Positions 1 through 64,000 of a stretch of DNA of 64,000 nt are shown one piece after another (position 1 is the stretch's first letter; every line of letters starts with the position of its first letter). Below the pieces are notes generated by a model. The model saw only the letters and a list, made by a program, of their open reading frames with translations, had not been told where the DNA came from and did not search any database. The stretch is from contig NC_005363.1 of the NCBI RefSeq assembly GCF_000196175.1, positions 2,542,001-2,606,000 on the forward strand. The letters run 5' to 3'. Both the position numbers and the translations under genes were made by a program. The DNA is from Bdellovibrio bacteriovorus HD100 (GTDB lineage: Bacteria > Bdellovibrionota > Bdellovibrionia > Bdellovibrionales > Bdellovibrionaceae).

Positions 1-529
1 GCTGCAGACCTTCACGATAGATGAACTCATGCAACACCAGCGCCGAGCGCTGTGTGTTGGTCATGCGATCCCAAACATCCTTATTGAAATAATAGCGATG
101 TCCCTTGATGCTGGGGCGTTTGTACTGAACGGCGCCCTGAACCAGAGTGCAACCCTTCGGCAAAGCCCCCCAACCGCGATCCGGGATGTCGGTAAACTCT
201 GTGCCTTTCAGGAACAAAGCTTCACGATCAAAAGTCTCCAGGAACGAGTAGTACAAACTTGCACGGGTGGGATTGATATCCGCCAGACGGGCAATCATCT
301 CGCGCAGGATTTTTTTGTACTCAATACCTTCAATGACATCCATTTCGAAAGTCTGAATCTCGCGGGCTTCAAACAGATCCAGCACTTCATACCGCTGACT
401 TTCGAAGCGGTTTTCGCAATAGATCACACTGCCGCCGTTGCCCTTTTCATCGCCGCCGATAAATCCGGCATGGGCCAGCGACCCCGCGAAAGAAAAAAGA
501 ATCAGAGGTAACAGGGACTTTTTGATCAT
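1..529 (-). CDS. Secreted protein of unknown function (3' end outside window)
   Basis: The reading frame starts at ATG 529 and stays open to the window edge, giving about 176 residues without a stop. The N-terminus is a classic signal peptide: two lysines, a Leu/Phe-rich core and an AHA-type cleavage site near residue 21. Two cysteines lie at about residues 38 and 126. The last visible part contains a LVLHEFIYREG stretch, and the HE pair there could be part of a metal site, but this is not enough to call an enzyme. The start overlaps the stop of the upstream TIGR02147 gene in an ATGA, so the two are probably translationally coupled. I do not recognise the family. Confidence is high that it is a gene and low on function. 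Confidence 0.8.
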   Translation of the reverse strand, partial: MIKKSLLPLILFSFAGSLAHAGFIGGDEKGNGGSVIYCENRFESQRYEVLDLFEAREIQTFEMDVIEGIEYKKILREMIARLADINPTRASLYYSFLETFDREALFLKGTEFTDIPDRGWGALPKGCTLVQGAVQYKRPSIKGHRYYFNKDVWDRMTNTQRSALVLHEFIYREGLQ

Positions 530-1281
530 AGCGGCTTCTCACTTTCAGTAACAGTCAGAGGGAAAAACTGAATATTCAGGTTGTAAACTTCCGTCATATC
601 ACCTTCCTCCACCAGCATGGAAAATTTGCGGCGGAATTTTTTAATCAAATTCTTCGCTTCTTCCATCTTGTGCGGATTGATAGCCATGGTGATGGCGGAA
701 TAATCACGACGATCGATCGGGGTTCTTTTCAGAACCTCGATGGCTTTATGCATATCAGAAACGTGAGCCTGGACCAGGGCTTCACTTGGAATATCAGTGG
801 TCGTGGCCAGACTGGCCACGGAACGTGCGATGGAGTTTCCTTTGCGTTTGATAAAACCCAGATCCAAAAGCAGTTCCAGACTTTGCTGAACTTTTTCCAG
901 AGGCAGCGCCAGACGCTCGGCAATCCATTCCGGCTCGGGCTTGAAGGTTTTCATGCGGATCAGGTTCAGGATGGCGAAATGCTCCCAGCTGGCGATCAGT
1001 TCCAGCTCTTTTTCCGCCAAAGTTTTTTGTGCAGCAAATTTGCGGGAACGCGTGGAGATCAAAGAATAAACTTCGTTGCGCTCCTCAGCACCCAGCTCCA
1101 GACCCAGAACAATTTTGTTGGCGTAAAATTCACTCAAAGGGCGCTTGCCGTGCATCAGCTCGTTCAAACATCCTGGCGAGATGCCAACTTTCTTGGCCAA
1201 AGAGCGAAAAGAAAACCGAGGGTTCTTTTTTTGAATTTCCTCGAGCTTATTTTTTAACAGGGCACCGAATTGATTAGACAC
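526..1281 (-). CDS. TIGR02147/DUF4423-family regulator with N-terminal helix-turn-helix
   Basis: Residues about 10-60 form an XRE-like helix-turn-helix (RFSFRSLAKKVGISPGCLNEL, then HGKRPLS). This is followed by the DUF4423-type region with AISVxSL-like segments, here around ATTTDIPSEA, and the conserved C-terminal 'NLNIQFFPLT' motif. That layout is typical of TIGR02147 proteins, which are abundant in Bdellovibrio and Fibrobacter and usually sit beside one or two secreted-protein genes, as here. The likely role is transcriptional control of the coupled downstream gene, by inference from context. There are two in-frame GTG starts, at 1293 and 1281. I prefer 1281 because a GGGGG run lies five bases upstream, whereas the AGG before 1293 is too close. 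With 1281 the protein has 251 residues. Confidence 0.85.
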   Translation of the reverse strand: MSNQFGALLKNKLEEIQKKNPRFSFRSLAKKVGISPGCLNELMHGKRPLSEFYANKIVLGLELGAEERNEVYSLISTRSRKFAAQKTLAEKELELIASWEHFAILNLIRMKTFKPEPEWIAERLALPLEKVQQSLELLLDLGFIKRKGNSIARSVASLATTTDIPSEALVQAHVSDMHKAIEVLKRTPIDRRDYSAITMAINPHKMEEAKNLIKKFRRKFSMLVEEGDMTEVYNLNIQFFPLTVTESEKPL

Positions 1282-1309
1282 AAAATCCCCCACCGACCTG
1301 AGGGATTTT
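1282..1309 (-). promoter_or_regulatory. Hairpin over the ribosome-binding site of the TIGR02147 gene
   Basis: AAAATCCC (1282-1289) is complementary to GGGATTTT (1302-1309), with a 12-base loop. On the minus strand the 3' arm holds the G-run that would act as Shine-Dalgarno for GTG 1281. The 5' arm lies just downstream of the KH gene. It could end KH-gene transcripts weakly (there is no long U-run after it) or hide the regulator's translation start. The pairing is visible in the sequence; the role is inferred. Confidence 0.35.
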
Positions 1310-1388
1310 TTACATTTAATACCAAAGTTGCAAGGTTAAAATAGACGAAGAGTTCCGTACCCTAAACAAAGGGAACGCTGCAATAAAA

Positions 1389-1664
1389 CTAGATGACAAG
1401 TTCGATGATCGCGCGAAATCCGTGATTGCCGGCCATGGCACCAATAATGTTACGAAGCGACGTGATATTCTTTCCTTGGGAACCGATCAATTTACCACGA
1501 AACTCCTGCGGCAATGTCACCTTGTACACCGTGGTTTTGTCGCCTGCGGCAAAGGTTACTTCCACCTGTTCATAGCAGGAGGTCATCTCTTGAATCACAC
1601 TTTCAAGAACCTTCGCCAAACGATCTCTGATATCCGCATCCTGAGTCATAGTCTCCGCCAACAT
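1389..1664 (-). CDS. KH-domain RNA-binding protein (KhpA-like)
   Basis: This small protein of 91 residues is a single type II KH fold. The GxxG loop is clear as KLIGSQGKNITSLRNII at residues about 56-72, preceded by a beta strand (TTVYKVTLP) and followed by the last helix and strand. The N-terminal 30 residues are helical and acidic. KhpA-type proteins bind RNA, often with KhpB, and affect translation and cell elongation. That is family knowledge; no partner gene is visible here. It starts at ATG 1664, with a second in-frame ATG at residue 6. It precedes the TIGR02147 gene on the same strand with a gap of about 100 bases, so co-transcription is possible. Confidence 0.85.
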   Translation of the reverse strand: MLAETMTQDADIRDRLAKVLESVIQEMTSCYEQVEVTFAAGDKTTVYKVTLPQEFRGKLIGSQGKNITSLRNIIGAMAGNHGFRAIIELVI

Positions 1665-1888
1665 GTTACGATCTCCGTCCTCTCATTCTGTTGATCCCCC
1701 GGCCCAAGAGCAACCCTGTCGCATCAACCCTAGGCCGGAAAGTGTTCCACCAAGAATATAGGAATGCTCAAGTTTCCCTCTGGTAAGACCTAAAAAAGTG
1801 GCAATCGGGTTAACCTTTTTTTGTTTCTGCAGCGTCATTCAATACCGGGACAAGGTCGTCCCCCAATCCCATCAAAGGAAGATAACGG

Positions 1889-2785
1889 ATGCAAAAAACA
1901 GTTTTATGTTTCTCTTTATTCGTGCTCTTAAGTGCCTGCGAAAACAGCACTCCGGACAAAAGCGCGGCGGGAACGCCCCAAGAAACCCCGCAGCTGCAGG
2001 AAAAAGTCATCTATGGCAGCGATGATCGCAAAGACCTCTACGAAGTAAGGTCCGCCCTGCAACGGCGCCTGGCCGACTCCACAGTGGCCCTGATCAAGGA
2101 AGAAAACCTGCAGGAAGGCGCAGACTTCACGCGCATTATTGCTCAAACATTCCGCAAATCTTACAACCTGTGCCCGTCAGAACGCTTCGGAGAACAGGAA
2201 AACGCCGCCTTTTGCTCAGGCTCCTTGGTTGCGCCCGATGTCATAGCCACCGCCGGCCACTGCGTGCGCTCTGTGCGTGATTGCAGCGAAACTCGGTTCG
2301 TCTTTGGATATGCCGTGAAATCCGCAGGCGTTCAGCCCCGCGAAGTCCCTTCCAGCGAAGTCTATCGCTGTGCTGAAATCATTCATACAGAAGTTCTGGC
2401 CACCGGATCTGACTTTGCGCTGATTAAACTGGATCGCGCAGTCGCGAATCACGCTGTTCTAAAAACCCGCAAACGCGGAAGCATCAAAGTCGGAACATCC
2501 CTGGTGGTGATTGGACATCCTGTGGGCCTTCCGACCAAAGTCGCCGCCGGCGCAAAAGTGCGCAGCGCCACAGAATCTGAGCATTTCGTCGCAAACCTGG
2601 ATACCTATGGTGGAAACTCAGGCTCCGCAGTATTTAATTCTTCCGGCGTGATCGAAGGCATTTTGGTCCGCGGTGACACTGACTTTGTGTATCAGGGTTC
2701 TTGCACAGTTTCCAACCGCTGTGACAGCGCTGAGTGTCGCGGTGAAGATGTCACTCGCATCACCCGCATTCTGCCCTATCTTTGA
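1889..2785 (+). CDS. Trypsin-like serine protease, lipoprotein
   Basis: The N-terminus is a lipoprotein signal with lipobox LSAC (Cys at about residue 17), so the enzyme should be anchored in a membrane and act in the periplasm or at the cell surface. The chymotrypsin-fold catalytic triad is visible: His in TAGHC (about residue 123), Asp in GSDFALIKLD (about 175) and Ser in GNSGSAVF (about 245). The GNSGS form, rather than GDSGG, recalls the glutamyl-endopeptidase/V8-like branch, so specificity is uncertain. Several cysteine pairs fit disulfides in an exported protein. An AAGGAAG ribosome-binding site precedes ATG 1889. It is transcribed away from the KH gene and has no clear operon partner. 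Confidence 0.88.
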   Translation: MQKTVLCFSLFVLLSACENSTPDKSAAGTPQETPQLQEKVIYGSDDRKDLYEVRSALQRRLADSTVALIKEENLQEGADFTRIIAQTFRKSYNLCPSERFGEQENAAFCSGSLVAPDVIATAGHCVRSVRDCSETRFVFGYAVKSAGVQPREVPSSEVYRCAEIIHTEVLATGSDFALIKLDRAVANHAVLKTRKRGSIKVGTSLVVIGHPVGLPTKVAAGAKVRSATESEHFVANLDTYGGNSGSAVFNSSGVIEGILVRGDTDFVYQGSCTVSNRCDSAECRGEDVTRITRILPYL

Positions 2786-2846
2786 CCTTCATCAGGTTTG
2801 CATGACATTCCTTTCCTGAACCGTTCTTTTTGGTTCCAATGAAGAG

Positions 2847-3947
2847 ATGTCACAACCTCAATGGCACAAACTGGGTCCGGTGGAGCTGCTGAAGGAAAAA
2901 CCCTTGCAGCAACTGGAAATTCACCGGACCAAGCTGGCTCTTATTTTCAAAGACAATGAATTCACCGCCATTTCGGGCGTGTGCAATCACGTGGGTGGAC
3001 CTTTGGGGAATGGCACTCTCGAGGGCGACTATGTGGTCTGCCCCTGGCACTATTACAAGTTTCACTATCGCACCGGCTTAGGAGAGCCCGGCTATGAAGC
3101 CGACCGCGTTCCGGTGTACAGCTTAAAAATTGAAAACGACGACCTGTGGGTGGACCTAGCCAGTGCCACGCCCCGAGGACGTCTTCATCACGACCCCCAT
3201 CCTCTGACCCGTCCCGTGGTGCGCGAGCCGGGCCCTTTGCGGATCGTGGGGATCTCAACAACGGTGATGGACAACGCCCATCCCCGACTTTCGACTTCGG
3301 AACTGTTACTGCAAGAAGCTTTGAGTCACGCCCAAAGAAAAGGATATGAAACGCGTTTACAAAAAATCCGCGAACTGAAATTCCGCCACTGCGAGGGGTT
3401 TTACTCCAAAAGTGCCCACGCCTGCACCTGGCCCTGTTCGATCACCCAAATGGATCCCGACGACCAGCTGGATCGTGTCTATGAGGACCTGATTCACTGG
3501 GCCGATGTGATGATTGTGGCAACACCGATTCGCTGGGGATCGGCCAGCTCTTTGTATTACAAAATGGCCGAACGTTTTAACTGCATTCAAAATCAAATCA
3601 CCACTCACAACAATCAACTGGTGCGCAACAAGGTCGCCGGATTCATCATCACCGGAGGCCAGGACAATGTGCAGGCCGTGGCCGGGCACCTGATGGGCTT
3701 TTTCTCAGAACTGGGGTATCACTTGCCCCCGTTCCCGTTCATCGCCCATTCCCTGGGATGGAGCTCCGAAAACATGGAGCACAACATGCGCTATGTGCAA
3801 CACAGCCGGGCCCTGAGTGAAGCGGCCCAGGAACTGGTGGACCGCTGTGCCGAGCTTTCCTGCGCGCTCCTGGAAACTTCAGCTCATGTGCTGCAGCACC
3901 GGGCTGGACGTAAAGCCTTCAATGCCAGCAAACACCGTGACCGCTAA
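2847..3947 (+). CDS. Rieske [2Fe-2S] domain fused to a flavodoxin-fold NAD(P)H:FMN oxidoreductase
   Basis: Two modules are visible. Residues 1 to about 110 are a Rieske domain with both cluster motifs, C-x-H (CNHVGGPLGNG, about residue 45) and C-P-W-H (about 65). A basic linker with PRGRLHHDPHP follows. From about residue 128 to 330 there is a flavodoxin-like reductase domain, with the opening strand LRIVGISTTV, a helix with SELLLQEAL, and VMIVATPIRWGSASSLYYKMAERF as the flavin-contacting loop. Members of the latter family move electrons from NAD(P)H to FMN. The fusion suggests electron transfer between flavin and the iron-sulfur cluster; the final substrate is unknown. There is no signal peptide, so it is likely cytoplasmic. 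The ending is rich in His/Arg/Lys. Confidence 0.85.
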   Translation: MSQPQWHKLGPVELLKEKPLQQLEIHRTKLALIFKDNEFTAISGVCNHVGGPLGNGTLEGDYVVCPWHYYKFHYRTGLGEPGYEADRVPVYSLKIENDDLWVDLASATPRGRLHHDPHPLTRPVVREPGPLRIVGISTTVMDNAHPRLSTSELLLQEALSHAQRKGYETRLQKIRELKFRHCEGFYSKSAHACTWPCSITQMDPDDQLDRVYEDLIHWADVMIVATPIRWGSASSLYYKMAERFNCIQNQITTHNNQLVRNKVAGFIITGGQDNVQAVAGHLMGFFSELGYHLPPFPFIAHSLGWSSENMEHNMRYVQHSRALSEAAQELVDRCAELSCALLETSAHVLQHRAGRKAFNASKHRDR

Positions 3948-4036
3948 GTCCCTGCACGGCACCGTCGATCTTATTGACAGCCCAAATCCACCTGATTCTC
4001 TATCGCCCCGGAACCGCTCTTGCACCCACTGATGGC

Positions 4037-4423
4037 ATGCGGACCACGTTTTTAACTTTTGCAGCCTTAATGTTCTTTCAAATCATGGCACCTGACTTTG
4101 CCAGGGCCTGCAGTTGCATTGCAGATCCCTATTCAAAAACCTATCAGCTCTATAAAAAGACCTGGTACGGCACCCAGCGCAAGTGGAGCTGTGTCTATAC
4201 TTGCCAGGACTCCCAGCAAAAGCGCACCGAAGTGACCGGCTATCATTCAGACTGGTATGTCACTGACAAGGGCCTGGAAGGCATCTGCGATGGCCTGCAC
4301 TACGTGAACATCTACAATGCCCACCGCGGGGATTTTGTCTGGAAGTTTGAAGAGGCGCGCTGGTTCAACCCGGCACAATCGACGTCGGCCGATCTGAAAA
4401 AATGGTCGCAAAGCTGTCGCTAG
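4037..4423 (+). CDS. Small secreted cysteine-rich protein of unknown function
   Basis: ATG 4037 gives a 128-residue protein with a signal peptide (MRTTFLTFAALMFFQIM, cleavage after FARA). The mature part is rich in Tyr, Trp and Cys (six cysteines), suggesting disulfides outside the cytoplasm. A longer frame begins at a TTG at 3974, but that would bury the signal peptide, so I chose 4037. I do not recognise the family. It lies about 90 bases after the Rieske fusion gene and ends before a bidirectional terminator. Confidence 0.7.
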   Translation: MRTTFLTFAALMFFQIMAPDFARACSCIADPYSKTYQLYKKTWYGTQRKWSCVYTCQDSQQKRTEVTGYHSDWYVTDKGLEGICDGLHYVNIYNAHRGDFVWKFEEARWFNPAQSTSADLKKWSQSCR

Positions 4424-4446
4424 AACTTCCCTGCGCAAAAAACAAA

Positions 4447-4475
4447 AACCCCCGGGGTTCCCCAGGGGTTCTTTT
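4447..4475. terminator. Bidirectional rho-independent terminator
   Basis: AACCCC (4447-4452) pairs with GGGGTT (4465-4470). It is followed by CTTTT on the plus strand and by a long T-rich run (TTTTTGTTTTTTG) on the minus strand. It sits between two convergent genes and best serves the minus-strand trypsin gene. Confidence 0.75.
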
Positions 4476-4496
4476 GAATTCAACTTTGAAATCGAA

Positions 4497-5267
4497 TTAC
4501 TGAGCCGTGTTGTTGATCCACTCGATCGCGTTGCTGACTTTGGCATAAACACCAAAGTACTTCGCACGAGCACAACCCTGACCCCAGCTCACAACGCCCA
4601 CCAGATACGTCTGGTTGTTTTCGTCCTGAGCCACCAACGGACCGCCAGAGTCACCCTGGCAAGAGTCTTTACCACCACCCTCGTAACCAGCACAGATCAT
4701 GCTGTCCGTGATGCCGTTGTTGTAGGCTTTGTTACAAGCTTCAGAAGAAACCAATGGAACGTCCACTTTTTGCAATTTCGTCGGCAAAGAGTAAGAACCT
4801 TCACGAGTCGCACCCCAGCCAGCCACAGTTGTCATGATTTCAGAACCGTCTGTTGGCAAAGCGATCTCTGCAGGATTCAACGCCACTGGAGCGTAAGAAG
4901 AATCCTGAGAAAGCTCGATCAATGCAAAGTCATTTTCCATTGTGCGGGCATTGTAGTTCGGGTGAGCGATAATTCTTTTTGGAGCGATGGATTCTGCATT
5001 CACCGCGTTGGTACGGTCATGCAGGCCGATCACAACTTTCTTCACAGTGCCACCACGAACACAGTGAGCTGCTGTCAATACCCAGTTCTTCTTGATCAAG
5101 GAACCGCCGCAGAAATGGCTGCCGCTCTGCAAAGACACGATGTATGGGAACTCACCGATGGAAGCCTCAACGCCACCAACGATTTTAGCCCCTACAGAGC
5201 CAGATTTCGCGAATACTGGAGCAGACATCATCATGAGGCCTGCGATAACAAGATGGTTCATTTTCAT
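4497..5267 (-). CDS. Secreted trypsin (S1A serine protease zymogen)
   Basis: The 256-residue preproenzyme has a signal peptide ending near VFA-K (residues 1-20), a very short propeptide and a K28-IVGG activation junction. The triad is complete: His68 in TAAHC, Asp113 in ENDFALIEL and Ser in CQGDSGGP. The Asp six residues before the catalytic Ser (KDSCQGDSGG) is the S1-pocket Asp of true trypsins, so cleavage after Lys/Arg and self-activation are expected. Six cysteines are placed as in animal-type trypsins. Such enzymes are expanded in predatory Bdellovibrio, where prey digestion is the likely job (inference). Start 5267 is chosen because AGAGGGG lies just upstream and the signal peptide follows at once. 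Confidence 0.93.
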   Translation of the reverse strand: MKMNHLVIAGLMMMSAPVFAKSGSVGAKIVGGVEASIGEFPYIVSLQSGSHFCGGSLIKKNWVLTAAHCVRGGTVKKVVIGLHDRTNAVNAESIAPKRIIAHPNYNARTMENDFALIELSQDSSYAPVALNPAEIALPTDGSEIMTTVAGWGATREGSYSLPTKLQKVDVPLVSSEACNKAYNNGITDSMICAGYEGGGKDSCQGDSGGPLVAQDENNQTYLVGVVSWGQGCARAKYFGVYAKVSNAIEWINNTAQ

Positions 5268-5543
5268 TTTATTCCCCTCTGGTCTTGAATCCTTCAAAAC
5301 CTGTATCAATCGTTGTCTGTTTTTTCCCAATGCTCAAAGACTCTCGGCGACCCACTTTGGAACTGGCCTTTTTTCGGACCTTTGCAGAGGGGAAATTATT
5401 GCCCCCGAACATTTCTTCCTCGACGGTAATTACCGATTTTTTTAAAAGAACTTGCCAAGCCTGCATGATTTTTATGAAATTCGATTTCTTTATTCTTGGA
5501 AGATCCTCCGAAGCTCGCTAAGACTGAAATTGACGGAGGCCCC

Positions 5544-7073
5544 ATGCGATCACTTGCTTACTCTGCTCTTTTGCTGGTCTTGTTTACCTGCTGGACTTTG
5601 AACTCCCACGCAGCGGCCCCTTTCGCGCGATTGGCTGATGGTAAAATCCAAGGCCTTCGTACTGCTCACAACACCGAAGCCTTTCTTGGAATCCCTTATG
5701 CAGAACCGCCGGTGGGTTATCTTCGCTGGAAAGCGCCCAGATCCCCGGCCCCTTGGATTGGCACTCTCAACGCCACAAAACTTCCTGTCGCCTGCCCTCA
5801 AAAAGGAAATTTCTTTGCCAATGTGCCGCCAGAAAAATTCGGAACTCCGGTTGGCAACGAAGACTGTCTGTATCTGAATGTATGGAAACCCTTCGCGGCG
5901 AAAAAACGCCCGGTGGTTTTGTGGATTCACGGCGGATCGAATTTCAAAGGCACGTCCGCGGATCCTCTTTATGACGGCGCATGGCTGGCATCATCTTCGG
6001 ATGTTGTTTTTGTCAGTGCCAACTATCGACTGGGCATGCTGGGCGCACTAGCGCACGAGGCTTTGAACAAAGGCAGCAAGTGGGACAGTTCCGGCAACTA
6101 TGTGACTCTTGATTTGGTCGCCGTTCTGAAATGGATTCACGCCAATATTGAAAGCTTCGGCGGAGATCCTGACAACATCACCATCATGGGTCAATCCGCT
6201 GGCTGCATGAATGTGTGGGGGCTTTTGCAAACGCCCCTTACCAAAGATCTTTTCCACCGTGCGGTTTGTTCTGCGGGTGTGCCGAATGCCTATCCTCGCT
6301 GGGTGGCGGAAACCCGTTCTGAAGACTTCATCGAAAATCTGGTGGTGAATGCCGGCTTGGTGAAAGAAAAATCCCAAGCGGAAGCGTATCTGCTAGCTAA
6401 GGGCACCAAGTGGATCCGTCAGTTCCTGTATTCCCGCACCACCGAAGAACTGGTGCAGGCCCAAGAATACATCGTGCCGTTTCAGCACTTCAAAGATGAC
6501 GCCGTTTTCCCGCATGGGGTGGAGGGCATCTTATTCGGGAACTTCCACCGCGTTCCGCTGATCTTGGGTTTAACCACCGATGAAGCGACTTATCTTTTGG
6601 GTGGCGCCCTGATCAAACCCACCGACAAAGAGCTGTGGTCCCTGATTCAAAATCCTCCAGCAGATCTGAAAGAGGAAGACCTTATCAAAGACAACAAGGT
6701 GACTCTGTACCACTCCAGCACTGCCGCCGGGTCCCTGGCGATGCAGATGACGATGGAAGAAATCTTCTGGGCGGTGAAAGCTTACAACCCACAGACCTAT
6801 CGTTATTCCTTTGAATGGAAAGAAACCCCCTCCCCGTGGAAAGAAGTTTTTGGCGCTGTGCACGGCATGGATGCGATGTTCTACCTGGGGAACTTTGAAA
6901 CCGAAAAGCCCAGCTTTGCCCGATTTGCATGGACGGAACAGAATCGTCAGTCCCGGGAGGCCTTAAGGGACTCGATGGCACCCTACTTCAAATCCTTCTT
7001 CTGGGACGGAAATCCCAACACCCAGCTCCCCGCCCAAGCGCCTGTCTGGGACGGCCGAATGGTCTTTAAATAG
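5544..7073 (+). CDS. Secreted type-B carboxylesterase
   Basis: This alpha/beta-hydrolase of 509 residues belongs to the carboxylesterase/cholinesterase family. Visible marks are the family start motif with EAFLGIPYAEPPVG, the oxyanion hole LWIHGGSNF, the EDCLYLNVW motif, the nucleophile elbow GQSAG (Ser at about residue 218; most relatives have GESAG), an acidic residue region TTDEATYLL and the His in AVHGMD. A signal peptide (MRSLAYSALLLVLF, then SHA) points to export. The start at 5544 follows an ACGGAGG ribosome-binding site; upstream in-frame codons would add a non-signal extension. The substrate is unknown, probably short-chain esters. The 277-base gap before it shows no gene. Confidence 0.9.
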   Translation: MRSLAYSALLLVLFTCWTLNSHAAAPFARLADGKIQGLRTAHNTEAFLGIPYAEPPVGYLRWKAPRSPAPWIGTLNATKLPVACPQKGNFFANVPPEKFGTPVGNEDCLYLNVWKPFAAKKRPVVLWIHGGSNFKGTSADPLYDGAWLASSSDVVFVSANYRLGMLGALAHEALNKGSKWDSSGNYVTLDLVAVLKWIHANIESFGGDPDNITIMGQSAGCMNVWGLLQTPLTKDLFHRAVCSAGVPNAYPRWVAETRSEDFIENLVVNAGLVKEKSQAEAYLLAKGTKWIRQFLYSRTTEELVQAQEYIVPFQHFKDDAVFPHGVEGILFGNFHRVPLILGLTTDEATYLLGGALIKPTDKELWSLIQNPPADLKEEDLIKDNKVTLYHSSTAAGSLAMQMTMEEIFWAVKAYNPQTYRYSFEWKETPSPWKEVFGAVHGMDAMFYLGNFETEKPSFARFAWTEQNRQSREALRDSMAPYFKSFFWDGNPNTQLPAQAPVWDGRMVFK

Positions 7074-7121
7074 ACTTGAGGCGGCTTAATGGCTCACATT
7101 TGAATTTTTGAGGACATTGAG

Positions 7122-7136
7122 GCCCCCAAAAGGGGC
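7122..7136. other. Short GC hairpin before the purine operon
   Basis: GCCCC (7122-7126) pairs with GGGGC (7132-7136) around a CAAAA loop. No T-run follows on the plus strand, so it is a weak terminator at best for the esterase gene, or a leader structure of the xdh operon. Confidence 0.3.
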
Positions 7137-7193
7137 TAAACTCATAAGGGAAATTCTATTGTCATGGGACCCCTTTTATGAGAACCAATTTAG

Positions 7194-8657
7194 ATGTCTG
7201 AAAACAAAATTCGCAACGAAATTCATGTCTTTATCAACGGCGCTGAACACCGCATCTCAGGTGAAAAAGCCTTCCTTCCGCTAGCCCAGTACTTACGCTA
7301 TCACAGCTCCCTTCCAGGAACCAAAGTGGTGTGCGCAGAAGGCGACTGCGGTGCCTGCACGGTGCTTTCGGCAAAACTTGAAAACAACACCTGGTCTGAA
7401 TTCCAAGCCATCAATTCCTGCATCGCCCCGATGTACCTTTTCGACATGGGCTCACTGGTCACAGTGGAAGGTCTTTCTGAGCAGGAAAACTTGAGCGAAG
7501 TGCAAAACAAGATGCGCGAATTCCACGGCGGTCAATGCGGTTACTGCACGCCGGGAATGGTGTGTTCGTTGTCTTCACTGGCAGAAAAAAGCGCGTGTTC
7601 AGGAAAAGCCATCACCGAGAAAAAAGCCCGCAACTTCCTGACCGGGAATTTGTGCCGTTGCACCGGATATGAACCGATTCTGGCGGCTGCGACCAATCTG
7701 GATCTGTCAAAATGGAAGTCTCTGTCTGACAAGTACTTGACGGACAGTCAGAAAAACCAATTCCGACCCCTGGCCTCTGATTCTTTGATGATTGAAGCCG
7801 GCGCCAAAAAATTCACCGCCCCGGCGAACTTCCAGGTAGCGACCGAGCAAAAATCCAAATCCCCACAAACTCGTCTGGTGGCCGGTGCCACTGATTTGGG
7901 CGTTTTGCACAACAAAGGCAAAGCCTTCATGGATGACGTGATGAGCTTGCACAAAATCACCGACACCAATGAAATCAAAATGACCGCTGACGGGGTGTGG
8001 GTCGGAGCCCGCGTCACCCTGACAGCCCTGGAAAACTTCCTGGAAGACAAACTGCCAGAGCTTTCGCGCCTGCTGCGCATCTTCGCTTCACCGCAAATCA
8101 AAAACCAAGCCACTCTGGTCGGTAACGTCATGAACGGCTCCCCGATTGGTGACAGCATCCCTGCCCTTTTGGCGCTGGATGCAGAAGTGCACTTGCAGTC
8201 CACCAAAGGTCTTCGCAAAGTGGCTTTGCCAAAGTTTTATAAGGCCTACAAAGTCTTTGACGTGACTGCGGATGAGATTGCCACGGGGATTCTGATCCCG
8301 GTGCCGGGACCTGAATGGAAGTCCAAGTTCTTTAAAGTGTCCCTGCGTAAAGACCTGGATATTTCTGCGGTGACCTTTGCCGCTTTGCTAAAAGTCGATG
8401 GCAATACCATCAGTGACGCCCGCATCGCCATGGGCGGTGTCGGCCCCACAGTGGTTCGTTTAAGCGAGATTGAATCCGCGATGAAGGGACAAGCCTTCAG
8501 CGAAGACACCTTTGCCCGTATGGGTGAAAAGGTGCGCACTTTGATCAAGCCTATTTCAGATCTTCGCGCCACGGATGAATACCGCCTGAAGGTCGCCGAG
8601 AATTTATTCAAGAAATGCCATATTGAACTTCAACAGGAAATGACAGCATGTCCGTAG
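7194..8657 (+). CDS. xdhA: Xanthine dehydrogenase small subunit (2Fe-2S and FAD)
   Basis: The 487-residue subunit carries electrons from the molybdenum site to NAD+. The N-terminal ferredoxin-type cluster has CAEGDCGACTVL (about residues 47-58). The second helical cluster domain has GQCGYCTPGMV and CRCTGYEPI (about 112-165). The FAD domain follows, with RLVAGATDLGVL (about 225) and GNVMNGSPIGDSIPALLAL (about 310), and the CO-dehydrogenase flavoprotein C-terminal domain comes last. This is the bacterial XdhA layout in one chain. The gene ends 10 bases inside xdhB, so translation is probably coupled. It is the first gene of a four-gene run for purine oxidation and acts in the cytoplasm. Confidence 0.94.
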   Translation: MSENKIRNEIHVFINGAEHRISGEKAFLPLAQYLRYHSSLPGTKVVCAEGDCGACTVLSAKLENNTWSEFQAINSCIAPMYLFDMGSLVTVEGLSEQENLSEVQNKMREFHGGQCGYCTPGMVCSLSSLAEKSACSGKAITEKKARNFLTGNLCRCTGYEPILAAATNLDLSKWKSLSDKYLTDSQKNQFRPLASDSLMIEAGAKKFTAPANFQVATEQKSKSPQTRLVAGATDLGVLHNKGKAFMDDVMSLHKITDTNEIKMTADGVWVGARVTLTALENFLEDKLPELSRLLRIFASPQIKNQATLVGNVMNGSPIGDSIPALLALDAEVHLQSTKGLRKVALPKFYKAYKVFDVTADEIATGILIPVPGPEWKSKFFKVSLRKDLDISAVTFAALLKVDGNTISDARIAMGGVGPTVVRLSEIESAMKGQAFSEDTFARMGEKVRTLIKPISDLRATDEYRLKVAENLFKKCHIELQQEMTACP

Positions 8658-10975
8658 GTCAAAACATCCCTCATGATTCTTCCCGGGGCCACGTCACTGG
8701 TGGCAGTGTGTTTATCGACGACCGCCCGATGATGGCGGGCGAAGTCTTGGTGTTGCCAGTGGGTGTTCCCGCGGCCGCCGGTCGCCTGAAGTCTATTGAT
8801 TATTCCCAAGCCCTGAAGTGCCGCGGAGTATTAGCGGCCTTCACGGCCAAAGACCTTTCCCACAACTCCTGGGGCACCATTGTGCCGGAACAGCCTATTC
8901 TGGTTGCCGACAAGATCGGCCACTATGATGAACCGGCTGTGCTTTTGGTCGGCACCGACATGGAAGACCTGTTGCGCGCGAAAAAACACGTGCAATTTGA
9001 AATTGAAAAAGAAAATGGCGTCTTCACCATTGATGAAGCCATCAAACTGGATCGTTTCATCTATAAAGCCAACGCCTTCAAAGTCGGCGATGCCGACGCC
9101 GCGATGGCCCAAGCCCCGCACCGCCTTAAAGGCGCCTTTGAGTGCGGCGGTCAGGAGCATTTCTATTTAGAATCCAACGCCTGCATTGCCTATCCGATGG
9201 AAGACGGACAGATCGAAGTTCACGCCAGTTCCCAGCACCCGACTGAAACCCAACATGTGGTGGCCGAAGCCTTGGGCCTGAGCTTGCATGAAGTCGTCTG
9301 CGTCGTTAAACGCATGGGTGGCGGCTTTGGCGGCAAAGAAAGTCAGGCCGCCCCATTTGCGGCGATGGCAGCATTGGTGGCAAGTAAAATGAAACGCCCG
9401 GCTCGTTTGTGTTTGTCGAAAGACGACGACATGATGATGACCGGAAAACGCCACCCTTTCAAAAACTACTATGAAGTGGGCTTTGACAACGACGGCCGCA
9501 TTCTTTCTTTGAAGGCGCACCTTTACGCCGATGGGGGCGCTTACGCCGATCTATCAAGCTCGATCCTGGATCGGGCGATGTTCCACGTTGATGGCGCGTA
9601 CTATCTGCCCGCCGCACACATCGAAGGTGCCGTGGTTCGCACCAATCTATATTCCAACACCGCCTTCCGTGGTTTCGGGGGCCCGCAAGGGACGATGACC
9701 ATTGAAAGCATTATCGAGGACATGGCCCTGCACCTGAAAAAGGATGCCCTCGCCATCCGCGAACTGAATTGTTATCAAAAAGATCACAACAACGTGACCC
9801 ACTATGGTCAGGCGTTGGGACACAATCCTCTGCCAGAACTTTTTGCGGATCTTAAAAAGTCTTCGGACTATGAAAAGCGCCGTCAAGAAATCGACGCCTT
9901 CAATGCCAGCAGCAAAACCGCGGTGCGTGGCCTGTCCATGACTGCGACCAAGTTCGGTATTGCGTTTACTGCACGCTTCCTGAATCAAGGAAATGCTTCG
10001 GTGAACGTTCACAAAGACGGCACCGTGCAGGTTTCCACCGGCGCCACCGAAATGGGTCAGGGTGTGAACACCAAGATCCAGCAGGTCGTGGCTCACGCCT
10101 TTGGTATTCCAGCCCACGACGTCAAAGTCATGGCAACCTCGACCGAGAAAAACCACAACACGTCACCTACGGCGGCCTCGAGTGGATCTGACATCAACTG
10201 TGCGGCAGCTTTGAAGGCCGCCGTCGGGATTCAGAAACGTCTGGCATGGTTGTTCCAAAACATTCTGGCTGGCACACCGATGAACGACATCGCCGAATGC
10301 CCGCCTTTGGATGAAGCCAAATTGAAATTTGAAGAATTCCATTTTGAAAACGGACTTCTGACTCACAAACCCTCCAGCAAATCCATGACTTGGCTTGACG
10401 CTGTTAAACAAGCTTACTTCAACCGTCTATCTTTGGGCGAGTACGCTCACTTTAAAACCGAGGGCCTTGGTTTTGACAAAAAGACCAGCCAAGGGACGCC
10501 GTTTAAGTATTTCACCAACGGTGTTGCCGTCAGTGAAGTGCAGGTGGATCTGTTCACAGGTGAGTATAAAGTTCTTCGTACCGACATCCTGATGGACCTG
10601 GGCCGCCGAATCAATCCGGGTATCGACAAGGGCCAAGTCACGGGTGCGTTCGTGCAAGGCATGGGCTGGGTGACTTCTGAAAAACTTTTCCACAACAAAG
10701 AGGGAAAACTTTTAAGCCACTCCCCAACCACTTATAAGATCCCGAACGTGCAAGACACGCCAAGGGTGTTTAATGTGGAATTCATTGAAAACCACGAGAA
10801 CCGCGAAAACGTCCACCGCTCCAAAGCCGTGGGGGAACCGCCGTTCTTATTGGGAATCAGCGTATGGACTGCTTTGAAAGACGCCGCTAATGCCAAAAGC
10901 AAAGGCCTGATTTCGACCCTGAAGTCCCCGGCCACCCCGGAAGAAATGCTGATGGAGATCGCCCGTCATGAGTAA
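8648..10975 (+). CDS. xdhB: Xanthine dehydrogenase molybdopterin-binding subunit
   Basis: The 775-residue large subunit hydroxylates hypoxanthine to xanthine and xanthine to urate at a molybdenum centre. Cofactor-binding motifs are visible: RMGGGFGGKESQ (about residue 220), AFRGFGGPQGTM (about 340), GATEMGQGVNTKI (about 465) and, near the C-terminus, KAVGEPPFLLG, whose Glu is the catalytic base of this family. The length matches bacterial XdhB. The substrate-channel Glu/Arg pair was not assigned by alignment, so another purine-like substrate cannot be excluded, but the neighbouring xdhC and ade make xanthine dehydrogenase by far the best call. The last 8 bases overlap xdhC. Confidence 0.94.
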   Translation: MSVGQNIPHDSSRGHVTGGSVFIDDRPMMAGEVLVLPVGVPAAAGRLKSIDYSQALKCRGVLAAFTAKDLSHNSWGTIVPEQPILVADKIGHYDEPAVLLVGTDMEDLLRAKKHVQFEIEKENGVFTIDEAIKLDRFIYKANAFKVGDADAAMAQAPHRLKGAFECGGQEHFYLESNACIAYPMEDGQIEVHASSQHPTETQHVVAEALGLSLHEVVCVVKRMGGGFGGKESQAAPFAAMAALVASKMKRPARLCLSKDDDMMMTGKRHPFKNYYEVGFDNDGRILSLKAHLYADGGAYADLSSSILDRAMFHVDGAYYLPAAHIEGAVVRTNLYSNTAFRGFGGPQGTMTIESIIEDMALHLKKDALAIRELNCYQKDHNNVTHYGQALGHNPLPELFADLKKSSDYEKRRQEIDAFNASSKTAVRGLSMTATKFGIAFTARFLNQGNASVNVHKDGTVQVSTGATEMGQGVNTKIQQVVAHAFGIPAHDVKVMATSTEKNHNTSPTAASSGSDINCAAALKAAVGIQKRLAWLFQNILAGTPMNDIAECPPLDEAKLKFEEFHFENGLLTHKPSSKSMTWLDAVKQAYFNRLSLGEYAHFKTEGLGFDKKTSQGTPFKYFTNGVAVSEVQVDLFTGEYKVLRTDILMDLGRRINPGIDKGQVTGAFVQGMGWVTSEKLFHNKEGKLLSHSPTTYKIPNVQDTPRVFNVEFIENHENRENVHRSKAVGEPPFLLGISVWTALKDAANAKSKGLISTLKSPATPEEMLMEIARHE

Positions 10976-11759
10976 AATGAACTTTGAAGACTATCTGTCC
11001 GCGATGAAGTCCCTGCAGGACGCTGGAAAGTCCTTTGTCAGCGTGACACTGGTAAAACAACAAGGATCCTCGCCCCAAGACGTGGGCGCTCGGGCGCTCG
11101 TGTCGGCCGACGGATTGGAATACGGCACCGTGGGCGGTGGCAAAGTTGAAAAACGCGCTATTGAAGAAGCCCAGAAAATGATCCGCGAAAAGATCCATCA
11201 TCACTACGCCGACTGGAATCTGCAAAAAGATATCGGCATGACCTGCGGTGGTGTGGTCAGCTTCTTCTTTGAATTCTTTGAATACAACCACCCGTTCAAC
11301 ATCTGGGTGTTCGGTGCCGGCCACATTGCCCAGGAACTGGTGCGCCTGTTGATGCGTCTGGATTGCAAGATCACGTGCGTGGATCCGCGCCAGGAATGGA
11401 TCGACAAACTTCCGACCTCCAGTCGTCTGACCACAATTTGCACCGAGGACATGAAGGGCCTGGTTTCCCGCATTCCGGAAAAGTCCTTTGTGACTTTGAT
11501 GACCATGGGCCATGGCACTGACCTGCCTATTTTGGTGGAAGTCATGAAACAGCGCGATCGCTTCGCTTATGTGGGTAACATCGGCAGCGACCAAAAAGCC
11601 CGCCGTTTGCGTCAGGACTTGATCGATGCCGGCATTGCTCAAGAGTCACTCGACAAGTTCCACTGCCCTATGGGAGAAAGCTTTGGCACCAACGCGCCAG
11701 TGGAAATCGCCTTCAGTATTGTGGCGCAGATTCTTAAAACAAGGGATTTGGTTCTATGA
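10968..11759 (+). CDS. xdhC: XdhC, molybdenum cofactor sulfuration/insertion chaperone
   Basis: The 263-residue protein has the two XdhC/CoxI parts. The N-terminal region has QQGSSPQDVGARALV and a CGG (GMTCGGVVSFF, about residues 86-96). The C-terminal Rossmann-like domain has WVFGAGHIAQELVRLL (about 112) and GNIGSDQKARRLR (about 205). XdhC binds Moco, helps its sulfuration and delivers it to XdhB; it is not part of the final enzyme. It overlaps xdhB by 8 bases upstream and ade by ATGA downstream. No Moco-biosynthesis genes are in this window, so those must be elsewhere. Confidence 0.92.
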   Translation: MSKMNFEDYLSAMKSLQDAGKSFVSVTLVKQQGSSPQDVGARALVSADGLEYGTVGGGKVEKRAIEEAQKMIREKIHHHYADWNLQKDIGMTCGGVVSFFFEFFEYNHPFNIWVFGAGHIAQELVRLLMRLDCKITCVDPRQEWIDKLPTSSRLTTICTEDMKGLVSRIPEKSFVTLMTMGHGTDLPILVEVMKQRDRFAYVGNIGSDQKARRLRQDLIDAGIAQESLDKFHCPMGESFGTNAPVEIAFSIVAQILKTRDLVL

Positions 11760-13516
11760 GTTTAAGCAACAAGAAAACCCAAAAGATCGCCTCCGACCTT
11801 CTGCCGGCCCGCCTGTCCCAAGCACGGGGCGATGGCACCTTGGATCTGCTCATCACGAATGTGCAGATGCTGGATGTGATCACGGGTGACATCTATCCCA
11901 CGTGCATTGCCATCGGTGGTGAACATATCGTCGGAGTAGGGATGGAGTATCAAACCCAGTCCGCCCGTCGCACTTGGAACGCCCTGGGGGCTTTTGTCAC
12001 CCCGGGCTTTATCGACGGTCATTTGCACATTGAATCCTCGATGATGTCGCCTTTTGAATTTGAAAAAGCGACGCTGCCGCTGGGAACCACCACCGCCATC
12101 TGTGATCCGCACGAAATCACCAACGTTCTGGGTGGCCGGGGTTTTAGCTGGTTCTTGCGTTCTTCTGAACTGATGCACCAGAATCTTTTTGTGCAGATGT
12201 CTTCCTGTGTTCCAGCTCTTCCGGGTTTTGAAACCACCGGCAGTGACTTCCCATTGGAAGAAATGAAGTCCTTCAAGGATCACCCTTCCGTTTTGGGTCT
12301 GGCCGAGATGATGAACTTCCCCGGCGTGATTCACGCCGATGAAGAAGTCCTGGCAAAAATTGAGGCCTTTGATGATCTGAACATGGACGGCCATGCGCCC
12401 CTTTTGCGCGGTAAAGCCTTGAATGCGTACCTGCTGGCGGGAATTCAAAACTGCCACGAAACCGTGACGCTGGAAGAAGGCCGCGAAAAGCTGCAAAAAG
12501 GCATGGGCCTGATCATTCGCGAAGGCAGTGTTGCCAAGAACCTGCGCACCCTGGCTCCACTGGTGAATGAATTCTCGTCCCCGCAGTGTTTGCTGTGTAC
12601 GGATGATCGCAATCCATTTGAAATTGCACACGAAGGACATATCAACTATCTGATCAAAGAACTGATCAACAAACACGGCGTGGCTGTGCATGTGGCGTAC
12701 CGTCTGGCGACTTATTCCGCCGCCCGCCACTTTGGTTTGAAACGTCTGGGGCTGGTGGCACCGGGCAAGAAAGCCGATCTGGTCTTCTTGAAGGACCTGA
12801 AAGCTGTCGATATTCAGGAAGTGATGATCGGTGGGAAGTTTGTTTCTGAATTAAAACTTCAGGATTCATTGCAGGAAAAACTGCAGACGTCCCAACCACC
12901 TCTTGAAAACACCATGAAGCGGTCCCCTCTGACAGAAAAAGAACTGACCGTGAATCTGCTTCCGGGTGTTTACAACGTGATTGAAATCGTGCCTCACGAA
13001 ATCATCACACAACATCTGACCGTGGCTTTTGACGGCCAAAAGTTTGCTGAAAGCGATGTGCTTTACATGGCCAACATCGAACGCTATGGCAAAGGTTTGC
13101 CTCCGGCGTTGGGACTTGTAAAAGGCATGGGGCTAAAAAGCGGCGCTCTAGCCAGCTCTGTGGCGCATGATTCTCACAACATCATGGTCATCGGGACCAA
13201 CCCGGCGGACATGGTTTTGGCCGTGAACACATTAATCAAATCTGGCGGCGGCTTTGCCGTGGCTGATCAGGGTGAAATCAAAGCCCTGGTGGAACTGCCA
13301 ATCGCGGGTCTTCTCAGCCTCAAGAGCGCCGAAGAAATCAAAGACGGCATCGCCGACCTTAAAACCGCCTTCCGATCCTTGGGAGTCCATTTAGATGAAC
13401 CGTTCATCCAAATGGCTTTCCTGGCTTTGCCGGTGATCCCGACCTTGAAGCTCACTGATCGTGGGTTGGTGAATGTCACCAACTTCAGCTTCATACCCTT
13501 ACAAGTAGAGGCTTAG
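11756..13516 (+). CDS. ade: Adenine deaminase
   Basis: The 586-residue amidohydrolase turns adenine into hypoxanthine and ammonia. Metal-site and family motifs are clear: GFIDGHLHIESSMMSP (His pair, about residues 88-100), CDPHEITNVLG, GLAEMMNFPGVI, DGHAPLLRG, NCHETV and CTDDRNPFEIAHEGHI. The C-terminal domain contains VKGMGLKSGALASSVAHDSHNI, typical of Ade. The length equals the usual 570-600. The product is the direct substrate of the xdh-encoded enzyme, so the operon makes a full adenine-to-urate route, useful for a cell living on prey nucleotides (inference). A strong terminator follows. Confidence 0.94.
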   Translation: MSLSNKKTQKIASDLLPARLSQARGDGTLDLLITNVQMLDVITGDIYPTCIAIGGEHIVGVGMEYQTQSARRTWNALGAFVTPGFIDGHLHIESSMMSPFEFEKATLPLGTTTAICDPHEITNVLGGRGFSWFLRSSELMHQNLFVQMSSCVPALPGFETTGSDFPLEEMKSFKDHPSVLGLAEMMNFPGVIHADEEVLAKIEAFDDLNMDGHAPLLRGKALNAYLLAGIQNCHETVTLEEGREKLQKGMGLIIREGSVAKNLRTLAPLVNEFSSPQCLLCTDDRNPFEIAHEGHINYLIKELINKHGVAVHVAYRLATYSAARHFGLKRLGLVAPGKKADLVFLKDLKAVDIQEVMIGGKFVSELKLQDSLQEKLQTSQPPLENTMKRSPLTEKELTVNLLPGVYNVIEIVPHEIITQHLTVAFDGQKFAESDVLYMANIERYGKGLPPALGLVKGMGLKSGALASSVAHDSHNIMVIGTNPADMVLAVNTLIKSGGGFAVADQGEIKALVELPIAGLLSLKSAEEIKDGIADLKTAFRSLGVHLDEPFIQMAFLALPVIPTLKLTDRGLVNVTNFSFIPLQVEA

Positions 13517-13536
13517 GTCCTTGAAGCAATTACTCT

Positions 13537-13570
13537 AAAGCCCCTTTCTGACAGAACGGGGCTTTTTCTT
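13537..13570 (+). terminator. Rho-independent terminator of the xdh-ade operon
   Basis: AAAGCCCC (13537-13544) pairs perfectly with GGGGCTTT (13558-13565), followed by TTCTT. It lies 20 bases after the ade stop. Confidence 0.85.
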
Positions 13571-13630
13571 CTCGACAGTCCAGCAAATTCCGTGATTCAT
13601 TCGGGGTGATTTCTTCATCAGGAGGTCACC

Positions 13631-14614
13631 ATGTTTGAAACATTATGCGCAATGCTAGTGCCCTTTTGCATTCAGGCTTCGGATCCTGCCACCGAGAACT
13701 TAAAAGCTTACAACATTGATCCCCACAGCATCACCATCTCCGGAGTTTCCTCCGGTGGCTTTATGGCGGTGCAAATGGATGTGGCCTTTTCCTCTGTCTT
13801 TTCCGGGGCCGGGGCGGTCGCTGGCGGCGTTTACTGGTGTTCGGAAGGTGACTCCAAGAAAGCCCAAAGCCAATGCATGGGAAGCCCTGAAAAAATCGAC
13901 AGCCGTTTGATGATTGAAAAAGCCCGCGAGCTGGCGGCTCTGGGTGAAATTGACTTGCTGGAAAACCTACGCACTCATCGCATTTATATTTTTGCCAGTC
14001 CCAAAGACTCTGTGGTGAAACTGGGGAACAGCGACAAGCTGATGGAATTTTACGAAAGTTTTGTTCCCGCAAGTCAAATTCACCGCGTGACCACACCAGA
14101 AACCGCCCATGGCTTCCCGACTCTGTCCAATGGCGGCCCGTGCTCAATGGCCGCGTTGCCCTGGCTTTTGAAATGCAACTTTGATACAGCCGGCGACATT
14201 CTTTCACACTTGTATTCAGACTTGGTCCCGCGTGGGTCCGCCGTCACAGAAAACCTGCACAAGTTCACACAAACTGATTTCGGAGACAGCAAAACTCCGC
14301 TTTATCGCGATGGCTGGATCTATGTTCCCGAAGCTTGTGAAAAAGGTGCCCGCTGCAAACTGCACGTGGCCTTGCATGGCTGCCAGATGAATCCGGATTT
14401 TATTCAAGATAAGTTTGCCACCCAGGCCGGATACAACGACTGGGCGGAAAGCAACAAAATCGTTGTGCTTTATCCGCAGTCGGCCCGCGACAGCCGTGGA
14501 AATCCTTATGCCTGCTGGGATTGGTTTGGTTTCACCGGACCTGATTACGTCAGCAAATCCGGCGCACAGATGTCAGCTCTGATGAAAATGATCGAGCGCG
14601 TGCGCGGACTTTAA
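13631..14614 (+). CDS. PHB-depolymerase-family esterase
   Basis: The 327-residue protein is an alpha/beta-hydrolase of the polyhydroxybutyrate depolymerase type. The nucleophile elbow is SGVSSGGFMAVQM with the likely catalytic Ser at residue 40, unusually close to the N-terminus as in type-2 enzymes. Further marks are the Asp in ASPKDSVV, the His in TAHGFPT, and a C-terminal region with LHVALHGCQMN and YPQSARDSRGNPYACWDWFGF, which usually forms the start of the related feruloyl-esterase/LpqC fold. Several Cys pairs and a short hydrophobic N-terminus suggest export, though the signal is weak. A perfect AGGAGGTCACC ribosome-binding site sets the start. The polymer substrate is inferred, not proven. 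Confidence 0.85.
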   Translation: MFETLCAMLVPFCIQASDPATENLKAYNIDPHSITISGVSSGGFMAVQMDVAFSSVFSGAGAVAGGVYWCSEGDSKKAQSQCMGSPEKIDSRLMIEKARELAALGEIDLLENLRTHRIYIFASPKDSVVKLGNSDKLMEFYESFVPASQIHRVTTPETAHGFPTLSNGGPCSMAALPWLLKCNFDTAGDILSHLYSDLVPRGSAVTENLHKFTQTDFGDSKTPLYRDGWIYVPEACEKGARCKLHVALHGCQMNPDFIQDKFATQAGYNDWAESNKIVVLYPQSARDSRGNPYACWDWFGFTGPDYVSKSGAQMSALMKMIERVRGL

Positions 14615-15024
14615 TCCGCGTTCTCGGAAGACTCCGGTTCTTCGACGTTTCTCATATGATCCGCCAGACGCAGCAGCGAATGCAAAAGCTCGCTGCGCAG
14701 GGGCTCGGCGATATTCAGCTCATCAAAAGCCTGCACCATGCACATCATCCACTGATCGCGCTCGGACTTTCCGATCTTAAACGGGAAATGGCGCATGCGC
14801 AGTCTGGGGTGTCCGTACTTTTCCACGAACAACCCAGGCCCGCCCAACCAGCCGGACAGAAACATAAACAGCTTTTCCTCGGAGCCGCGCAGATTCCCCG
14901 GGTGCATGTCGCGAATGCCCTTGGCTTCAGGAATGGTGTCCATGATTTCATAGAATCTCTTGCACAACTGGCGCAGGACTTCTTCGCCACCCAGCAATTC
15001 GTACGGTTTTTTCTCTTCAGACAT
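14611..15024 (-). CDS. Group II truncated haemoglobin
   Basis: The 137-residue globin has the trHbII features: YELLGGEEVLRQLCKRFYEIM, a LRGSEEKLFMFLSGWLGGPGLF stretch with the conserved Trp, and the proximal-His segment YGHPRLRMRHFPFKIG. The B/E-helix aromatic residues and the Trp at GW fit an O2- or NO-handling globin. In other bacteria such proteins bind oxygen tightly and help against nitrosative or oxidative stress, so that role is family-based here. The gene converges on the esterase gene, and the two stop codons overlap (14611-14614). Confidence 0.92.
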   Translation of the reverse strand: MSEEKKPYELLGGEEVLRQLCKRFYEIMDTIPEAKGIRDMHPGNLRGSEEKLFMFLSGWLGGPGLFVEKYGHPRLRMRHFPFKIGKSERDQWMMCMVQAFDELNIAEPLRSELLHSLLRLADHMRNVEEPESSENAD

Positions 15025-15163
15025 TACAAGAACTTACTACTCCCGGACCAAAGTGGCAACTCGCATCACTTTGAGACATCTTGAGACTTAATTGAGGCCG
15101 AGATTTCTTCAGATTCCCTGTGAAAAAGCCGATAAAATCCTACACGCCGTGGAGTCTAAGTTC

Positions 15164-17995
15164 ATGAAAAAATTAAATATTCAGCACGTCACTTCGATCC
15201 TTTCAATGGCCTTCTTACTGAGTGCCTGTGATCGAATGGCGGTGGATGACAGTAAAGTTTCTCTCCGACTTCCCAAAACAGTTTCCGGGAAAGCCGGGGC
15301 GCAATCTGTTTCACAACTGAAGCACATTGCTGTGCAGGTCACGGCAGCAGACATGACGACCCCCGTGGTGCTGATTCTGGATTCCCACGACAGCCAGACA
15401 GTGCCTTCGGAAATCACCCTAGAGATTCCTTCCGGTGACAACCGCCTGATTCAAGTGCTGGCGGCTTACGGCAGCGGCAGCAACGACGACAATGCAATGA
15501 TCTACTACGGCGATGTGACTAAAAACCTGCTTGGCGGCACGGACACCGCCGATGTTCCCCTGGACAACCTCAGTGGTGCGCTGCCTGAAGAAGAAGGTCG
15601 CGTGTACGGCCGCTATCTGACCGGTGTCAATCAAGGCCCCAGCGGCGAGCTGAAGATGGTCTATCGCCCGGCAGGAAAACCTGGCATCGTGGTGGATCGT
15701 CAACAGATTCTGGGCGGCTGGTTTGAGGCCACCGTTTTCAAAAATGTGCCTGTTGATTATGTCCTGCCCGATGGCAGCCTGCTTGGTCAGCAGTGGACAC
15801 TGGAGTCTTTGCCTTTGTCAAAACACCTGATGCGTATCCGACTTCCCGCCCACTCGGAAAAAAGATGGGAAGGCAATTCGAACTACTGGCAGGATCGTGG
15901 TGCAGACAACAAGTTCCTGGGATTCTTTGCATCCCAAGCCACGCTTCTGGATGATAAAAAAGTCTGTGCTCCCGCCAAAACTGCGAAGAACAGCGGGGAT
16001 CTCTACTTCGGCAACAAGTATCTGGGACATTCCACATTGAATGTCATTCCAATCAAGGCCTTCTTCACGGGCACCACCCCACAGGTGTCAGCAAACTTTG
16101 CCTCCATCATGGGCGGCCTGGATATCAGCGCCTGCTCTACCCTGCCTTTGGCAGAGGAATTCAAACGCTATCTGGTTCTTGATAACTCGAACCTTGGCAA
16201 CGAATTGTGGGAATCAATTGAAGGACTTTCAGGCCTGCGCGGAGGCATTGCAGCCCCTCGCATAAAATCCATCGATGGCATCACATCGTACCGCAATAGC
16301 TATAAGTATGGCGGCAATGCCAATGGCAGCTTCCTGGAAGTGCCTCTGCTTCCCGGCATCAAGGATTCCGTGACAAGCTATCAGATCTACAAAGCCACTA
16401 CGGGCTCCATGGCCCCGATGGGTTACGACAATCGCTGCGAACCCGAAGATTTGCAGCGCCATGGGTGGATTCTGCTAAGAACCAACATTCTTCCGGAAGG
16501 CCCCGGCGACTCTGTGCAGTTCACTCTGGGCAACATTGGTTTTACTCCCGATCAAAACAGCAGCTACATGCTGTGCCTGAGCAAGAACAACATTCCCTTC
16601 GGATCACAGATCTCGTTTAGCAGTTGGACCTTCGCCGGACAGCCAGCCGCCGCCCTGAATCTGACAATGTCATCAAGCCCCTATGGCTACGCCTCTTATC
16701 CTTTGGTCAATGAGTGCCGCCGTATAGAGGTAAACTTGTCCAACACCTCAGGACCTGTGATGAACTTGAACGGCGTGTCCGTATCACTTAGTGCCGGCGG
16801 GGAAGCCGTTCTTTATGCCGATGCCACTTGCAGCACCACGGCCTCCACAAACCTGAATGTCACACTGCCTGCGGGCACCACATCCCTGCCCGTTTATGTG
16901 AAGTCCGCCAGTCCAAGCTCCTATCAAATCACGATCGACAGCAACTCCGGCGGACTCACACCCCCGGCGGCTTTGCCAATGACCGTGATCGATGCCCCAA
17001 CGACGGTCCTCCAGGTGGAGCTTTCTACGAACAATTCTGACATGTACGCGGGGTACCCGGCCGAACTGAAGATTTATAGAAACGGCTGCTTCCCGATGAA
17101 ACTTCGCCTGACGAACTCGGGGATTTCCGTAGTGTCTTCCGGTTCAGCCAGTCTTTCCTGGTACAAACTTGACGGAACAACATCCGCCACTCCACCAACG
17201 GGAACACGCTTGATCAACAACTGCATCAGCCGCAGTGCGATTGGCTCTCTGAACTTCAGTGCCACGTCCATCGCGGAATTTGCGATCGAAGTGGGGGCTG
17301 ATCTTCCGACCAATCTGATTTTGAAAGCTGATGGCTTCAGTGCTTCCGCACAAATCGTGTTCAACAATGCGCCGCTGGTGCATCACTTGTCCTTGCGCTG
17401 GCCCAGCGGGTCTTCCGAAACTCCGGCCGTTGGCTCCTGCCAGGCACTGGAAGTCGTGGCCAAAGACGCCGCCGACCAGGATCTTCCGATCCCTGCGGGG
17501 CAGAGGCTGAGCTTTATGCCTTCAACTGTTTATCAGGGAATCACCCCAGGACCGCTGGCCGAGTTCTTTGATGGCAGCGACTGCAGCTACAATTCCAACA
17601 ACTATACTATTTCATCTGGCGAAGTCAGTCGCACGATCTATGTCAAAGCGATCAATGCTTATGCTGGCTATATCAGCTACAACTCTGAACACACCGAGCG
17701 GACTCAAGGGTACTCTACGGACTTGATCAGCAAGCTGGCACTCAGCCCGTATGTCCTTCCTTTGTCCGTGACGGTGCCGGATCCGACGATCCTGGTGGGG
17801 GGCTTTGCGACCTTCTCGATCGTGGGTGGTGTGCCCCCGTACACCGCGCAGGTCCTCACCGGCCCCGGATCGGTTTCAGTGGTCGGCTATCCTCCCCACG
17901 CAATTCAGGTGACAGCCAGCGGAGTGGGCACCATCCAGGTGTCCGTCACCGACAGCAAAGGGACCGTGCATTTAGTTAATTTAACCGGGCAATAA
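15164..17995 (+). CDS. Large lipoprotein with repeated Ig-like modules
   Basis: Start ATG 15164 gives 943 residues with a lipobox LSAC (Cys about residue 22); earlier in-frame codons from 15092 would spoil the signal. After a DRM-DDSKVSLRLP opening, the protein is Ser/Thr/Gly-rich and beta-strand-like. In the middle there are at least two modules with paired cysteines and the pattern 'VLYADATCST ... LPAGTTSLPVYVK'. The same pattern recurs in the lipoprotein at 23892, so the two are paralogues. The C-terminus (about 915-943) looks like a bacterial Ig-like fold. The role is unknown; a surface-exposed structural or adhesive protein is my inference. It lies 21 bases before the CHASE2 cyclase gene, so they probably share a transcript. 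Confidence 0.8.
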   Translation: MKKLNIQHVTSILSMAFLLSACDRMAVDDSKVSLRLPKTVSGKAGAQSVSQLKHIAVQVTAADMTTPVVLILDSHDSQTVPSEITLEIPSGDNRLIQVLAAYGSGSNDDNAMIYYGDVTKNLLGGTDTADVPLDNLSGALPEEEGRVYGRYLTGVNQGPSGELKMVYRPAGKPGIVVDRQQILGGWFEATVFKNVPVDYVLPDGSLLGQQWTLESLPLSKHLMRIRLPAHSEKRWEGNSNYWQDRGADNKFLGFFASQATLLDDKKVCAPAKTAKNSGDLYFGNKYLGHSTLNVIPIKAFFTGTTPQVSANFASIMGGLDISACSTLPLAEEFKRYLVLDNSNLGNELWESIEGLSGLRGGIAAPRIKSIDGITSYRNSYKYGGNANGSFLEVPLLPGIKDSVTSYQIYKATTGSMAPMGYDNRCEPEDLQRHGWILLRTNILPEGPGDSVQFTLGNIGFTPDQNSSYMLCLSKNNIPFGSQISFSSWTFAGQPAAALNLTMSSSPYGYASYPLVNECRRIEVNLSNTSGPVMNLNGVSVSLSAGGEAVLYADATCSTTASTNLNVTLPAGTTSLPVYVKSASPSSYQITIDSNSGGLTPPAALPMTVIDAPTTVLQVELSTNNSDMYAGYPAELKIYRNGCFPMKLRLTNSGISVVSSGSASLSWYKLDGTTSATPPTGTRLINNCISRSAIGSLNFSATSIAEFAIEVGADLPTNLILKADGFSASAQIVFNNAPLVHHLSLRWPSGSSETPAVGSCQALEVVAKDAADQDLPIPAGQRLSFMPSTVYQGITPGPLAEFFDGSDCSYNSNNYTISSGEVSRTIYVKAINAYAGYISYNSEHTERTQGYSTDLISKLALSPYVLPLSVTVPDPTILVGGFATFSIVGGVPPYTAQVLTGPGSVSVVGYPPHAIQVTASGVGTIQVSVTDSKGTVHLVNLTGQ

Positions 17996-18016
17996 GGCAG
18001 CAGAAGTACACACAGC

Positions 18017-20662
18017 ATGAAAACAGAAAAGATCAGCATCCTGATAGGCATCACCGTTTCGGCCCTCTTTATGTGGTTCGGCTTCCACTATTTCAAATAC
18101 GTGGACACCCCTGCGATCCAGCGCCCCTACAGTCCATTCTTAGAGGGCATTGAGGTTCTGGACCTGCGCTTTAACGACATCAAATACAAGCTCCGCCCGC
18201 CTTCCCAAAGCCAGGCTCCGGTGGCCCTGATCGCCATTGATGATGCCTCTGTGCGCGAGATCGGCCGCTTCCCGTGGAGCCGTGAAATGGTCGCGGAGAT
18301 GACCGACAACTTATTAAAACTGGGCGCCAAGTCCGTCAGCTTCGATGTGATCTTTGCCGAACCTGAAACGTCCAACCCCCAAGCCGACACGGCCTTTGCC
18401 AAAGTCATCGCCGACAACCCGGACCGTATCGTTCTGGGGACTTTCAGCGAAAACCTGATCGATTTCCAGCCGCACCAGGATCTGTGTGTGGCCGAGGCGT
18501 TCCTGGCCACCGGCGGAGACCAACTGGTTAAAATCAACCCCAGCTTCGCCATCGATGAAGAAACCCATGCGATTGATGACCTGAACTGGGCCCCACTGTT
18601 CACCACCCTGTTTCAAACCATTCAGGAACGCGAGCAAAATGACCTGCTAAAAAGCCTGGGAAAAAAATCCCCCGAAGAACTTTCCACCTTCCAGAAAAAC
18701 AATCTGAAGGCCCGTCAGTCTTTGGCTTTGTTCGAATACTGCAAAACGTGGCTGACCAAACACGATATTTTCCTGTCCCCTGAAAACATCGCTCAGGTTG
18801 AAACCCTGTATCACGATGTGGTGGCGGAAGCGCCTGATCTGAAAAATCTGAAATTCGAGGACCTGCGTTCGCGCATTCGCAAAGCTTATAAAACCCATCC
18901 CATTCCCCAATATGGTGAATGGACCCCGAACACGCTGGAGCTGCAAACACCTGCGAACTACACCTCAAGCTTTATCGCCCAGCTGGATGCCGACGGTTAT
19001 GTCCGCCGTTATCCCCTGTTCTTCCGCTCAGGTCACAAACTGGGCACAAGCTTTATTCCGTCCATGGCTCTGCAAAGCTTCCTTCTGTCCGGCCCCTATC
19101 GCGCCGAACTGAAAATGGCCACCGCCAAAGACGGCGAAAAAAGTCTGGAGCAGTTTAACATCTATGACACCTCCAAAGAACCAGAGATCAAAATCGCAAG
19201 TTACCCGGTGGACGGTTCCGGCCAGTTGCTGATCAACTATTATGGCCGTCAGATGTCACTGCCCTATGTCTCCGCCAAAGAGCTGTTCAACGACGAAACG
19301 ACCGTGAAGGTCACCACCAGCGTGATGAATCAGGAATCCAAACAGCTGGTGATTGAAACCAAAGAATACGACAAAAAAGAATTCTTCAAGGACCGCAGCT
19401 TGATCGTGGGTGCCACGGCGGTGGGCCTGTATGATCTGCGCAACACGCCGCTGGAGGCCAACTATCCAGGGCCTGAGCTTCATCTGACCATGCTGGCGAA
19501 TCTTTTTGACAAACACTTCCTGAAACAGTGGAACCAGGAAGCCCAGTGGCTTCCTGTGGTGTTGTTTGTCGGCGGAACTGCGCTGGCAGTTGCTTGGGCG
19601 CTGCTGGGATCACTGTCATCCCTTCTGGGTTTTGTCATCTTCATCCTTGCCCTGGGGGCATTGGATCTTTGGCTCTTTATCAAGAACAACCTGCTGGTTC
19701 ACTCCTTCCTGATCTATGCCTGTGCTTTTGCGGGCTTTGGTGCGATCCAGGTCTTTAAGTACTTCACCGAGGAAAAGAAGAAGAAGGAACTTAAATCCAC
19801 TTTCTCAAAGTACGTGTCCCCGGCTGTCGTGGATGAGCTTTTAAAAGATGCCGCCAACCTGAAACTGGGAGGCCGCCGAGAGCGCATGACCGCGTTCTTC
19901 TCAGACGTGCGGGGCTTTACGACCATTTCGGAAAAATTGCCGCCCGAAGAGCTGTCCCGTGTTCTGAATCTTTATCTGACACCGATGACAGACATCGTCT
20001 TTAAAAACAGCGGCACTCTGGACAAATACATGGGTGATGCGATCATGGCCTTCTTCGGAGCCCCGGTGAAAGACCCGCATCACGCGGCCCATGCCTGCCG
20101 TTGCGCCCTGGAAAGTCTGGTAAAACTCAAAGAGCTGCAAAAAGAATTCTCGGACAAGGGTCTGCCCCATATCGATATCGGGATTGGCATCAACACCGGG
20201 GAAATGAGCGTGGGGAACATGGGTTCCAACATCGTTCAGAACTACACTGTCATGGGGGATTCCGTGAACCTGGCTTCGCGCCTTGAGGGGATCAACAAAG
20301 AATACGGCACGCGCATTGTGATCAGTGAATTCACTTACAATGACGTCAAAGAGGCCTTCACCGCCCGTGAAATCGACCGCGTGCGCGTCAAAGGAAAGCT
20401 TGAGCCCGTGCGCATCTTTGAACTGGTGTGTGAAGGTGCCGCCAAAGACAAAACCGCAGAGCTGATGGCGTCCTTCCAGATGGGATACGACCTGTACCAT
20501 CAAAAACGCTTTGCCGAAGCCAAAGAAGTTTTTGAAAAAGCCCAAACCAACTGGGGTGCGGAAGAACCCGTCAGTCAGCTTTATATCGAACGCTGCCAGG
20601 AGTATCTGGACTCTCCCCCACCGCCGGACTGGGATGGGGTTTACGTCATGAAAACGAAATAA
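18017..20662 (+). CDS. CHASE2-domain class III adenylate cyclase
   Basis: The 881-residue membrane protein has an N-terminal TM (about 8-26), a large extracytoplasmic CHASE2 sensor (to about 500; PVALIAIDDASVREIGRFPWSR is the CHASE2 hallmark) and a block of about three TM segments (about 510-590). A class III cyclase domain follows at about 615-800. Cyclase residues are present: metal Asp in FFSDVRGFT (about 629) and YMGDAIMAFFG (about 673), adenine-selecting Lys in TLDKYMGD and Asp in VMGDSVNLASR, and transition-state Asn/Arg in the same motif. ATP is therefore the likely substrate and cAMP the product. The tail (about 815-870) looks TPR-like. It sits in a block with FecR and TPR envelope proteins. 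Confidence 0.93.
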   Translation: MKTEKISILIGITVSALFMWFGFHYFKYVDTPAIQRPYSPFLEGIEVLDLRFNDIKYKLRPPSQSQAPVALIAIDDASVREIGRFPWSREMVAEMTDNLLKLGAKSVSFDVIFAEPETSNPQADTAFAKVIADNPDRIVLGTFSENLIDFQPHQDLCVAEAFLATGGDQLVKINPSFAIDEETHAIDDLNWAPLFTTLFQTIQEREQNDLLKSLGKKSPEELSTFQKNNLKARQSLALFEYCKTWLTKHDIFLSPENIAQVETLYHDVVAEAPDLKNLKFEDLRSRIRKAYKTHPIPQYGEWTPNTLELQTPANYTSSFIAQLDADGYVRRYPLFFRSGHKLGTSFIPSMALQSFLLSGPYRAELKMATAKDGEKSLEQFNIYDTSKEPEIKIASYPVDGSGQLLINYYGRQMSLPYVSAKELFNDETTVKVTTSVMNQESKQLVIETKEYDKKEFFKDRSLIVGATAVGLYDLRNTPLEANYPGPELHLTMLANLFDKHFLKQWNQEAQWLPVVLFVGGTALAVAWALLGSLSSLLGFVIFILALGALDLWLFIKNNLLVHSFLIYACAFAGFGAIQVFKYFTEEKKKKELKSTFSKYVSPAVVDELLKDAANLKLGGRRERMTAFFSDVRGFTTISEKLPPEELSRVLNLYLTPMTDIVFKNSGTLDKYMGDAIMAFFGAPVKDPHHAAHACRCALESLVKLKELQKEFSDKGLPHIDIGIGINTGEMSVGNMGSNIVQNYTVMGDSVNLASRLEGINKEYGTRIVISEFTYNDVKEAFTAREIDRVRVKGKLEPVRIFELVCEGAAKDKTAELMASFQMGYDLYHQKRFAEAKEVFEKAQTNWGAEEPVSQLYIERCQEYLDSPPPPDWDGVYVMKTK

Positions 20663-20690
20663 AAAAAGCCACCCGTAAGGTGGCTTTTTC
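20663..20690. terminator. Bidirectional terminator between cyclase and TPR genes
   Basis: AAAAAGCCACC (20663-20673) and GGTGGCTTTTT (20679-20689) form an 11-bp stem around a CGTAA loop. It has A/T runs on both sides, so it works for both convergent genes. Confidence 0.9.
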
Positions 20691-20694
20691 AATT

Positions 20695-22701
20695 CTACTT
20701 ACCCAGGATGCTGTGGGTGAAGGTGAACAAGCTTGTCACTACAAACTTGTTATAGTCGTAAGAGTCCTCATCCGAGTCCCCCGCGTTGTATTGCAGGCTT
20801 AAGAGCATATTCACATTGCGCTTGAGATCCTTGTTGAAGGCCGCCGTCACAATGGGATTGGTATCAATCCTCGGGCTGGTGGCTTCGTCATAGTTCTGGC
20901 TGGAATATTCGCCACGCAGACTGCCATTGAACTTCCACCACGCCGGGAAGGCATAAGTCAGGCCCAGGGCCGACCGTTTATAACGATAGTTGCGCCCTTC
21001 CGCCTGATTGATCAGATAGGAAGCATCCAAGGTCAGGGACTTTTCACCCTTCAGATCCAGAATCCACGTCGGCAACAGCGTGAACCCGTAGCGTAGCGCT
21101 GTCTGGTCATCATCCCCTACGGACGTTGCCAGCAGCGAACGTTCGTGGGACACATCCAACCGGCCCGCCATCAAAAAATCACTTTGAATCGGCGCTGACA
21201 AAGTCGTGTTCACACCCAAAGAACTGATGGCTTCTTTGCGCGTTCCTCCGGTGGGGCTCATAAAGATGCTCTTATAGGTGGGCACCAGCTCCCAGTTCAA
21301 CGAGCGTTTGGCGTATTCAAACTCTTTATGGAAGGGAAGACTCAGGTCAAACTGCAAAGGATCGGCCGTCTGCAAAGTGGCGTTGTCTTTAAAGCTTGTG
21401 TCGGTGCTGTAGTAATCAGACACCCCGATCTGAGTTCCAAAGTCCGAAGTCGGTGTCCGGTTCCAAATCGCCAACGCACTGGCGCCAAAGTTCAGACGAT
21501 AGGCTTTTACGTCCGTACTGACGTTATTTTCCGCGACGTTTAAAACGTTGCCATCATAGATAGCGCCGATGAATCCGGTGAAACGATACTTCTCTTTTTT
21601 GCTTTCATAGAAGGACTGCAGCTTGTCGATCTGGGCCAGCAGGTCTTCGGCGGCACGGTCCATCTGGGGGTCCTGGGAATTGTCCAGGACATACTCCATG
21701 CTGGTGCGGGCTTCCGGGAACTTTTGCTGCTGCATTTCGATATTGCCGGCAAAGAAGGACGCTGTCGGACTCAAAACCGGATCATTTTCAGAGCGGATAT
21801 CAATCAGCTTTTTACGGGCCTTGTCGTAGTCCTTCAGTTTCAAAAGATTCAGGGCCACATAATAGTCTTTTTCCAAAGAAAGCTCCATCGGCACATCGGC
21901 CATGGACAGCGTCGCCAGGGATTTGTTGTGATTTCCAACTTTATAAAGACTCACCCCATAGCGGTAATAGTAGGAATCTGATTCAGGATCCAGATCCACC
22001 GCGGCGGCGTACTTCTTTTCTGCCTCGACAAAGTTTTTCTGGGTATAGAGCTTGTCAGCTTCGTTGACCAGGGCCGTGGCTTCTTCTTTTTTACGTTTTT
22101 TCTCAGCAGCACTCAGGACAGCCTGCTGCTCCAGCAGCGCCGCTCTTTGTTTCGCCTGCTCTTCTTCCAGCATCAGCTGGGTTTTTTCCTGAACACGCTT
22201 TTGCTCGCGATCCTGCTTTTCAAGTCTGCGGATGGTTTGCGGCGACATCACTTTTGCTGTGGCCGTGGGCGCTGGTTTTGCCCCCAGATTCTTAGCCGTC
22301 GTCTTTTCATTTTCTGCCACGAACTTTGCCAGCTCATCGGCGGATTTAAACAGCACGATGCGCTGAACGGCTCCCCCCGGAACGGCATACGCATAATACG
22401 GAGCTTTCCCCGGTGCTGCGAACTCCAGGACCCGAGGACGATTGTCCCCGATAAAGAACTGAATGATAAAGAAGCCCGTCAGGGGCCCACCGGCCCCACC
22501 GCGGCGATTCAGCATCACCTGCGCCATCTTGCCGGATTCCGCATCCCGCACGCGCAGAGGCCGGGCGTCTGCCCCGCCCTCGCCGTCCTGCAGTTCAATT
22601 TCCAAAGATTGTGTCTGAGAGATTCGTGCATCCAAAGCATAAGCTGAATTCACGATCAAAGTGCCTGCTAATCCCAAAGCTGCCAGTTTCATACGCTGCA
22701 T
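20695..22701 (-). CDS. Exported TPR protein with probable C-terminal outer-membrane barrel
   Basis: The 668-residue protein has a signal peptide (MQRMKLAALGLAGTLIV, then AYA). A Lys/Glu/Gln-rich coiled-coil stretch lies at about 150-205, followed by tetratricopeptide repeats at about 210-370 (ALVNEADKLYTQKNFVEAEKKY, then DSYYYRYGVSLYKVGNHNKSL). From about 375 to the end, alternating aromatic strands (FTGFIGAIYDGNV to SLFTFTHSILG) suggest a beta-barrel of the DUF560/outer-membrane kind. It is probably an envelope protein; the barrel is inferred from strand pattern only. It follows the FecR gene by 21 bases, so both are one operon, opposite and convergent to the CHASE2 cyclase. Confidence 0.8.
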   Translation of the reverse strand: MQRMKLAALGLAGTLIVNSAYALDARISQTQSLEIELQDGEGGADARPLRVRDAESGKMAQVMLNRRGGAGGPLTGFFIIQFFIGDNRPRVLEFAAPGKAPYYAYAVPGGAVQRIVLFKSADELAKFVAENEKTTAKNLGAKPAPTATAKVMSPQTIRRLEKQDREQKRVQEKTQLMLEEEQAKQRAALLEQQAVLSAAEKKRKKEEATALVNEADKLYTQKNFVEAEKKYAAAVDLDPESDSYYYRYGVSLYKVGNHNKSLATLSMADVPMELSLEKDYYVALNLLKLKDYDKARKKLIDIRSENDPVLSPTASFFAGNIEMQQQKFPEARTSMEYVLDNSQDPQMDRAAEDLLAQIDKLQSFYESKKEKYRFTGFIGAIYDGNVLNVAENNVSTDVKAYRLNFGASALAIWNRTPTSDFGTQIGVSDYYSTDTSFKDNATLQTADPLQFDLSLPFHKEFEYAKRSLNWELVPTYKSIFMSPTGGTRKEAISSLGVNTTLSAPIQSDFLMAGRLDVSHERSLLATSVGDDDQTALRYGFTLLPTWILDLKGEKSLTLDASYLINQAEGRNYRYKRSALGLTYAFPAWWKFNGSLRGEYSSQNYDEATSPRIDTNPIVTAAFNKDLKRNVNMLLSLQYNAGDSDEDSYDYNKFVVTSLFTFTHSILGK

Positions 22702-22722
22702 TCTCGATGGTTGAGGTGAATA

Positions 22723-23640
22723 TTAACGCGGACGTGGTGTGATGATGACTTTGGTTTTTCCGTTAAGAGTCCGAGTGACATCCTTCAACGTGTCCTGAGT
22801 CGGCGCTTTCACCACTGTTGGAGGCGCCAGCACCGGGGCCGCGATCGGCTTGATTTCCTGAGCCATGCCCAGATCCATGTCCTGGCTGTCAATCATCGAA
22901 GTGGGTGCCGCAGGCTTGTCAGTGCCCGCCAGCGGAGCTTCCGACGCCACATCACGGGTGTTTGTTCCCGCCTCAACGGTTGCGGTTTCCACAGGGGCCG
23001 TCACCGCTGACGCCACTGAATCGCCATCAATTTGTTTTATTTCCTCTTTCGGCAAAGCCTTCGGAGTTTCTGGTGCTGCATTTGGTGCCGCCGTGGTCAT
23101 CTCGCCCTTTTTAACCATCACGGGATTTCCGACCATTTTACCTTGCGCATTCACTGCCGCCAAAGACACGGCTCCTTTAAAGGTCACAATCGAAGTCATC
23201 TGGGTCTTTACATCAAACCCGGCCTGGAACTGAGTTCCCCGCACACCCGCAACCGCGGTTGGCGTCTTGATCTGGAATTTGCTTTTTTCGCCGTCATAGG
23301 TTTGTTCAACGTTGCTGCGAATCTTACCGCCAGAAAGTTTGATCTCGACGTTCTTTTTGCCGGTGGCAGCGTCATTCTGATATTGAGTGATTTCAATCGT
23401 CGTGTCCGGGCTGAGATTCAGAACGTTGCGGTCCGACATCACGATCTTGGCGCGGGAATCAGCGGCCGTCACGACCTTGTCGCCCTCATATACTTTGGCA
23501 CCGACTTTGGCTGGAGCGGTTTTTCCTTCTGTGTGAATCTGCACTCCGCCTTTCACAACCATAAAGACACCATACATTTTGTCAGCGGCATGAACCTGAA
23601 CACACAATAAAAAACAAACAAAGCCAACGACTTTTGCCAT
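22723..23640 (-). CDS. Exported FecR-domain protein
   Basis: After a signal peptide ending in HAA (about residue 19), residues about 28-155 are a FecR domain. It starts with VVKGGVQIH, then KVYEGDKVVTAADSRAKIVM, NLSPDTTIEI and TPTAVAGVRGTQF, the last being the classic 'P.a..gVRGT.f' motif. The remainder (about 175-305) is Pro/Ala/Thr-rich and low in complexity, like a periplasmic linker. Outside iron uptake, such FecR proteins often occur with TPR proteins and CHASE2 cyclases, as here, and are thought to work in envelope sensing or assembly. No sigma-19-type factor is nearby, so ferric-citrate signalling is unlikely. It is the first gene of a two-gene operon. Confidence 0.88.
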   Translation of the reverse strand: MAKVVGFVCFLLCVQVHAADKMYGVFMVVKGGVQIHTEGKTAPAKVGAKVYEGDKVVTAADSRAKIVMSDRNVLNLSPDTTIEITQYQNDAATGKKNVEIKLSGGKIRSNVEQTYDGEKSKFQIKTPTAVAGVRGTQFQAGFDVKTQMTSIVTFKGAVSLAAVNAQGKMVGNPVMVKKGEMTTAAPNAAPETPKALPKEEIKQIDGDSVASAVTAPVETATVEAGTNTRDVASEAPLAGTDKPAAPTSMIDSQDMDLGMAQEIKPIAAPVLAPPTVVKAPTQDTLKDVTRTLNGKTKVIITPRPR

Positions 23641-23891
23641 TTACGCCATCCTCTAATTATTAAGTACCTCTATAGTTTAGATGAGAAATTCTTGGATTAG
23701 AAAAACACTTTGTCACCCGTCTCGGTTTTAGACTGAGGTCTCAGGAATATCACTGGACAATAGGCGTGTTCTGCAAGGTTCCTTTCTGCAATGAAATTTC
23801 CCAGACCCAAACAGAGACTGTGTGCGACGCCTTGAAACGGGACGTGATTTTCAGTATTTAGAGGACCTGACAAAAAGCCGACAAGGTCAGT

Positions 23892-26567
23892 ATGAAAAAG
23901 AATCATGTTATTGTGATCATGGCCCTTTGGGGACTTACGGGATGCGATCGTCTTTCATTGGATGAATCTTCCAAGGTGAAAATCACCTTCCCTTCCACTC
24001 AGACTCTTTCTTCCAAAGTCGAAGCCATGACCACCAGTGGTGACAGCCGCCCGGTACCCACGGGATTTTCCGGAGACCGCCCGATCAACTGCTACATCAT
24101 TGGCGCCAGTGGTCCTGAAGAAAGCATGCGCAGAAATGTCTGCACCCGCGATGACGGCACCATGACACCCAAACACATCGGTGAATGGGTGGGCGGCGTT
24201 CCAGCCGGTGGTTCCATCACCATGGACGTGACCTCAGGGAAAGACCGCGTGATCACCGTTGTGGGCTTTTATGCGCCCGAAGGCACCTGCAAAGACTTTA
24301 AAAGCACTTCCGGCCCCAGCGATCTGATGTCGAAGCCCTATATTCTGGGCGAAGTCGGCAAACTGCAACTGTATGCCGGCGAAGAAAAGAAAGTCGACAT
24401 CGACATCACTTACGACCCGGAAAAATGGTTTGATTCCTGTGACGGTCCGGACTTCCCGGATGATGGCCCGCATGACGGCCCCGGGGGCAATGTCATTCCC
24501 ACAAAACTTGCCATACACAAGGACTACTTCCCGGCGAACACTCTGACCGCCAATACCTGCAGCAGCTTCGGTGTTTCTTTGCGTGACAATGAAAACCGCG
24601 AAGGCTCTTTGGCGTCAGAAACCGTGTTCTCAGTGGCGGCCAACGGCACTCCCCTTGAAATTTACAACTCTTACGATGAATGCTCTCAGAACATCGGCGG
24701 CTATTCCACGGCGGTCATCCCGATGGGGGCTCGGTACCAAGATGTGATCGTCAAAGGTCCGTCATCGCCGGGCGCTTTGACAATCTCCACCACGATTTTA
24801 TCATCCTCTGCCGTGCTGGCAAACCCGACGGCAAACTTCCAGAATATCAGCTCAGGAGACAAAGGCTTTGAACTTGAGGGGGCCCGCTCCATTCTGCCGG
24901 ATTTGTGTTATCCGTATAACATCAGCCGTCGCTACGTGACCGGCTCCTATGACTACGGCACATCTTCGGCACCAATCACACTGGCACCCTCCAGTGGCTT
25001 CACTGTTTACAGTGACTCCACCTGCTCGACTCCGACAAACAGCGCCACGATTGCTCCTTACGCCAAGTCCGTCAATGTCTGGGTCAAAATGACCGGCGCC
25101 CAGGGGCAGAACACTCTGACTCTGTCTGGTTCGGGCTATCTCAGTCTGACTCAATCCGTGTATCGCGGCAGCGGCACCAACGCCCCTTGGGGGTTTGAAG
25201 TCCGCGGTCATCGTGATGGCCCGACTCGGGGGCAGTGTTATAACTCCGCTTATGAAGCGATCCTGGTGAATCAGTATCACACCGCCGTGCTGGCACCTGC
25301 TGCCATGGAAGTGAATCTGGGGCCGGTGAACACAGAGTTCTTTGCAGATAGTGGATGTATGACTCCGACCAGCTCCACTGTTTCTCTGCCTGCGGGTCAA
25401 TACTCGCTGCCGTTCTATATCAAAACCCATGTCTCTATGATGGTTCCATTATCCGCCACGTCCCCGGGACTGAGCCTGGGCCTCTATGATGTCAATGTGC
25501 GAGGTCCTCTGGGCATGGGGGCGAACAACATCCATGTTTCCAACTACAACGGTGTTTGCGCCAAAAGCCCTTACGGCACCTACTGCTGGGGGAATGACAA
25601 TGGCTCGCGCATTTTGAATGGCGCCTCTTCCATGCCCCAATACGTCAGCCCTGCTGGCGTCGACTGGGACTACATCAAGATGGGCTCTAATTTCGCCTGC
25701 GGCATGACTTTGTCCGGCGAGATCAAATGCTGGGGCCAGGGCACCCAAGGGCAATTGGGGAATGGCTCTACTGCGGCGGTCACCACTCCGACGGCGATTT
25801 CCGGCGGCGACTATTACATGCAACTTTCTGTCGGCCCCAGCCATGCCTGCGGCATCACCATGTCCAATGTGTTGAAATGCTGGGGCGCCAACAGCGCCAG
25901 CCAACTGGGGGATGGAACCACGACCACCCGCCTCAGCCCTGTGATCATTGATTCGGGCACTTCCTACAAATTCGTCTCGACCGGAGGCACCCACACTTGC
26001 GGTATCACGATGGCCGATGACTTAAAATGCTGGGGCAACAATCTGGGTGGCAAACTTGGCAATGGCACAACCACCAACTCGATGACGCCGATCCTGATTG
26101 ATTCTTCGATCAAGTACATGACGATTTCAGCAGGAACTGTCAGCACCTGCGGTATCACCCTGCCGGGATCTCTGAAGTGCTGGGGAGAAAACAGTTTTGG
26201 CAACGTCGGCAACGGCACCAGTGGCGGCAATGTCCTGAATCCTGTGGAAATCGATACCGGCGTCAATTACACGTCCGTTTCCGTGGGTGAACAAATGGCC
26301 TGCGGCATCGGTGATGGCCAGGTGAAGTGCTGGGGTTTGAACTCTTATGGCCGTTTGGGCCTGGGCGGAGCTGCGGGTGATCAGAATACGCCCGTGCCTG
26401 TTTCGATGCTGAGTGCCTGGGGCGCCCCGATGCAAGTTTCCACGGGCTCGGGCACCACGTGCGCCACGACCTCCAACCGTGTGGTGTGCTGGGGCGAGGG
26501 TATGGAAGGCGAATTGGGTATAAACACCCCGACGAACGCAACATCCCCGATGGAGCTGATCTATTAG
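23892..26567 (+). CDS. Large lipoprotein with Ig-like modules and a C-terminal RCC1-type propeller
   Basis: The 891-residue lipoprotein has a lipobox LTGC (Cys about residue 19) followed by DRLSLDESSKVKITFP, which resembles the start of the lipoprotein at 15164. A Asp/Pro/Gly-rich linker (DFPDDGPHDGPGG, about 195) leads into two or three cysteine-paired beta modules with 'VYSDSTCSTPT' and 'FFADSGCMTPT ... LPAGQYSLPFYIK'. From about 555 to the end there are seven RCC1-like repeats of about 50 residues, each with a C...CWG core and GxLGNGT. Seven repeats would close a seven-bladed propeller. The job is unknown; surface exposure and protein or glycan binding are plausible inferences. Confidence 0.85.
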   Translation: MKKNHVIVIMALWGLTGCDRLSLDESSKVKITFPSTQTLSSKVEAMTTSGDSRPVPTGFSGDRPINCYIIGASGPEESMRRNVCTRDDGTMTPKHIGEWVGGVPAGGSITMDVTSGKDRVITVVGFYAPEGTCKDFKSTSGPSDLMSKPYILGEVGKLQLYAGEEKKVDIDITYDPEKWFDSCDGPDFPDDGPHDGPGGNVIPTKLAIHKDYFPANTLTANTCSSFGVSLRDNENREGSLASETVFSVAANGTPLEIYNSYDECSQNIGGYSTAVIPMGARYQDVIVKGPSSPGALTISTTILSSSAVLANPTANFQNISSGDKGFELEGARSILPDLCYPYNISRRYVTGSYDYGTSSAPITLAPSSGFTVYSDSTCSTPTNSATIAPYAKSVNVWVKMTGAQGQNTLTLSGSGYLSLTQSVYRGSGTNAPWGFEVRGHRDGPTRGQCYNSAYEAILVNQYHTAVLAPAAMEVNLGPVNTEFFADSGCMTPTSSTVSLPAGQYSLPFYIKTHVSMMVPLSATSPGLSLGLYDVNVRGPLGMGANNIHVSNYNGVCAKSPYGTYCWGNDNGSRILNGASSMPQYVSPAGVDWDYIKMGSNFACGMTLSGEIKCWGQGTQGQLGNGSTAAVTTPTAISGGDYYMQLSVGPSHACGITMSNVLKCWGANSASQLGDGTTTTRLSPVIIDSGTSYKFVSTGGTHTCGITMADDLKCWGNNLGGKLGNGTTTNSMTPILIDSSIKYMTISAGTVSTCGITLPGSLKCWGENSFGNVGNGTSGGNVLNPVEIDTGVNYTSVSVGEQMACGIGDGQVKCWGLNSYGRLGLGGAAGDQNTPVPVSMLSAWGAPMQVSTGSGTTCATTSNRVVCWGEGMEGELGINTPTNATSPMELIY
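25540..26564 (+). repeat. Seven tandem RCC1-like coding repeats
   Basis: About 150-base units, each encoding a Cys, about 10 residues, then CWG, followed by a G-x-LG-x-GT element. They lie end to end in the C-terminal third of the lipoprotein gene. The units are diverged in DNA sequence, so they are an old duplication rather than a recent unstable repeat. The first and last units are the most degenerate. Confidence 0.8.
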
Positions 26568-26588
26568 GATTGGCGGCGGCGCGGTCCC

Positions 26589-26607
26589 CTGTCCATCAAC
26601 TGGACAG
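26589..26607. other. Perfect hairpin after the RCC1 lipoprotein gene
   Basis: CTGTCCA (26589-26595) and TGGACAG (26601-26607) form a 7-bp stem with a 5-base loop, 22 bases after the stop. No T-run follows, so it may be a weak terminator or an mRNA 3'-end stabiliser. Confidence 0.4.
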
Positions 26608-26635
26608 TCAGGCATTTACTTCATCCCCTGCTTCC

Positions 26636-26672
26636 GGCAGTTGAAATCCTTCCTGTAAATAAGGAAACTGCC
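26636..26672 (+). promoter_or_regulatory. Two-part stem-loop in the udk leader
   Basis: GGCAGTT (26636-26642) pairs with AACTGCC (26666-26672). Inside it, TCCTT (26647-26651) pairs with AAGGA (26661-26665), leaving a four-base bulge. It ends just before the AGGGGA ribosome-binding site of the uridine kinase gene, so it could affect translation. The pairing is seen; the role is a guess. Confidence 0.35.
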
Positions 26673-26692
26673 CCGATCACAGGGGATGATTT

Positions 26693-27313
26693 ATGCAAAG
26701 ACCTCACATCATCGGTGTTGCTGGTGGCAGTGGCTCCGGCAAAACACACTTCGCCAAAGAGCTGCAACAACTGCTGGGCGAAGACAACTGCTCCATCATC
26801 TACCAGGACAACTACTACATCGACCAATCCGCAAAATTTGACGGCGATGGCGGTTCGGTGAACTTTGATCATCCCTCCAGTCTTGATTTCACTTTGCTCG
26901 CACAGGGCTTGCGTGCCCTGAAGTCCGGCCAAAGCCTGAACATCCCGATTTATGATTTTGTCACTCATTCCCGCAAAAAAGAGACCCTTCCAGGCGAACC
27001 CAAAAAAGTCATTATCATCGACGGAATCCTGATCCTACACTCTGAAGAAGTCCGCCAGGAACTGGATGAGGCCATCTTCTTTGACACCCCCGAATCCCTG
27101 CGCTTTGAGCGCCGTCTGAAACGTGATGTTCACGAACGCGGCAGAACGCCAGAGGGAGTGCGCAAGCAGTTTGAACTGCAAGTGCGCCCCATGCACAATC
27201 AGTTTGTCGAGCCCTCCAAAGACCACGCTCACACCATCATCAAGGATCTGGGCGACTACAGCCAGGCCCTGAAACAGTATCAGCAGAAACTTTCAAAAGC
27301 CTTCCTGCAGTAA
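26693..27313 (+). CDS. udk: Uridine kinase
   Basis: This 206-residue P-loop kinase phosphorylates uridine and cytidine to their 5'-monophosphates in pyrimidine salvage. Walker A is GVAGGSGSGKT (residues about 8-18). The nucleoside-binding region YQDNYYID and NFDHPSSLDF follows, then IPIYDFVTHSR and the IIIDGILIL strand with its acidic end. RRLKRDVHERGRTPEGV forms the lid. Length and order match bacterial Udk. An AGGGGATG ribosome-binding site precedes the ATG. It stands alone between two hairpins, so it is probably monocistronic. Confidence 0.95.
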   Translation: MQRPHIIGVAGGSGSGKTHFAKELQQLLGEDNCSIIYQDNYYIDQSAKFDGDGGSVNFDHPSSLDFTLLAQGLRALKSGQSLNIPIYDFVTHSRKKETLPGEPKKVIIIDGILILHSEEVRQELDEAIFFDTPESLRFERRLKRDVHERGRTPEGVRKQFELQVRPMHNQFVEPSKDHAHTIIKDLGDYSQALKQYQQKLSKAFLQ

Positions 27314-27330
27314 AGGCCACCTGAGAACTG

Positions 27331-27359
27331 ACAGACACAGGACTTTGTCCGGTGACTGT
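27331..27359. terminator. Long imperfect hairpin after udk
   Basis: Arms 27331-27343 and 27347-27359 pair over 13 positions with two mismatches around a TTT loop. They lie 18 bases after the udk stop. The T-run expected of a rho-independent terminator is missing, so the efficiency is doubtful. Confidence 0.5.
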
Positions 27360-27432
27360 TGGCAGGGTCTTGCACTCACCGATTCCCAAACCCTGAAGTC
27401 CACCCCTAATCTGAAGACAGGGGGCAGTTCGG

Positions 27433-29181
27433 GTGAAATCTTATTTCTCACGTCGATCCTTTCTAAAATCCTCGATGGCTGCGGGAGCACTGGGGCTTCT
27501 TAAATCCGAAGACGCTTCGGCCGCCCCTGAAATTCACCGGGTGAATCTGACCATGGACTACACCCGCCTGGCGGATTCCTTTTCCGAACTTGAAAGCTTT
27601 TATGAGGTGGTCGTCATCGGCTCCGGCTATGGCGGAGCCATCATGGGCGCACGCTTAAGCCCCCACCATCAAGTCGCCATCTTAGAGCGCGGCCGGGAGT
27701 GGCGCCCCGGCGAATACCCCGAGACCTTTCACGAACTCAAAAAACAAATCTATTGCGACAGCCAACCGCTGGGGCTGTTCTCGTATCACACCCATCGTGA
27801 CATCGATGTTGTCTGCGGCAGCGGCCTGGGAGGAACATCCCTGATCAATGCCGGGGTGGTGATTCGTCCGGATCGGGATTTGTATTCAAAAAAAGGCTGG
27901 CCCCAGGAAATTCGCACGGAGGCAGACCAGGGAACTTTTGAAAAATACTATCAGCGCGTTGAAAAGATGCTCCACATCCAGTCACACGATCCACGCAAAA
28001 CAAAGATCCGCAAAGCCGAAAATCTGCACCACAGCAGCGAGGCTTTGGGGGACCCATTCACCTGGGCGCGAATTGCTGTGAACCTTCACGGCCCCCATCG
28101 CAATGAATCCGGCGACACTCAGCCGAAATGCCATATGTGCGGCAATTGCAGCACGGGCTGCAACACGGGAGCTAAAAACACTCTGAATATGAACTATCTG
28201 CCCATGGCGAAAAAACACGGCGCCCGAATTTTCACCCAGATGCAGGTCAGCCACATTGAGCGAAACAAACAAGGGAACTATGTTGTCAGAGGCACCCACG
28301 TCTCTGCAGGCACGAAAAGGCCTTTTCGCATCGAGGCCCGCAATGTTGTGGTTTCTGCCGGCACCATGGGGTCGAACCAAATCCTGTTGCGCTCTCAGAA
28401 GTTGGGCAATCTGAAGTTTTCGCAAGAACTGGGGCAGCACTTTTCCGGCAACGGGGATTTGCTCGGACTGGGTTTTAACGGCGACACCGCGACGGACATG
28501 CTGGGAAACTCGAGCGCGAAAATATTCCGGCCGGGTATGATTTCCGGGGCCACCATCTATGGAATCGCCGACTATCGCCAGCGAAAAAACATCTTTGAAA
28601 GATTTTTGATCGAAGAAGGCAACATCCCCGGAGCCCTGGTGCAGCTGGCAAGACGCCTTACCACCTTCGTCAAAGCCCCAACCTCGCCGTCAAAGATCTA
28701 TCGGGCATGGCTTGATTTTATTGACAGCAAGGACTTTGAAAAAGGTTCGATGAATCATTCGATGGTCTATTTTGGCATGGGCCACGACCGGGGCCTGGGA
28801 CGCCTGGTCCTGAACAGTCAAAACCGCGTCGTGGTTCAGTGGCCCGGCGTGCAGCAGGATCCGATATTCAAGCGCATGATCGCCAAGATAAAACAACACG
28901 TCAGCGTCAATAACTCCACCTACGTCAAAAATCCGCGCAGCACTTTTATGGGCGGGAACAACCTGATCACCGTGCACCCGTTGGGCGGATGCTCCATGGG
29001 CGATTCTGTCACTGCAGGCGTCGTCAATCATCTGGGCCAGGTCTATCACCCCGAGGGCGGTTTGTACGAAGGTCTTTTTGTGATGGACGGATCGATCATC
29101 CCCACCGCCGTCGGGGTCAATCCCCTGCTGACGATTTCTGCCTTGGCGGAACGAGCCGCCGAGCACATCGAACTTCGCTAA
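27433..29181 (+). CDS. Tat-exported GMC-family oxidoreductase (cholesterol-oxidase-like)
   Basis: The GTG start gives 582 residues with a twin-arginine signal (SRRSFLKSSMAAGALGLL). The FAD-binding Rossmann motif is VVIGSGYGGAIMGARLS (about residues 59-75), with ERGREW after it. A cysteine-rich CHMCGNCSTGCNTGAKNT segment (about 235) is usual in the cholesterol-oxidase-like GMC group. Near the end there are HPLGGCSMGDS (active-site His) and the FAD-contact motif DGSIIPTAVGVNPLLTISALAERAA. It should oxidise an alcohol, perhaps a sterol-like one, in the periplasm; the actual substrate cannot be told. The gene converges on the decarboxylase gene, overlapping by 4 bases. Confidence 0.88.
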   Translation: MKSYFSRRSFLKSSMAAGALGLLKSEDASAAPEIHRVNLTMDYTRLADSFSELESFYEVVVIGSGYGGAIMGARLSPHHQVAILERGREWRPGEYPETFHELKKQIYCDSQPLGLFSYHTHRDIDVVCGSGLGGTSLINAGVVIRPDRDLYSKKGWPQEIRTEADQGTFEKYYQRVEKMLHIQSHDPRKTKIRKAENLHHSSEALGDPFTWARIAVNLHGPHRNESGDTQPKCHMCGNCSTGCNTGAKNTLNMNYLPMAKKHGARIFTQMQVSHIERNKQGNYVVRGTHVSAGTKRPFRIEARNVVVSAGTMGSNQILLRSQKLGNLKFSQELGQHFSGNGDLLGLGFNGDTATDMLGNSSAKIFRPGMISGATIYGIADYRQRKNIFERFLIEEGNIPGALVQLARRLTTFVKAPTSPSKIYRAWLDFIDSKDFEKGSMNHSMVYFGMGHDRGLGRLVLNSQNRVVVQWPGVQQDPIFKRMIAKIKQHVSVNNSTYVKNPRSTFMGGNNLITVHPLGGCSMGDSVTAGVVNHLGQVYHPEGGLYEGLFVMDGSIIPTAVGVNPLLTISALAERAAEHIELR

Positions 29182-30965
29182 CGCAAAAACGACGCTTCGA
29201 CAGCCGAGGGGCTTAGTTTATTTAACAACTCCACAAGCCGGGATACAAACTGGGTCTTTGATTCCTTGTTCAAGAAGAACGGATTCATGATGGTCATACG
29301 AAACAAAACCAAACCGGAATCATCCATCTCGATGTTCCACCGCTGGCAGTGGCTTTCAATCAGCTTCTGGTATTCAGGTCTTTTTAAGACTGTCTGAGAT
29401 ACCATAAATTCCCGCGTCACATTGACCGCCTGAACCAGTCTCCCCGTTTGGCGATTCACTTCCGACAGTTTTTGGGCTGAACCCAGATGAACCAGCGAAA
29501 GCAGATTCAGCTCCTGAGACTGCAAAATCCTAAGATCTTCACACTGTTCCTGGATTTCTTCCTTCAGCCTGTTCCGAGCCAGGATGGTCCGGCCTAAGAT
29601 TCGCCCGTATCCGCCGGAATCCATACCAATGGTTTTGGCCGTCATCCACGTGGCCGTAGCCCCCGCCGCAGAGCGGGACCCTTCCAGGGTCTTCATCCAC
29701 CGATCAATGCCCTTGGTTGGGGATTGGATGTATTTCGCATCAAACGCCGAGACCCGATAGTGAATTTGATCCGGAACCACGAAAGCACCACAGGCATACG
29801 GTACATACCCAAGCTTGTGGGGATCCAGAGTCACAGAGTCCGCCTTTGCCATCGCCGCCAGAGCCTGAGCAATAGCCGGATCAAGATTTTCACTTTTACC
29901 GTCCTTCAAAAGACTGCAGAAGTATCCACCATAGGCCGCATCCACGTGATGCCACAGATGCTGGTTGTGCTGAGCTTTCAGTTGCCCAAGATAGTCTTGA
30001 ACGGCATCCACCGGATCACACTGCCCAAGTTCTGTTGTTCCGGCCACCGAGACCACCATCAGAATGGGACGATCCTCGGCCAGCGCCTTTTCAACTTCCG
30101 TGCGCAAAGACTCCACATCCAAAATCCCCTGCGCATCCAAAGCAATCGGTCGGAAGGCCGTTTCTCCAAAACCCAATAGAGAAACACCTTTCAGCCACGA
30201 GTAATGCTTGGAGTCCGGAACCAGAACAACCGGCCCTTCATAGGGATGACCAAAGGCCTCTTCATAAACTCTTGCGACCTTCCAGGGACCCTGGGCCACC
30301 GCACTGTATTGTTTTAGTTCCATTTCAGGAACCTGATATTCGCGCAGGTATTTTTCATAGGCCTGCCATCCCATATGAGCCGCTTCCGAAAACTTCAGCT
30401 TCGTGAACCCTTTCAGATTCAGAAAACAGCCCAATGACAGAAAATGATCCATGCGATACCGGGCCCGCCACAGAGCCTCGATATTGGCCACCGTGCCGCC
30501 GGAAGTAAAATGCCCGGTGGCTTCACTCGCATCAAATCCGATCATCTTTGCCAGCTCCAGAATGGCTTCGTTTTCAATCACCGCCCCCACGCGGGCGGCT
30601 TCAGTCGAAATGTTATTGGGATTGTGCAAAAGAGCGACAAAGTGTCCGAACAGGGCCGGCAAAGAGATCTCTGAATACATGTGCCCGACGTACCGGGGCG
30701 AAAACTGCGGAATCTCGGCCTCAAAGCGATGACACAGGTCCTGAAGGACCTGTTGTGTCTTCTCACGGCGACTTTGAAACTCTCCACTTTTTTGATCTGA
30801 TCGGGAGATGGCCTTGCCATCGTCAGGAAAAAGATCCTGCCTCCACTGAAACCAATGATCCAGAACAGCCAGCATCTCATGCCGAACCCAATCCGCATTT
30901 TCAGACTGCGGTCCCAGAAAAAAACTTTTTAGCGCCGCTTCTTCAGGTGAACACTTTTCTGCCAT
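29178..30965 (-). CDS. PLP-dependent group II amino-acid decarboxylase
   Basis: The 595-residue enzyme is of the glutamate/aromatic amino-acid decarboxylase family. Seen are the substrate loop FTSGGTVANIEALWRAR (about 165), MVVSVAGTTELGQCDPVD, the HVDAAYGGYF cofactor motif with Asp (about 345) and the PLP-binding Lys in VTLDPHKLGYVPYACGAF (about 395). The chain is longer than glutamate decarboxylase (about 460) and closer to the fungal/bacterial tyrosine-type enzymes, but I cannot fix the substrate. Start 30965 is chosen for AGAAGG directly upstream. There is no transporter next to it, so an acid-resistance antiport system is not evident. Confidence 0.87.
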   Translation of the reverse strand: MAEKCSPEEAALKSFFLGPQSENADWVRHEMLAVLDHWFQWRQDLFPDDGKAISRSDQKSGEFQSRREKTQQVLQDLCHRFEAEIPQFSPRYVGHMYSEISLPALFGHFVALLHNPNNISTEAARVGAVIENEAILELAKMIGFDASEATGHFTSGGTVANIEALWRARYRMDHFLSLGCFLNLKGFTKLKFSEAAHMGWQAYEKYLREYQVPEMELKQYSAVAQGPWKVARVYEEAFGHPYEGPVVLVPDSKHYSWLKGVSLLGFGETAFRPIALDAQGILDVESLRTEVEKALAEDRPILMVVSVAGTTELGQCDPVDAVQDYLGQLKAQHNQHLWHHVDAAYGGYFCSLLKDGKSENLDPAIAQALAAMAKADSVTLDPHKLGYVPYACGAFVVPDQIHYRVSAFDAKYIQSPTKGIDRWMKTLEGSRSAAGATATWMTAKTIGMDSGGYGRILGRTILARNRLKEEIQEQCEDLRILQSQELNLLSLVHLGSAQKLSEVNRQTGRLVQAVNVTREFMVSQTVLKRPEYQKLIESHCQRWNIEMDDSGLVLFRMTIMNPFFLNKESKTQFVSRLVELLNKLSPSAVEASFLR

Positions 30966-31170
30966 AGTACCTTCTTCCCGCGAATGGCGACAAAAAGAAA
31001 TGACCAAGATCATGTTTCTTCGTTTTTAGAGTTTGAAATCCACTCCGGGGGCGGAGACTGCGGACGGAAGCCCTTTCAATTGGTTGTTATTTGTCCAGAT
31101 TCCCGAAAGGAAATTTGTGATTCACCAGACTAAAAAGTAATTTCCGCAAATACCTTTCAGGAGACAAAGC

Positions 31171-33234
31171 ATGAAAATCTTTTCGATCTTATACATAGCC
31201 GCTGTGACCTCCACAGCCTTCGCACAAGAGGCCCCAGCCACCAGCCCCGATGTCGTAAATCTTCCGACAATTCAGGTGCTCAGCGAGAGACAGGAGGAAG
31301 TGCTAAAAACCCCTGGTGCCGTCACCGTGGTCACCCAGGATGAACTTAAAAAAAACAAACCAACCAGTGCGCAGGATGCCGTCAAAAGAACCGCTGGCGC
31401 CAACGTGATCGAAGCCGAAGGTGTGGCCTATATCGGGATGCGCGGCCTAAGCCCGGACGGAAGCCGCAAGGTTCTTCTGCTTGAAGACGGCGCTCCTCTG
31501 GCACTGGGGCCCTATATCGACTCTTCAGCATACTATGCGCCGATCGTTGAACGGATGGAACGCATTGACATCCGCAAAGGCAGCAGCTCGCTGGCCTTTG
31601 GCCCTTCCACCATTGGCGGAGTCATCAACTATCTGACCAAAAATCCCACAAAGGATCATGGCAATGCGGTGACATTGACAGGTGGTTCCCGGGATTATAA
31701 AGCCCTCTTGATCGAAGGCAGTTCCGTGAAAGACGGCACCGGATTGTTGTTAAATATTTTTGCCAAGGACGGAAACGGTTCCCGCGACAACAGTCATTTC
31801 AAAACTCAGGATGTGCTGGTGAAGTATGGTGGGGCGCTGTCGGACAAAAGTTATATCGGCATCAAATTGAGCCACTATAAAAGCGAAGCACAACTGACTT
31901 ATCTGGGCCTGACCCAGAAACTGTATGAAGAGGACCCTTATCAGAATCCGGCGAAAGATGACATTCTTTATATCAATCGCTATGAAATGAATCTGACCCA
32001 TGACTATCAGATCAACGGCGACTCCCGATTGGCGACGCTGTTTTACGTCAATCAGACCGCGCGAGACTGGTGGAGACAGAATTTCTCAAAGGACGGCGCG
32101 GGCAACATCAGTATGACCGCCGGGAACAAAGGGCGCAATCGCACCTTTGATGTCGCCGGCATCGACAGCCGCTACTTCCTGAACTGGAATGCGGGTGAAG
32201 TCACCAACGACCTGCAAGTGGGCTTGCGCCTGCACACCGAAGACATGCGCAACGTCGAGGTCAAAGGCGCCACCTCCACGTCCCGATCCGGAGTCATTGA
32301 TACTGACGACAAACGTTTTGCGGATGCACAGACATTGTATGCTGAAAACGCCTTTAATCTGGAACGCTGGACCATCACACCAGGAGTGCGCATTGAATCC
32401 TATCGACAAAGCCGGATGATCTATCGAAAATCATCTGCCGATTTCAATCAGGGATCTGCCACCAGAAACACCGAGTATCTGGGCGGCATGGGTGCCGCTT
32501 ATGAGCTGACAAAGCAAGAGTTTCTGTTTGCCGGAGTTCACCAGGGGTTCGCTCCTCCAAGAGTGCAGGATTCCATCGACAACAATGGCCAAGCCGTGGA
32601 TTTAAGCGCGGAAAGAAGCGTGAATGTCGAGCTTGGGTATCGCAGCCAGCGGGACAACTTCCAGATGGAAGCAGCCCTGTTCCAGCTGGATTTTTCAAAC
32701 CAGCTGATTCAGGCTACAGAATCCGGCGGGGCTTCAAGCACACTGACAAACGGCGGAAAAACTTTGCACCAGGGACTTGAACTTTCAACCCGCTACAGTC
32801 CCGAGTTTGATCGCTCTTTGATCATCGACGTCAATGCCACTTACCTGCCCGTGGCAAAGTTTAACAGCACCCGAATTATTTCCTCTGAAGACCGCAATGG
32901 CAATCGCCTGCCCTATGCCCCCGAATACATGTTCAACGCGGCCCTGGGATACAAACGTCAAGCCTGGTTCACTCAGCTGCAATATGCCTTCGTCAGTGAA
33001 CAGTACGCCGATGCTGAAAACACGGTGGAAGGTTCCGTGGATGGAATGCGTGGTGTGCTGCCGGCCTATGGGCTGTTTCACCTGACCGGCGAATACCAGG
33101 CAACACGGGATCTGACTTTGGAGCTGTCAGTGCGAAATCTGGCGGACACCACCTACATCGCCTCAAGGGCCCCTCAGGGAATCTTTCCTGGGATGCGCCG
33201 GACCGCCTTTCTGGGACTGAAAACAGAATTCTAA
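31171..33234 (+). CDS. TonB-dependent outer-membrane receptor (FecA-like)
   Basis: The 687-residue receptor has a signal peptide (AFAQ at about residue 19) and a TonB-box-like LPTIQVLSE. The plug domain runs from about 35 to 155 (GAVTVVTQDELKKNKPTSAQDAVKRT, IGMRGLSPDGSRKVLLLEDG, RIDIRKGSSSLAFGPSTIGGVINYLTK). A barrel of aromatic strands follows and ends in a terminal Phe (GLKTEF), as outer-membrane porins do. It imports a siderophore or other large ligand using TonB energy; the ligand is unknown. A CAGGAGA ribosome-binding site is present. No obvious Fur box was seen upstream. Confidence 0.92.
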   Translation: MKIFSILYIAAVTSTAFAQEAPATSPDVVNLPTIQVLSERQEEVLKTPGAVTVVTQDELKKNKPTSAQDAVKRTAGANVIEAEGVAYIGMRGLSPDGSRKVLLLEDGAPLALGPYIDSSAYYAPIVERMERIDIRKGSSSLAFGPSTIGGVINYLTKNPTKDHGNAVTLTGGSRDYKALLIEGSSVKDGTGLLLNIFAKDGNGSRDNSHFKTQDVLVKYGGALSDKSYIGIKLSHYKSEAQLTYLGLTQKLYEEDPYQNPAKDDILYINRYEMNLTHDYQINGDSRLATLFYVNQTARDWWRQNFSKDGAGNISMTAGNKGRNRTFDVAGIDSRYFLNWNAGEVTNDLQVGLRLHTEDMRNVEVKGATSTSRSGVIDTDDKRFADAQTLYAENAFNLERWTITPGVRIESYRQSRMIYRKSSADFNQGSATRNTEYLGGMGAAYELTKQEFLFAGVHQGFAPPRVQDSIDNNGQAVDLSAERSVNVELGYRSQRDNFQMEAALFQLDFSNQLIQATESGGASSTLTNGGKTLHQGLELSTRYSPEFDRSLIIDVNATYLPVAKFNSTRIISSEDRNGNRLPYAPEYMFNAALGYKRQAWFTQLQYAFVSEQYADAENTVEGSVDGMRGVLPAYGLFHLTGEYQATRDLTLELSVRNLADTTYIASRAPQGIFPGMRRTAFLGLKTEF

Positions 33235-33319
33235 ACATGCTTTAAAAGCTCTGATGCAATTGCGCGGAATTTACAGTATCCTTGTAACAGGTACTCAAAC
33301 TTCAACGGAAGGATGAGAA

Positions 33320-33937
33320 ATGGCAGAACCAAAGTCCTATGCCACAGGCATCGCCAATTCACTGTTGGATCTGGTCAGTCAGATCCCCGACTCTCCACAC
33401 AAGGCATCCAACACTCCGGTTAAAGATTCCGCGCAAGTGATCAAGTCCGCCTCTTTGCGAGCGGCCAGTGTGTCGGCGGCGTTGGCCATTCCACCGGGGC
33501 CCTTTGGCATGATGACAATTCTTCCTGATTTGATTTTGATCTGGCGAATTCAAGCTCAGATGGTTTCAGATATTGCGGCCATTCATGGCAAAACAGGATT
33601 TTTGACCAGAGAAGCTTTGCTGTTTTGCCTGTTCAAACACGGCGCCAGCCAACTTTTCCGCGACATCGTCGTGCGCGTCGGTGAACGCTATGTTCTGCGC
33701 AAGACCAGCCTGCGCATGGTGCAAAGATTGTGTGAAAGACTGGGCCTGCGGGTCAGCCAACGAATGCTGGGGGCGACGATCTCGCGCTGGATTCCAGTGG
33801 CCGGAGCCGTTGCCGTCGGCTGGTATACACGCTATGATACTCAACAGGTCGGTCAGTCGGCCCTGGATTTATTTTCTAAAGACATCGACACCGATGAAAT
33901 GAAAGATGTCACCGAGTCAGAAAGGAATCTGCCTTGA
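33320..33937 (+). CDS. EcsC-family protein
   Basis: The 205-residue protein matches EcsC-like proteins. It has a small-residue-rich hydrophobic stretch (SLRAASVSAALAIPPGPFGMMTILPDLILIW, about 45-75, with conserved P-G-P and PDL), then basic helices and a second hydrophobic helix near 155-170. EcsC proteins are membrane-associated and of uncertain function; in Bacillus EcsC sits with an ABC transporter. Here it is instead followed at once by a lipoprotein gene, whose TTG start overlaps its TGA stop (33934-33937), so the two and the next gene form an operon. Confidence 0.75.
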   Translation: MAEPKSYATGIANSLLDLVSQIPDSPHKASNTPVKDSAQVIKSASLRAASVSAALAIPPGPFGMMTILPDLILIWRIQAQMVSDIAAIHGKTGFLTREALLFCLFKHGASQLFRDIVVRVGERYVLRKTSLRMVQRLCERLGLRVSQRMLGATISRWIPVAGAVAVGWYTRYDTQQVGQSALDLFSKDIDTDEMKDVTESERNLP

Positions 33938-34392
33938 AAAAAGCAACCCTGTTACCCCTGATCTGCCTGTGTTTGTGGGGCTGCGCCCACAGCGAAACGA
34001 CCCCTGAGGAGACCCGCATGCAAAACACCTCGGCCCCTGCTGCCAACTTCAAAGACATCCGCTGGGAACTGGTCGAGCTGATGGGGCAACCCGTGAAATA
34101 CTCCAACACGGATTCGCAAAAGGTCTACATTCAGTTCAACAGCGGCGACAACCGCGTCAACGGCAATGATGGCTGCAACAATTTCACCGGAGCTTATGAA
34201 GAAACTCCGGGCCAGCGTCTGTTCATCTCAAAGCTGGCTTCCACCAAAAAATTCTGTGTGAAAATGCCGACGGAAGATAACTTCGGCGAAGTTTTGCAAG
34301 GAGTCGACAACTACACCGTGGATGGAGACCACTTAAGCCTGAATAAAGCGCGCATCGCGCCTCTGGCCCGTTTTAAAGCCGTCAGCAAATGA
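33934..34392 (+). CDS. META-domain lipoprotein (HslJ-like)
   Basis: The TTG start (AAAGGA upstream) gives 152 residues. The lipobox is LWGC (Cys about 17). Residues about 40-148 are a META domain, with IRWELVELMGQPV, VYIQFNSGDNRVNGNDGCNNFTGAYE and a strand-rich end. HslJ-type META proteins are linked to heat or drug resistance, but the biochemical role is unclear. Translation is coupled to the EcsC gene and to the next gene (ATGA at 34389). Confidence 0.85.
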   Translation: MKKATLLPLICLCLWGCAHSETTPEETRMQNTSAPAANFKDIRWELVELMGQPVKYSNTDSQKVYIQFNSGDNRVNGNDGCNNFTGAYEETPGQRLFISKLASTKKFCVKMPTEDNFGEVLQGVDNYTVDGDHLSLNKARIAPLARFKAVSK

Positions 34393-35129
34393 AGCTTTCA
34401 TTGATTCTGCTGGGGGCCGCTCTGTGGGCGACACCGCCCGTGCAGGTGCCCTCGAAATTCTCAGGCCACAAAGGCAAGGACATCGTCTATCAGGGGCTGA
34501 CTGAGGACTTTGTCCCCTTCAACTATCAGGAAGATGGCGACGTGAAAGGTTCGGCCACGGAGGTCGCAAAAGAGGCCTTTAAACGCGCAAAGCTCAAAGT
34601 GTCCTTTGCTGTGTGGCCCTGGGCCCGGGCCTATAAGGCGGCCCTGGAAAAACCCAAACACTTTGTCTACTCCACCTCTCGCACGCAAGAGCGCGAAAAA
34701 CTTTTCAAATGGGTGGGCCCCATCGTGAAAGATGAAGTCCATCTGGCCTGCCTGGAAGGGGCTGACTTCGTCCCCCACCCGGACTTTACCACCTTCAAAT
34801 CCCACACCGTCGCGGGCCAGTATGGTGACGCCCCGATTGAGTTTTTGCAAAAGCACGGCTTTAAAATCACCATCTATCGCGAAGAAGACGAACGCATGCA
34901 GGCCTTTAAAAAGGGCCGCATCCCGCTGGACATCGTGACGACGGGAAGCCAGAAATCCTATGAAACCAAATGGAATGTCAAATACAAGAAGCTGGCCTAC
35001 TTGTACTCTACAGATTACTGGCTGGCATTTCATCCCAGCACGCCTGATGCCGTCATCGAAGCCCTGAACAGCGCCTTGGAATCCATGCGCAAAGACGGCA
35101 CCCTTAAAAATATCACCGCTAAGTACTAG
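34389..35129 (+). CDS. Periplasmic solute-binding-like protein (SBP_bac_3 type)
   Basis: The 246-residue protein has a signal peptide (MKLSLILLGAALWA). It resembles amino-acid-type binding proteins: YQGLTEDFVPFNYQEDGDVKGSATEVAKEAF at the ligand end, VWPWARAYKAALE, and a second lobe with HTVAGQYGDAPIEFLQKHGF. Many free-standing proteins of this kind are not transporter parts; no ABC permease or ATPase is adjacent. It is the last gene of the EcsC-META operon. The ligand is unknown. Confidence 0.75.
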   Translation: MKLSLILLGAALWATPPVQVPSKFSGHKGKDIVYQGLTEDFVPFNYQEDGDVKGSATEVAKEAFKRAKLKVSFAVWPWARAYKAALEKPKHFVYSTSRTQEREKLFKWVGPIVKDEVHLACLEGADFVPHPDFTTFKSHTVAGQYGDAPIEFLQKHGFKITIYREEDERMQAFKKGRIPLDIVTTGSQKSYETKWNVKYKKLAYLYSTDYWLAFHPSTPDAVIEALNSALESMRKDGTLKNITAKY

Positions 35130-35161
35130 CTTCCGCGGCCTTGATATGTTTTAACTGACCT

Positions 35162-35518
35162 ATGAGTACTGAATCCAAATGCCCTAAATGCAATTCCGAA
35201 CATGTTTATCAAGACGGCAACCTTTGGGTTTGCCCAGAGTGCGCCCACGAATGGAGCGCCCACGCCTCTGCCGCTCCGGTGGAAGAAGAAACCGCTGACA
35301 ATGTAATCAAAGATGCCAACGGCAACATTCTTCAGGATGGTGATACAGTCGTGGTGATCAAAGATCTGAAGATCAAAGGATCTTCGTCGGTGGTCAAAGT
35401 TGGAACCAAAGTAAAAAACATCCGCCTGCAATCCGGTGGTGACGGTCACGACATTGCCTGCAAGATCGATGGCTTTGGGGCGATGAACCTCAAGTCAGAG
35501 TTCGTAAAGAAGGCGTAA
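35162..35518 (+). CDS. PhnA/YjdM-family zinc-ribbon protein
   Basis: The 118-residue protein has an N-terminal zinc ribbon ([10 protein letters not shown], then CPECAHEW). The PhnA C-terminal domain follows, with [28 protein letters not shown] and a final [22 protein letters not shown]. This is the full-length YjdM pattern. Despite the old name, a direct role in alkylphosphonate use is unproven. The last base pair of the gene overlaps the ATG of the next one, so the two are probably co-translated. Confidence 0.9.
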
Positions 35519-36240
35519 TGACCCGAATTCTGATTCTGACCGCCATGAAAGAAGAACTGAAAGACGTCGCGGGCCTGCCTGCGACGCCCACAACTTCTTT
35601 GGCGCCTTTTGCAGTCCCGGTGTGGAAGCTGCAAAGGAATGAAGCAGAAATTCTTATCGCTCAAACCGGCATCGGCCCCATCAATGCCAGCTCGGTTCTG
35701 ACGTCATTTCTTAGCAACCACAAATTCGATGTCGTCCTGCTGCTGGGTTTGGGGGGTGCTGTTGATCCGGCATTAAAGCTTGGTGATGTTTGCATCGCCA
35801 CAGACGTCATTCAGCACGATGCCGTCTGCTCGTCTGATCACGGTCTGGAATACATGGCCAGTGGTGAACTGCACCTGTCCCTGCCTAAAGAAAAGCGCAA
35901 ACCGCTCAAGATCAAAGCTTCAACGCATTGGAATCAAAAGATCGACAGCCTTTTGAAAAACCAGCCCGGCACCGTACACCATGGAATTGTTTTATCCGGG
36001 TCCGAGTTTGTCGGCGGCACCGTTCGCAAGAACTTGCTCAAGCGCACGTTTGCTGATGCCCTGTTGGTTGATATGGAGGCGTGTTCTGTCGCTTATCTTT
36101 GCGAAAAAGCCCAGGTGCCTTTTGTGATCGCAAAAACAGTGGCTGACACCACCCACAGCAAACCCACTGAGGAATACGTCAATTTCCTGACTTCCAGTCA
36201 GAAAAAAACCGCCGACATCATCGACGGCCTGCTGGCTTAA
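35518..36240 (+). CDS. MTA/SAH nucleosidase-like purine nucleoside hydrolase
   Basis: The 240-residue protein has the nucleosidase/phosphorylase fold: ILILTAMKEEL at the N-terminus, QTGIGPINAS, LLGLGGAVDPALKLGDVCIA (about 75-95), SGSEFVGG (about 160) and VDMEACSVAYLCEKAQVP (about 183; the Glu after Met contacts ribose). VADTTHS carries the catalytic Asp. This fits 5'-methylthioadenosine/S-adenosylhomocysteine nucleosidase, though futalosine hydrolase is similar and cannot be ruled out by eye. It starts on the last base of phnA. Confidence 0.8.
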   Translation: MTRILILTAMKEELKDVAGLPATPTTSLAPFAVPVWKLQRNEAEILIAQTGIGPINASSVLTSFLSNHKFDVVLLLGLGGAVDPALKLGDVCIATDVIQHDAVCSSDHGLEYMASGELHLSLPKEKRKPLKIKASTHWNQKIDSLLKNQPGTVHHGIVLSGSEFVGGTVRKNLLKRTFADALLVDMEACSVAYLCEKAQVPFVIAKTVADTTHSKPTEEYVNFLTSSQKKTADIIDGLLA

Positions 36241-36257
36241 TCCGAATTTTTTTTAGT

Positions 36258-36866
36258 CTATTCCAAGACCGGATGTTTGCCGTGCACTTGATCTTTGGGA
36301 AGTGCATTAAAGTGCCACCACTCGTGCTCCAGCACTTTGAATCCCTGATCTTCCATCAGACTTCGCAACAGCAGGCGGTTTTGCAGTTGGGCTTGCGTCA
36401 ACTCGCCGGACTGCAAAAACTGCTTTTCCAGTTTCGGCTGAGCCAGGTCGCGGAAGTCATCAAAACCTGTGCCCATGTCCAAAGCGACGCCCTCTTTGGT
36501 TTGCAGGCTCAAATCCATCGCCATGCCAAAGTTATGAAGCGAGCCTGGATAGGGGGCCGCCACATAGTTCTGAAAAGGTGTTCCCGCCAGATGATCATAG
36601 AACTGCGCCTGAATGCTGCGTGGACGAAGGGCATCCCAAACCAGAAACTGCAAATCCGGATGCTTTTCACGCAAGACCGCACAGGCCTTCATGAACATCT
36701 CATAGGCCACGGGGGAAACAAAACAACGGTCAAAACCTTTATAAATATCCACATTCATAAAGTTGTCGTCAGTGGCGTATTTCATATCCAGAAAAACTTC
36801 CGCAGAAGGTTTGATCTCTTTGAAGTTTTCTTCGATCCAGGCAATTTGATTTACAAAAGAAGTCAT
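36258..36866 (-). CDS. VanX-like D-Ala-D-Ala dipeptidase
   Basis: The 202-residue zinc peptidase has the two VanX motifs: S-x-H-x3-G-x-A-x-D as SLHNFGMAMD (about residue 115) and E-H-E-W-W-H (about 180). WDALRPRS includes the Arg that steadies the transition state. It cleaves D-alanyl-D-alanine dipeptide. There is no signal peptide, so it acts in the cytoplasm. Without VanA/VanH neighbours a vancomycin-resistance role is unlikely; recycling prey or own cell-wall dipeptide is a reasonable inference. The ATG overlaps the TGA of the next upstream gene. Confidence 0.88.
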   Translation of the reverse strand: MTSFVNQIAWIEENFKEIKPSAEVFLDMKYATDDNFMNVDIYKGFDRCFVSPVAYEMFMKACAVLREKHPDLQFLVWDALRPRSIQAQFYDHLAGTPFQNYVAAPYPGSLHNFGMAMDLSLQTKEGVALDMGTGFDDFRDLAQPKLEKQFLQSGELTQAQLQNRLLLRSLMEDQGFKVLEHEWWHFNALPKDQVHGKHPVLE

Positions 36867-37279
36867 GACTTAACCGTACCCGACGAACGGGCCTTCCTCA
36901 AGAGCTTGTCGGCAGAATAAACCGTTGCGATAGACACAAAGGCCGCCGCCCCCAAACCACCGCCAAAGCCTCGCGCAAAGGGAATCAGAAAGAAATAGAT
37001 CAGACCATAAATCTGACTGGCCAGGAACACTCGCTTCCAGCCCATGCGCGATCTATCGGTCATCCCGACGAAGGTGGCTCCAAAAAAGGCGGCTTGTAAA
37101 ACCCCGACAAAGGGAAGATTGAACAGGGCCAGGATTCCCGCAAACACCAACGTCAGTCCACTGGACGCTCGCACAGTCGGGACATGATAGCGATGAATTA
37201 AGAAAAAAGTCAGTTCTGCGCCCAAGAACGATAGCAGCATCACCAGAAAGATCATCATAGCCAGTGCCTCATCGCCCAC
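36863..37279 (-). CDS. Small membrane protein, tandem member 1
   Basis: The 138-residue protein has about four TM segments (MMIFLVMLLSFLGAELTFFLI, VFAGILALFNLPFVGVLQAAFFG, IYGLIYFFLIPFARGFGGGLGAAAFVS). It ends with a basic tail. It starts inside the upstream tandem partner (overlap 37255-37279), and its end overlaps the VanX-like gene. The FxxGFGGGLGxxAF segment recalls FKGMGGRLGLIAF in the partner. The family is not recognised. Confidence 0.65.
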   Translation of the reverse strand: MGDEALAMMIFLVMLLSFLGAELTFFLIHRYHVPTVRASSGLTLVFAGILALFNLPFVGVLQAAFFGATFVGMTDRSRMGWKRVFLASQIYGLIYFFLIPFARGFGGGLGAAAFVSIATVYSADKLLRKARSSGTVKS

Positions 37280-37641
37280 CCCAAGAGGGATGAAATAAAC
37301 GCAATCAACCCCAGACGACCGCCCATCCCTTTAAAATAGGGACTGATTAAAAAGTAAAGGGTTGAGCCCAACACCGAGACCCACAGAATCTGCCAGGGGC
37401 CGGCTTCCACCACCCGTGAACCCATGGCAATAAAAGCACCCATGTAAATGGTGGCGTGAACATGGGTCCTTTCAATGCGTTTGGTGTCCGGGATGAAGGT
37501 CCCCAAAAAACCCGTCAATGCGGCAGCCACCACCGCGCGCATCTGAAACTGAGACTGCAGAAAAAAACAGAAGAAACTTCCCGACAAAAAGGCACTGAAC
37601 TTTAATGCCCAAAGCTCAAAATATTTTAATGACCCGACCAA
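37255..37641 (-). CDS. Small membrane protein, tandem member 2
   Basis: The 128-residue protein has about four TM segments. VVAAALTGFLGTFIPDTKRIERTHVHATIYMGAFIAMGS forms the middle, and STLYFLISPYFKGMGGRLGLIAF the last part. Its order of features matches the downstream 138-residue protein, so the pair is probably a diverged duplication working together. The reading frames overlap by 25 bases. No function is known to me; operon context includes the VanX-like enzyme. Confidence 0.65.
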   Translation of the reverse strand: MVGSLKYFELWALKFSAFLSGSFFCFFLQSQFQMRAVVAAALTGFLGTFIPDTKRIERTHVHATIYMGAFIAMGSRVVEAGPWQILWVSVLGSTLYFLISPYFKGMGGRLGLIAFISSLLGWAMRHWL

Positions 37642-37741
37642 TGAAAACCTCGATCCGAAAAAGGTACCAGACCGCTGTTTGCTTGCATACTGCGAAATGT
37701 CGGGCGTGGGCTTAGAATAAGGCTACAAAACAGGAGGAGTT

Positions 37742-38131
37742 ATGAGAACCCTTGGCGCCTTCTTAATGGCAACCTTTATGGCCTTCCCCACTTTCGCCGC
37801 TGAAACCACCACCCCGGCTCCCCAGGACATCAGCTATTTAAGTATTGAGTTTGGCGAAGCCCCTTTGGATGAAACAATCTGGGTGGAAATCGGTATCAAT
37901 GCCCCCAGCGACAAAGCTCTGAAGATCGATGAACTGTCGATCTTTGGGGAAATGTACACCGCGACCACCAACTGCGGCGACACCGTCGATCCGGATAAGT
38001 ACTGCGTGATCGATCTGTACTTCACCCCCAAAACACTGGGTGAGCACTATGGCGAGATGTACATCGGAACCAGCGAAGGCAACATCCTGCTAAAACTTTA
38101 TGGCTCCGGAGTCGAAGCCGCCCCGGAATGA
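37742..38131 (+). CDS. Exported protein with an ASH/Hydin-like beta domain
   Basis: The 129-residue protein has a signal peptide (FPTFAAE) and a strand-rich body. The C-terminal half has the pattern C-x(n)-C-V-I-D-L-Y-FTP-x(4)-G-x(12)-YIGTSEGNILLKLYGSG. This fits an Ig-like ASPM-SPD-2-Hydin repeat of the kind found in bacterial choice-of-anchor proteins, as one short copy. An AGGAGGAG site precedes the ATG. The role is unknown. Confidence 0.7.
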   Translation: MRTLGAFLMATFMAFPTFAAETTTPAPQDISYLSIEFGEAPLDETIWVEIGINAPSDKALKIDELSIFGEMYTATTNCGDTVDPDKYCVIDLYFTPKTLGEHYGEMYIGTSEGNILLKLYGSGVEAAPE

Positions 38132-38132
38132 T

Positions 38133-38927
38133 TTAGCGAACACAAAGATAATTCAACCGCTCTGTGGGGTTAAGATTCGTGGCGCTGATGGATTGACTCC
38201 ACGGCGCCACATACACGCGGGCTGATTCCACCGACCAATAATCCGAACTCACGCCGTTATGGCCGACAGAAACACCTCCGCCATAGTCTCCGAGCGTGGC
38301 CACGGCCACCAGTTCTTTTTCCGTGCTCACACGGCCTCCACGCACTTCACAGGCGATCAGGCTTTGTTTGTAAAGTTCAGACATCTTTGCGGCTGTCGGT
38401 CGGTAAATCGCGCCCTGATAAAGCAGCGTCAAATTTTTGCCATAGATCCTGGCTTGGGTTGGAAAGCGGGTTTTTTGAAATTCATGAAAAACGTCCTGCG
38501 CCAATGTTTCGGTGATTTCAAAAGCGTCACCTGCGGCCTCAAAACTCTGGGTTTCACCGGTGGCCAGATTTTCCACCGTCACGGTGGCATGCATCCCCCG
38601 ATGGCCAAAAGCCCGAAGCGTGTAGGTTCCACTGATCAGGATGTCACAGGATTCCTGGGGCACTCTTTCCACAAACCGCAAATGGCGAACTGAAGGGTTG
38701 TGAAGACGATAGAGCTGATCCAGCTGCGACTTAAAACTGACCTCCAGCGTGTCCCCCAGGGCTTTATCCCGCACCGGGTGCTGCGTTGTCAGTTCGACAA
38801 ACTGAATGCGCGAATAAACTTTGTAGCCCCTTTGAGGCAGAGGCAAAGGGCCCTGCGAAGCCGTTGCCGCCATCGACGATAAAACAATTAAAACGCCTGT
38901 CACCAAGCAAGAGATAAATTGATTCAT
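38133..38927 (-). CDS. Exported protein of unknown function
   Basis: The 264-residue protein has a signal peptide (LIVLSSMAATAS). A middle region with ESCDILISGTYTL and ATVTVENLATGETQ is strand-rich and could be a FlgO/LpoB-like fold, but I cannot confirm it. The C-terminal part with TLGDYGGGVSVGHNGVSSDYWSVESARVYVAPW and a final CVR resembles the end of secreted C-type-lectin-like domains. Three cysteines are present. It follows a TAGGAG ribosome-binding site and converges on the ASH-domain gene. Confidence 0.7.
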   Translation of the reverse strand: MNQFISCLVTGVLIVLSSMAATASQGPLPLPQRGYKVYSRIQFVELTTQHPVRDKALGDTLEVSFKSQLDQLYRLHNPSVRHLRFVERVPQESCDILISGTYTLRAFGHRGMHATVTVENLATGETQSFEAAGDAFEITETLAQDVFHEFQKTRFPTQARIYGKNLTLLYQGAIYRPTAAKMSELYKQSLIACEVRGGRVSTEKELVAVATLGDYGGGVSVGHNGVSSDYWSVESARVYVAPWSQSISATNLNPTERLNYLCVR

Positions 38928-39036
38928 AGAGGCTCCTACAAGGCCTGATTATGCCTCGTAGAATCAATGAAACTCAAACTGTTATAGGACACCCAGGGCA
39001 GTGAAAATCACACCGCGACATCTCAAAATTAGATTC

Positions 39037-39408
39037 TTATTCTTTGCTGTGCTTTCGCAGAACAGCTTCAAGCGTGGCCATGGTCAAAGGCTTTGCCAGG
39101 AAGTCCGTCATCCCGACCTGCACGCAGCGGTCCTTTTCTTCGGCGATCTCGCTTGCGGTCATGGCGATGATGGGCAAAGTTTTAAACTTGGGATTTGCGC
39201 GGATAGTCTGGGTGGCAAGAAATCCATCCATCTCCGGCATGTGGCAGTCCATCAGTATCAAGTCAAAGGCCGTGGCCTGAAGCTCTTCAACGGCTCGCTT
39301 GCCATTTTCCACCATGGTGATGTTATGCCCAAGTTTTACCAACATGCCGCGAACAATCAACTGATTGACGGTGTTGTCTTCGGCCACAAGAACATGCAAG
39401 GGCTTCAT
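39037..39408 (-). CDS. Stand-alone response-regulator receiver (CheY-like)
   Basis: The 123-residue protein is one receiver domain. It has the acidic pair in LVAEDNTVNQ, the phosphoacceptor Asp in DLILMDCHMPEMDG (about residue 53), Thr/Ser in IIAMTAS and Lys in DFLAKPLT. The VNQLI form is that of receiver domains cut from hybrid kinases. It overlaps the Hpt gene by ATGA, so phosphotransfer between the two is likely. No output domain or kinase is adjacent. Confidence 0.9.
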   Translation of the reverse strand: MKPLHVLVAEDNTVNQLIVRGMLVKLGHNITMVENGKRAVEELQATAFDLILMDCHMPEMDGFLATQTIRANPKFKTLPIIAMTASEIAEEKDRCVQVGMTDFLAKPLTMATLEAVLRKHSKE

Positions 39409-39827
39409 GGCAGGTCCTGAATTTCTTCAAAGGATTTCATCAAAAGCTTCAGTTCAAAGGCAAATTCCTGGATCTGAATTTGAAGAATGGCGAACTGCTC
39501 TTTGAGCTGTTCGTGACTCCAGTCTTCGGTGTGGATCTCTAAAATCCGCGCGGTTTCAGCCACATCCGGTCGGTGGAAATTTATCAGGGAGCCTTTTAGT
39601 TTGTGAGTCGCGGCAAAGGCTTTCTGACGATCCAGGTTTTCGATGAACGCCTGAAGCTCTTCAAGTTCTTCGGCGTACTCATACAAAAAGGCGTCTGCCG
39701 CGGCGGAAAAGATCGAAAAATTCCCCAAAAAACGCGTGTCCAGCATCTGACTGAGAAGCCTCGGATCCAAACCCGAGGCCACCACCTCAGGGCAAAGTCT
39801 TCTGATTTTTTCTTCAGTGTGGGTCAT
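39405..39827 (-). CDS. Histidine phosphotransfer (Hpt) protein
   Basis: The 140-residue helical protein carries the Hpt motif ATHKLKGSLINF (phospho-His at about residue 69), flanked by amphipathic helices. It should pass phosphoryl groups between a distant hybrid kinase and the coupled receiver. Start 39827 has AAAGGA upstream; the longer frame from 39857 lacks one. Confidence 0.82.
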   Translation of the reverse strand: MTHTEEKIRRLCPEVVASGLDPRLLSQMLDTRFLGNFSIFSAAADAFLYEYAEELEELQAFIENLDRQKAFAATHKLKGSLINFHRPDVAETARILEIHTEDWSHEQLKEQFAILQIQIQEFAFELKLLMKSFEEIQDLP

Positions 39828-39903
39828 GCGGCATCCTTTATTAAAAGCATACCGCAAACAACGCTGGCGACAACAAGTATCCTGAAGTGATCCGGATGAA
39901 AAA

Positions 39904-40410
39904 CTAGAACTGCGCTTTCTTAAGAGTCTCTTTGACTTCGATGGACGTTTTCAGCTCGCCATCACAGAAGTCACCACCGCAGGCTTTGCGCATTTTGTCT
40001 TCGTCGATGAACATTTGGTTCGTGTCGATCGTGTAAGTGATATCCTGGATTCCGGCTTCGTCACGATACACTTGAGCTTTGATTTCATAGATGCCGGCAG
40101 ATTTGCGAACCGCCGATGCAAAAGACAGAACATGATCGATGGGGAAGCTTGTCGAAACATTACCCATTTCAGCAAAGGCCGTAAACGTCAGATAGATGGA
40201 AGCTGTCGGGCTGACATCCGTGGATTTACCATGATCAGTCACAACCACACTCACTGTTTTTGTGACAGAGTCCCGCTCCACCTTCGCCAGTTGCACAACC
40301 TGGGACACAGACGACACTGGGATTTGTTTGTCGTCAGAGGCAATCGATTTCGCCTGGGCAGAAACAGAGGTCAGCAAAGCTGCGATCGGAAGCAATAGAG
40401 CCTTTTTCAC
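39904..40410 (-). CDS. Exported protein of unknown function
   Basis: GTG 40410 (AAGGAG upstream) gives 168 residues with a signal peptide (LLLPIAALLTSVSAQA). The longer frame from 40503 would bury the signal. The body is strand-rich, with Asp/Thr patches and CGGDFC near the C-terminus, perhaps a disulfide. A length of about 148 after cleavage and an acidic character are all I can add. Upstream is the bidirectional terminator. Confidence 0.72.
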   Translation of the reverse strand: MKKALLLPIAALLTSVSAQAKSIASDDKQIPVSSVSQVVQLAKVERDSVTKTVSVVVTDHGKSTDVSPTASIYLTFTAFAEMGNVSTSFPIDHVLSFASAVRKSAGIYEIKAQVYRDEAGIQDITYTIDTNQMFIDEDKMRKACGGDFCDGELKTSIEVKETLKKAQF

Positions 40411-40502
40411 GGGGATCTCCTTGGGTTTGTTTGATGGACAGCAAGGTAACTGTTCCGTTGCCAAACCGAAAGAGGGCTTATGATGGATTGCGAATTTGTA
40501 CA

Positions 40503-40541
40503 AAAAGGACTGCCCAAATCCGTCGTTTTGGCAGTCCTTTT
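40503..40541. terminator. Strong bidirectional terminator
   Basis: AAAAGGACTGCC (40503-40514) pairs perfectly with GGCAGTCCTTTT (40530-40541), with T-runs on each side. On the minus strand it ends the Old Yellow Enzyme gene, which stops at 40560. Confidence 0.9.
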
Positions 40542-40559
40542 AACGAAATTACCCAGAGC

Positions 40560-41630
40560 CTATGTCAGAACTGCAAGGTCCGCGGGGTTAAAGCCTTTAA
40601 GCTCGTTTGTGCGCGCCTCTTTGACTTTTTTCACCCACTGCGGATCCGTCAAAAGCGCCCGGCCCACAGCGACCAGGTCAAAGTCCCCGCGATCCAATCG
40701 GCGGGTCAGCTCTTCAAGACCACCGACTTCAGCCCCCTGCCCGCGGAAGCTGTTTAAGAAGTCCCCGCCGCTCAGACCGATGGACCCCACGGTGATGGTG
40801 GGTTTACCGGTGATTTTCTTAGCCCAGCCGGCGAAATTCAAATCCGAATCCGCGAACTCAGGTTCCCAGAATCTTCTTTGAGAGCAGTGGAAGATATCCA
40901 CGCCCGCTTCAGAAAGTGGCAGCAGCCACTCTTCCATTTCTTTCGGAGTCGTTGCGACCTTGGCGTTATAGTCTTGTTGTTTCCACTGCGACAGGCGCAA
41001 GATCACCGGGAAGTCCGCACCCACTTTCGCACGAACGGCTTTCACCACTTCCACGGCAAAGGTATTTCTAGCCGCGATCGTGTTTCCACCAAAACGATCC
41101 GTGCGGGTGTTCATCCCCGGCCAGAAGAACTGATCAATCAGATACCCGTGGGCCCCGTGCAGTTCGACGGTGTCAAAGCCCAGGTTCTTGGCATCCAAGG
41201 CGGCTTGGGCATAGGCGTTGATGGTGTTTTGAATGTCTTCCAAAGTCATCTCGGCCGGACCTTCAAACGCGGCCTTAGGCAGCCAGCCTGAGGAGCTGGG
41301 TTTCATTTTTCCCATGTGCCAGATTTGGGGTGCCATCTTGCCGCCAGCGCTGTGAACGGCTTGGATCACGGCTTGCCATTGATGCAGGGACTTTTCTCCG
41401 TGAAAGTGCGGGACGTCTTTTTCATTTGAAGATGCGGGACGATTGATCACGGTGCCTTCAGACAGAATCAATCCCACCTCGCCTTCGGCGCGGCGTTGAT
41501 AGTACTTGGCGACGTCTTCGGTCGGTACACCATCGGGGGATTTTTGGCGTGTCATGGGCGCCATGACGATGCGATTTTTTAAGGTGAGGCCTTTGAATTG
41601 AAAGGGCTGGAAAAGGGCATGGTTGTTCAT
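40560..41630 (-). CDS. Old Yellow Enzyme family NADH:flavin oxidoreductase
   Basis: The 356-residue TIM-barrel flavoenzyme starts with LFQPFQFKGLTLKNRIVMAPMTRQKS (FMN contacts). It has the HGAHGYLIDQFFWPGMNTRTD motif (active-site His pair, about 178) and ends with DFDLVAVGRALLTDPQWV. It reduces electrophilic alkenes or related substrates with NAD(P)H. The physiological substrate is unknown. AAGGAG precedes the ATG. No other flavoprotein is in the same operon. Confidence 0.92.
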   Translation of the reverse strand: MNNHALFQPFQFKGLTLKNRIVMAPMTRQKSPDGVPTEDVAKYYQRRAEGEVGLILSEGTVINRPASSNEKDVPHFHGEKSLHQWQAVIQAVHSAGGKMAPQIWHMGKMKPSSSGWLPKAAFEGPAEMTLEDIQNTINAYAQAALDAKNLGFDTVELHGAHGYLIDQFFWPGMNTRTDRFGGNTIAARNTFAVEVVKAVRAKVGADFPVILRLSQWKQQDYNAKVATTPKEMEEWLLPLSEAGVDIFHCSQRRFWEPEFADSDLNFAGWAKKITGKPTITVGSIGLSGGDFLNSFRGQGAEVGGLEELTRRLDRGDFDLVAVGRALLTDPQWVKKVKEARTNELKGFNPADLAVLT

Positions 41631-41733
41631 CGAAGCTCCTTAAGGGAAAGTCCTTGAAGGCTTAATGTTACTATTATTGTTGCATTATGAAAAGGCTTAT
41701 TTCCTTTGGGAGCAAATGGAAGTCGTTCTCAGA

Positions 41734-42876
41734 TTATTTCTCCAACTGGAACTTTTCAAAACGATGCAGTTCTTGTTCGATCAATGTTTTATTGGCTTTG
41801 GATTTGTTTTTCCCCAGCCAGCTCCATTGCTGAATCAAGAGCTCTTGATTTTGCCGGTCTGCTTTAAGATCAATCACTGTGACCGCCTGATCCCCGATGA
41901 TCACCGGCAAGGCGAAATAGCCGTACTTGCGTTTTTCTTTCGGGACATAGGCTTCAAAACGGTGGTCGTAATCAAAGAACATGTGAAAGCGCTTGCGCTG
42001 AATGACCAGCGGATCAAACGGCGACAGGATGTGGGTCATGTCGTTGGCTTCGGGCATTTCGCTATCAAGTGTCTCGGCTTCGATCCAGAAGGCTTCTTTT
42101 TCAAGGCCTTTGATTTGGACTGGGACCAGGCTCCCCTTTTTGACCCGGGCTTCGATGCGCTTCAGGATTTCCTTTTTGAACGGCGCTTTGGCCATATAGG
42201 CGGCGGAATCAAGACTGATCACACCTTGGGATCTTAAGGCCCGGTCAATATAGTATTCGCACACTTCAGCCGGTGTTGCGGCCTTGGGGCGTTTGTCCCA
42301 CGCAAAGTGACGGTCGGTCAGGTCGTACTTTTTCAGCATGCCCTGACGTTCAGCGATGACCAGGTCCCCCCCGTTAAATCCGCATTGCAGGAATTTCTTT
42401 GAAGGCTTCTTGCTGGCCCAAGCATGCGTCTTTTCAACCAGCACGTCATCTGTCACGTCGCGAATACTGATCGGGCCTTGTTTTTTGATAGTGGCTAGGA
42501 TCCCCTTCACGTCTTTTTCAGTGACGGAGGAATACCATTCAGACGGATTGGCCTTGCGACGGTTCATGTCGTTGATGAAGTATTTAAAATCATCAGTGGC
42601 GATGTACGCCAGGGCATGGGTCCAATATTCAAAGATCGTCTTATCTTTGCTTTGTGCCTGATGCAGGTGCAAGCGTCTGTAGTCCGGGATGCGTGAAAAC
42701 AGGATGTGGTGATGTGAGCGCTCGATCACGTTGATGGTGTCGATCTGAACATAGCCCAGGTGTTTGATGGCTTTGACGGTGGCTTTGGGCCCTTGGCCGA
42801 AGGGTTTAGGTTCGCAGAGGCCTTGGGATTTCAGCCAGAGGGTGCGTGTTTGGGCTTTGGTGAGGCTTTTCGACAT
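41734..42876 (-). CDS. YcaQ-family DNA glycosylase (winged-helix)
   Basis: The 380-residue protein has the YcaQ/AlkX opening LTKAQTRTLWLKSQGL and the catalytic QxD motif in GYVQIDTINVIERSHHHILFSR (about residue 45). Conserved stretches EYWTHALAYI and MTHILSPFDPLVIQRKR follow. E. coli YcaQ unhooks DNA interstrand crosslinks and frees N-alkylated bases. The whole winged-helix frame is intact at normal length. Confidence 0.88.
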   Translation of the reverse strand: MSKSLTKAQTRTLWLKSQGLCEPKPFGQGPKATVKAIKHLGYVQIDTINVIERSHHHILFSRIPDYRRLHLHQAQSKDKTIFEYWTHALAYIATDDFKYFINDMNRRKANPSEWYSSVTEKDVKGILATIKKQGPISIRDVTDDVLVEKTHAWASKKPSKKFLQCGFNGGDLVIAERQGMLKKYDLTDRHFAWDKRPKAATPAEVCEYYIDRALRSQGVISLDSAAYMAKAPFKKEILKRIEARVKKGSLVPVQIKGLEKEAFWIEAETLDSEMPEANDMTHILSPFDPLVIQRKRFHMFFDYDHRFEAYVPKEKRKYGYFALPVIIGDQAVTVIDLKADRQNQELLIQQWSWLGKNKSKANKTLIEQELHRFEKFQLEK

Positions 42877-43079
42877 GGATATCTTCTATCATCCCAAAGC
42901 CGGGCAGATACACTGTTGGCTCAACGCAAAACTATCACCTCAGGCAACACCGGACGCTTTTTTGCCCCTTCGTTGAGGCTTTGACGGCCGCCACGGGATC
43001 AAATCCAATTAATTCGTTCTGTGGCCGGCATATTCATCGCAAATCCCTTGTTCTGAAGAAAGAAAAAAGGGAGTAATTT

Positions 43080-43454
43080 ATGAAAAAGCTAATTCTAGCA
43101 GTTCTATTGATGTCTAGCGCTTCTGCATTCGGAGTCTCTAGTGAAAGCCGTCTCCTTGGTTCTTGGTACGGTCTCGGCTTGGAAATGGAATACTCCATCG
43201 ATGGCACCCTGACGACCAAGTCTGAAATCGACACAGAAAGTATGTCGTGCAAAGAACGCCCCGTGGAGCTCGCAGACCTCAAGAGTCCCGCCGCCAAAGG
43301 CACCGAAGTCGTTCTTGACTGCAAAAATACCAATGGAAACAAAGAATCCTATCTCATTAGCTACTACACCTCCGCGAATAATGAGTCTTGTATGACGTTC
43401 ACCGACGCGAGACCAGCCAACTTCGTCTTCCGACACCTGTTCTGTAGAAAATAG
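43080..43454 (+). CDS. Small exported protein of unknown function
   Basis: The 124-residue protein has a clear signal peptide (MKKLILAVLLMSSASAFG) and GGGAG upstream. The mature part has LLGSWYGLGLEMEYSIDGTL, like a small lipocalin or DUF-type 'SWxG' start, and four cysteines. I would not name it beyond that. It is convergent with ftsH, and a hairpin lies in the shared 3' region. Confidence 0.72.
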   Translation: MKKLILAVLLMSSASAFGVSSESRLLGSWYGLGLEMEYSIDGTLTTKSEIDTESMSCKERPVELADLKSPAAKGTEVVLDCKNTNGNKESYLISYYTSANNESCMTFTDARPANFVFRHLFCRK

Positions 43455-43463
43455 ATTCGACTT

Positions 43464-45311
43464 TCAAACGCTTAAGTCGCGCTCCCTCTGGGGCGCGGCA
43501 TTTTTAACCACCAGGTCGCGCATCAGAAGTTCGATTTCGGGTTCACTTAATGTTTCCTTTTCAAGAAGTTGGGCGGCCCCTTTTTTGAGAATACTTAAGT
43601 TCGCCGCTAATGATTCCCGTGTTCGTAAGGCACACGCCGCCACAATCTGACGAATCTCCTGATCAATCTCTGTGGCGCTTTTTTCGCTGTAGGTGCGGCT
43701 TCGATAGCCTGCCCCCGGAACCTCAAGAAAATTTCCCGTGGGCTGTTCAAAAACGATATTCCCCAAAACCTCACTCATCCCATAGCGAGTGACCAACGCT
43801 TCAGCGATGTTCGTCACACGCACCAAGTCATCCGAGGCCCCTGTCGAAACTTCTCCAAAAATCAGTTCTTCAGCGACTCGTCCGCCCAAAAGAACACAGA
43901 TCTTGTCCAACAGTTCCGGCCTAGTCATCAGATACCGATCTTCTGTCGGGCGCTGCATGGTGTACCCTAAAGCCCCCAAACCTCGGGGGATGATTGAAAT
44001 CTTCTGCACCTTATCCACGCCCGGAAAAAGGCAGGCCATAATGGCATGGCCCATTTCATGGTGAGCCACAATGGCTTTCTCTTTTTCATTCAGCAGACGA
44101 CTTTTCTTTTCAAGACCTGCCACGATCCTTTCGATCGCCGCAACAAAGTCCTTTTCATTCACAGTTTCGGCCTTGCGACGAGTCGCCACCATCGCCGCCT
44201 CGTTGATCAAGTTGGCAATGTCCGCTCCTGTAAACCCTGAAGTCAGATGTGCGAGGTGTTCGACATTCAAAGCCTCATCCGCCTTGATCTTCTTTAAGTG
44301 CACCCGCAGAATCTGCTCCCGCCCGGTTCGATCCGGACGATCGACCAAAACCTGGCGGTCAAAACGACCGGCCCGCAAAAGCGCTGGATCCAACACCTCA
44401 GGCCGATTCGTGGCGGCCAGAATCACCACGCCCGAGCGAGAATCAAATCCATCCAGCTCGGCCAGCAGCTGATTTAAAGTCTGCTCTTTTTCATCGTGTC
44501 CGCCAAAAGAGCCCGCCACGCCGCGAACTTTGCCCAAGGCATCCAACTCATCAATAAATATTATGCAGGGAGCATTCTTTCTTGCCTGTTCAAAAAGATC
44601 CCGCACCCTGGCGGCCCCGACCCCGACAAACATTTCTACGAACTCAGAACCGGTGATTGAATAAAACGGAACTTGCGCTTCACCCGCCACCGCTTTGGCC
44701 AAAAGAGTCTTCCCTGTCCCCGGAGGCCCCACCAGAAGAATTCCTTTCGGCATTCGCGCCCCCAGGCGACCGAATTCTTGGGGGCTCTTCAAAAACTGGA
44801 CGACTTCGTACAGTTCCGCCTTGGCCTCTTCCACGCCCGCCACATCCCCGAAAGACACCTTCACGCCGGTTTCGGCATACAACCGGGCGCCACTTTTACC
44901 CACGGACATCAATCCGCTCATCCCGCCTTTTTCTGCAAACTTGCGACTGAAATACAAAAAAACCGCCACAAATATCAAAGCAGGAACGACCCAAGACAAA
45001 AGATCACGAAAGAAGGTGTTTTCAATTTCTCTGCGATAGGTCACGCCGGCCCCGGACAGCTCCTTGGCAAGTTCGGGCTCGACCCGGTTGGTGACAAAGC
45101 TCTTAAACCCATTTTGGGGCTGCTTGAATTCGCCGCGAATGTGGTTTTCTGTCACTATAAGATTTTGCACATCACCTTGCTTCACAAGACTTTCATACTG
45201 ACTATAAGGAATCTGCTGCACAGTGCGTGAGCCAAACCAAACGCTCTGGAGCCAGAAAATCCCCAGAATCAAAAAGAAGATCCAAAAGAAATTGCGATTG
45301 GGTTCATTCAA
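43464..45311 (-). CDS. ftsH: FtsH AAA+ zinc metalloprotease
   Basis: The 615-residue membrane protease starts at a TTG (GTGGGGG upstream); no in-frame ATG precedes the first TM. Two TM segments (about residues 9-25 and 105-125) flank a small periplasmic loop. Walker A is GPPGTGKT (about 195), Walker [12 protein letters not shown], and the Zn site is HHEMGHA (about 415; usual FtsH has HExGH, met here as HEMGH). It degrades unassembled membrane and regulatory proteins. The length is short of E. coli FtsH (644), mostly in the tail. Whether it is the only FtsH cannot be seen from this window. Confidence 0.95.
43478..43505 (+). terminator. Hairpin terminator for the small exported gene
   Basis: CGCGC (43478-43482) pairs with GCGCG (43493-43497), followed by GCATTTTT. 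It overlaps the ftsH 3' end. A plus-strand terminator is plausible. Confidence 0.4.
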
Positions 45312-45425
45312 AACAAAACCCCCACTTGATTTCCATTTTGCGATTTCAACGGCACGAAAACCAGATTTGCATTCGATTTTTGTCAGAGTACTTTGGGGTG
45401 TGCAAACGCTCTAGACCTCGGTCCA

Positions 45426-45908
45426 CTACTTTGGCATCACAACCGTCATATCCATGTAAGGACCTCGTGGAACTTCTCCCGGCAGTAAGCCGGCTGGAAC
45501 CTTATTGGTGCTCGGTCCCAAAGACTTAACGAATCGATACATCGCCCTCAAGTCTTCTTTCGTCATGGCGTTCAAGGCATACCAGGGCATCGGAGGACGG
45601 GTCTTAAGCTTCTTGGCGTACTGAACAAACTCAGCCTCACTCATCCCTTGGACTCGTTCTCGCAAATTTGTGGGATAAGTGGTTCCCCAGGGCCCTTTCC
45701 AGCCGACTTGATCTCCGATCAACCAATCTTTTTCAGGAACATCTCCATTCTTCATTCCAAAAAATGGAGTATGGCAGTCATTACATCCAATGGTCTTAAC
45801 AAGATATCGGCCGCGCTGAATTTCATCTTCGCGGGACTTTGCCTGGGACAACCCAGGCAGAGCCAAAAGAGCAAAAACCACCGATGCACATAAGAGTTCT
45901 TTTTTCAT
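45426..45908 (-). CDS. Exported c-type cytochrome
   Basis: The 160-residue precursor has a signal peptide (VVFALLALPGLSQA) and one haem-binding motif, GCNDCH (about 35). A later Met in PPMPWYALNAM can serve as the sixth ligand. The rest lacks a second CxxCH, so it is monohaem. It may take electrons in the periplasm; its partner is unknown. AAAGGAG precedes ATG 45908, and the gene overlaps the NmrA-like gene by ATGA, so they form one operon. Confidence 0.88.
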   Translation of the reverse strand: MKKELLCASVVFALLALPGLSQAKSREDEIQRGRYLVKTIGCNDCHTPFFGMKNGDVPEKDWLIGDQVGWKGPWGTTYPTNLRERVQGMSEAEFVQYAKKLKTRPPMPWYALNAMTKEDLRAMYRFVKSLGPSTNKVPAGLLPGEVPRGPYMDMTVVMPK

Positions 45909-46759
45909 AAGGTCTCCTTTTTCCAATCCAAAACAGTTTCTTTCACAAATCTTTCAAATGATTTAGGCGGATGATTCAATATCTTCTCTTGTTGAATATA
46001 ATCAGCCACAGTCGCTTTCAGCCCCTGTCTTTGGAAAAACATATACATCTGCTTCCAGTCGTTCAGGAGCCACTCTGGCAAATAAGATTTGTTGTTTTCA
46101 TACCATCGTTCCAGATCATCTCCGCCATACTGAATCGGACGCCCCAAGTAATGCCCATACAATTCACAGGTCTGATTTACGGTTAAAGACTCAGGTCCGA
46201 TCAGGGGAAATATCTGTCCAGAAAGCTCCTCTTTAAAAAGGGCCTGCACCAAAGCGTCGGCAATATCGTTGGCATCGACGCGGCTGAGACCGATATTTCC
46301 AAACGGCTGCGGATAAACTCCGTGATCTAAAAGCGATGACTTAAAGAAGTAGTCATTTTGATAGAAATTATTGGGTGAAATCGTCGTCCACTTTAAGCCT
46401 GACTTTTCCAACTCCTTTTGAATTGCGATCTTTGAGGCAAAATGAGGTATGGCTGGAGCATCTTCCACCCGATGGATAGACATGAAAACAAGATGCTTCA
46501 GACCGGCTGCTTTGGCACTCTGGACGAAACGAACACCGGTTTCAAGTTCCTGGGGACTGGCTGGCGTGATAAGAACTGCCTTTTCGACATTCTTCAATGC
46601 GGACAAAACAACATTGGCATTGTCAAAGTTAAATTGAATCTGCCCTGCTTTCTGGGGCTGCCGACAGCCCTCAAGGACTTCAACTTGAGACCGATTTCTC
46701 AATTTGGTAACAACTCTAGAACCTATGGTCCCTGTGCTGGCCGTGACTAGAATTTTCAT
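45905..46759 (-). CDS. NmrA/SDR-type NAD(P)-binding protein
   Basis: The 284-residue Rossmann protein begins with KILVTASTGTIGSRVVTKL (TGxxGxxG-like). HLVFMSIHRVEDA and the NmrA-like segment WTTISPNNFYQNDYFF are present, but the Tyr-x3-Lys of classical SDRs is not clear, so it may be a redox sensor or a reductase. A GGAGG site precedes ATG 46759. It is translated before the cytochrome gene (overlap 45905-45908). Confidence 0.85.
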   Translation of the reverse strand: MKILVTASTGTIGSRVVTKLRNRSQVEVLEGCRQPQKAGQIQFNFDNANVVLSALKNVEKAVLITPASPQELETGVRFVQSAKAAGLKHLVFMSIHRVEDAPAIPHFASKIAIQKELEKSGLKWTTISPNNFYQNDYFFKSSLLDHGVYPQPFGNIGLSRVDANDIADALVQALFKEELSGQIFPLIGPESLTVNQTCELYGHYLGRPIQYGGDDLERWYENNKSYLPEWLLNDWKQMYMFFQRQGLKATVADYIQQEKILNHPPKSFERFVKETVLDWKKETL

Positions 46760-46860
46760 ACGAACCTCCGTAAACCACTTTACGGCTGTTGCAAAACTGC
46801 GTTTCCTAAATATTTACTAAGATCTTACGAAATAAATCCTAACCTGCTATCTTGGGTCCT

Positions 46861-47316
46861 ATGTTGAATCAAGAATGGTCCGAATTTCTGGAAAATGGTG
46901 TCGCAATGACTTTAAGCTGTTGCGACTCGGAACTTAAAAGCAAAGGCGCCAGATGCATCGGGGCCGTCGTTGGTCTGGACCGTAAGACTGTCACATTTTA
47001 CATTCAGAAGGACTCGGCATTACGAGTTCTGCCCATACTCAAAGAGCAGAGTCATGTGGCAGTTGTTGCCTCCCTTCCTTCCACTTATAAAACGCTCCAG
47101 GTGAAAGGAAGATATGTCTCCCATCGCGAAGCCGATGCCAGAGATCGCATCATCCTCGAACGATATCGAGAATTGTTTTTCTCCGAAACCGATAAAGCTG
47201 GCGTTCCTTCTTCTTTGATGAGACTGATGGTCAGCTTCCCTAGCATCGCCGTCGACGTCGAGGTCACTCACTTGTTCTTAAGCACTCCGGGCCAACATGC
47301 GGGGACTCCGTTATGA
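46861..47316 (+). CDS. PNPOx-like flavin-binding split-barrel protein
   Basis: The 151-residue protein resembles pyridoxamine-phosphate-oxidase-like split barrels (WSEFLENGVAMTLSCCDS, VGLDRKTVTFYIQKDS, LKEQSHVAVVASLPSTYKTLQVKGRY). These usually bind FMN, F420 or haem; which one cannot be told. The start is uncertain between TTG 46852 and ATG 46861; neither has a strong ribosome-binding site. The ATGA overlap with the next gene, which starts with a second PNPOx-like domain, ties the two together. Confidence 0.78.
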   Translation: MLNQEWSEFLENGVAMTLSCCDSELKSKGARCIGAVVGLDRKTVTFYIQKDSALRVLPILKEQSHVAVVASLPSTYKTLQVKGRYVSHREADARDRIILERYRELFFSETDKAGVPSSLMRLMVSFPSIAVDVEVTHLFLSTPGQHAGTPL

Positions 47317-48680
47317 TCAGCCCATCCAGTTTCAAAAATGCGTTCTTGGGCGTTATCCCATCGACAATTTTGACAGCGTCACCTGAGGGCATTCCGAACG
47401 TCGCCTATTTAAGTCAGGTGTATCTGCTCAATGAAACCCAGCTGGGCCTGACCACCCAGTTTTTCAACAAAACCAAAAGCAATATCAGCACAAACCCCCA
47501 CTGCACCGTGCGAGTTTATGACCCTGACAACTTCTGCGCCTATGAAATCGAAGCGAAATTCAGCCATACCGAATCAGACGGCCCCTTGTTTTCACAACTG
47601 GCCAAGAAATTTGATGCGATTGCGGATTACTCTGGCGCTTCTCACTTTTTCAAACTGCAATCGATTGAAGTCCTGAACATTGTAAATATCGAAAAGATTG
47701 GCAATGAAGCTTACTCTAGCGAAGAGGCCTCTGTTCCCCTGCCGACACGCCGGACCGCTATTGACCTGGATTCCCTTCAAAGAGTCTGCGAAAGGGTCAG
47801 CGAAGCTAAAACCTTGGAAGATCTCTTTGATTCAATTCTAAAGGCCATTGACTGGGAATTTGGACTGAGACACTCCATGATTCTGATGAAGCAGGGCGAT
47901 ACGGACAGGCTCTACACTATTTCAACACGGGGCTATGATCAGTTCGGAGTTGGCTCTGAAGTTAAAATCGGAGAAGGTGTCATTGGCCGAGCCGCCGAGA
48001 TGAAGGTGCCCTTTGCTCATGCCTCGCTGCCCCGGGAAATCCTGTATGCCCGGGCCACAGCCCCTTCCCCACACCAAAACAGTTCTGATTCAGTCGTACA
48101 GTATGCGATCCCTTTGCCGGGGCTGAAGACGTCTTGCAGCCAGATGGCGATCCCGATTGTCTTGCGCGGCGAACTTTTGGGTGTCCTGTTTGCGGAAAGT
48201 GAAAACATCTACGAGTTTCGCGACAGCGATGAAAGCATTCTTAAAACACTGAGTCATGTCTTGGCCCTTGCCATTCAGAATCTTCAACTGAGTCACGACT
48301 TTGAAATTGTCGATGCTGCTTCACCGGCAGTGGCGGGTCCGAAAGTGCGCCCGTCCAAGGAAAAGTTGATCTTTAGCTATTTCCAAAAAGAGGACTGCAT
48401 CTTGCTCAATGGGGAATATTTGATACGCAATGTCCCGGCCCGCATTTTATGGAGGATGCTTAAAGAATACCAGATGCAGGGAAAAACCGAGTTCACCAAC
48501 CGTGAACTCCGAATGGATGCCTGGCTGCAGCTTCCCGAGGTCAAAGACAACCTCGAAACCCGTTTAATTCTGCTGCGCAAGCGGCTGGAGAAAAAGTGCC
48601 CGCTGGTTTCTATCATCTCCAGCGGGCGCGGTCGCATTGCTTTGGTTGTTTCGGGGGACATCACTTTGTCAGAAAACTAA
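47313..48680 (+). CDS. Split-barrel + GAF + winged-helix-like regulator
   Basis: The 455-residue protein has three parts. Residues about 1-135 are a PNPOx-like domain (PSTILTASPEGIPNVAYLSQVYLL). Residues about 160-340 are a GAF domain (EDLFDSILKAIDWEFGLRHSMIL, IGEGVIGRAAEMKVPFA, LGVLFAESENIYEF). Residues about 360-450 are a helix-rich domain with FTNRELRMDAWLQLPEVKDNLETRLILLRKRLEKKC, which looks like an OmpR-type DNA-binding winged helix. It could therefore be a transcription factor that senses a flavin/redox or small molecule. The domain order is unusual. Confidence 0.75.
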   Translation: MISPSSFKNAFLGVIPSTILTASPEGIPNVAYLSQVYLLNETQLGLTTQFFNKTKSNISTNPHCTVRVYDPDNFCAYEIEAKFSHTESDGPLFSQLAKKFDAIADYSGASHFFKLQSIEVLNIVNIEKIGNEAYSSEEASVPLPTRRTAIDLDSLQRVCERVSEAKTLEDLFDSILKAIDWEFGLRHSMILMKQGDTDRLYTISTRGYDQFGVGSEVKIGEGVIGRAAEMKVPFAHASLPREILYARATAPSPHQNSSDSVVQYAIPLPGLKTSCSQMAIPIVLRGELLGVLFAESENIYEFRDSDESILKTLSHVLALAIQNLQLSHDFEIVDAASPAVAGPKVRPSKEKLIFSYFQKEDCILLNGEYLIRNVPARILWRMLKEYQMQGKTEFTNRELRMDAWLQLPEVKDNLETRLILLRKRLEKKCPLVSIISSGRGRIALVVSGDITLSEN

Positions 48681-48775
48681 GGTCGGCCAAAATAGCCCTA
48701 AGGTAGGAAGCACCGAGCTTCCCCTAAGCCCGCCTTGGTGCAGTCACTGCGGTCTTTCTTTTCACAATGCCAGAT

Positions 48776-48912
48776 CTACAAAGCTGTCGGGGTCACGGTT
48801 TCAAAGTAGTTGTAGTGAATCAAGTTATCATTGGAGAAGTCGCGAATTTTGATCGCATGCCCGGAAAGATTCCGAGGGCCTGGGCGCTCAGCAAATATTC
48901 CTACATACTTCC
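48776..48912 (-). pseudogene. 3' remnant of an unknown gene
   Basis: A minus-strand frame, different from that of the TerB-like gene above it, is open for about 45 codons. It has well-formed protein sequence (GKYVGIFAERPGPRNLSGHA, then IRDFSNDNLIHYNYFETVTP) and stops with TAG at 48776-48778. It runs into the 3' end of the TerB-like gene without a start. It looks like the tail of a gene cut off by a rearrangement. This rests on pattern only. Confidence 0.4.
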
Positions 48913-49482
48913 CACGTAGACGGATAAAAATGCAGCCACAAGGATGAAGATGACAATTATCGCTGTCAGAATATACCTTCCACTGCCTGGCAAAGCGTAC
49001 AAATCCATCGCAAAGGCTAAGGGATAAATATCTAATGGACCAACGCTCCCCGCCCCCGGAATTTTATGAGAAAGGAATTTCCCAAAACTGTTCAGTTCTT
49101 CCCACATCCCAAGCTCATTTTCCCTTTGCAGGAGCGAACGTCCGAGCGAAATATGATCACTAGAAATACTAATCAAACCAGTCTGAACTCTGTGGTAGAA
49201 AGACAATTCCTTGTTTTTAACCAGCCCATCTTGTCTCATCGCCACACGAAGAAAATTCAAAAGACGCTGGTGATCTTCTTTTTCTACGTCAGCTAATATC
49301 TCCCAGAGGCTATCAGTGGAATGCCCATGTAAGAATTTATTAAGCATCAACCTTTGGCGGAATGTCGCGCCGTAATTTCCAGCAATCACAGAAAACCAAA
49401 TTCGCTCTTTGCGATGAATGGAATCATCTTCGGCAAGCATCAAGGCCACGACTTTTAGAACTGCGAAATGGTTTTGATTCAT
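48901..49482 (-). CDS. TerB-like protein with C-terminal membrane anchor
   Basis: The 193-residue protein has an N-terminal helical part like TerB/DjlA domains: VLKVVALMLAEDDSIHRKERIWFSVIAGN (the acidic AEDD-S-H-KE metal-type motif), then LNFLRVAMRQDGLVKNKE. A single C-terminal TM follows (YILTAIIVIFILVAAFLSVYVGS). TerB-like domains are tied to tellurite resistance and membrane-linked stress or defence. AT-rich composition begins here. Start 49482 is the only in-frame ATG; the ribosome-binding site is weak. Confidence 0.68.
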   Translation of the reverse strand: MNQNHFAVLKVVALMLAEDDSIHRKERIWFSVIAGNYGATFRQRLMLNKFLHGHSTDSLWEILADVEKEDHQRLLNFLRVAMRQDGLVKNKELSFYHRVQTGLISISSDHISLGRSLLQRENELGMWEELNSFGKFLSHKIPGAGSVGPLDIYPLAFAMDLYALPGSGRYILTAIIVIFILVAAFLSVYVGSM

Positions 49483-49663
49483 ACAACCAGCATACAAAAG
49501 TCATATCTACTTCACAAACTTTCCCACAAAATAGCGAGGACCAAATCGTAAAAAAATCTTTACAAATGTAATAAATCTGAGCCCAAGTGTCCCATTAATG
49601 GAACTCTCTAAATATATTTATAAACATACCGAAGTATACCATCAAGTACGTTTCAAGGAGCAA

Positions 49664-49984
49664 ATGGCTATGACCATAGAAAAGCTAGCAGCCTATTTCA
49701 CAGTAGTGTCCATTGGCATCACCTTTATATATGGTGCTCCCACACTGCTAGCTATTACCAAAAGTGAAAAATCCACTACCATCGAAAAATCAAAAGTAGT
49801 CACTCTCAGCACTCCAAAGACATCCAAAAGAAGTCTGAAGCACAATCCTCAATTGAAGTATCAAAGAACCTTAGCAAATCAAGAAATAGAAACTGCGTCG
49901 CCGCCCACTTCTCGCAGCGAGCACGATCAAGCCATCATCGATCGAGTCAGAATGGGATTGAAAAATGGCGAGTACACAAAATAG
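49664..49984 (+). CDS. Small single-TM protein of unknown function
   Basis: The protein has 106 residues from ATG 49664 (a longer frame starts at 49598). AAGGAG at 49655-49660 is three bases before 49664 and nine before the next ATG 49670, so the start is one of these. There is one TM (AAYFTVVSIGITFIYGAPTLLAI), then a Lys/Ser/Thr-rich cytoplasmic or periplasmic tail. No family is recognised; it is AT-rich. Confidence 0.5.
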   Translation: MAMTIEKLAAYFTVVSIGITFIYGAPTLLAITKSEKSTTIEKSKVVTLSTPKTSKRSLKHNPQLKYQRTLANQEIETASPPTSRSEHDQAIIDRVRMGLKNGEYTK

Positions 49985-50094
49985 CTGTTTCCACAGCTGT
50001 TAAAGATCTATCAAAACAATGTCTGCTTTATATTTAAGCACGCCTAAACTTTTGGCTAAACAATCCGAAATGTAGCCCACACCAAGGAGCCACG

Positions 50095-51012
50095 ATGTCT
50101 AGAGAAACAAAACAAGATAGAATCATTCGCAACCTACTTGATCAAGCAACAGAACATCTGCATGAGCTAAAGAGTTTGGATGCAAATCCAAATACCAAAG
50201 AGCTTGATGTCGAACGTTGGGCGCAAAGCTTTCTAAGAAACTGTCTTGGCTACTCTGCTTCAGCGGGTTACGCCATCCGCGCGCAGGAAACAAAGGGCAA
50301 AATGCGCCCTGACCTTGTGGTGCTTTATCAAGATAAGCCTATCTTTGTTGTGGAAGTGAAGAAAATGGGGTTTGACCTGAATAAGTCCGACTTCCGTTGC
50401 GGTAAAGTTCAACTTAAAGAGTATCTAAGTCTTATAGGTGACGTTCGCTGGGGTATTTTGACCAATGGTTGTGAGTGGAAGCTTTATGATTTCTCCCTGC
50501 CTGAATATGGCGGCATTGAGATCGCTAGCTTCGACCTGAAGTCAGACGATGTTATCGAAGTCTCCAAGAAAGCTGTAGAAGAACAGGCTTATGAGTTCTT
50601 TGACTTCCATGAGAGCTCCTACACAACCTCCACATGGCCTGAGCTTTCTAAGGAAGCTATGGCCTTTTCTCCTGAGTCTTTGGCGAAAGCCATTTTATCA
50701 GTAGATGTAGTTCGGTATGTCGCAAAATATGTTCGCGGAGAACATGAGTTTAAAGCAAATCACGAAATTCTGACCGACCGCCTATACTGGCTACTTGAGC
50801 AAGGCCTCAATGACGCCATCAAAGGTTGGAACGACACTAAGGCCGCCGAGATTCACAAGTTTGTGAAGTCTCAAAAACGCGCTTCTCGCAAAACCAAAAG
50901 AACACGTAAGTCTGCTGCCGCAGTTGATGACCATGGTCCAACAACGCCGCATATGGATATGCAACCACCAACAACGGCAGAAGCCAGTACGGAAGACAAA
51001 ACAGCTTCCTAA
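50095..51012 (+). CDS. HSDR_N-type PD-(D/E)xK protein
   Basis: The 305-residue protein resembles the N-terminal part of type I restriction endonuclease R subunits. It has the nuclease core RPDLVVLYQDKPIFVVEVKKMG (about 80-100; Asp, then E-V-K) and VQLKEYLSLIGDVRWGILTNGCEWKLYDF. There is no helicase part and no M or S subunit next to it, so it is a stand-alone relative. The last 50 residues are basic and then low-complexity. A strong AAGGAG site precedes the ATG. It could be a nuclease or only a DNA-binding protein. Confidence 0.78.
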   Translation: MSRETKQDRIIRNLLDQATEHLHELKSLDANPNTKELDVERWAQSFLRNCLGYSASAGYAIRAQETKGKMRPDLVVLYQDKPIFVVEVKKMGFDLNKSDFRCGKVQLKEYLSLIGDVRWGILTNGCEWKLYDFSLPEYGGIEIASFDLKSDDVIEVSKKAVEEQAYEFFDFHESSYTTSTWPELSKEAMAFSPESLAKAILSVDVVRYVAKYVRGEHEFKANHEILTDRLYWLLEQGLNDAIKGWNDTKAAEIHKFVKSQKRASRKTKRTRKSAAAVDDHGPTTPHMDMQPPTTAEASTEDKTAS

Positions 51013-51032
51013 TTCTTTCTGAAGGATCAGCG

Positions 51033-51455
51033 ATGGAAACATGGATCATGTGGTTTGTCTTAGCTGGTTTAGTGCTGGGACTAGAGCTTCTCACTGGCAC
51101 TTTCTACTTGGTGGTCATCTCAATTGGGATGGCTGCGGCGGGCATCTCCGCCCTACTGGGGGCTAACGTTAGCTTGCAAGCTATCATTGCCGCAGTCATA
51201 TGGGTGGTTTGCACCCTAATTCTGCGGAAGTCTCGCTTTGGAAAACCTCGTCATGTGCAAAGTGAATCTGATCCCAACGTCAATATCGACATCGGGCAAA
51301 CAATCAAAGTGGATGCCTGGAGTTCAGAAAACACAGCTCGAGCAACGTATCGTGGCGCCATGTGGGACGTTGAGCTGATCAGCGGAGAAGCTTCCGCTGG
51401 CACCTTCGTCATTCGTGAAGTTCGTGGTAATCGACTTTTTGTAGCAAAACCTTAA
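51033..51455 (+). CDS. NfeD-family membrane protein
   Basis: The 140-residue protein has two or three N-terminal TM segments (MWFVLAGLVLGLELLTGTFYLVVISIGMAAAGISALLG; IIAAVIWVVCTLIL) and a C-terminal OB-like domain (WDVELISGEASAGTFVIREVRGNRLFVAKP). NfeD proteins pair with SPFH/stomatin proteins in membrane microdomains. The SPFH gene follows 15 bases later, so they are one unit. Confidence 0.88.
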   Translation: METWIMWFVLAGLVLGLELLTGTFYLVVISIGMAAAGISALLGANVSLQAIIAAVIWVVCTLILRKSRFGKPRHVQSESDPNVNIDIGQTIKVDAWSSENTARATYRGAMWDVELISGEASAGTFVIREVRGNRLFVAKP

Positions 51456-51470
51456 TGGGAGACATCTTAG

Positions 51471-52394
51471 ATGGACCTGCAGTTCTTTACTCTAATTTCA
51501 GTTGTGATTCTTGTGGTAGCCGTAATCTTTGTACTTAAGACCGTTTACGTCGTCCCTCAGCAACATGCTTGGATCGTCGAACGCCTCGGCAAATACCATA
51601 CGACGATGGGGCCAGGGTTGCATATCGTTGTCCCCTTCATTGACCGAGTTGGATATAAGCATGAGCTGAAGGAGATTCCTTTAGATGTACCTCCTCAAGT
51701 TTGCATTACCAAAGACAACACCCAATTGCAGGTTGATGGTATTCTATACTTCCAGGTGACCGATCCAATGCGCGCTTCATATGGTTCTTCAAACTATATT
51801 GCCGCGATCACGCAGCTTGCACAGACCACTTTGCGTTCTGTGATTGGTAAAATGGAGCTGGATAAGACCTTCGAAGAACGTGATCACATCAATACGACAA
51901 TCGTGAACGCAATTGACGAATCCGCCGCCAACTGGGGCGTCAAGGTTCTGCGCTATGAAATCAAAGATTTAACGCCACCAAAAGAAATTCTTCATGCGAT
52001 GCAGGCCCAAATCACGGCCGAGCGTGAAAAGCGCGCCCTGATTGCGGCGTCTGAAGGTCGCAAGCAAGAACAGATCAATCTTGCTTCGGGTGAAAGAGAA
52101 GCCGCCATTGCTAAGTCTGAAGGTGAAAAACAGGCCTCAATCAATAGAGCCGAAGGTCAGGCGGCTGCGATCCTAGCAATTGCGGAAGCCAGCGCTGAGG
52201 CCCTAAGAAAGACGGCCGCGGCAATCCGAGAGCCTGGTGGTGCGGATGCGGTTAGTTTGAAGGTGGCTGAGCAGTATGTGAATGCATTTGGTGAGTTGGC
52301 TGCTACCAACAACTCAATTATCGTTCCGGCGAATTTGAGTGATATGAGTGGGTTGATTGCTAGCGCGATGCAGATTGTGAAAACGCAAAAATAA
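51471..52394 (+). CDS. SPFH/Band 7 paraslipin (QmcA/HflK-like)
   Basis: The 307-residue protein has an N-terminal TM (TLISVVILVVAVIFVLKTVYVV), then the SPFH domain (QQHAWIVERLGKYHTTMGPGLHIVVPFID; about 30-190) and a long Ala/Glu-rich coiled coil (EREAAIAKSEGEKQASINRAEGQ). It organises membrane protein complexes with NfeD. The length is that of QmcA. A hairpin terminator follows. Confidence 0.9.
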   Translation: MDLQFFTLISVVILVVAVIFVLKTVYVVPQQHAWIVERLGKYHTTMGPGLHIVVPFIDRVGYKHELKEIPLDVPPQVCITKDNTQLQVDGILYFQVTDPMRASYGSSNYIAAITQLAQTTLRSVIGKMELDKTFEERDHINTTIVNAIDESAANWGVKVLRYEIKDLTPPKEILHAMQAQITAEREKRALIAASEGRKQEQINLASGEREAAIAKSEGEKQASINRAEGQAAAILAIAEASAEALRKTAAAIREPGGADAVSLKVAEQYVNAFGELAATNNSIIVPANLSDMSGLIASAMQIVKTQK

Positions 52395-52400
52395 ACACAT

Positions 52401-52423
52401 GGGGCTTTGCGGCCCCTCTTCTT
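52401..52423 (+). terminator. Terminator after the SPFH gene
   Basis: GGGGC (52401-52405) pairs with GCCCC (52412-52416), followed by TCTTCTTT. The stem is short, so read-through is possible. Confidence 0.55.
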
Positions 52424-52435
52424 TGCCGGAGCACC

Positions 52436-54394
52436 ATGAAGCGCGCCTATTACTCCAATGATATTTCTCGATTCCTTGTCGATGCCCCATCCAGCATCCT
52501 TGGATTACTGAGCAAAGCACATGATTTTACCTTAGAAGAACAGCAAAAGAATGCCTGGGTAAAGCAGATCGAGATTCTCCAGACTTCTCTTCAGGGAATA
52601 CCTGGGCACGTCTATTTTGAATATTCTATCCCTCGTGTCGGCAAACGTGTTGACCTGATAGTCATCTCTGGAAATGCTCTATTTTCAATTGAATTTAAGG
52701 TTGGTTCTAGTCAATTTGATTCATATGCTGCCGATCAAGCAATGGACTATGCACTTGACCTAAAGAACTTCCACGAAGGAAGTCATCAAATAGACATCTT
52801 TCCCGTACTGGTCGCGACAGAAGCAACCCATACTGAAGCCTTGCCCTCTCGCTTTGATGATGGCGTTTGGTCTTTAACTAGGACAAATTCTCAAAATCTA
52901 TCCACTCATCTGCAGGCTCTCAAAACGAATGCAAAAGGACCTGAGATTGATCTTTTGAAATGGGACGCCTCAGGGTACAAGCCAACTCCGACAATCGTTG
53001 AAGCGGCAAAAGCCCTTTACTCAGGTCACCAGGTTGAAGAAATTAGTCGTTCCGATGCCGGCGCTACCAACTTGTCCATTACCTCTGCGGCATTAAAAAA
53101 GATTATTGACGAATCGATCTCGCAGAAAAAGAAAACTATTTGCCTTGTTACTGGCGTCCCTGGTGCGGGGAAGACACTAGTCGGCCTTGACCTAGCAACT
53201 TCATGGAATAATCCAGTTGCAAACCAACATGCGGTTCTTTTGTCTGGCAATGGTCCTTTAGTAGAAATTCTCCAAGAAGCATTAGCAAAAGACGAGGCAA
53301 ATAGGTCCAAAGCTTCAAGCCCCGTTAAACTTAGTGCTGCCCGTGCAAAGGCAAAGTCATTTATACAAAACATTCACCACTTCCGAGATGAAGGTCTTCG
53401 AACCGATGCTCCTCCACCCGAAAAAGTAGTTATTTTTGATGAAGCGCAGAGAGCTTGGAACAAAACACAAACCACCAAGTTCATGAAGACGAAGAAAGGT
53501 GTAGCAGACTTTGATCACTCAGAACCTGAATATCTCATTAAACTTATGGATCGCCACGCGGACTGGGCTGTAATCATCTGCCTTGTCGGCGGTGGCCAAG
53601 AAATCAATACAGGTGAAGCTGGTATCTCTGAGTGGTTGGATGCAATTCACAACAAATTTCCCCACTGGCAAGTGTGCCTCCCGTCAACTACCTCATCGGC
53701 CGACATTCCAAATATCGAGAAATTTGTTCAAGCCTTCAGTAGTCGCCATCACGTCGACAAAAACCTTCACCTTACGGCATCAGTTAGATCGTTTAGATCC
53801 GAACGAGTTTCTGACTTCATGTCAGCCCTTCTTGATAAGGACATCGACAAGGCCAAGGCTCTCTATTCCGAAATCAAAGAAAAGTACCCGATCAAGCTGA
53901 CACGAAGCCTTGAGGAAGCAAAGCTTTGGCTGAAAGAGAAGTCTCGTGGCAATGAGCGGTATGGCATTTTGGCCTCTTCGGGTGCTGGGAGACTCAAAGC
54001 CCACGGCTTGGACGTAAAATCTCGTATAGAGCCAGTTAATTGGTTTCTGAACGATAAGAAGGATGTCAGATCTTCATTCTTCATGGAAGACGTTGCAACC
54101 GAGTTTCATGTGCAAGGCCTGGAGCTAGATTGGACGTGCGTTGCATGGGATATCGACTTTATTCTGTCCTTAAAAAAAGAGACTAAGTTCCGCAGTTTTG
54201 CGGGTACAAAATGGAACAACATCAAAAGCAGTACTGATCAGTCCTACTTAAAAAACAAGTACCGCGTGCTATTGACTAGGGCGAGACAAGGATTGGTTCT
54301 CTTTGTGCCGAAGGGGGATCCCCATGATGGCACTCGCCCCCCTGGAGACTATGAAGAGCTCTTCTCCTATTTACAGTATATCCTTAATGACTAG
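52436..54394 (+). CDS. PD-(D/E)xK nuclease-like N-terminus fused to a DUF2075 helicase-like ATPase
   Basis: The 652-residue protein starts with a nuclease-type core (GKRVDLIVISGNALFSIEFKVG, about 65-85; D, then E-x-K). The DUF2075 (Schlafen group 3-like) ATPase is at about 220-640: Walker A TGVPGAGKTLVGLDLA (about 238), Walker B VVIFDEAQRAWN (about 330), and C-terminal helicase motifs VQGLELDWTCVAWD and LLTRARQGLVLFVPKGD. Related proteins occur in defence islands. The likely role is nucleic-acid cleavage coupled to ATP hydrolysis, by inference. It sits 42 bases after the SPFH gene, beyond a hairpin. Confidence 0.85.
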   Translation: MKRAYYSNDISRFLVDAPSSILGLLSKAHDFTLEEQQKNAWVKQIEILQTSLQGIPGHVYFEYSIPRVGKRVDLIVISGNALFSIEFKVGSSQFDSYAADQAMDYALDLKNFHEGSHQIDIFPVLVATEATHTEALPSRFDDGVWSLTRTNSQNLSTHLQALKTNAKGPEIDLLKWDASGYKPTPTIVEAAKALYSGHQVEEISRSDAGATNLSITSAALKKIIDESISQKKKTICLVTGVPGAGKTLVGLDLATSWNNPVANQHAVLLSGNGPLVEILQEALAKDEANRSKASSPVKLSAARAKAKSFIQNIHHFRDEGLRTDAPPPEKVVIFDEAQRAWNKTQTTKFMKTKKGVADFDHSEPEYLIKLMDRHADWAVIICLVGGGQEINTGEAGISEWLDAIHNKFPHWQVCLPSTTSSADIPNIEKFVQAFSSRHHVDKNLHLTASVRSFRSERVSDFMSALLDKDIDKAKALYSEIKEKYPIKLTRSLEEAKLWLKEKSRGNERYGILASSGAGRLKAHGLDVKSRIEPVNWFLNDKKDVRSSFFMEDVATEFHVQGLELDWTCVAWDIDFILSLKKETKFRSFAGTKWNNIKSSTDQSYLKNKYRVLLTRARQGLVLFVPKGDPHDGTRPPGDYEELFSYLQYILND

Positions 54395-54522
54395 CTGCTT
54401 ACATGGGACATTGAGAGCTTTCGGAAACTATCAGAACAAACAACTGGGGTGAACTTCGACATCCCCCTAATTTCAGCTAGTTAGACTTGAATTAACCATC
54501 TAGTTGCACCCAGATTCATAGC

Positions 54523-55176
54523 CTAAGGATTCATCCCCTGCTTTTTCTGATATTCTCCCAGCTCAGGCTCCTTTAAATTGGTCTGAAATTTCATAATCAA
54601 ATTTCTCAGCCTTTTCTCGAGGGCATTCTGATAGGTGCCCGCTATCTCGTCCTTCAGTTTGAACTCTGGGTCTTCTTCCCGGCTAAAACGCTCAGCACCC
54701 ACAAGAGAATCCATATAAATACTAGTAACTTCTGACGCCTTAACCGCAATGCTGATTTTACTAGAATCCCCGACTTTACTTAGCTCCCTTGGCCCCATAT
54801 GAAAAGAGCTTTGAATTAGGGTTATGAGATGCTCAGCTTTGACCATATCGTCGGAAAACTCTCTATGAGCTAATTTATTCCTGATTCCATTGAGCTCCCT
54901 CAACAATCTAAATAAAGGAAGCTTGTCGTGATCCGGAGTCACACTCTCCAACAACAACAGTTTTTCACTAAAGCCCATTTTCGTTTTTGATTCGATATAA
55001 TGCTTAACTTGCGGGCATAAGCTTAGAATTAGCCTCTCCATGTTGATTTCAATTCTATTCTGGTAAAATAGAAACTGCCCAAGTGCTCTGCTTAGCTCAT
55101 CAGATGGTCCGGGCCTTTCAACAGCTCCCTTGATTCGATCCAAAGCTTTTTGCACCAACTTATTTTGATCTTCCAT
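54523..55176 (-). CDS. Helical protein with a HEPN-like RNKLAH motif
   Basis: The 217-residue, mostly helical protein has RELNGIRNKLAHREF at about residues 117-131. R-N-x3-H is the core HEPN ribonuclease motif (Rx4H), and the flanking helices fit that fold. HEPN proteins often cut RNA in toxin-antitoxin and abortive-infection systems. No MNT antitoxin gene lies next to it, so this is a suggestion only. ATG 55176 has AAAGG upstream; the longer TTG start at 55191 lacks one. It lies downstream of the integrase gene on the same strand, about 55 bases away. Confidence 0.6.
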   Translation of the reverse strand: MEDQNKLVQKALDRIKGAVERPGPSDELSRALGQFLFYQNRIEINMERLILSLCPQVKHYIESKTKMGFSEKLLLLESVTPDHDKLPLFRLLRELNGIRNKLAHREFSDDMVKAEHLITLIQSSFHMGPRELSKVGDSSKISIAVKASEVTSIYMDSLVGAERFSREEDPEFKLKDEIAGTYQNALEKRLRNLIMKFQTNLKEPELGEYQKKQGMNP

Positions 55177-55231
55177 GCTCGTGCCTTTCAAAATAGTTCC
55201 GTAATTGCGAACTCCATTTTATATTACATTC

Positions 55232-56335
55232 CTAAATTGTTTCGAGCTTTTTAATGGCGATCACTTTAAATTCTATCTCACAGGGTAGTAAATCGAGCAC
55301 ATCTGTAGGCCCCTGTATATCTACACCTGCCAGGCGAAAATAGTGCTGAAAGCTTTTAGTATTCTCCCAACCACCAAGCTTCATTGTTGTTACAATGTCC
55401 AAGCCACCGACGAGGCACTGCACCGCAAAACAAGCTCGCGTTGCATGAAAAGTAATCTCAGGAAGTCCCAACGCCTGACAAAAGCTCCGAGACACTTTAG
55501 ATGCGTCTCCACGCCTCCACGACGTTATCCTAGGGAGAACATAGCCCGTCGATGCGGTCTTCAATTTTAACTCTTTTAAGAGCATTTCGAGCGCGGCATT
55601 AATAGGGATCTGCCTGGAATGTTTGGTTTTGGTCGATTTGTCGCATCCGAGCCTACTTGAGAATGAAATATCAGTCCATCGAAGCGCCCACAACTCCCCT
55701 GATCTACACCCCGTACTAACTGCCACCGCCCACAAATAATAATATTCGTGACCGATTTCTCGTGCTTTTCCTAAAAAGAGTTTTATTTCGTCACGATTAA
55801 GTATGGGCTGCATCTTAGTTTCAACCTTGGGAATTGCCACCCCTCGTCCTGGGCTTTCAACATGGGCAGGAATAATGCGTTCTAACTGGGTCCAGTCGAA
55901 CAGTGTATTCACGGCGCTGCGAACAGACTTCATCCGTCCTTTCGACAACCCTTTCTTCTCCATTTCGTTAAAGATCAACCTCATCGACATTGGACGTAAT
56001 TGTTCGACAGGAAATTGCATCCAAGTTTTGGTTTGCATCTGAAGGGCATTATAAATGTCCCGCTTGCTCAAGCTTTGTTCATAGGGGCCATTCATTAAAA
56101 CATCCTTGCTCCAACGCGACAAAATATCGCGCCAAACAAGTCCGTTTCGTTCTTTTTCAAGACGTTGAGCTTCCGCTTCTTTTTTAAGCTTTTCGTATTC
56201 GCGCTTAGCTTCTACATTTGTTACAGCTCCAAGATCTCGCTGCAATCGAACATTAGCTCTAGCGATGCGACTTCGAGAGGTAAATTGAATCTTGAAACAT
56301 ACCTGCCCATCTCTTTGATATACTCTAATTGCCAT
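55232..56335 (-). CDS. Tyrosine-type site-specific recombinase/integrase
   Basis: The 367-residue phage-type integrase has an N-terminal Arg/Lys-rich arm-binding region (to about 75), a SAM-like core-binding domain and a catalytic domain. The catalytic residues are seen: Arg in TGCRSGELWALRW (about 212), Lys/His region TKHSRQIPI, HATR (H-x2-R, about 298), Trp/His region GGWENT and the Tyr nucleophile in SFQHYF (about 335). It should integrate or excise the element at an att site that I could not find. Confidence 0.9.
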   Translation of the reverse strand: MAIRVYQRDGQVCFKIQFTSRSRIARANVRLQRDLGAVTNVEAKREYEKLKKEAEAQRLEKERNGLVWRDILSRWSKDVLMNGPYEQSLSKRDIYNALQMQTKTWMQFPVEQLRPMSMRLIFNEMEKKGLSKGRMKSVRSAVNTLFDWTQLERIIPAHVESPGRGVAIPKVETKMQPILNRDEIKLFLGKAREIGHEYYYLWAVAVSTGCRSGELWALRWTDISFSSRLGCDKSTKTKHSRQIPINAALEMLLKELKLKTASTGYVLPRITSWRRGDASKVSRSFCQALGLPEITFHATRACFAVQCLVGGLDIVTTMKLGGWENTKSFQHYFRLAGVDIQGPTDVLDLLPCEIEFKVIAIKKLETI

Positions 56336-56489
56336 GTGGTCTCCTTTGTCTAGACAGACCGGAGTTCATCCAACCATTCGAATATCAAAGAACGGACCTT
56401 TTTTTCCCACAATTACCCCAAAGTGGTAACCATTTCATTTGCTAGCCTCTTTTAAAACCGATACTTTTCATATGCCACAGGAGGACCTC

Positions 56490-57147
56490 GTGATCGAAGA
56501 AATGTTTTTACCCCTATATCTCCATTACGACCATGGCTTTACCGCAATGGCTGGCTCATTTGAGCGCATAGCCAAAGAATCAATCAAAGAAAAAAGTGGT
56601 GATTTCAATCGCCACCTCCCCATTGCTTTTAAAAGGCGCGATTGTTATTTTAAATAAAAGGTTAAACTTAACAGACGGCAAAGAAGACTCGATTTGCTCT
56701 ATTTCAAAGGGGGCCGATCGAATTTCATTTAAAAAGGTTCACTCTCTAAGCCAGCTCTTCGAACATTTCCGAGATTTAGTAATCACACACCAAAGTCAGC
56801 TAAGAGATATCGCAAAAACCGATTGGACGAAAATCCCTGAGCATATCGAGATAGATATTAAACTCGTTGAACAGGTTGACCGAACATCCACTTTCTTTCG
56901 CTATCCAGATCCTATGTCGCCAACAGGCGACAAGGTAAAATCTGGTATGCAAGAAAGAAATCCAGAAATACGTCCACCAAAGCCCACAATTTCTTTATTT
57001 GTCGATAGTCCTCATGGAAATAAAATGTATTCTTTGGATCATCAACCCATGAATGATGTAGTCCAAGCTCTCTTCAGACTAGCAGAAACACTAGCTGGCG
57101 CCGCCCTTGGTCTTCGCCACGAAATAGGTGAAAATCGTCTGCGTTAA
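56490..57147 (+). pseudogene. Unknown gene interrupted by a frame change
   Basis: GTG 56490 is preceded by a textbook AGGAGG at 56479-56484. The first frame (VIEEMFLPLYLHYDHG) ends with TAA at 56655-56657. A second frame, shifted by +1, runs to 57147 and carries LLLKGAIVILNKRLNLTDGKE and more. Reading the first 45 codons and then this frame gives one continuous protein of about 215 residues; the switch would lie near the run TTTTAAAA at 56625-56640. It is a decayed gene, a sequence error, or programmed frameshifting. The family is unknown. The shifted frame also has its own GTG at 56596. Confidence 0.55.
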
Positions 57148-57159
57148 GTGCGCCAACGA

Positions 57160-60100
57160 TTAAAACATCGAGGCAATTGCTAACCAAAGAGCTTCAATTA
57201 TCTTCTCCCAAAACTTCGCTATAAGACCAAGGCAAATGAAAGATAGGAGATAAAGAAGCAACACCTTCTTCCAATCGAGCTTGGAGTCCCCGAACCTTTT
57301 CCTTGGGTAAAAGATCAATCCCGAAGGATAACAACTAATAACATGCTTATCATGAGCGGTTGTAACAAAACCGTGCTTCTCTAAAAGATCATGGGTATCG
57401 ACCTTCCATGAGTGCAACCTTGAGAAACTATCCTTCAAATACGTCCCAGTCTCCGGTCTAAGATAGTCAACTATCTTGTCAAAAAATAAAACGCCGAATA
57501 TCTCGATACCATCCGACCTCACCACATCATACTTAAGATGAATATTTTCAAAATTCGTTGAAATTTGTTTTTGTCGCTCAGCCTCATCTTCAGCAAAGGT
57601 TGGCTCTACATCAATAACTTTTCTAATCTTTTGAAGCTTCAACTTTCGAAGCCTCAAAGCCCCCAACTCATCGAAAATATCATTAAATCGACGCTCCAAA
57701 AGATCTTCATACACTTTGAAGTTAGAAAGATCGGGTGAAAGATAGTTCACTCTCAATAGTTTCTCAAGATCGTCAAAAAAAGAATTAATTTCTTTTTCCA
57801 AAGATTGCTTACTACCGCTCGCAATATCATAAGTAGAGCCCAGTTCCTCCATTGAGTTGCGAATTTGTACGAGGCCAACAAGGGCTAAAGTGACTACTGC
57901 GGCCCTGTCAGACATTGAATACTTATCAATAGATTTGTATAAAAAAAGCAGACTATATCCTGTAACCAGATCGATACTTGGAAGATTTTTAGTTTTAAAT
58001 TCTTTGTGAAGCTCAATATCTTCGCGAACGAAACGATATAAATTTTGATTTATACCTTCTCTTTTATCAGGAACAATACCTAAGATGTGTTTCGCATTCT
58101 GAAGAATTTCGTAATTCACAAACATCACAGATGAAGTGCCCTGTCTTAAGCGGACTTTACGATGACGCTTATACAGATCTCTAAAAATAGAATAACAGTA
58201 GAAGTTTACAAGATCCGCACTCTTATTCGCCTCTCCTTTCATAATCCAAGATCCGTAGCGCTTAATACTACTAATTTTAGAGGCAACATCTGATGGCTTT
58301 TTGTTAAAAAAGCTAGCTTTGCTACTATCCTGCAACGTATTTAAGAATTCCCACCCGCCTAGTCCATATGAAAATGATTTTGCATCATTAACGCCACAAG
58401 CAGCATTGAACTCCATTATGCGGCGACCAGGTAAGATAGATTTTTTTCGGTTTACAACCTTAACAACAGACTCATTCTTAAAGGTATATGTTCCATTGAT
58501 AGTATCCTTCAACACTTGACTTACATCTAATGGAATTATCTTGGTGGTGTTTCTATCTCGAGCCAGCCCTAGGTTCTTGGCAGACAATATAAGATCGACC
58601 AGACGATCTTGATCTTGAAACAGAAATAGCTCTGCACCCAGAATATCATCGAAACTGTTGGATGAATCGAGGTATGAAGACAGATCATCTATATCAATTT
58701 TAGGAAATTTGTAAACAAGTGCAATTTCCTTAGTCTTCTCATCTATATGAAGCATTACCTCACCAAGCTTACTAAGTGAGTTAAGTTTTTTTGCAGCAAA
58801 AATCATTTTCTTATTTGAAATACCAGGAAAATTTACGAGATTCGGAAAAGAGATAGTATAATAGTTTTCGCCATCACCAATGATTTTCATTGAGTTGACC
58901 TTATTCACAATCTCGATGCGATCAGGCTCTCGTTTCGTCATTTCAAATATCATTTTTTTGAGAAGTGCTGTATGCCCCTGGATGAAGTCATCTTCTTGCC
59001 TGCTAACTAGTTTTTGATCTAAAAAAGAATCAAAATCTGCCCAGAAAACTTCTTTCACCGGATGAATGCTATAATCGTAGGCTACTTTAAAAAATGCATA
59101 ACGTTCAGGCATACTCAACCCGTCATGCATTTTAATAATCTGATCAACAAAGTATTTTACTTGAAAGTTAAATATTGTTCCTGACTCAACACAAATCTTT
59201 CTGAAACCATCAGGAGAAATTTCCATTTGCTGCAAATCTCGTACTATTCCTGCAAGATTTTTATGACCGACATCTGCACCGACTCCCCATATCTTTTCAT
59301 CAAACACTCGATTATCGTCAACCAAGTACTCGATCTCTTTTAGAAGCATATCAAAGAGAAGAGATTTATGCGATGAGCCGCTCAAATCAACCTTCAAAAT
59401 CTCGGTCCCGATAGCTTTGACGCGTGCGGACCCATCCAAACAAAGTTCTCTCACCAATAAACTTAGAATATTCTCCTGACAATCTTTACGTCCGTTCATA
59501 TAAAGTTTGAGAAATAGCTCTTTCAGCTCTCCTATTTCCTCGTGCAAAGAAATTACAAACCCCAATAGTAGCCCGCTAAGACTAGTCCGCAATTTATGAG
59601 ATAAAATAGGACTTTCTAAGAATTTACAAATCACACTGCCAAGACTGAGAATCTCTTCTTTAAAATTTACTCCATCCATGACGAGCTCAGGTATGCGCCA
59701 CTGCATAGCTGATATGTCTCTCTCTAAATCCTTTATATTTACCCCGGAATCACCAGATAAATACTTTTTTAACCGCGAATCAAACAGACGCGTAATAACT
59801 CTTAAGAGTTCTCGCTTTTCATCGGGATCAACCTTGCTTAACTCGGACTCAAATCGAACTTGATACTTATAAAGGTCATTATCTAATTGATTCTGTCTAT
59901 ACTCTTCTATCTCGAATAACGATACTTTTTCAGATCCATCTTCTTTATGAAAAGAAACTTCAAATTTCTCCTCCAGCTCATTCAAAAGACCTTGAATGCG
60001 AGAGAGAACACTATGATCTTTAATAAAAAAATGAAAGTCGTCGCAGTATCTCACCATCTGAAAGTCATTCGGCGAAACTGAGTTTGAAATTTGAGCATCT

Positions 60101-61878
60101 ATCTTAAGGAGAAGTCTCGAAGCAATCACATGCGCTATCAAAGGTCCTTGAGGCAAACCTGTATCGCGAGCTACCGCGGCTCCATCTCTGTAGTTCTTTA
60201 AGGAAGCTTTGGACGTCGACGACACAACGTCAATAATTCTAGCGTCTTTAAATATTTCGCCTATTAGTCGTTTTGCGTGCTCACTCGTAATTTTAGGATA
60301 AAAACTCTTCAGATCCGTTGACAGCACAAGCGCGTGCGGCGTTGTTTCTGCTATAGATTTCAAGGTATTTCTAAAATCTGAATATTCAGCTCTCCACGAT
60401 CCAATTAGAGCTTTCCCCGAAGTATCACTCTGCTGATATCCGAATGAATGGACACTCGGATTTTTAATATTCTCTACTTTAAATTTTTTATTATTTCTCA
60501 ACCCTTTTTCACAAAACAGACTACTTAGTAATTCAGTTTCAAACCCAACACGAACCAGATCTCTTTGGGCATTCTCTTGTTTTAACACTTTAATCAAAAG
60601 ACCGGTGGATTCTGGAATTGCCAGACGTCGGAGATAATCTGACACACCGATCGCAAAGAGATCGACCTGATCAAGAAATTGCTTAGCATTAGTCCAGTCG
60701 AAAAAATCAGTAGTTGTAGTATGATAATTCAAAAGCTTAACTGCTACATTTTTGATATTTTCGGAAGATGCGAGATGATCCCACGAATCCACATCTGACG
60801 ATCTTTTTGATAAGTATCCTGGGTATTGAATCTCAGATTTTGTTTTACCTTTATATCTATCGCAAAGCTCTTTACAGATTCCCTTTTCGTGCAACATTTC
60901 GCATGTTCCAACGAAATTTAGCCCATCAATCTTTTCTTGAGTTATTGTCCTTTTGTACTTTTCGGTTTTTGACAAAATCTCATGCACCAATTTGTCTCGC
61001 AAATCGGAATCTTTCAGAGCTGACGCCAAAGCCAACCTCTCATTATGATCAGCATCGTGCGTTGATATAATTTTCGAGCCTAACTGACGTAAAGCGCGAC
61101 ATGAGTAGTATGATACGTACGCATTCGTATCATTGCTTTTCGATATGCGAGATTTTTTTATCGTTCTCTTCTTTCGCTCTCTTTCAACTCCAACATCTTC
61201 GTTCTCTACGGAAAGATTACCTAGTAGCTGACTTAGAAACTCATTTTTTCCGTCCGATATTTCAAATCTTGAGTAAAATTCCGTCGTGACAGGCTGAGAC
61301 CGCTTTGCCAGAGTAAGAATATTTGACAGCCCCGCACCCAAGTCATTGAGAGTTAAGGGTGTCTTATAAAGACCCGACTTATTATTGATAGAATATTCTG
61401 CACGCATCATTCGATGAGTTCCAAATATGGAATCATCCAGGTATTCAGACATGCTAGGAACAAGTTCGGAAAATATCTTCTTTACTAGATCTTTTTGTTG
61501 CTTAGGTGGGAACAAATCGGAATCTGGAATAAATCCAAAAATTGCCTTCGTATTAAGTAGAATATGAAAGCCTTTGCTTCCGCTAAAAGCTACAGAAAAA
61601 TCTTTATCGAAGGTTAGACCTTTCTCAATAAATTCTTTTACGATCGCTATCGTAACGGTCAAAGATGCCTCTAGGTCCTTTGAGTCAATATCGATAAAAA
61701 GAAACGGGTAAAGCGTCTTATTGCCATCATAAAGCTGTATCGAATAATAAAATGCCTTTTTTCTCTGTCTAGCTTGCTCAGATAAGTTCAATAGATAGCT
61801 AACTTCACTCTGGTTCAATTTTGACCAAACTTCATTGCCTTCCGCTCTTACGTGCGATGTCTGAAAAATAAATCTCAT
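57160..61878 (-). CDS. Primase-polymerase (AEP) and reverse transcriptase fusion with C-terminal membrane anchor
   Basis: The 1572-residue protein has an archaeo-eukaryotic primase domain at the start: FLFIDIDS (Asp63, Asp65), SGSKGFH (99-105) and a third acidic/basic motif around DDSIFGTHRMMR and SINNKSG (about 148-170). A C-x3-H-x4-C-x3-C group (CEMLHEKGICKELC, about 325-340) may bind zinc. The reverse transcriptase lies at about 440-680: motif A LSTDLKSFYPKI (about 520), motif B TGLPQGPLIAHVIASR, and the catalytic YCDD (about 612). About 850 residues of unknown, mostly helical sequence follow, then a hydrophobic C-terminus (VLLLYLLSFICLGLIA and IIEALWLAIASMF). The GLPQGP form is that of defence-type (UG/Abi) RTs rather than retrons or group II introns. 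Confidence 0.88.
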   Translation of the reverse strand: MRFIFQTSHVRAEGNEVWSKLNQSEVSYLLNLSEQARQRKKAFYYSIQLYDGNKTLYPFLFIDIDSKDLEASLTVTIAIVKEFIEKGLTFDKDFSVAFSGSKGFHILLNTKAIFGFIPDSDLFPPKQQKDLVKKIFSELVPSMSEYLDDSIFGTHRMMRAEYSINNKSGLYKTPLTLNDLGAGLSNILTLAKRSQPVTTEFYSRFEISDGKNEFLSQLLGNLSVENEDVGVERERKKRTIKKSRISKSNDTNAYVSYYSCRALRQLGSKIISTHDADHNERLALASALKDSDLRDKLVHEILSKTEKYKRTITQEKIDGLNFVGTCEMLHEKGICKELCDRYKGKTKSEIQYPGYLSKRSSDVDSWDHLASSENIKNVAVKLLNYHTTTTDFFDWTNAKQFLDQVDLFAIGVSDYLRRLAIPESTGLLIKVLKQENAQRDLVRVGFETELLSSLFCEKGLRNNKKFKVENIKNPSVHSFGYQQSDTSGKALIGSWRAEYSDFRNTLKSIAETTPHALVLSTDLKSFYPKITSEHAKRLIGEIFKDARIIDVVSSTSKASLKNYRDGAAVARDTGLPQGPLIAHVIASRLLLKIDAQISNSVSPNDFQMVRYCDDFHFFIKDHSVLSRIQGLLNELEEKFEVSFHKEDGSEKVSLFEIEEYRQNQLDNDLYKYQVRFESELSKVDPDEKRELLRVITRLFDSRLKKYLSGDSGVNIKDLERDISAMQWRIPELVMDGVNFKEEILSLGSVICKFLESPILSHKLRTSLSGLLLGFVISLHEEIGELKELFLKLYMNGRKDCQENILSLLVRELCLDGSARVKAIGTEILKVDLSGSSHKSLLFDMLLKEIEYLVDDNRVFDEKIWGVGADVGHKNLAGIVRDLQQMEISPDGFRKICVESGTIFNFQVKYFVDQIIKMHDGLSMPERYAFFKVAYDYSIHPVKEVFWADFDSFLDQKLVSRQEDDFIQGHTALLKKMIFEMTKREPDRIEIVNKVNSMKIIGDGENYYTISFPNLVNFPGISNKKMIFAAKKLNSLSKLGEVMLHIDEKTKEIALVYKFPKIDIDDLSSYLDSSNSFDDILGAELFLFQDQDRLVDLILSAKNLGLARDRNTTKIIPLDVSQVLKDTINGTYTFKNESVVKVVNRKKSILPGRRIMEFNAACGVNDAKSFSYGLGGWEFLNTLQDSSKASFFNKKPSDVASKISSIKRYGSWIMKGEANKSADLVNFYCYSIFRDLYKRHRKVRLRQGTSSVMFVNYEILQNAKHILGIVPDKREGINQNLYRFVREDIELHKEFKTKNLPSIDLVTGYSLLFLYKSIDKYSMSDRAAVVTLALVGLVQIRNSMEELGSTYDIASGSKQSLEKEINSFFDDLEKLLRVNYLSPDLSNFKVYEDLLERRFNDIFDELGALRLRKLKLQKIRKVIDVEPTFAEDEAERQKQISTNFENIHLKYDVVRSDGIEIFGVLFFDKIVDYLRPETGTYLKDSFSRLHSWKVDTHDLLEKHGFVTTAHDKHVISCYPSGLIFYPRKRFGDSKLDWKKVLLLYLLSFICLGLIAKFWEKIIEALWLAIASMF

Positions 61879-62037
61879 CTGCTGCCCTTCAAAGTGAGTT
61901 ATAACTTTTCGGACAAAATAAACAAAAGTTTACTATTCCTTAGTCTAGACCCTGCCAACAGGGGCACGCTGCGTCGTATCGCCAATAATATGGGCAACTA
62001 TGCTAGCTTGATTGCATCTCAGAAGGGACACTCATGA
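61852..62037 (+). CDS. Possible short upstream ORF coupled to the SIR2 gene
   Basis: A frame of up to 61 residues ends with TGA at 62035-62037, overlapping the SIR2 ATG (62034). The last 35 residues (FLSLDPANRGTLRRIANNMG, then SLIASQKGHS) use GC-rich codons (CTG CGT CGT ATC GCC) and look protein-like. The first part overlaps the RT gene start, so the true start is unclear. It may be a leader peptide or the tail of a replaced gene. Confidence 0.3.
   Translation: MRCLKNKSHLLPFKVSYNFSDKINKSLLFLSLDPANRGTLRRIANNMGNYASLIASQKGHS
61897..61906. promoter_or_regulatory. Palindrome in the divergent RT/SIR2 promoter region
   Basis: AGTTATAACT is a perfect 10-bp palindrome 19 bases upstream of the RT start codon. 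A small hairpin CCCTG-CCAA-CAGGG (61950-61963) lies further toward the SIR2 gene. Either could be an operator or RNA element; both are short enough to arise by chance. The 155-base gap holds no other clear signal, and no retron-type msr-msd structure was seen. Confidence 0.3.
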
Positions 62038-63134
62038 CAAAATTGAGTCAAAATTTACTAATCATCGGAGCCGGTGCACATAAGCCATATCGTTTTCCAA
62101 CCAGCAATGACATCAATAAAAAATTAAAAGACCTTCTTACTGCCGGAAAAATTATTTTTGTAAATGAGACGTCGTCCTCACATAAGTCGCAAGCTTTTTT
62201 AGAAAAACAAAGACTTTGCAGAAAAATTATGGATATGAATTTGCTGCCTGGAGCCGAAAAATACGGCTCCAATTCAAAAGACATATTCATAGGGCAGCAA
62301 CTCGATGAATTCATCAAATCATTTGCAGCTTCAAGCGCTACCTCGATTGACTCTTATCTTTCCCGCATACACCTATCGAAGAATGACTACAAAAGAACTG
62401 TTTACCCCACGCTTGGTAAGTTTCTTCTGTCTTATTTAATCTCGAACATCGAGAATCAAGAACCAATCGGCTGCCAAGATGCAGACTGGATACAGTTTCT
62501 AATTAAAGAATATATAGAGCCATCACCAGATGAATTCTTTAAATCACCCCCCAAAATAGTAACATTCAACTATGATCGACTTCTCGAAAGATACATCTAC
62601 GAACATTTGATCGAGTTTCATCACATGCCCGAAGAGGAAGCGAAGACTCTCGTTGATTCACTAGATATTCTTCATGTTTATGGTGATCTGGGAGCCTACA
62701 CCGAATGGTCTCCTCAGAGCGATTCTTTTTATACCGAGGCATGTAGTCGTATCAAAGTAATCGGCGAAGACCGAGATGAAAACTCCATCACCGATGTAAG
62801 AAAAAAAATAAAAAATATCATCGAGGAAGCAACTAAAATATACTTCCTTGGCTATGGATTCGATCCTATTAATAATGATTTAATATTCAAATCTCTCAAA
62901 GAGGACTGGCGCAAAGGAAAATATATATTCTCCACAAATATCGGCATTGGGCAGAGAGATCGGACTCGAATTTACAATCAGATTGGTTTTTTACCAGCCT
63001 TCCTAAAAAAGAAGTCTATTCATGGAGACGTAATGTGTCTGGATTTACTCAAAAATTTAGTTCCATTGGAAAAAAGCATAAAGCCCAAAAGAAAGATGAT
63101 CGTCAAATCCAAACCGTTTGTTTCCGAGTGGTAA
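62034..63134 (+). CDS. SIR2-like protein
   Basis: The 366-residue protein has the NAD-binding opening NLLIIGAGAHKPYRFPTSNDI (GAGA instead of GAGxS), the defence-type 'TFNYD' motif (PKIVTFNYDRLLERYI, about 180), the catalytic-region HVYGDLG (about 220) and YFLGYGFDP (about 280). SIR2-like domains in Thoeris, DSR and short-Argonaute systems destroy NAD+ on phage infection. That activity is inferred from family. AGAAGGGA precedes the ATG. It is divergent from the AEP-RT gene across 155 bases, so a shared system is likely. Confidence 0.82.
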   Translation: MTKLSQNLLIIGAGAHKPYRFPTSNDINKKLKDLLTAGKIIFVNETSSSHKSQAFLEKQRLCRKIMDMNLLPGAEKYGSNSKDIFIGQQLDEFIKSFAASSATSIDSYLSRIHLSKNDYKRTVYPTLGKFLLSYLISNIENQEPIGCQDADWIQFLIKEYIEPSPDEFFKSPPKIVTFNYDRLLERYIYEHLIEFHHMPEEEAKTLVDSLDILHVYGDLGAYTEWSPQSDSFYTEACSRIKVIGEDRDENSITDVRKKIKNIIEEATKIYFLGYGFDPINNDLIFKSLKEDWRKGKYIFSTNIGIGQRDRTRIYNQIGFLPAFLKKKSIHGDVMCLDLLKNLVPLEKSIKPKRKMIVKSKPFVSEW

Positions 63135-63149
63135 GTGAACTTGAAAATA

Positions 63150-63797
63150 CTACTTTCTATAGTGGTTAACTAACTGTGGAACCAAAAATCCTTCCTCGGG
63201 GGTCGCATGAATCAAGCGTTTAACAAACGGATACAAATATCGCTCGGTCCCATCGACGGTCAGCTCGAAACTTTGCAAAGGAAAATCGGGTTGCATTTCC
63301 GAAAACATAAATCTTGGATCACTATAACTTACGCAAAATGAAACAATACAACTATCCCTTTCAGGAAGAATTTGATTTACTTCGACCACAACTCCAGGAA
63401 CATCAGAATTAAAATTCGCGACAGTCACGACCGGCACCCTTTGCATCGGATGCCGATACCTAATATGAACCTCATAAAAACTTCTTGTGTAATCTCGAGA
63501 TGCTTTTAAAACCGTGTATCTTGAACTGTCGCGATAGAGAACCATAGACTTTTCAAAGTAATGCATTCGCCGACCACGAACTTGCCTAAGTAATTGTAAA
63601 AACAAAGTTCCTAAGAAAACACAGAATGACACCATCATGGGTTTATCCAGCCAAATATCTTTTAGTTGCTCGGAAAACACTGATCCCAAAAGTGTTAATA
63701 AAGCAAAAATAACAGCTTTAACTTCCGCGAAACGAAAGATATGTAAAGCAAGCTCTGGCAACGACCGCAAAGTTCCACAAAAATATGTATTTGACAT
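63150..63797 (-). CDS. Two-TM protein with C-terminal beta-rich domain
   Basis: The 215-residue protein has two TM segments (VKAVIFALLTLLGSVFSEQL, about 28-47; MMVSFCVFLGTLFLQLL, about 54-70). About 140 residues of strand-rich sequence (VPVVTVANFNSDVPGVVVEVN, CIVSFCVSYSDPRFMF, LQSFELTVDG) follow. The layout is like Cap15-type CBASS effectors (two TM plus beta barrel), but I see no sequence proof. It converges on the SIR2 gene, 15 bases apart. Confidence 0.7.
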   Translation of the reverse strand: MSNTYFCGTLRSLPELALHIFRFAEVKAVIFALLTLLGSVFSEQLKDIWLDKPMMVSFCVFLGTLFLQLLRQVRGRRMHYFEKSMVLYRDSSRYTVLKASRDYTRSFYEVHIRYRHPMQRVPVVTVANFNSDVPGVVVEVNQILPERDSCIVSFCVSYSDPRFMFSEMQPDFPLQSFELTVDGTERYLYPFVKRLIHATPEEGFLVPQLVNHYRK

Positions 63798-63921
63798 AAA
63801 CTACTAATAAATACTCGAATTTCGGAAAGCAATGTCTCAATTAAATTAACTTTACATAAGAGTCACAAATAGTCGTCAATAGGCATTGTCGGTAGAATTG
63901 CGAATGTATAGGTGACACCTT

Positions 63922-64000
63922 TCATATCGACACCAGGCAATTTTGAATGCTGAACGCGGCTAAGGCGATCCTAACCTCCGACGGGCCAAGCCCAGCCTTC
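63922..64000 (-). CDS. 3' end of a gene lying mostly beyond the window (doubtful)
   Basis: A minus-strand frame is open for 25 codons from the right edge (LGPSEVRIALAAFSIQN) and stops with TGA at 63922-63924. A neighbouring frame with VQHSKLPGVDMKGVTY and ILPTMPIDDYL runs on to TGA at 63863-63865, so the original gene may have changed frame. There is too little sequence for a family. Confidence 0.25.
   Translation of the reverse strand, partial: KAGLGPSEVRIALAAFSIQNCLVSI

Follow-up and report, generated by a model that had tools for sequence, protein, structure and literature searches.

A PrimPol-reverse transcriptase fusion in Bdellovibrio bacteriovorus, probably a DRT7-like defence protein with a phage-type primase core

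One gene of Bdellovibrio bacteriovorus HD100 encodes a protein that joins a primase-polymerase (PrimPol) to a reverse transcriptase (RT), and the catalytic residues of both parts are intact. The gene lies in the window analysed here, a stretch of 64,000 nucleotides (contig NC_005363.1, positions 2,542,001 to 2,606,000). Its product is most likely a DRT7-like anti-phage DNA-synthesizing system, which would have been assembled at least partly independently.

We consider it fairly probable that the protein is a single-protein, defence-associated PrimPol-RT working like DRT7/UG10. A PrimPol unit of a phage or mobile element, made of the core and a four-cysteine domain, would have been placed before an UG/Abi-type RT, and since this unit differs from that of UG10, the partnership would have been assembled, or the primase replaced, separately from UG10. 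We infer that upon phage infection the RT and PrimPol sites of the one polypeptide make a DNA product, which would harm the infected cell or tie up phage factors. In the C-terminal half a helical scaffold of the usual kind probably comes first, and the hydrophobic tail may tether the enzyme to the inner membrane. A bolder form of the proposal, which we put forward tentatively and hold to be rather doubtful, is a second independently assembled antiviral PrimPol-RT class, in which a captured phage or mobile-element primase and an UG-type RT are combined with a new membrane-tethered C-terminal module that is switched on by the DNA product or by infection.

Two DNA-making activities are reportedly combined in DRT7, a recent case among defence enzymes. 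A second joining of a phage-type primase to a defence RT, if it occurred, would mean that the partnership as such is important for function and arose on more than one occasion, with the replication primases of phages serving as raw material for anti-phage weapons. The gene belongs to a well-studied predatory bacterium, so the proposal is directly testable.

Table 1. Features of the fusion gene and of the surrounding low-GC island (positions in the window)
Feature	Coordinates	Strand	Basis
PrimPol-RT fusion gene, 1572 aa	57160..61878	-	open frame, ATG, GAAGG upstream, Pfam primase and RT
Residues 1-240, AEP primase-polymerase core, phage/mobile-element type	61159..61878	-	DNA_primase_S, invariant catalytic residues, 110.8 vs 6.3 bits
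Residues 258-345, four-cysteine domain (C260, C326, C335, C339)	60844..61107	-	UG10_large match, E=9.3e-5
Residues 380-690, UG/Abi-type RT and its N-terminal region	59809..60741	-	RVT_1, PADLOC UG profiles, blastp with L116
Residues 691-980, predicted all-helical region	58939..59808	-	single-sequence AlphaFold2
Residues 981-1535, region without any relative found	57274..58938	-	no match in PADLOC, Pfam, PHROGs, PDB sequences, plasmids, phages, viral contigs
Residues 1536-1572, hydrophobic C-terminal tail, possible membrane anchor	57163..57273	-	hydropathy peak at 1539-1557
Tyrosine integrase of the island	55232..56335	-	Phage_integrase, E=7.6e-17
Small HEPN-like gene travelling with the integrase	54523..55191	-	weak match to the Csx1 HEPN type, E=0.008; G020 neighbour of 73% identity
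SIR2-like gene, divergent from the RT gene, same low-GC island	62034..63134	+	SIR2_2, E=4e-6
Protein with hydrophobic segments, no family; last gene of the in-window low-GC stretch	63150..63797	-	hydropathy above 1.6 near residues 16-42 and 52-73

Domain architecture and active sites

The reading frame is free of internal stops, and a Shine-Dalgarno-like GAAGG is located about 7 nt upstream of its ATG. Two Pfam families are matched above their curated cut-offs, DNA_primase_S at residues 62–176 (E=1.9e-10) and RVT_1 at residues 503–639 (E=8.5e-8). The PrimPol active site comprises Asp63, Asp65, His105 and Asp148, with the motif SGSKGFH at residues 99–105, and an alignment with five PrimPols from phages, plasmids and the same family shows D63, D65, S99, G100, K102, G103, H105, D148, R156 and R159 to be invariant. 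The RT active site contains Asp522, the GLPQGP motif (574–579) and the YCDD motif (611–614). The first-pass annotation had read from the translation a DxD and SGSKGFH in an AEP domain, an RT with GLPQGP and YCDD, and a possible zinc group; the motifs are present where it placed them, each within a matched Pfam domain, and the four cysteines are found as well (Table 1). As judged from the sequence, both sites should be catalytically competent. An N-terminal PrimPol followed by an UG-type RT within a single frame, with catalytic residues intact in both, is also the arrangement expected of DRT7/UG10.

The 155-nt intergenic region upstream of the gene folds no better than its shuffles (z=-1.0) and has no match in Rfam. 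No structured RNA was seen upstream, in keeping with a system made of protein alone.

No full-length relative was found in single-protein scans of viral contigs or in phylum-wide scans with the RT_UG10_large profile. A PrimPol-motif scan of genome contigs likewise returned no RT fusion, nor did that of the viral contigs. The UG10_large scan of the host phylum and of other phyla yielded one truncated PrimPol-RT (L116), a CRISPR RT-PrimPol, PrimPols and other RTs. A 2102-residue RT frame in another genome (L136, G303:C391) was considered as a relative and rejected, as it looks like a eukaryotic-type retroelement. This frame is LINE-like, with endonuclease, RT and RNase H-like parts, and is probably a eukaryotic contamination of a metagenome-assembled genome.

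Relationship to UG10 and to other PrimPols and RTs

The closest described system is DRT7/UG10, which the first-pass annotation had named as a related PrimPol-RT defence class. The PADLOC profile RT_UG10_large, of 1688 positions, is colinear with residues 237–679 of the window protein (56 bits), and blastp with L116 is colinear over residues 260–621 (24% identity, E=3e-17); by these two matches the order of PrimPol, Cys domain and RT, as well as the overall length, are those of UG10. The same annotation had named the length among features not familiar from such DRT classes, which is not borne out by a profile of this size. It had also named a full-length match to a described DRT type as evidence against its reading, and such a match was not obtained: only profile positions 230–666 are covered and the C-terminal part is not, although homology could be missed at such divergence. 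DRT7 is described, in a preprint only (PMC13213688), as performing protein-primed, protein-templated synthesis of palindromic A/T-rich DNA; it is also cited in PMC13174585. It is reported to need no RNA template. Cryo-EM structures of DRT7/UG10 are reported in a preprint by Figiel et al. (2026), cited in PMC13314766.

Both proteins carry a PrimPol, a Cys domain and an RT in one long polypeptide encoded by a single gene, with both active sites, but their primases belong to different Pfam families. Those of UG10 and L116 match AEP-TOTE (E=1.6e-13 and 7e-27), while the window protein matches DNA_primase_S and shows no AEP-TOTE match. Residues 1–240 score 110.8 bits with a phage-type PrimPol HMM, built from sequences that had been fetched by their likeness to the window protein, and 6.3 bits with an UG10/CAPP-type HMM; as a control, a true UG10 that was withheld from the model of its own type reaches 95.5 bits with that type and 5.2 with the phage type. 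The Pfam division agrees with these scores and is free of the selection of the phage-type set. In PrimPol trees, whose branches are long and in which the window protein joins between the two groups, UG10, L116 and the CRISPR type form one clade at 100/99 with the window protein outside it. The AU test rejects a clade of the window and UG10 PrimPols (p-AU 1.6e-4, or 1.35e-3 with more phage rows). On these comparisons the core is of a lineage other than that of UG10, namely the phage/mobile-element type, so the first-pass reading stands as to the nearest described system but had overlooked the separate lineage of the primase. AlphaFold2 run without an alignment gave a pLDDT of about 40 for residues 1–345.

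The Cys domain shows the other affinity. Taken alone, it matches UG10_large positions 254–338 in PADLOC, and it scores 24 bits with the UG10/CAPP-type HMM against under 4 with the phage type. Cys260, Cys326 and Cys339 are invariant, and Cys335 is shared by one of the two other PrimPol-RT fusions. The combination of a phage-type core with this domain is also found in a mobile-element PrimPol-helicase (L076) and in a viral PrimPol (L170), so that residues 1–345 resemble a whole PrimPol unit of the phage or mobile-element kind. In this sample, a primase replaced in an UG10 ancestor and an independent fusion would account for the arrangement alike. The replicative PrimPols of phages and mobile elements (phrog_16345; L076, L170) have the same type of core, but they are stand-alone or fused to a helicase, and among the 130 loci fetched none of them is fused to an RT.

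The profile search by segment that had been proposed placed the primase in DNA_primase_S and the RT among the UG/Abi classes. The RT segment alone scores best with RT_UG36 (69.5 bits), followed by UG31 (63.5), with UG10_large fifth at 51.5 bits. RT_UG36 also leads for the whole protein, at 64.5 bits as compared with 47.2 and 42.6 bits for group II intron and retron models, a rough comparison since the libraries differ. By these profile scores the RT is of the UG/Abi type. The match to UG36 covers only positions 100–265, the RT core alone, and a profile of 557 positions is too short to accommodate a fused PrimPol or the 880-residue C-terminal half. In an RT tree that contained no UG36 sequence, the window RT is placed beside the true UG10 of a Peribacillus plasmid at 77/89, a weak preference, and the AU test does not reject an RT clade of the window protein, UG10 and L116 (p=0.47).

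The protein could also be a fast-diverged member of UG10/DRT7, in which one PrimPol-RT fusion was inherited and the primase core altered beyond recognition. The shared domain order, the similar length, the Cys domain and the RT clade all fit such a descent, but it would have to accommodate a primase core of another Pfam family that scores with the phage type as clearly as a left-out true UG10 scores with its own, a shared PrimPol clade that the AU test rejects, and an RT whose best profile is UG36; we regard it as unlikely. Because the primase lineage differs and the UG10_large profile is not matched over its full length, the window protein is not filed as a member of UG10. These two results lower the claim that it is DRT7 and leave unlowered the claim that it works like DRT7.

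The true UG10_large gene used for comparison is found on the Peribacillus muralis plasmid NZ_CP017081.1 (L127/L128; 974 bits). It spans the start of the record, is cut off near an IS3-family transposase, and is absent from the table annotation of the plasmid. The truncated relative (L116/L126, G1007:C240) is an AEP-TOTE PrimPol-RT that ends at the contig end and scores 168 bits with UG10_large; it may be another class.

The C-terminal half

A long C-terminal region of no known sequence and a hydrophobic terminus had both been noted on first reading, and both are present. Residues 681–1572 have no convincing match in PADLOC, where nothing appears up to E=10, or in Pfam, PHROGs, solved structures, plasmids, phages, viral contigs and 24 genomes of the genus, and tblastn of this half against plasmids and phages gave none. 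The C-terminus had one match in G014 (E=0.06); it falls within a sensor histidine kinase and was set aside as fortuitous.

The single-sequence AlphaFold2 model of residues 681–1572 is almost entirely helical as far as about residue 980, at a poor mean pLDDT of 41. Within residues 691–980 the pLDDT is 55–78 for about the first 100 residues only and falls below 50 beyond them. The RTs of the UG/Abi group are usually followed by a helical repeat, and the predicted helices of residues 691–980 probably represent it.

The hydrophobic stretch at residues 1539–1557 has a mean Kyte-Doolittle hydropathy of 2.23, is preceded by basic residues and is placed like a tail anchor. Since 15% of whole-protein shuffles reach this peak somewhere, only its position at the extreme C-terminus makes it notable. 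A C-terminal membrane anchor is plausible from the hydropathy profile.

Alternatively, the RT and primase could act as a sensor or guard, and the C-terminal half with its tail would be a toxic effector, released or switched on when a phage blocks DNA synthesis. About 550 residues without a relative and a hydrophobic tail at the very end would suit an effector, and other defence RTs carry effector domains, for example the nitrilase of an UG5 protein described below. However, no toxin or pore-forming family was matched, and the tail is a single stretch of unexceptional hydropathy, which makes this explanation distinctly improbable.

The low-GC island and its integrase cassette

Over the final 8 kb of the window the GC content drops from about 52% to 37–39%; it returns to 51% some 2–3 kb beyond the window's end, past a tRNA-Met gene at window position ~64111. 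No exact repeat of at least 14 bases, as expected of an attachment site, was found between the tRNA region and the last 14 kb of the window. Two repeats of 12–13 bases are shared with the tRNA region, both inside the RT gene, and look like chance.

The integrase of the island (81% identity) and the small HEPN-like gene (73%) recur with their order and orientation conserved in another genome of the genus (G020); the HEPN-like copy of that genome matches the Csx1 HEPN type at E=9e-5. There the two genes come after a 1038-residue RT that scores 701 bits with RT_UG5-nitrilase. In a genome of the same order (L158, G080:C24:79000-92000), a 60%-identical integrase adjoins a DNA methylase, an Mrr-type endonuclease and a DUF559 protein, which suggests a restriction-modification cargo. 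The fusion gene is thus located beside a mobile integrase cassette with interchangeable defence cargo, and this context, with the UG5-nitrilase RT and the restriction-modification genes, speaks for a role of the window protein in defence. The assignment of the fusion to the world of defence RTs, made at first reading, holds, but the cassette had been overlooked. An integrase cassette with changing cargo also offers a handle for finding more defence systems in the host order.

A role in the replication of the integrating element, or as its retroelement enzyme, rather than in defence, is very improbable. The PrimPol unit does resemble the replication primases of mobile elements (L076, L170) and an integrase adjoins the gene, but no helicase domain or replication gene was found within the fusion or adjoining it, the related integrases carry the defence cargoes described above instead, and the RT is of the UG/Abi type. 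Least credible is a CRISPR-adaptation RT-PrimPol of the CAPP type: a fusion of RT and PrimPol in one protein adjoining cas1 does exist (G1281) and the Cys domain shows a weak PrimPol_Msp match (E=0.0013), but the G1281 protein has its RT first and its PrimPol second, the latter of the UG10/CAPP lineage, and no cas gene occurs among the scanned neighbours of the window gene, so that domain order and PrimPol lineage already contradict this explanation. In G1281 the fusion adjoins a Cas1-like frame (L135, G1281:C7:40500-46500).

The defence-associated PrimPol-RT of the window has several further neighbours and cassette relatives of note. The G020 locus (L147, G020:C1:1638000-1647000) also holds a DUF4238 gene and a second integrase, and is a mobile defence cassette whose RT cargo differs. 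In a third genome (L159, G012:C1:1299500-1311000) the related integrase is divided between two overlapping frames. It adjoins a cysteine-rich protein of 587 residues, which has hydrophobic segments and matches no Pfam family. A run of 11 residues present in the G020, G080 and G012 copies of the integrase, which reads ETRMISITKSF in G020, is missing from the window integrase, and the latter may for this reason be inactive. Between the integrase and the RT gene, on the opposite strand, positions 56596–57147 could plausibly encode a protein of 183 residues that belongs to no known family. Just outside the island, at positions 52436–54394, lies a gene for a Schlafen group 3 helicase domain protein, which scores 909 bits with the candidate defence family PDC-S41.
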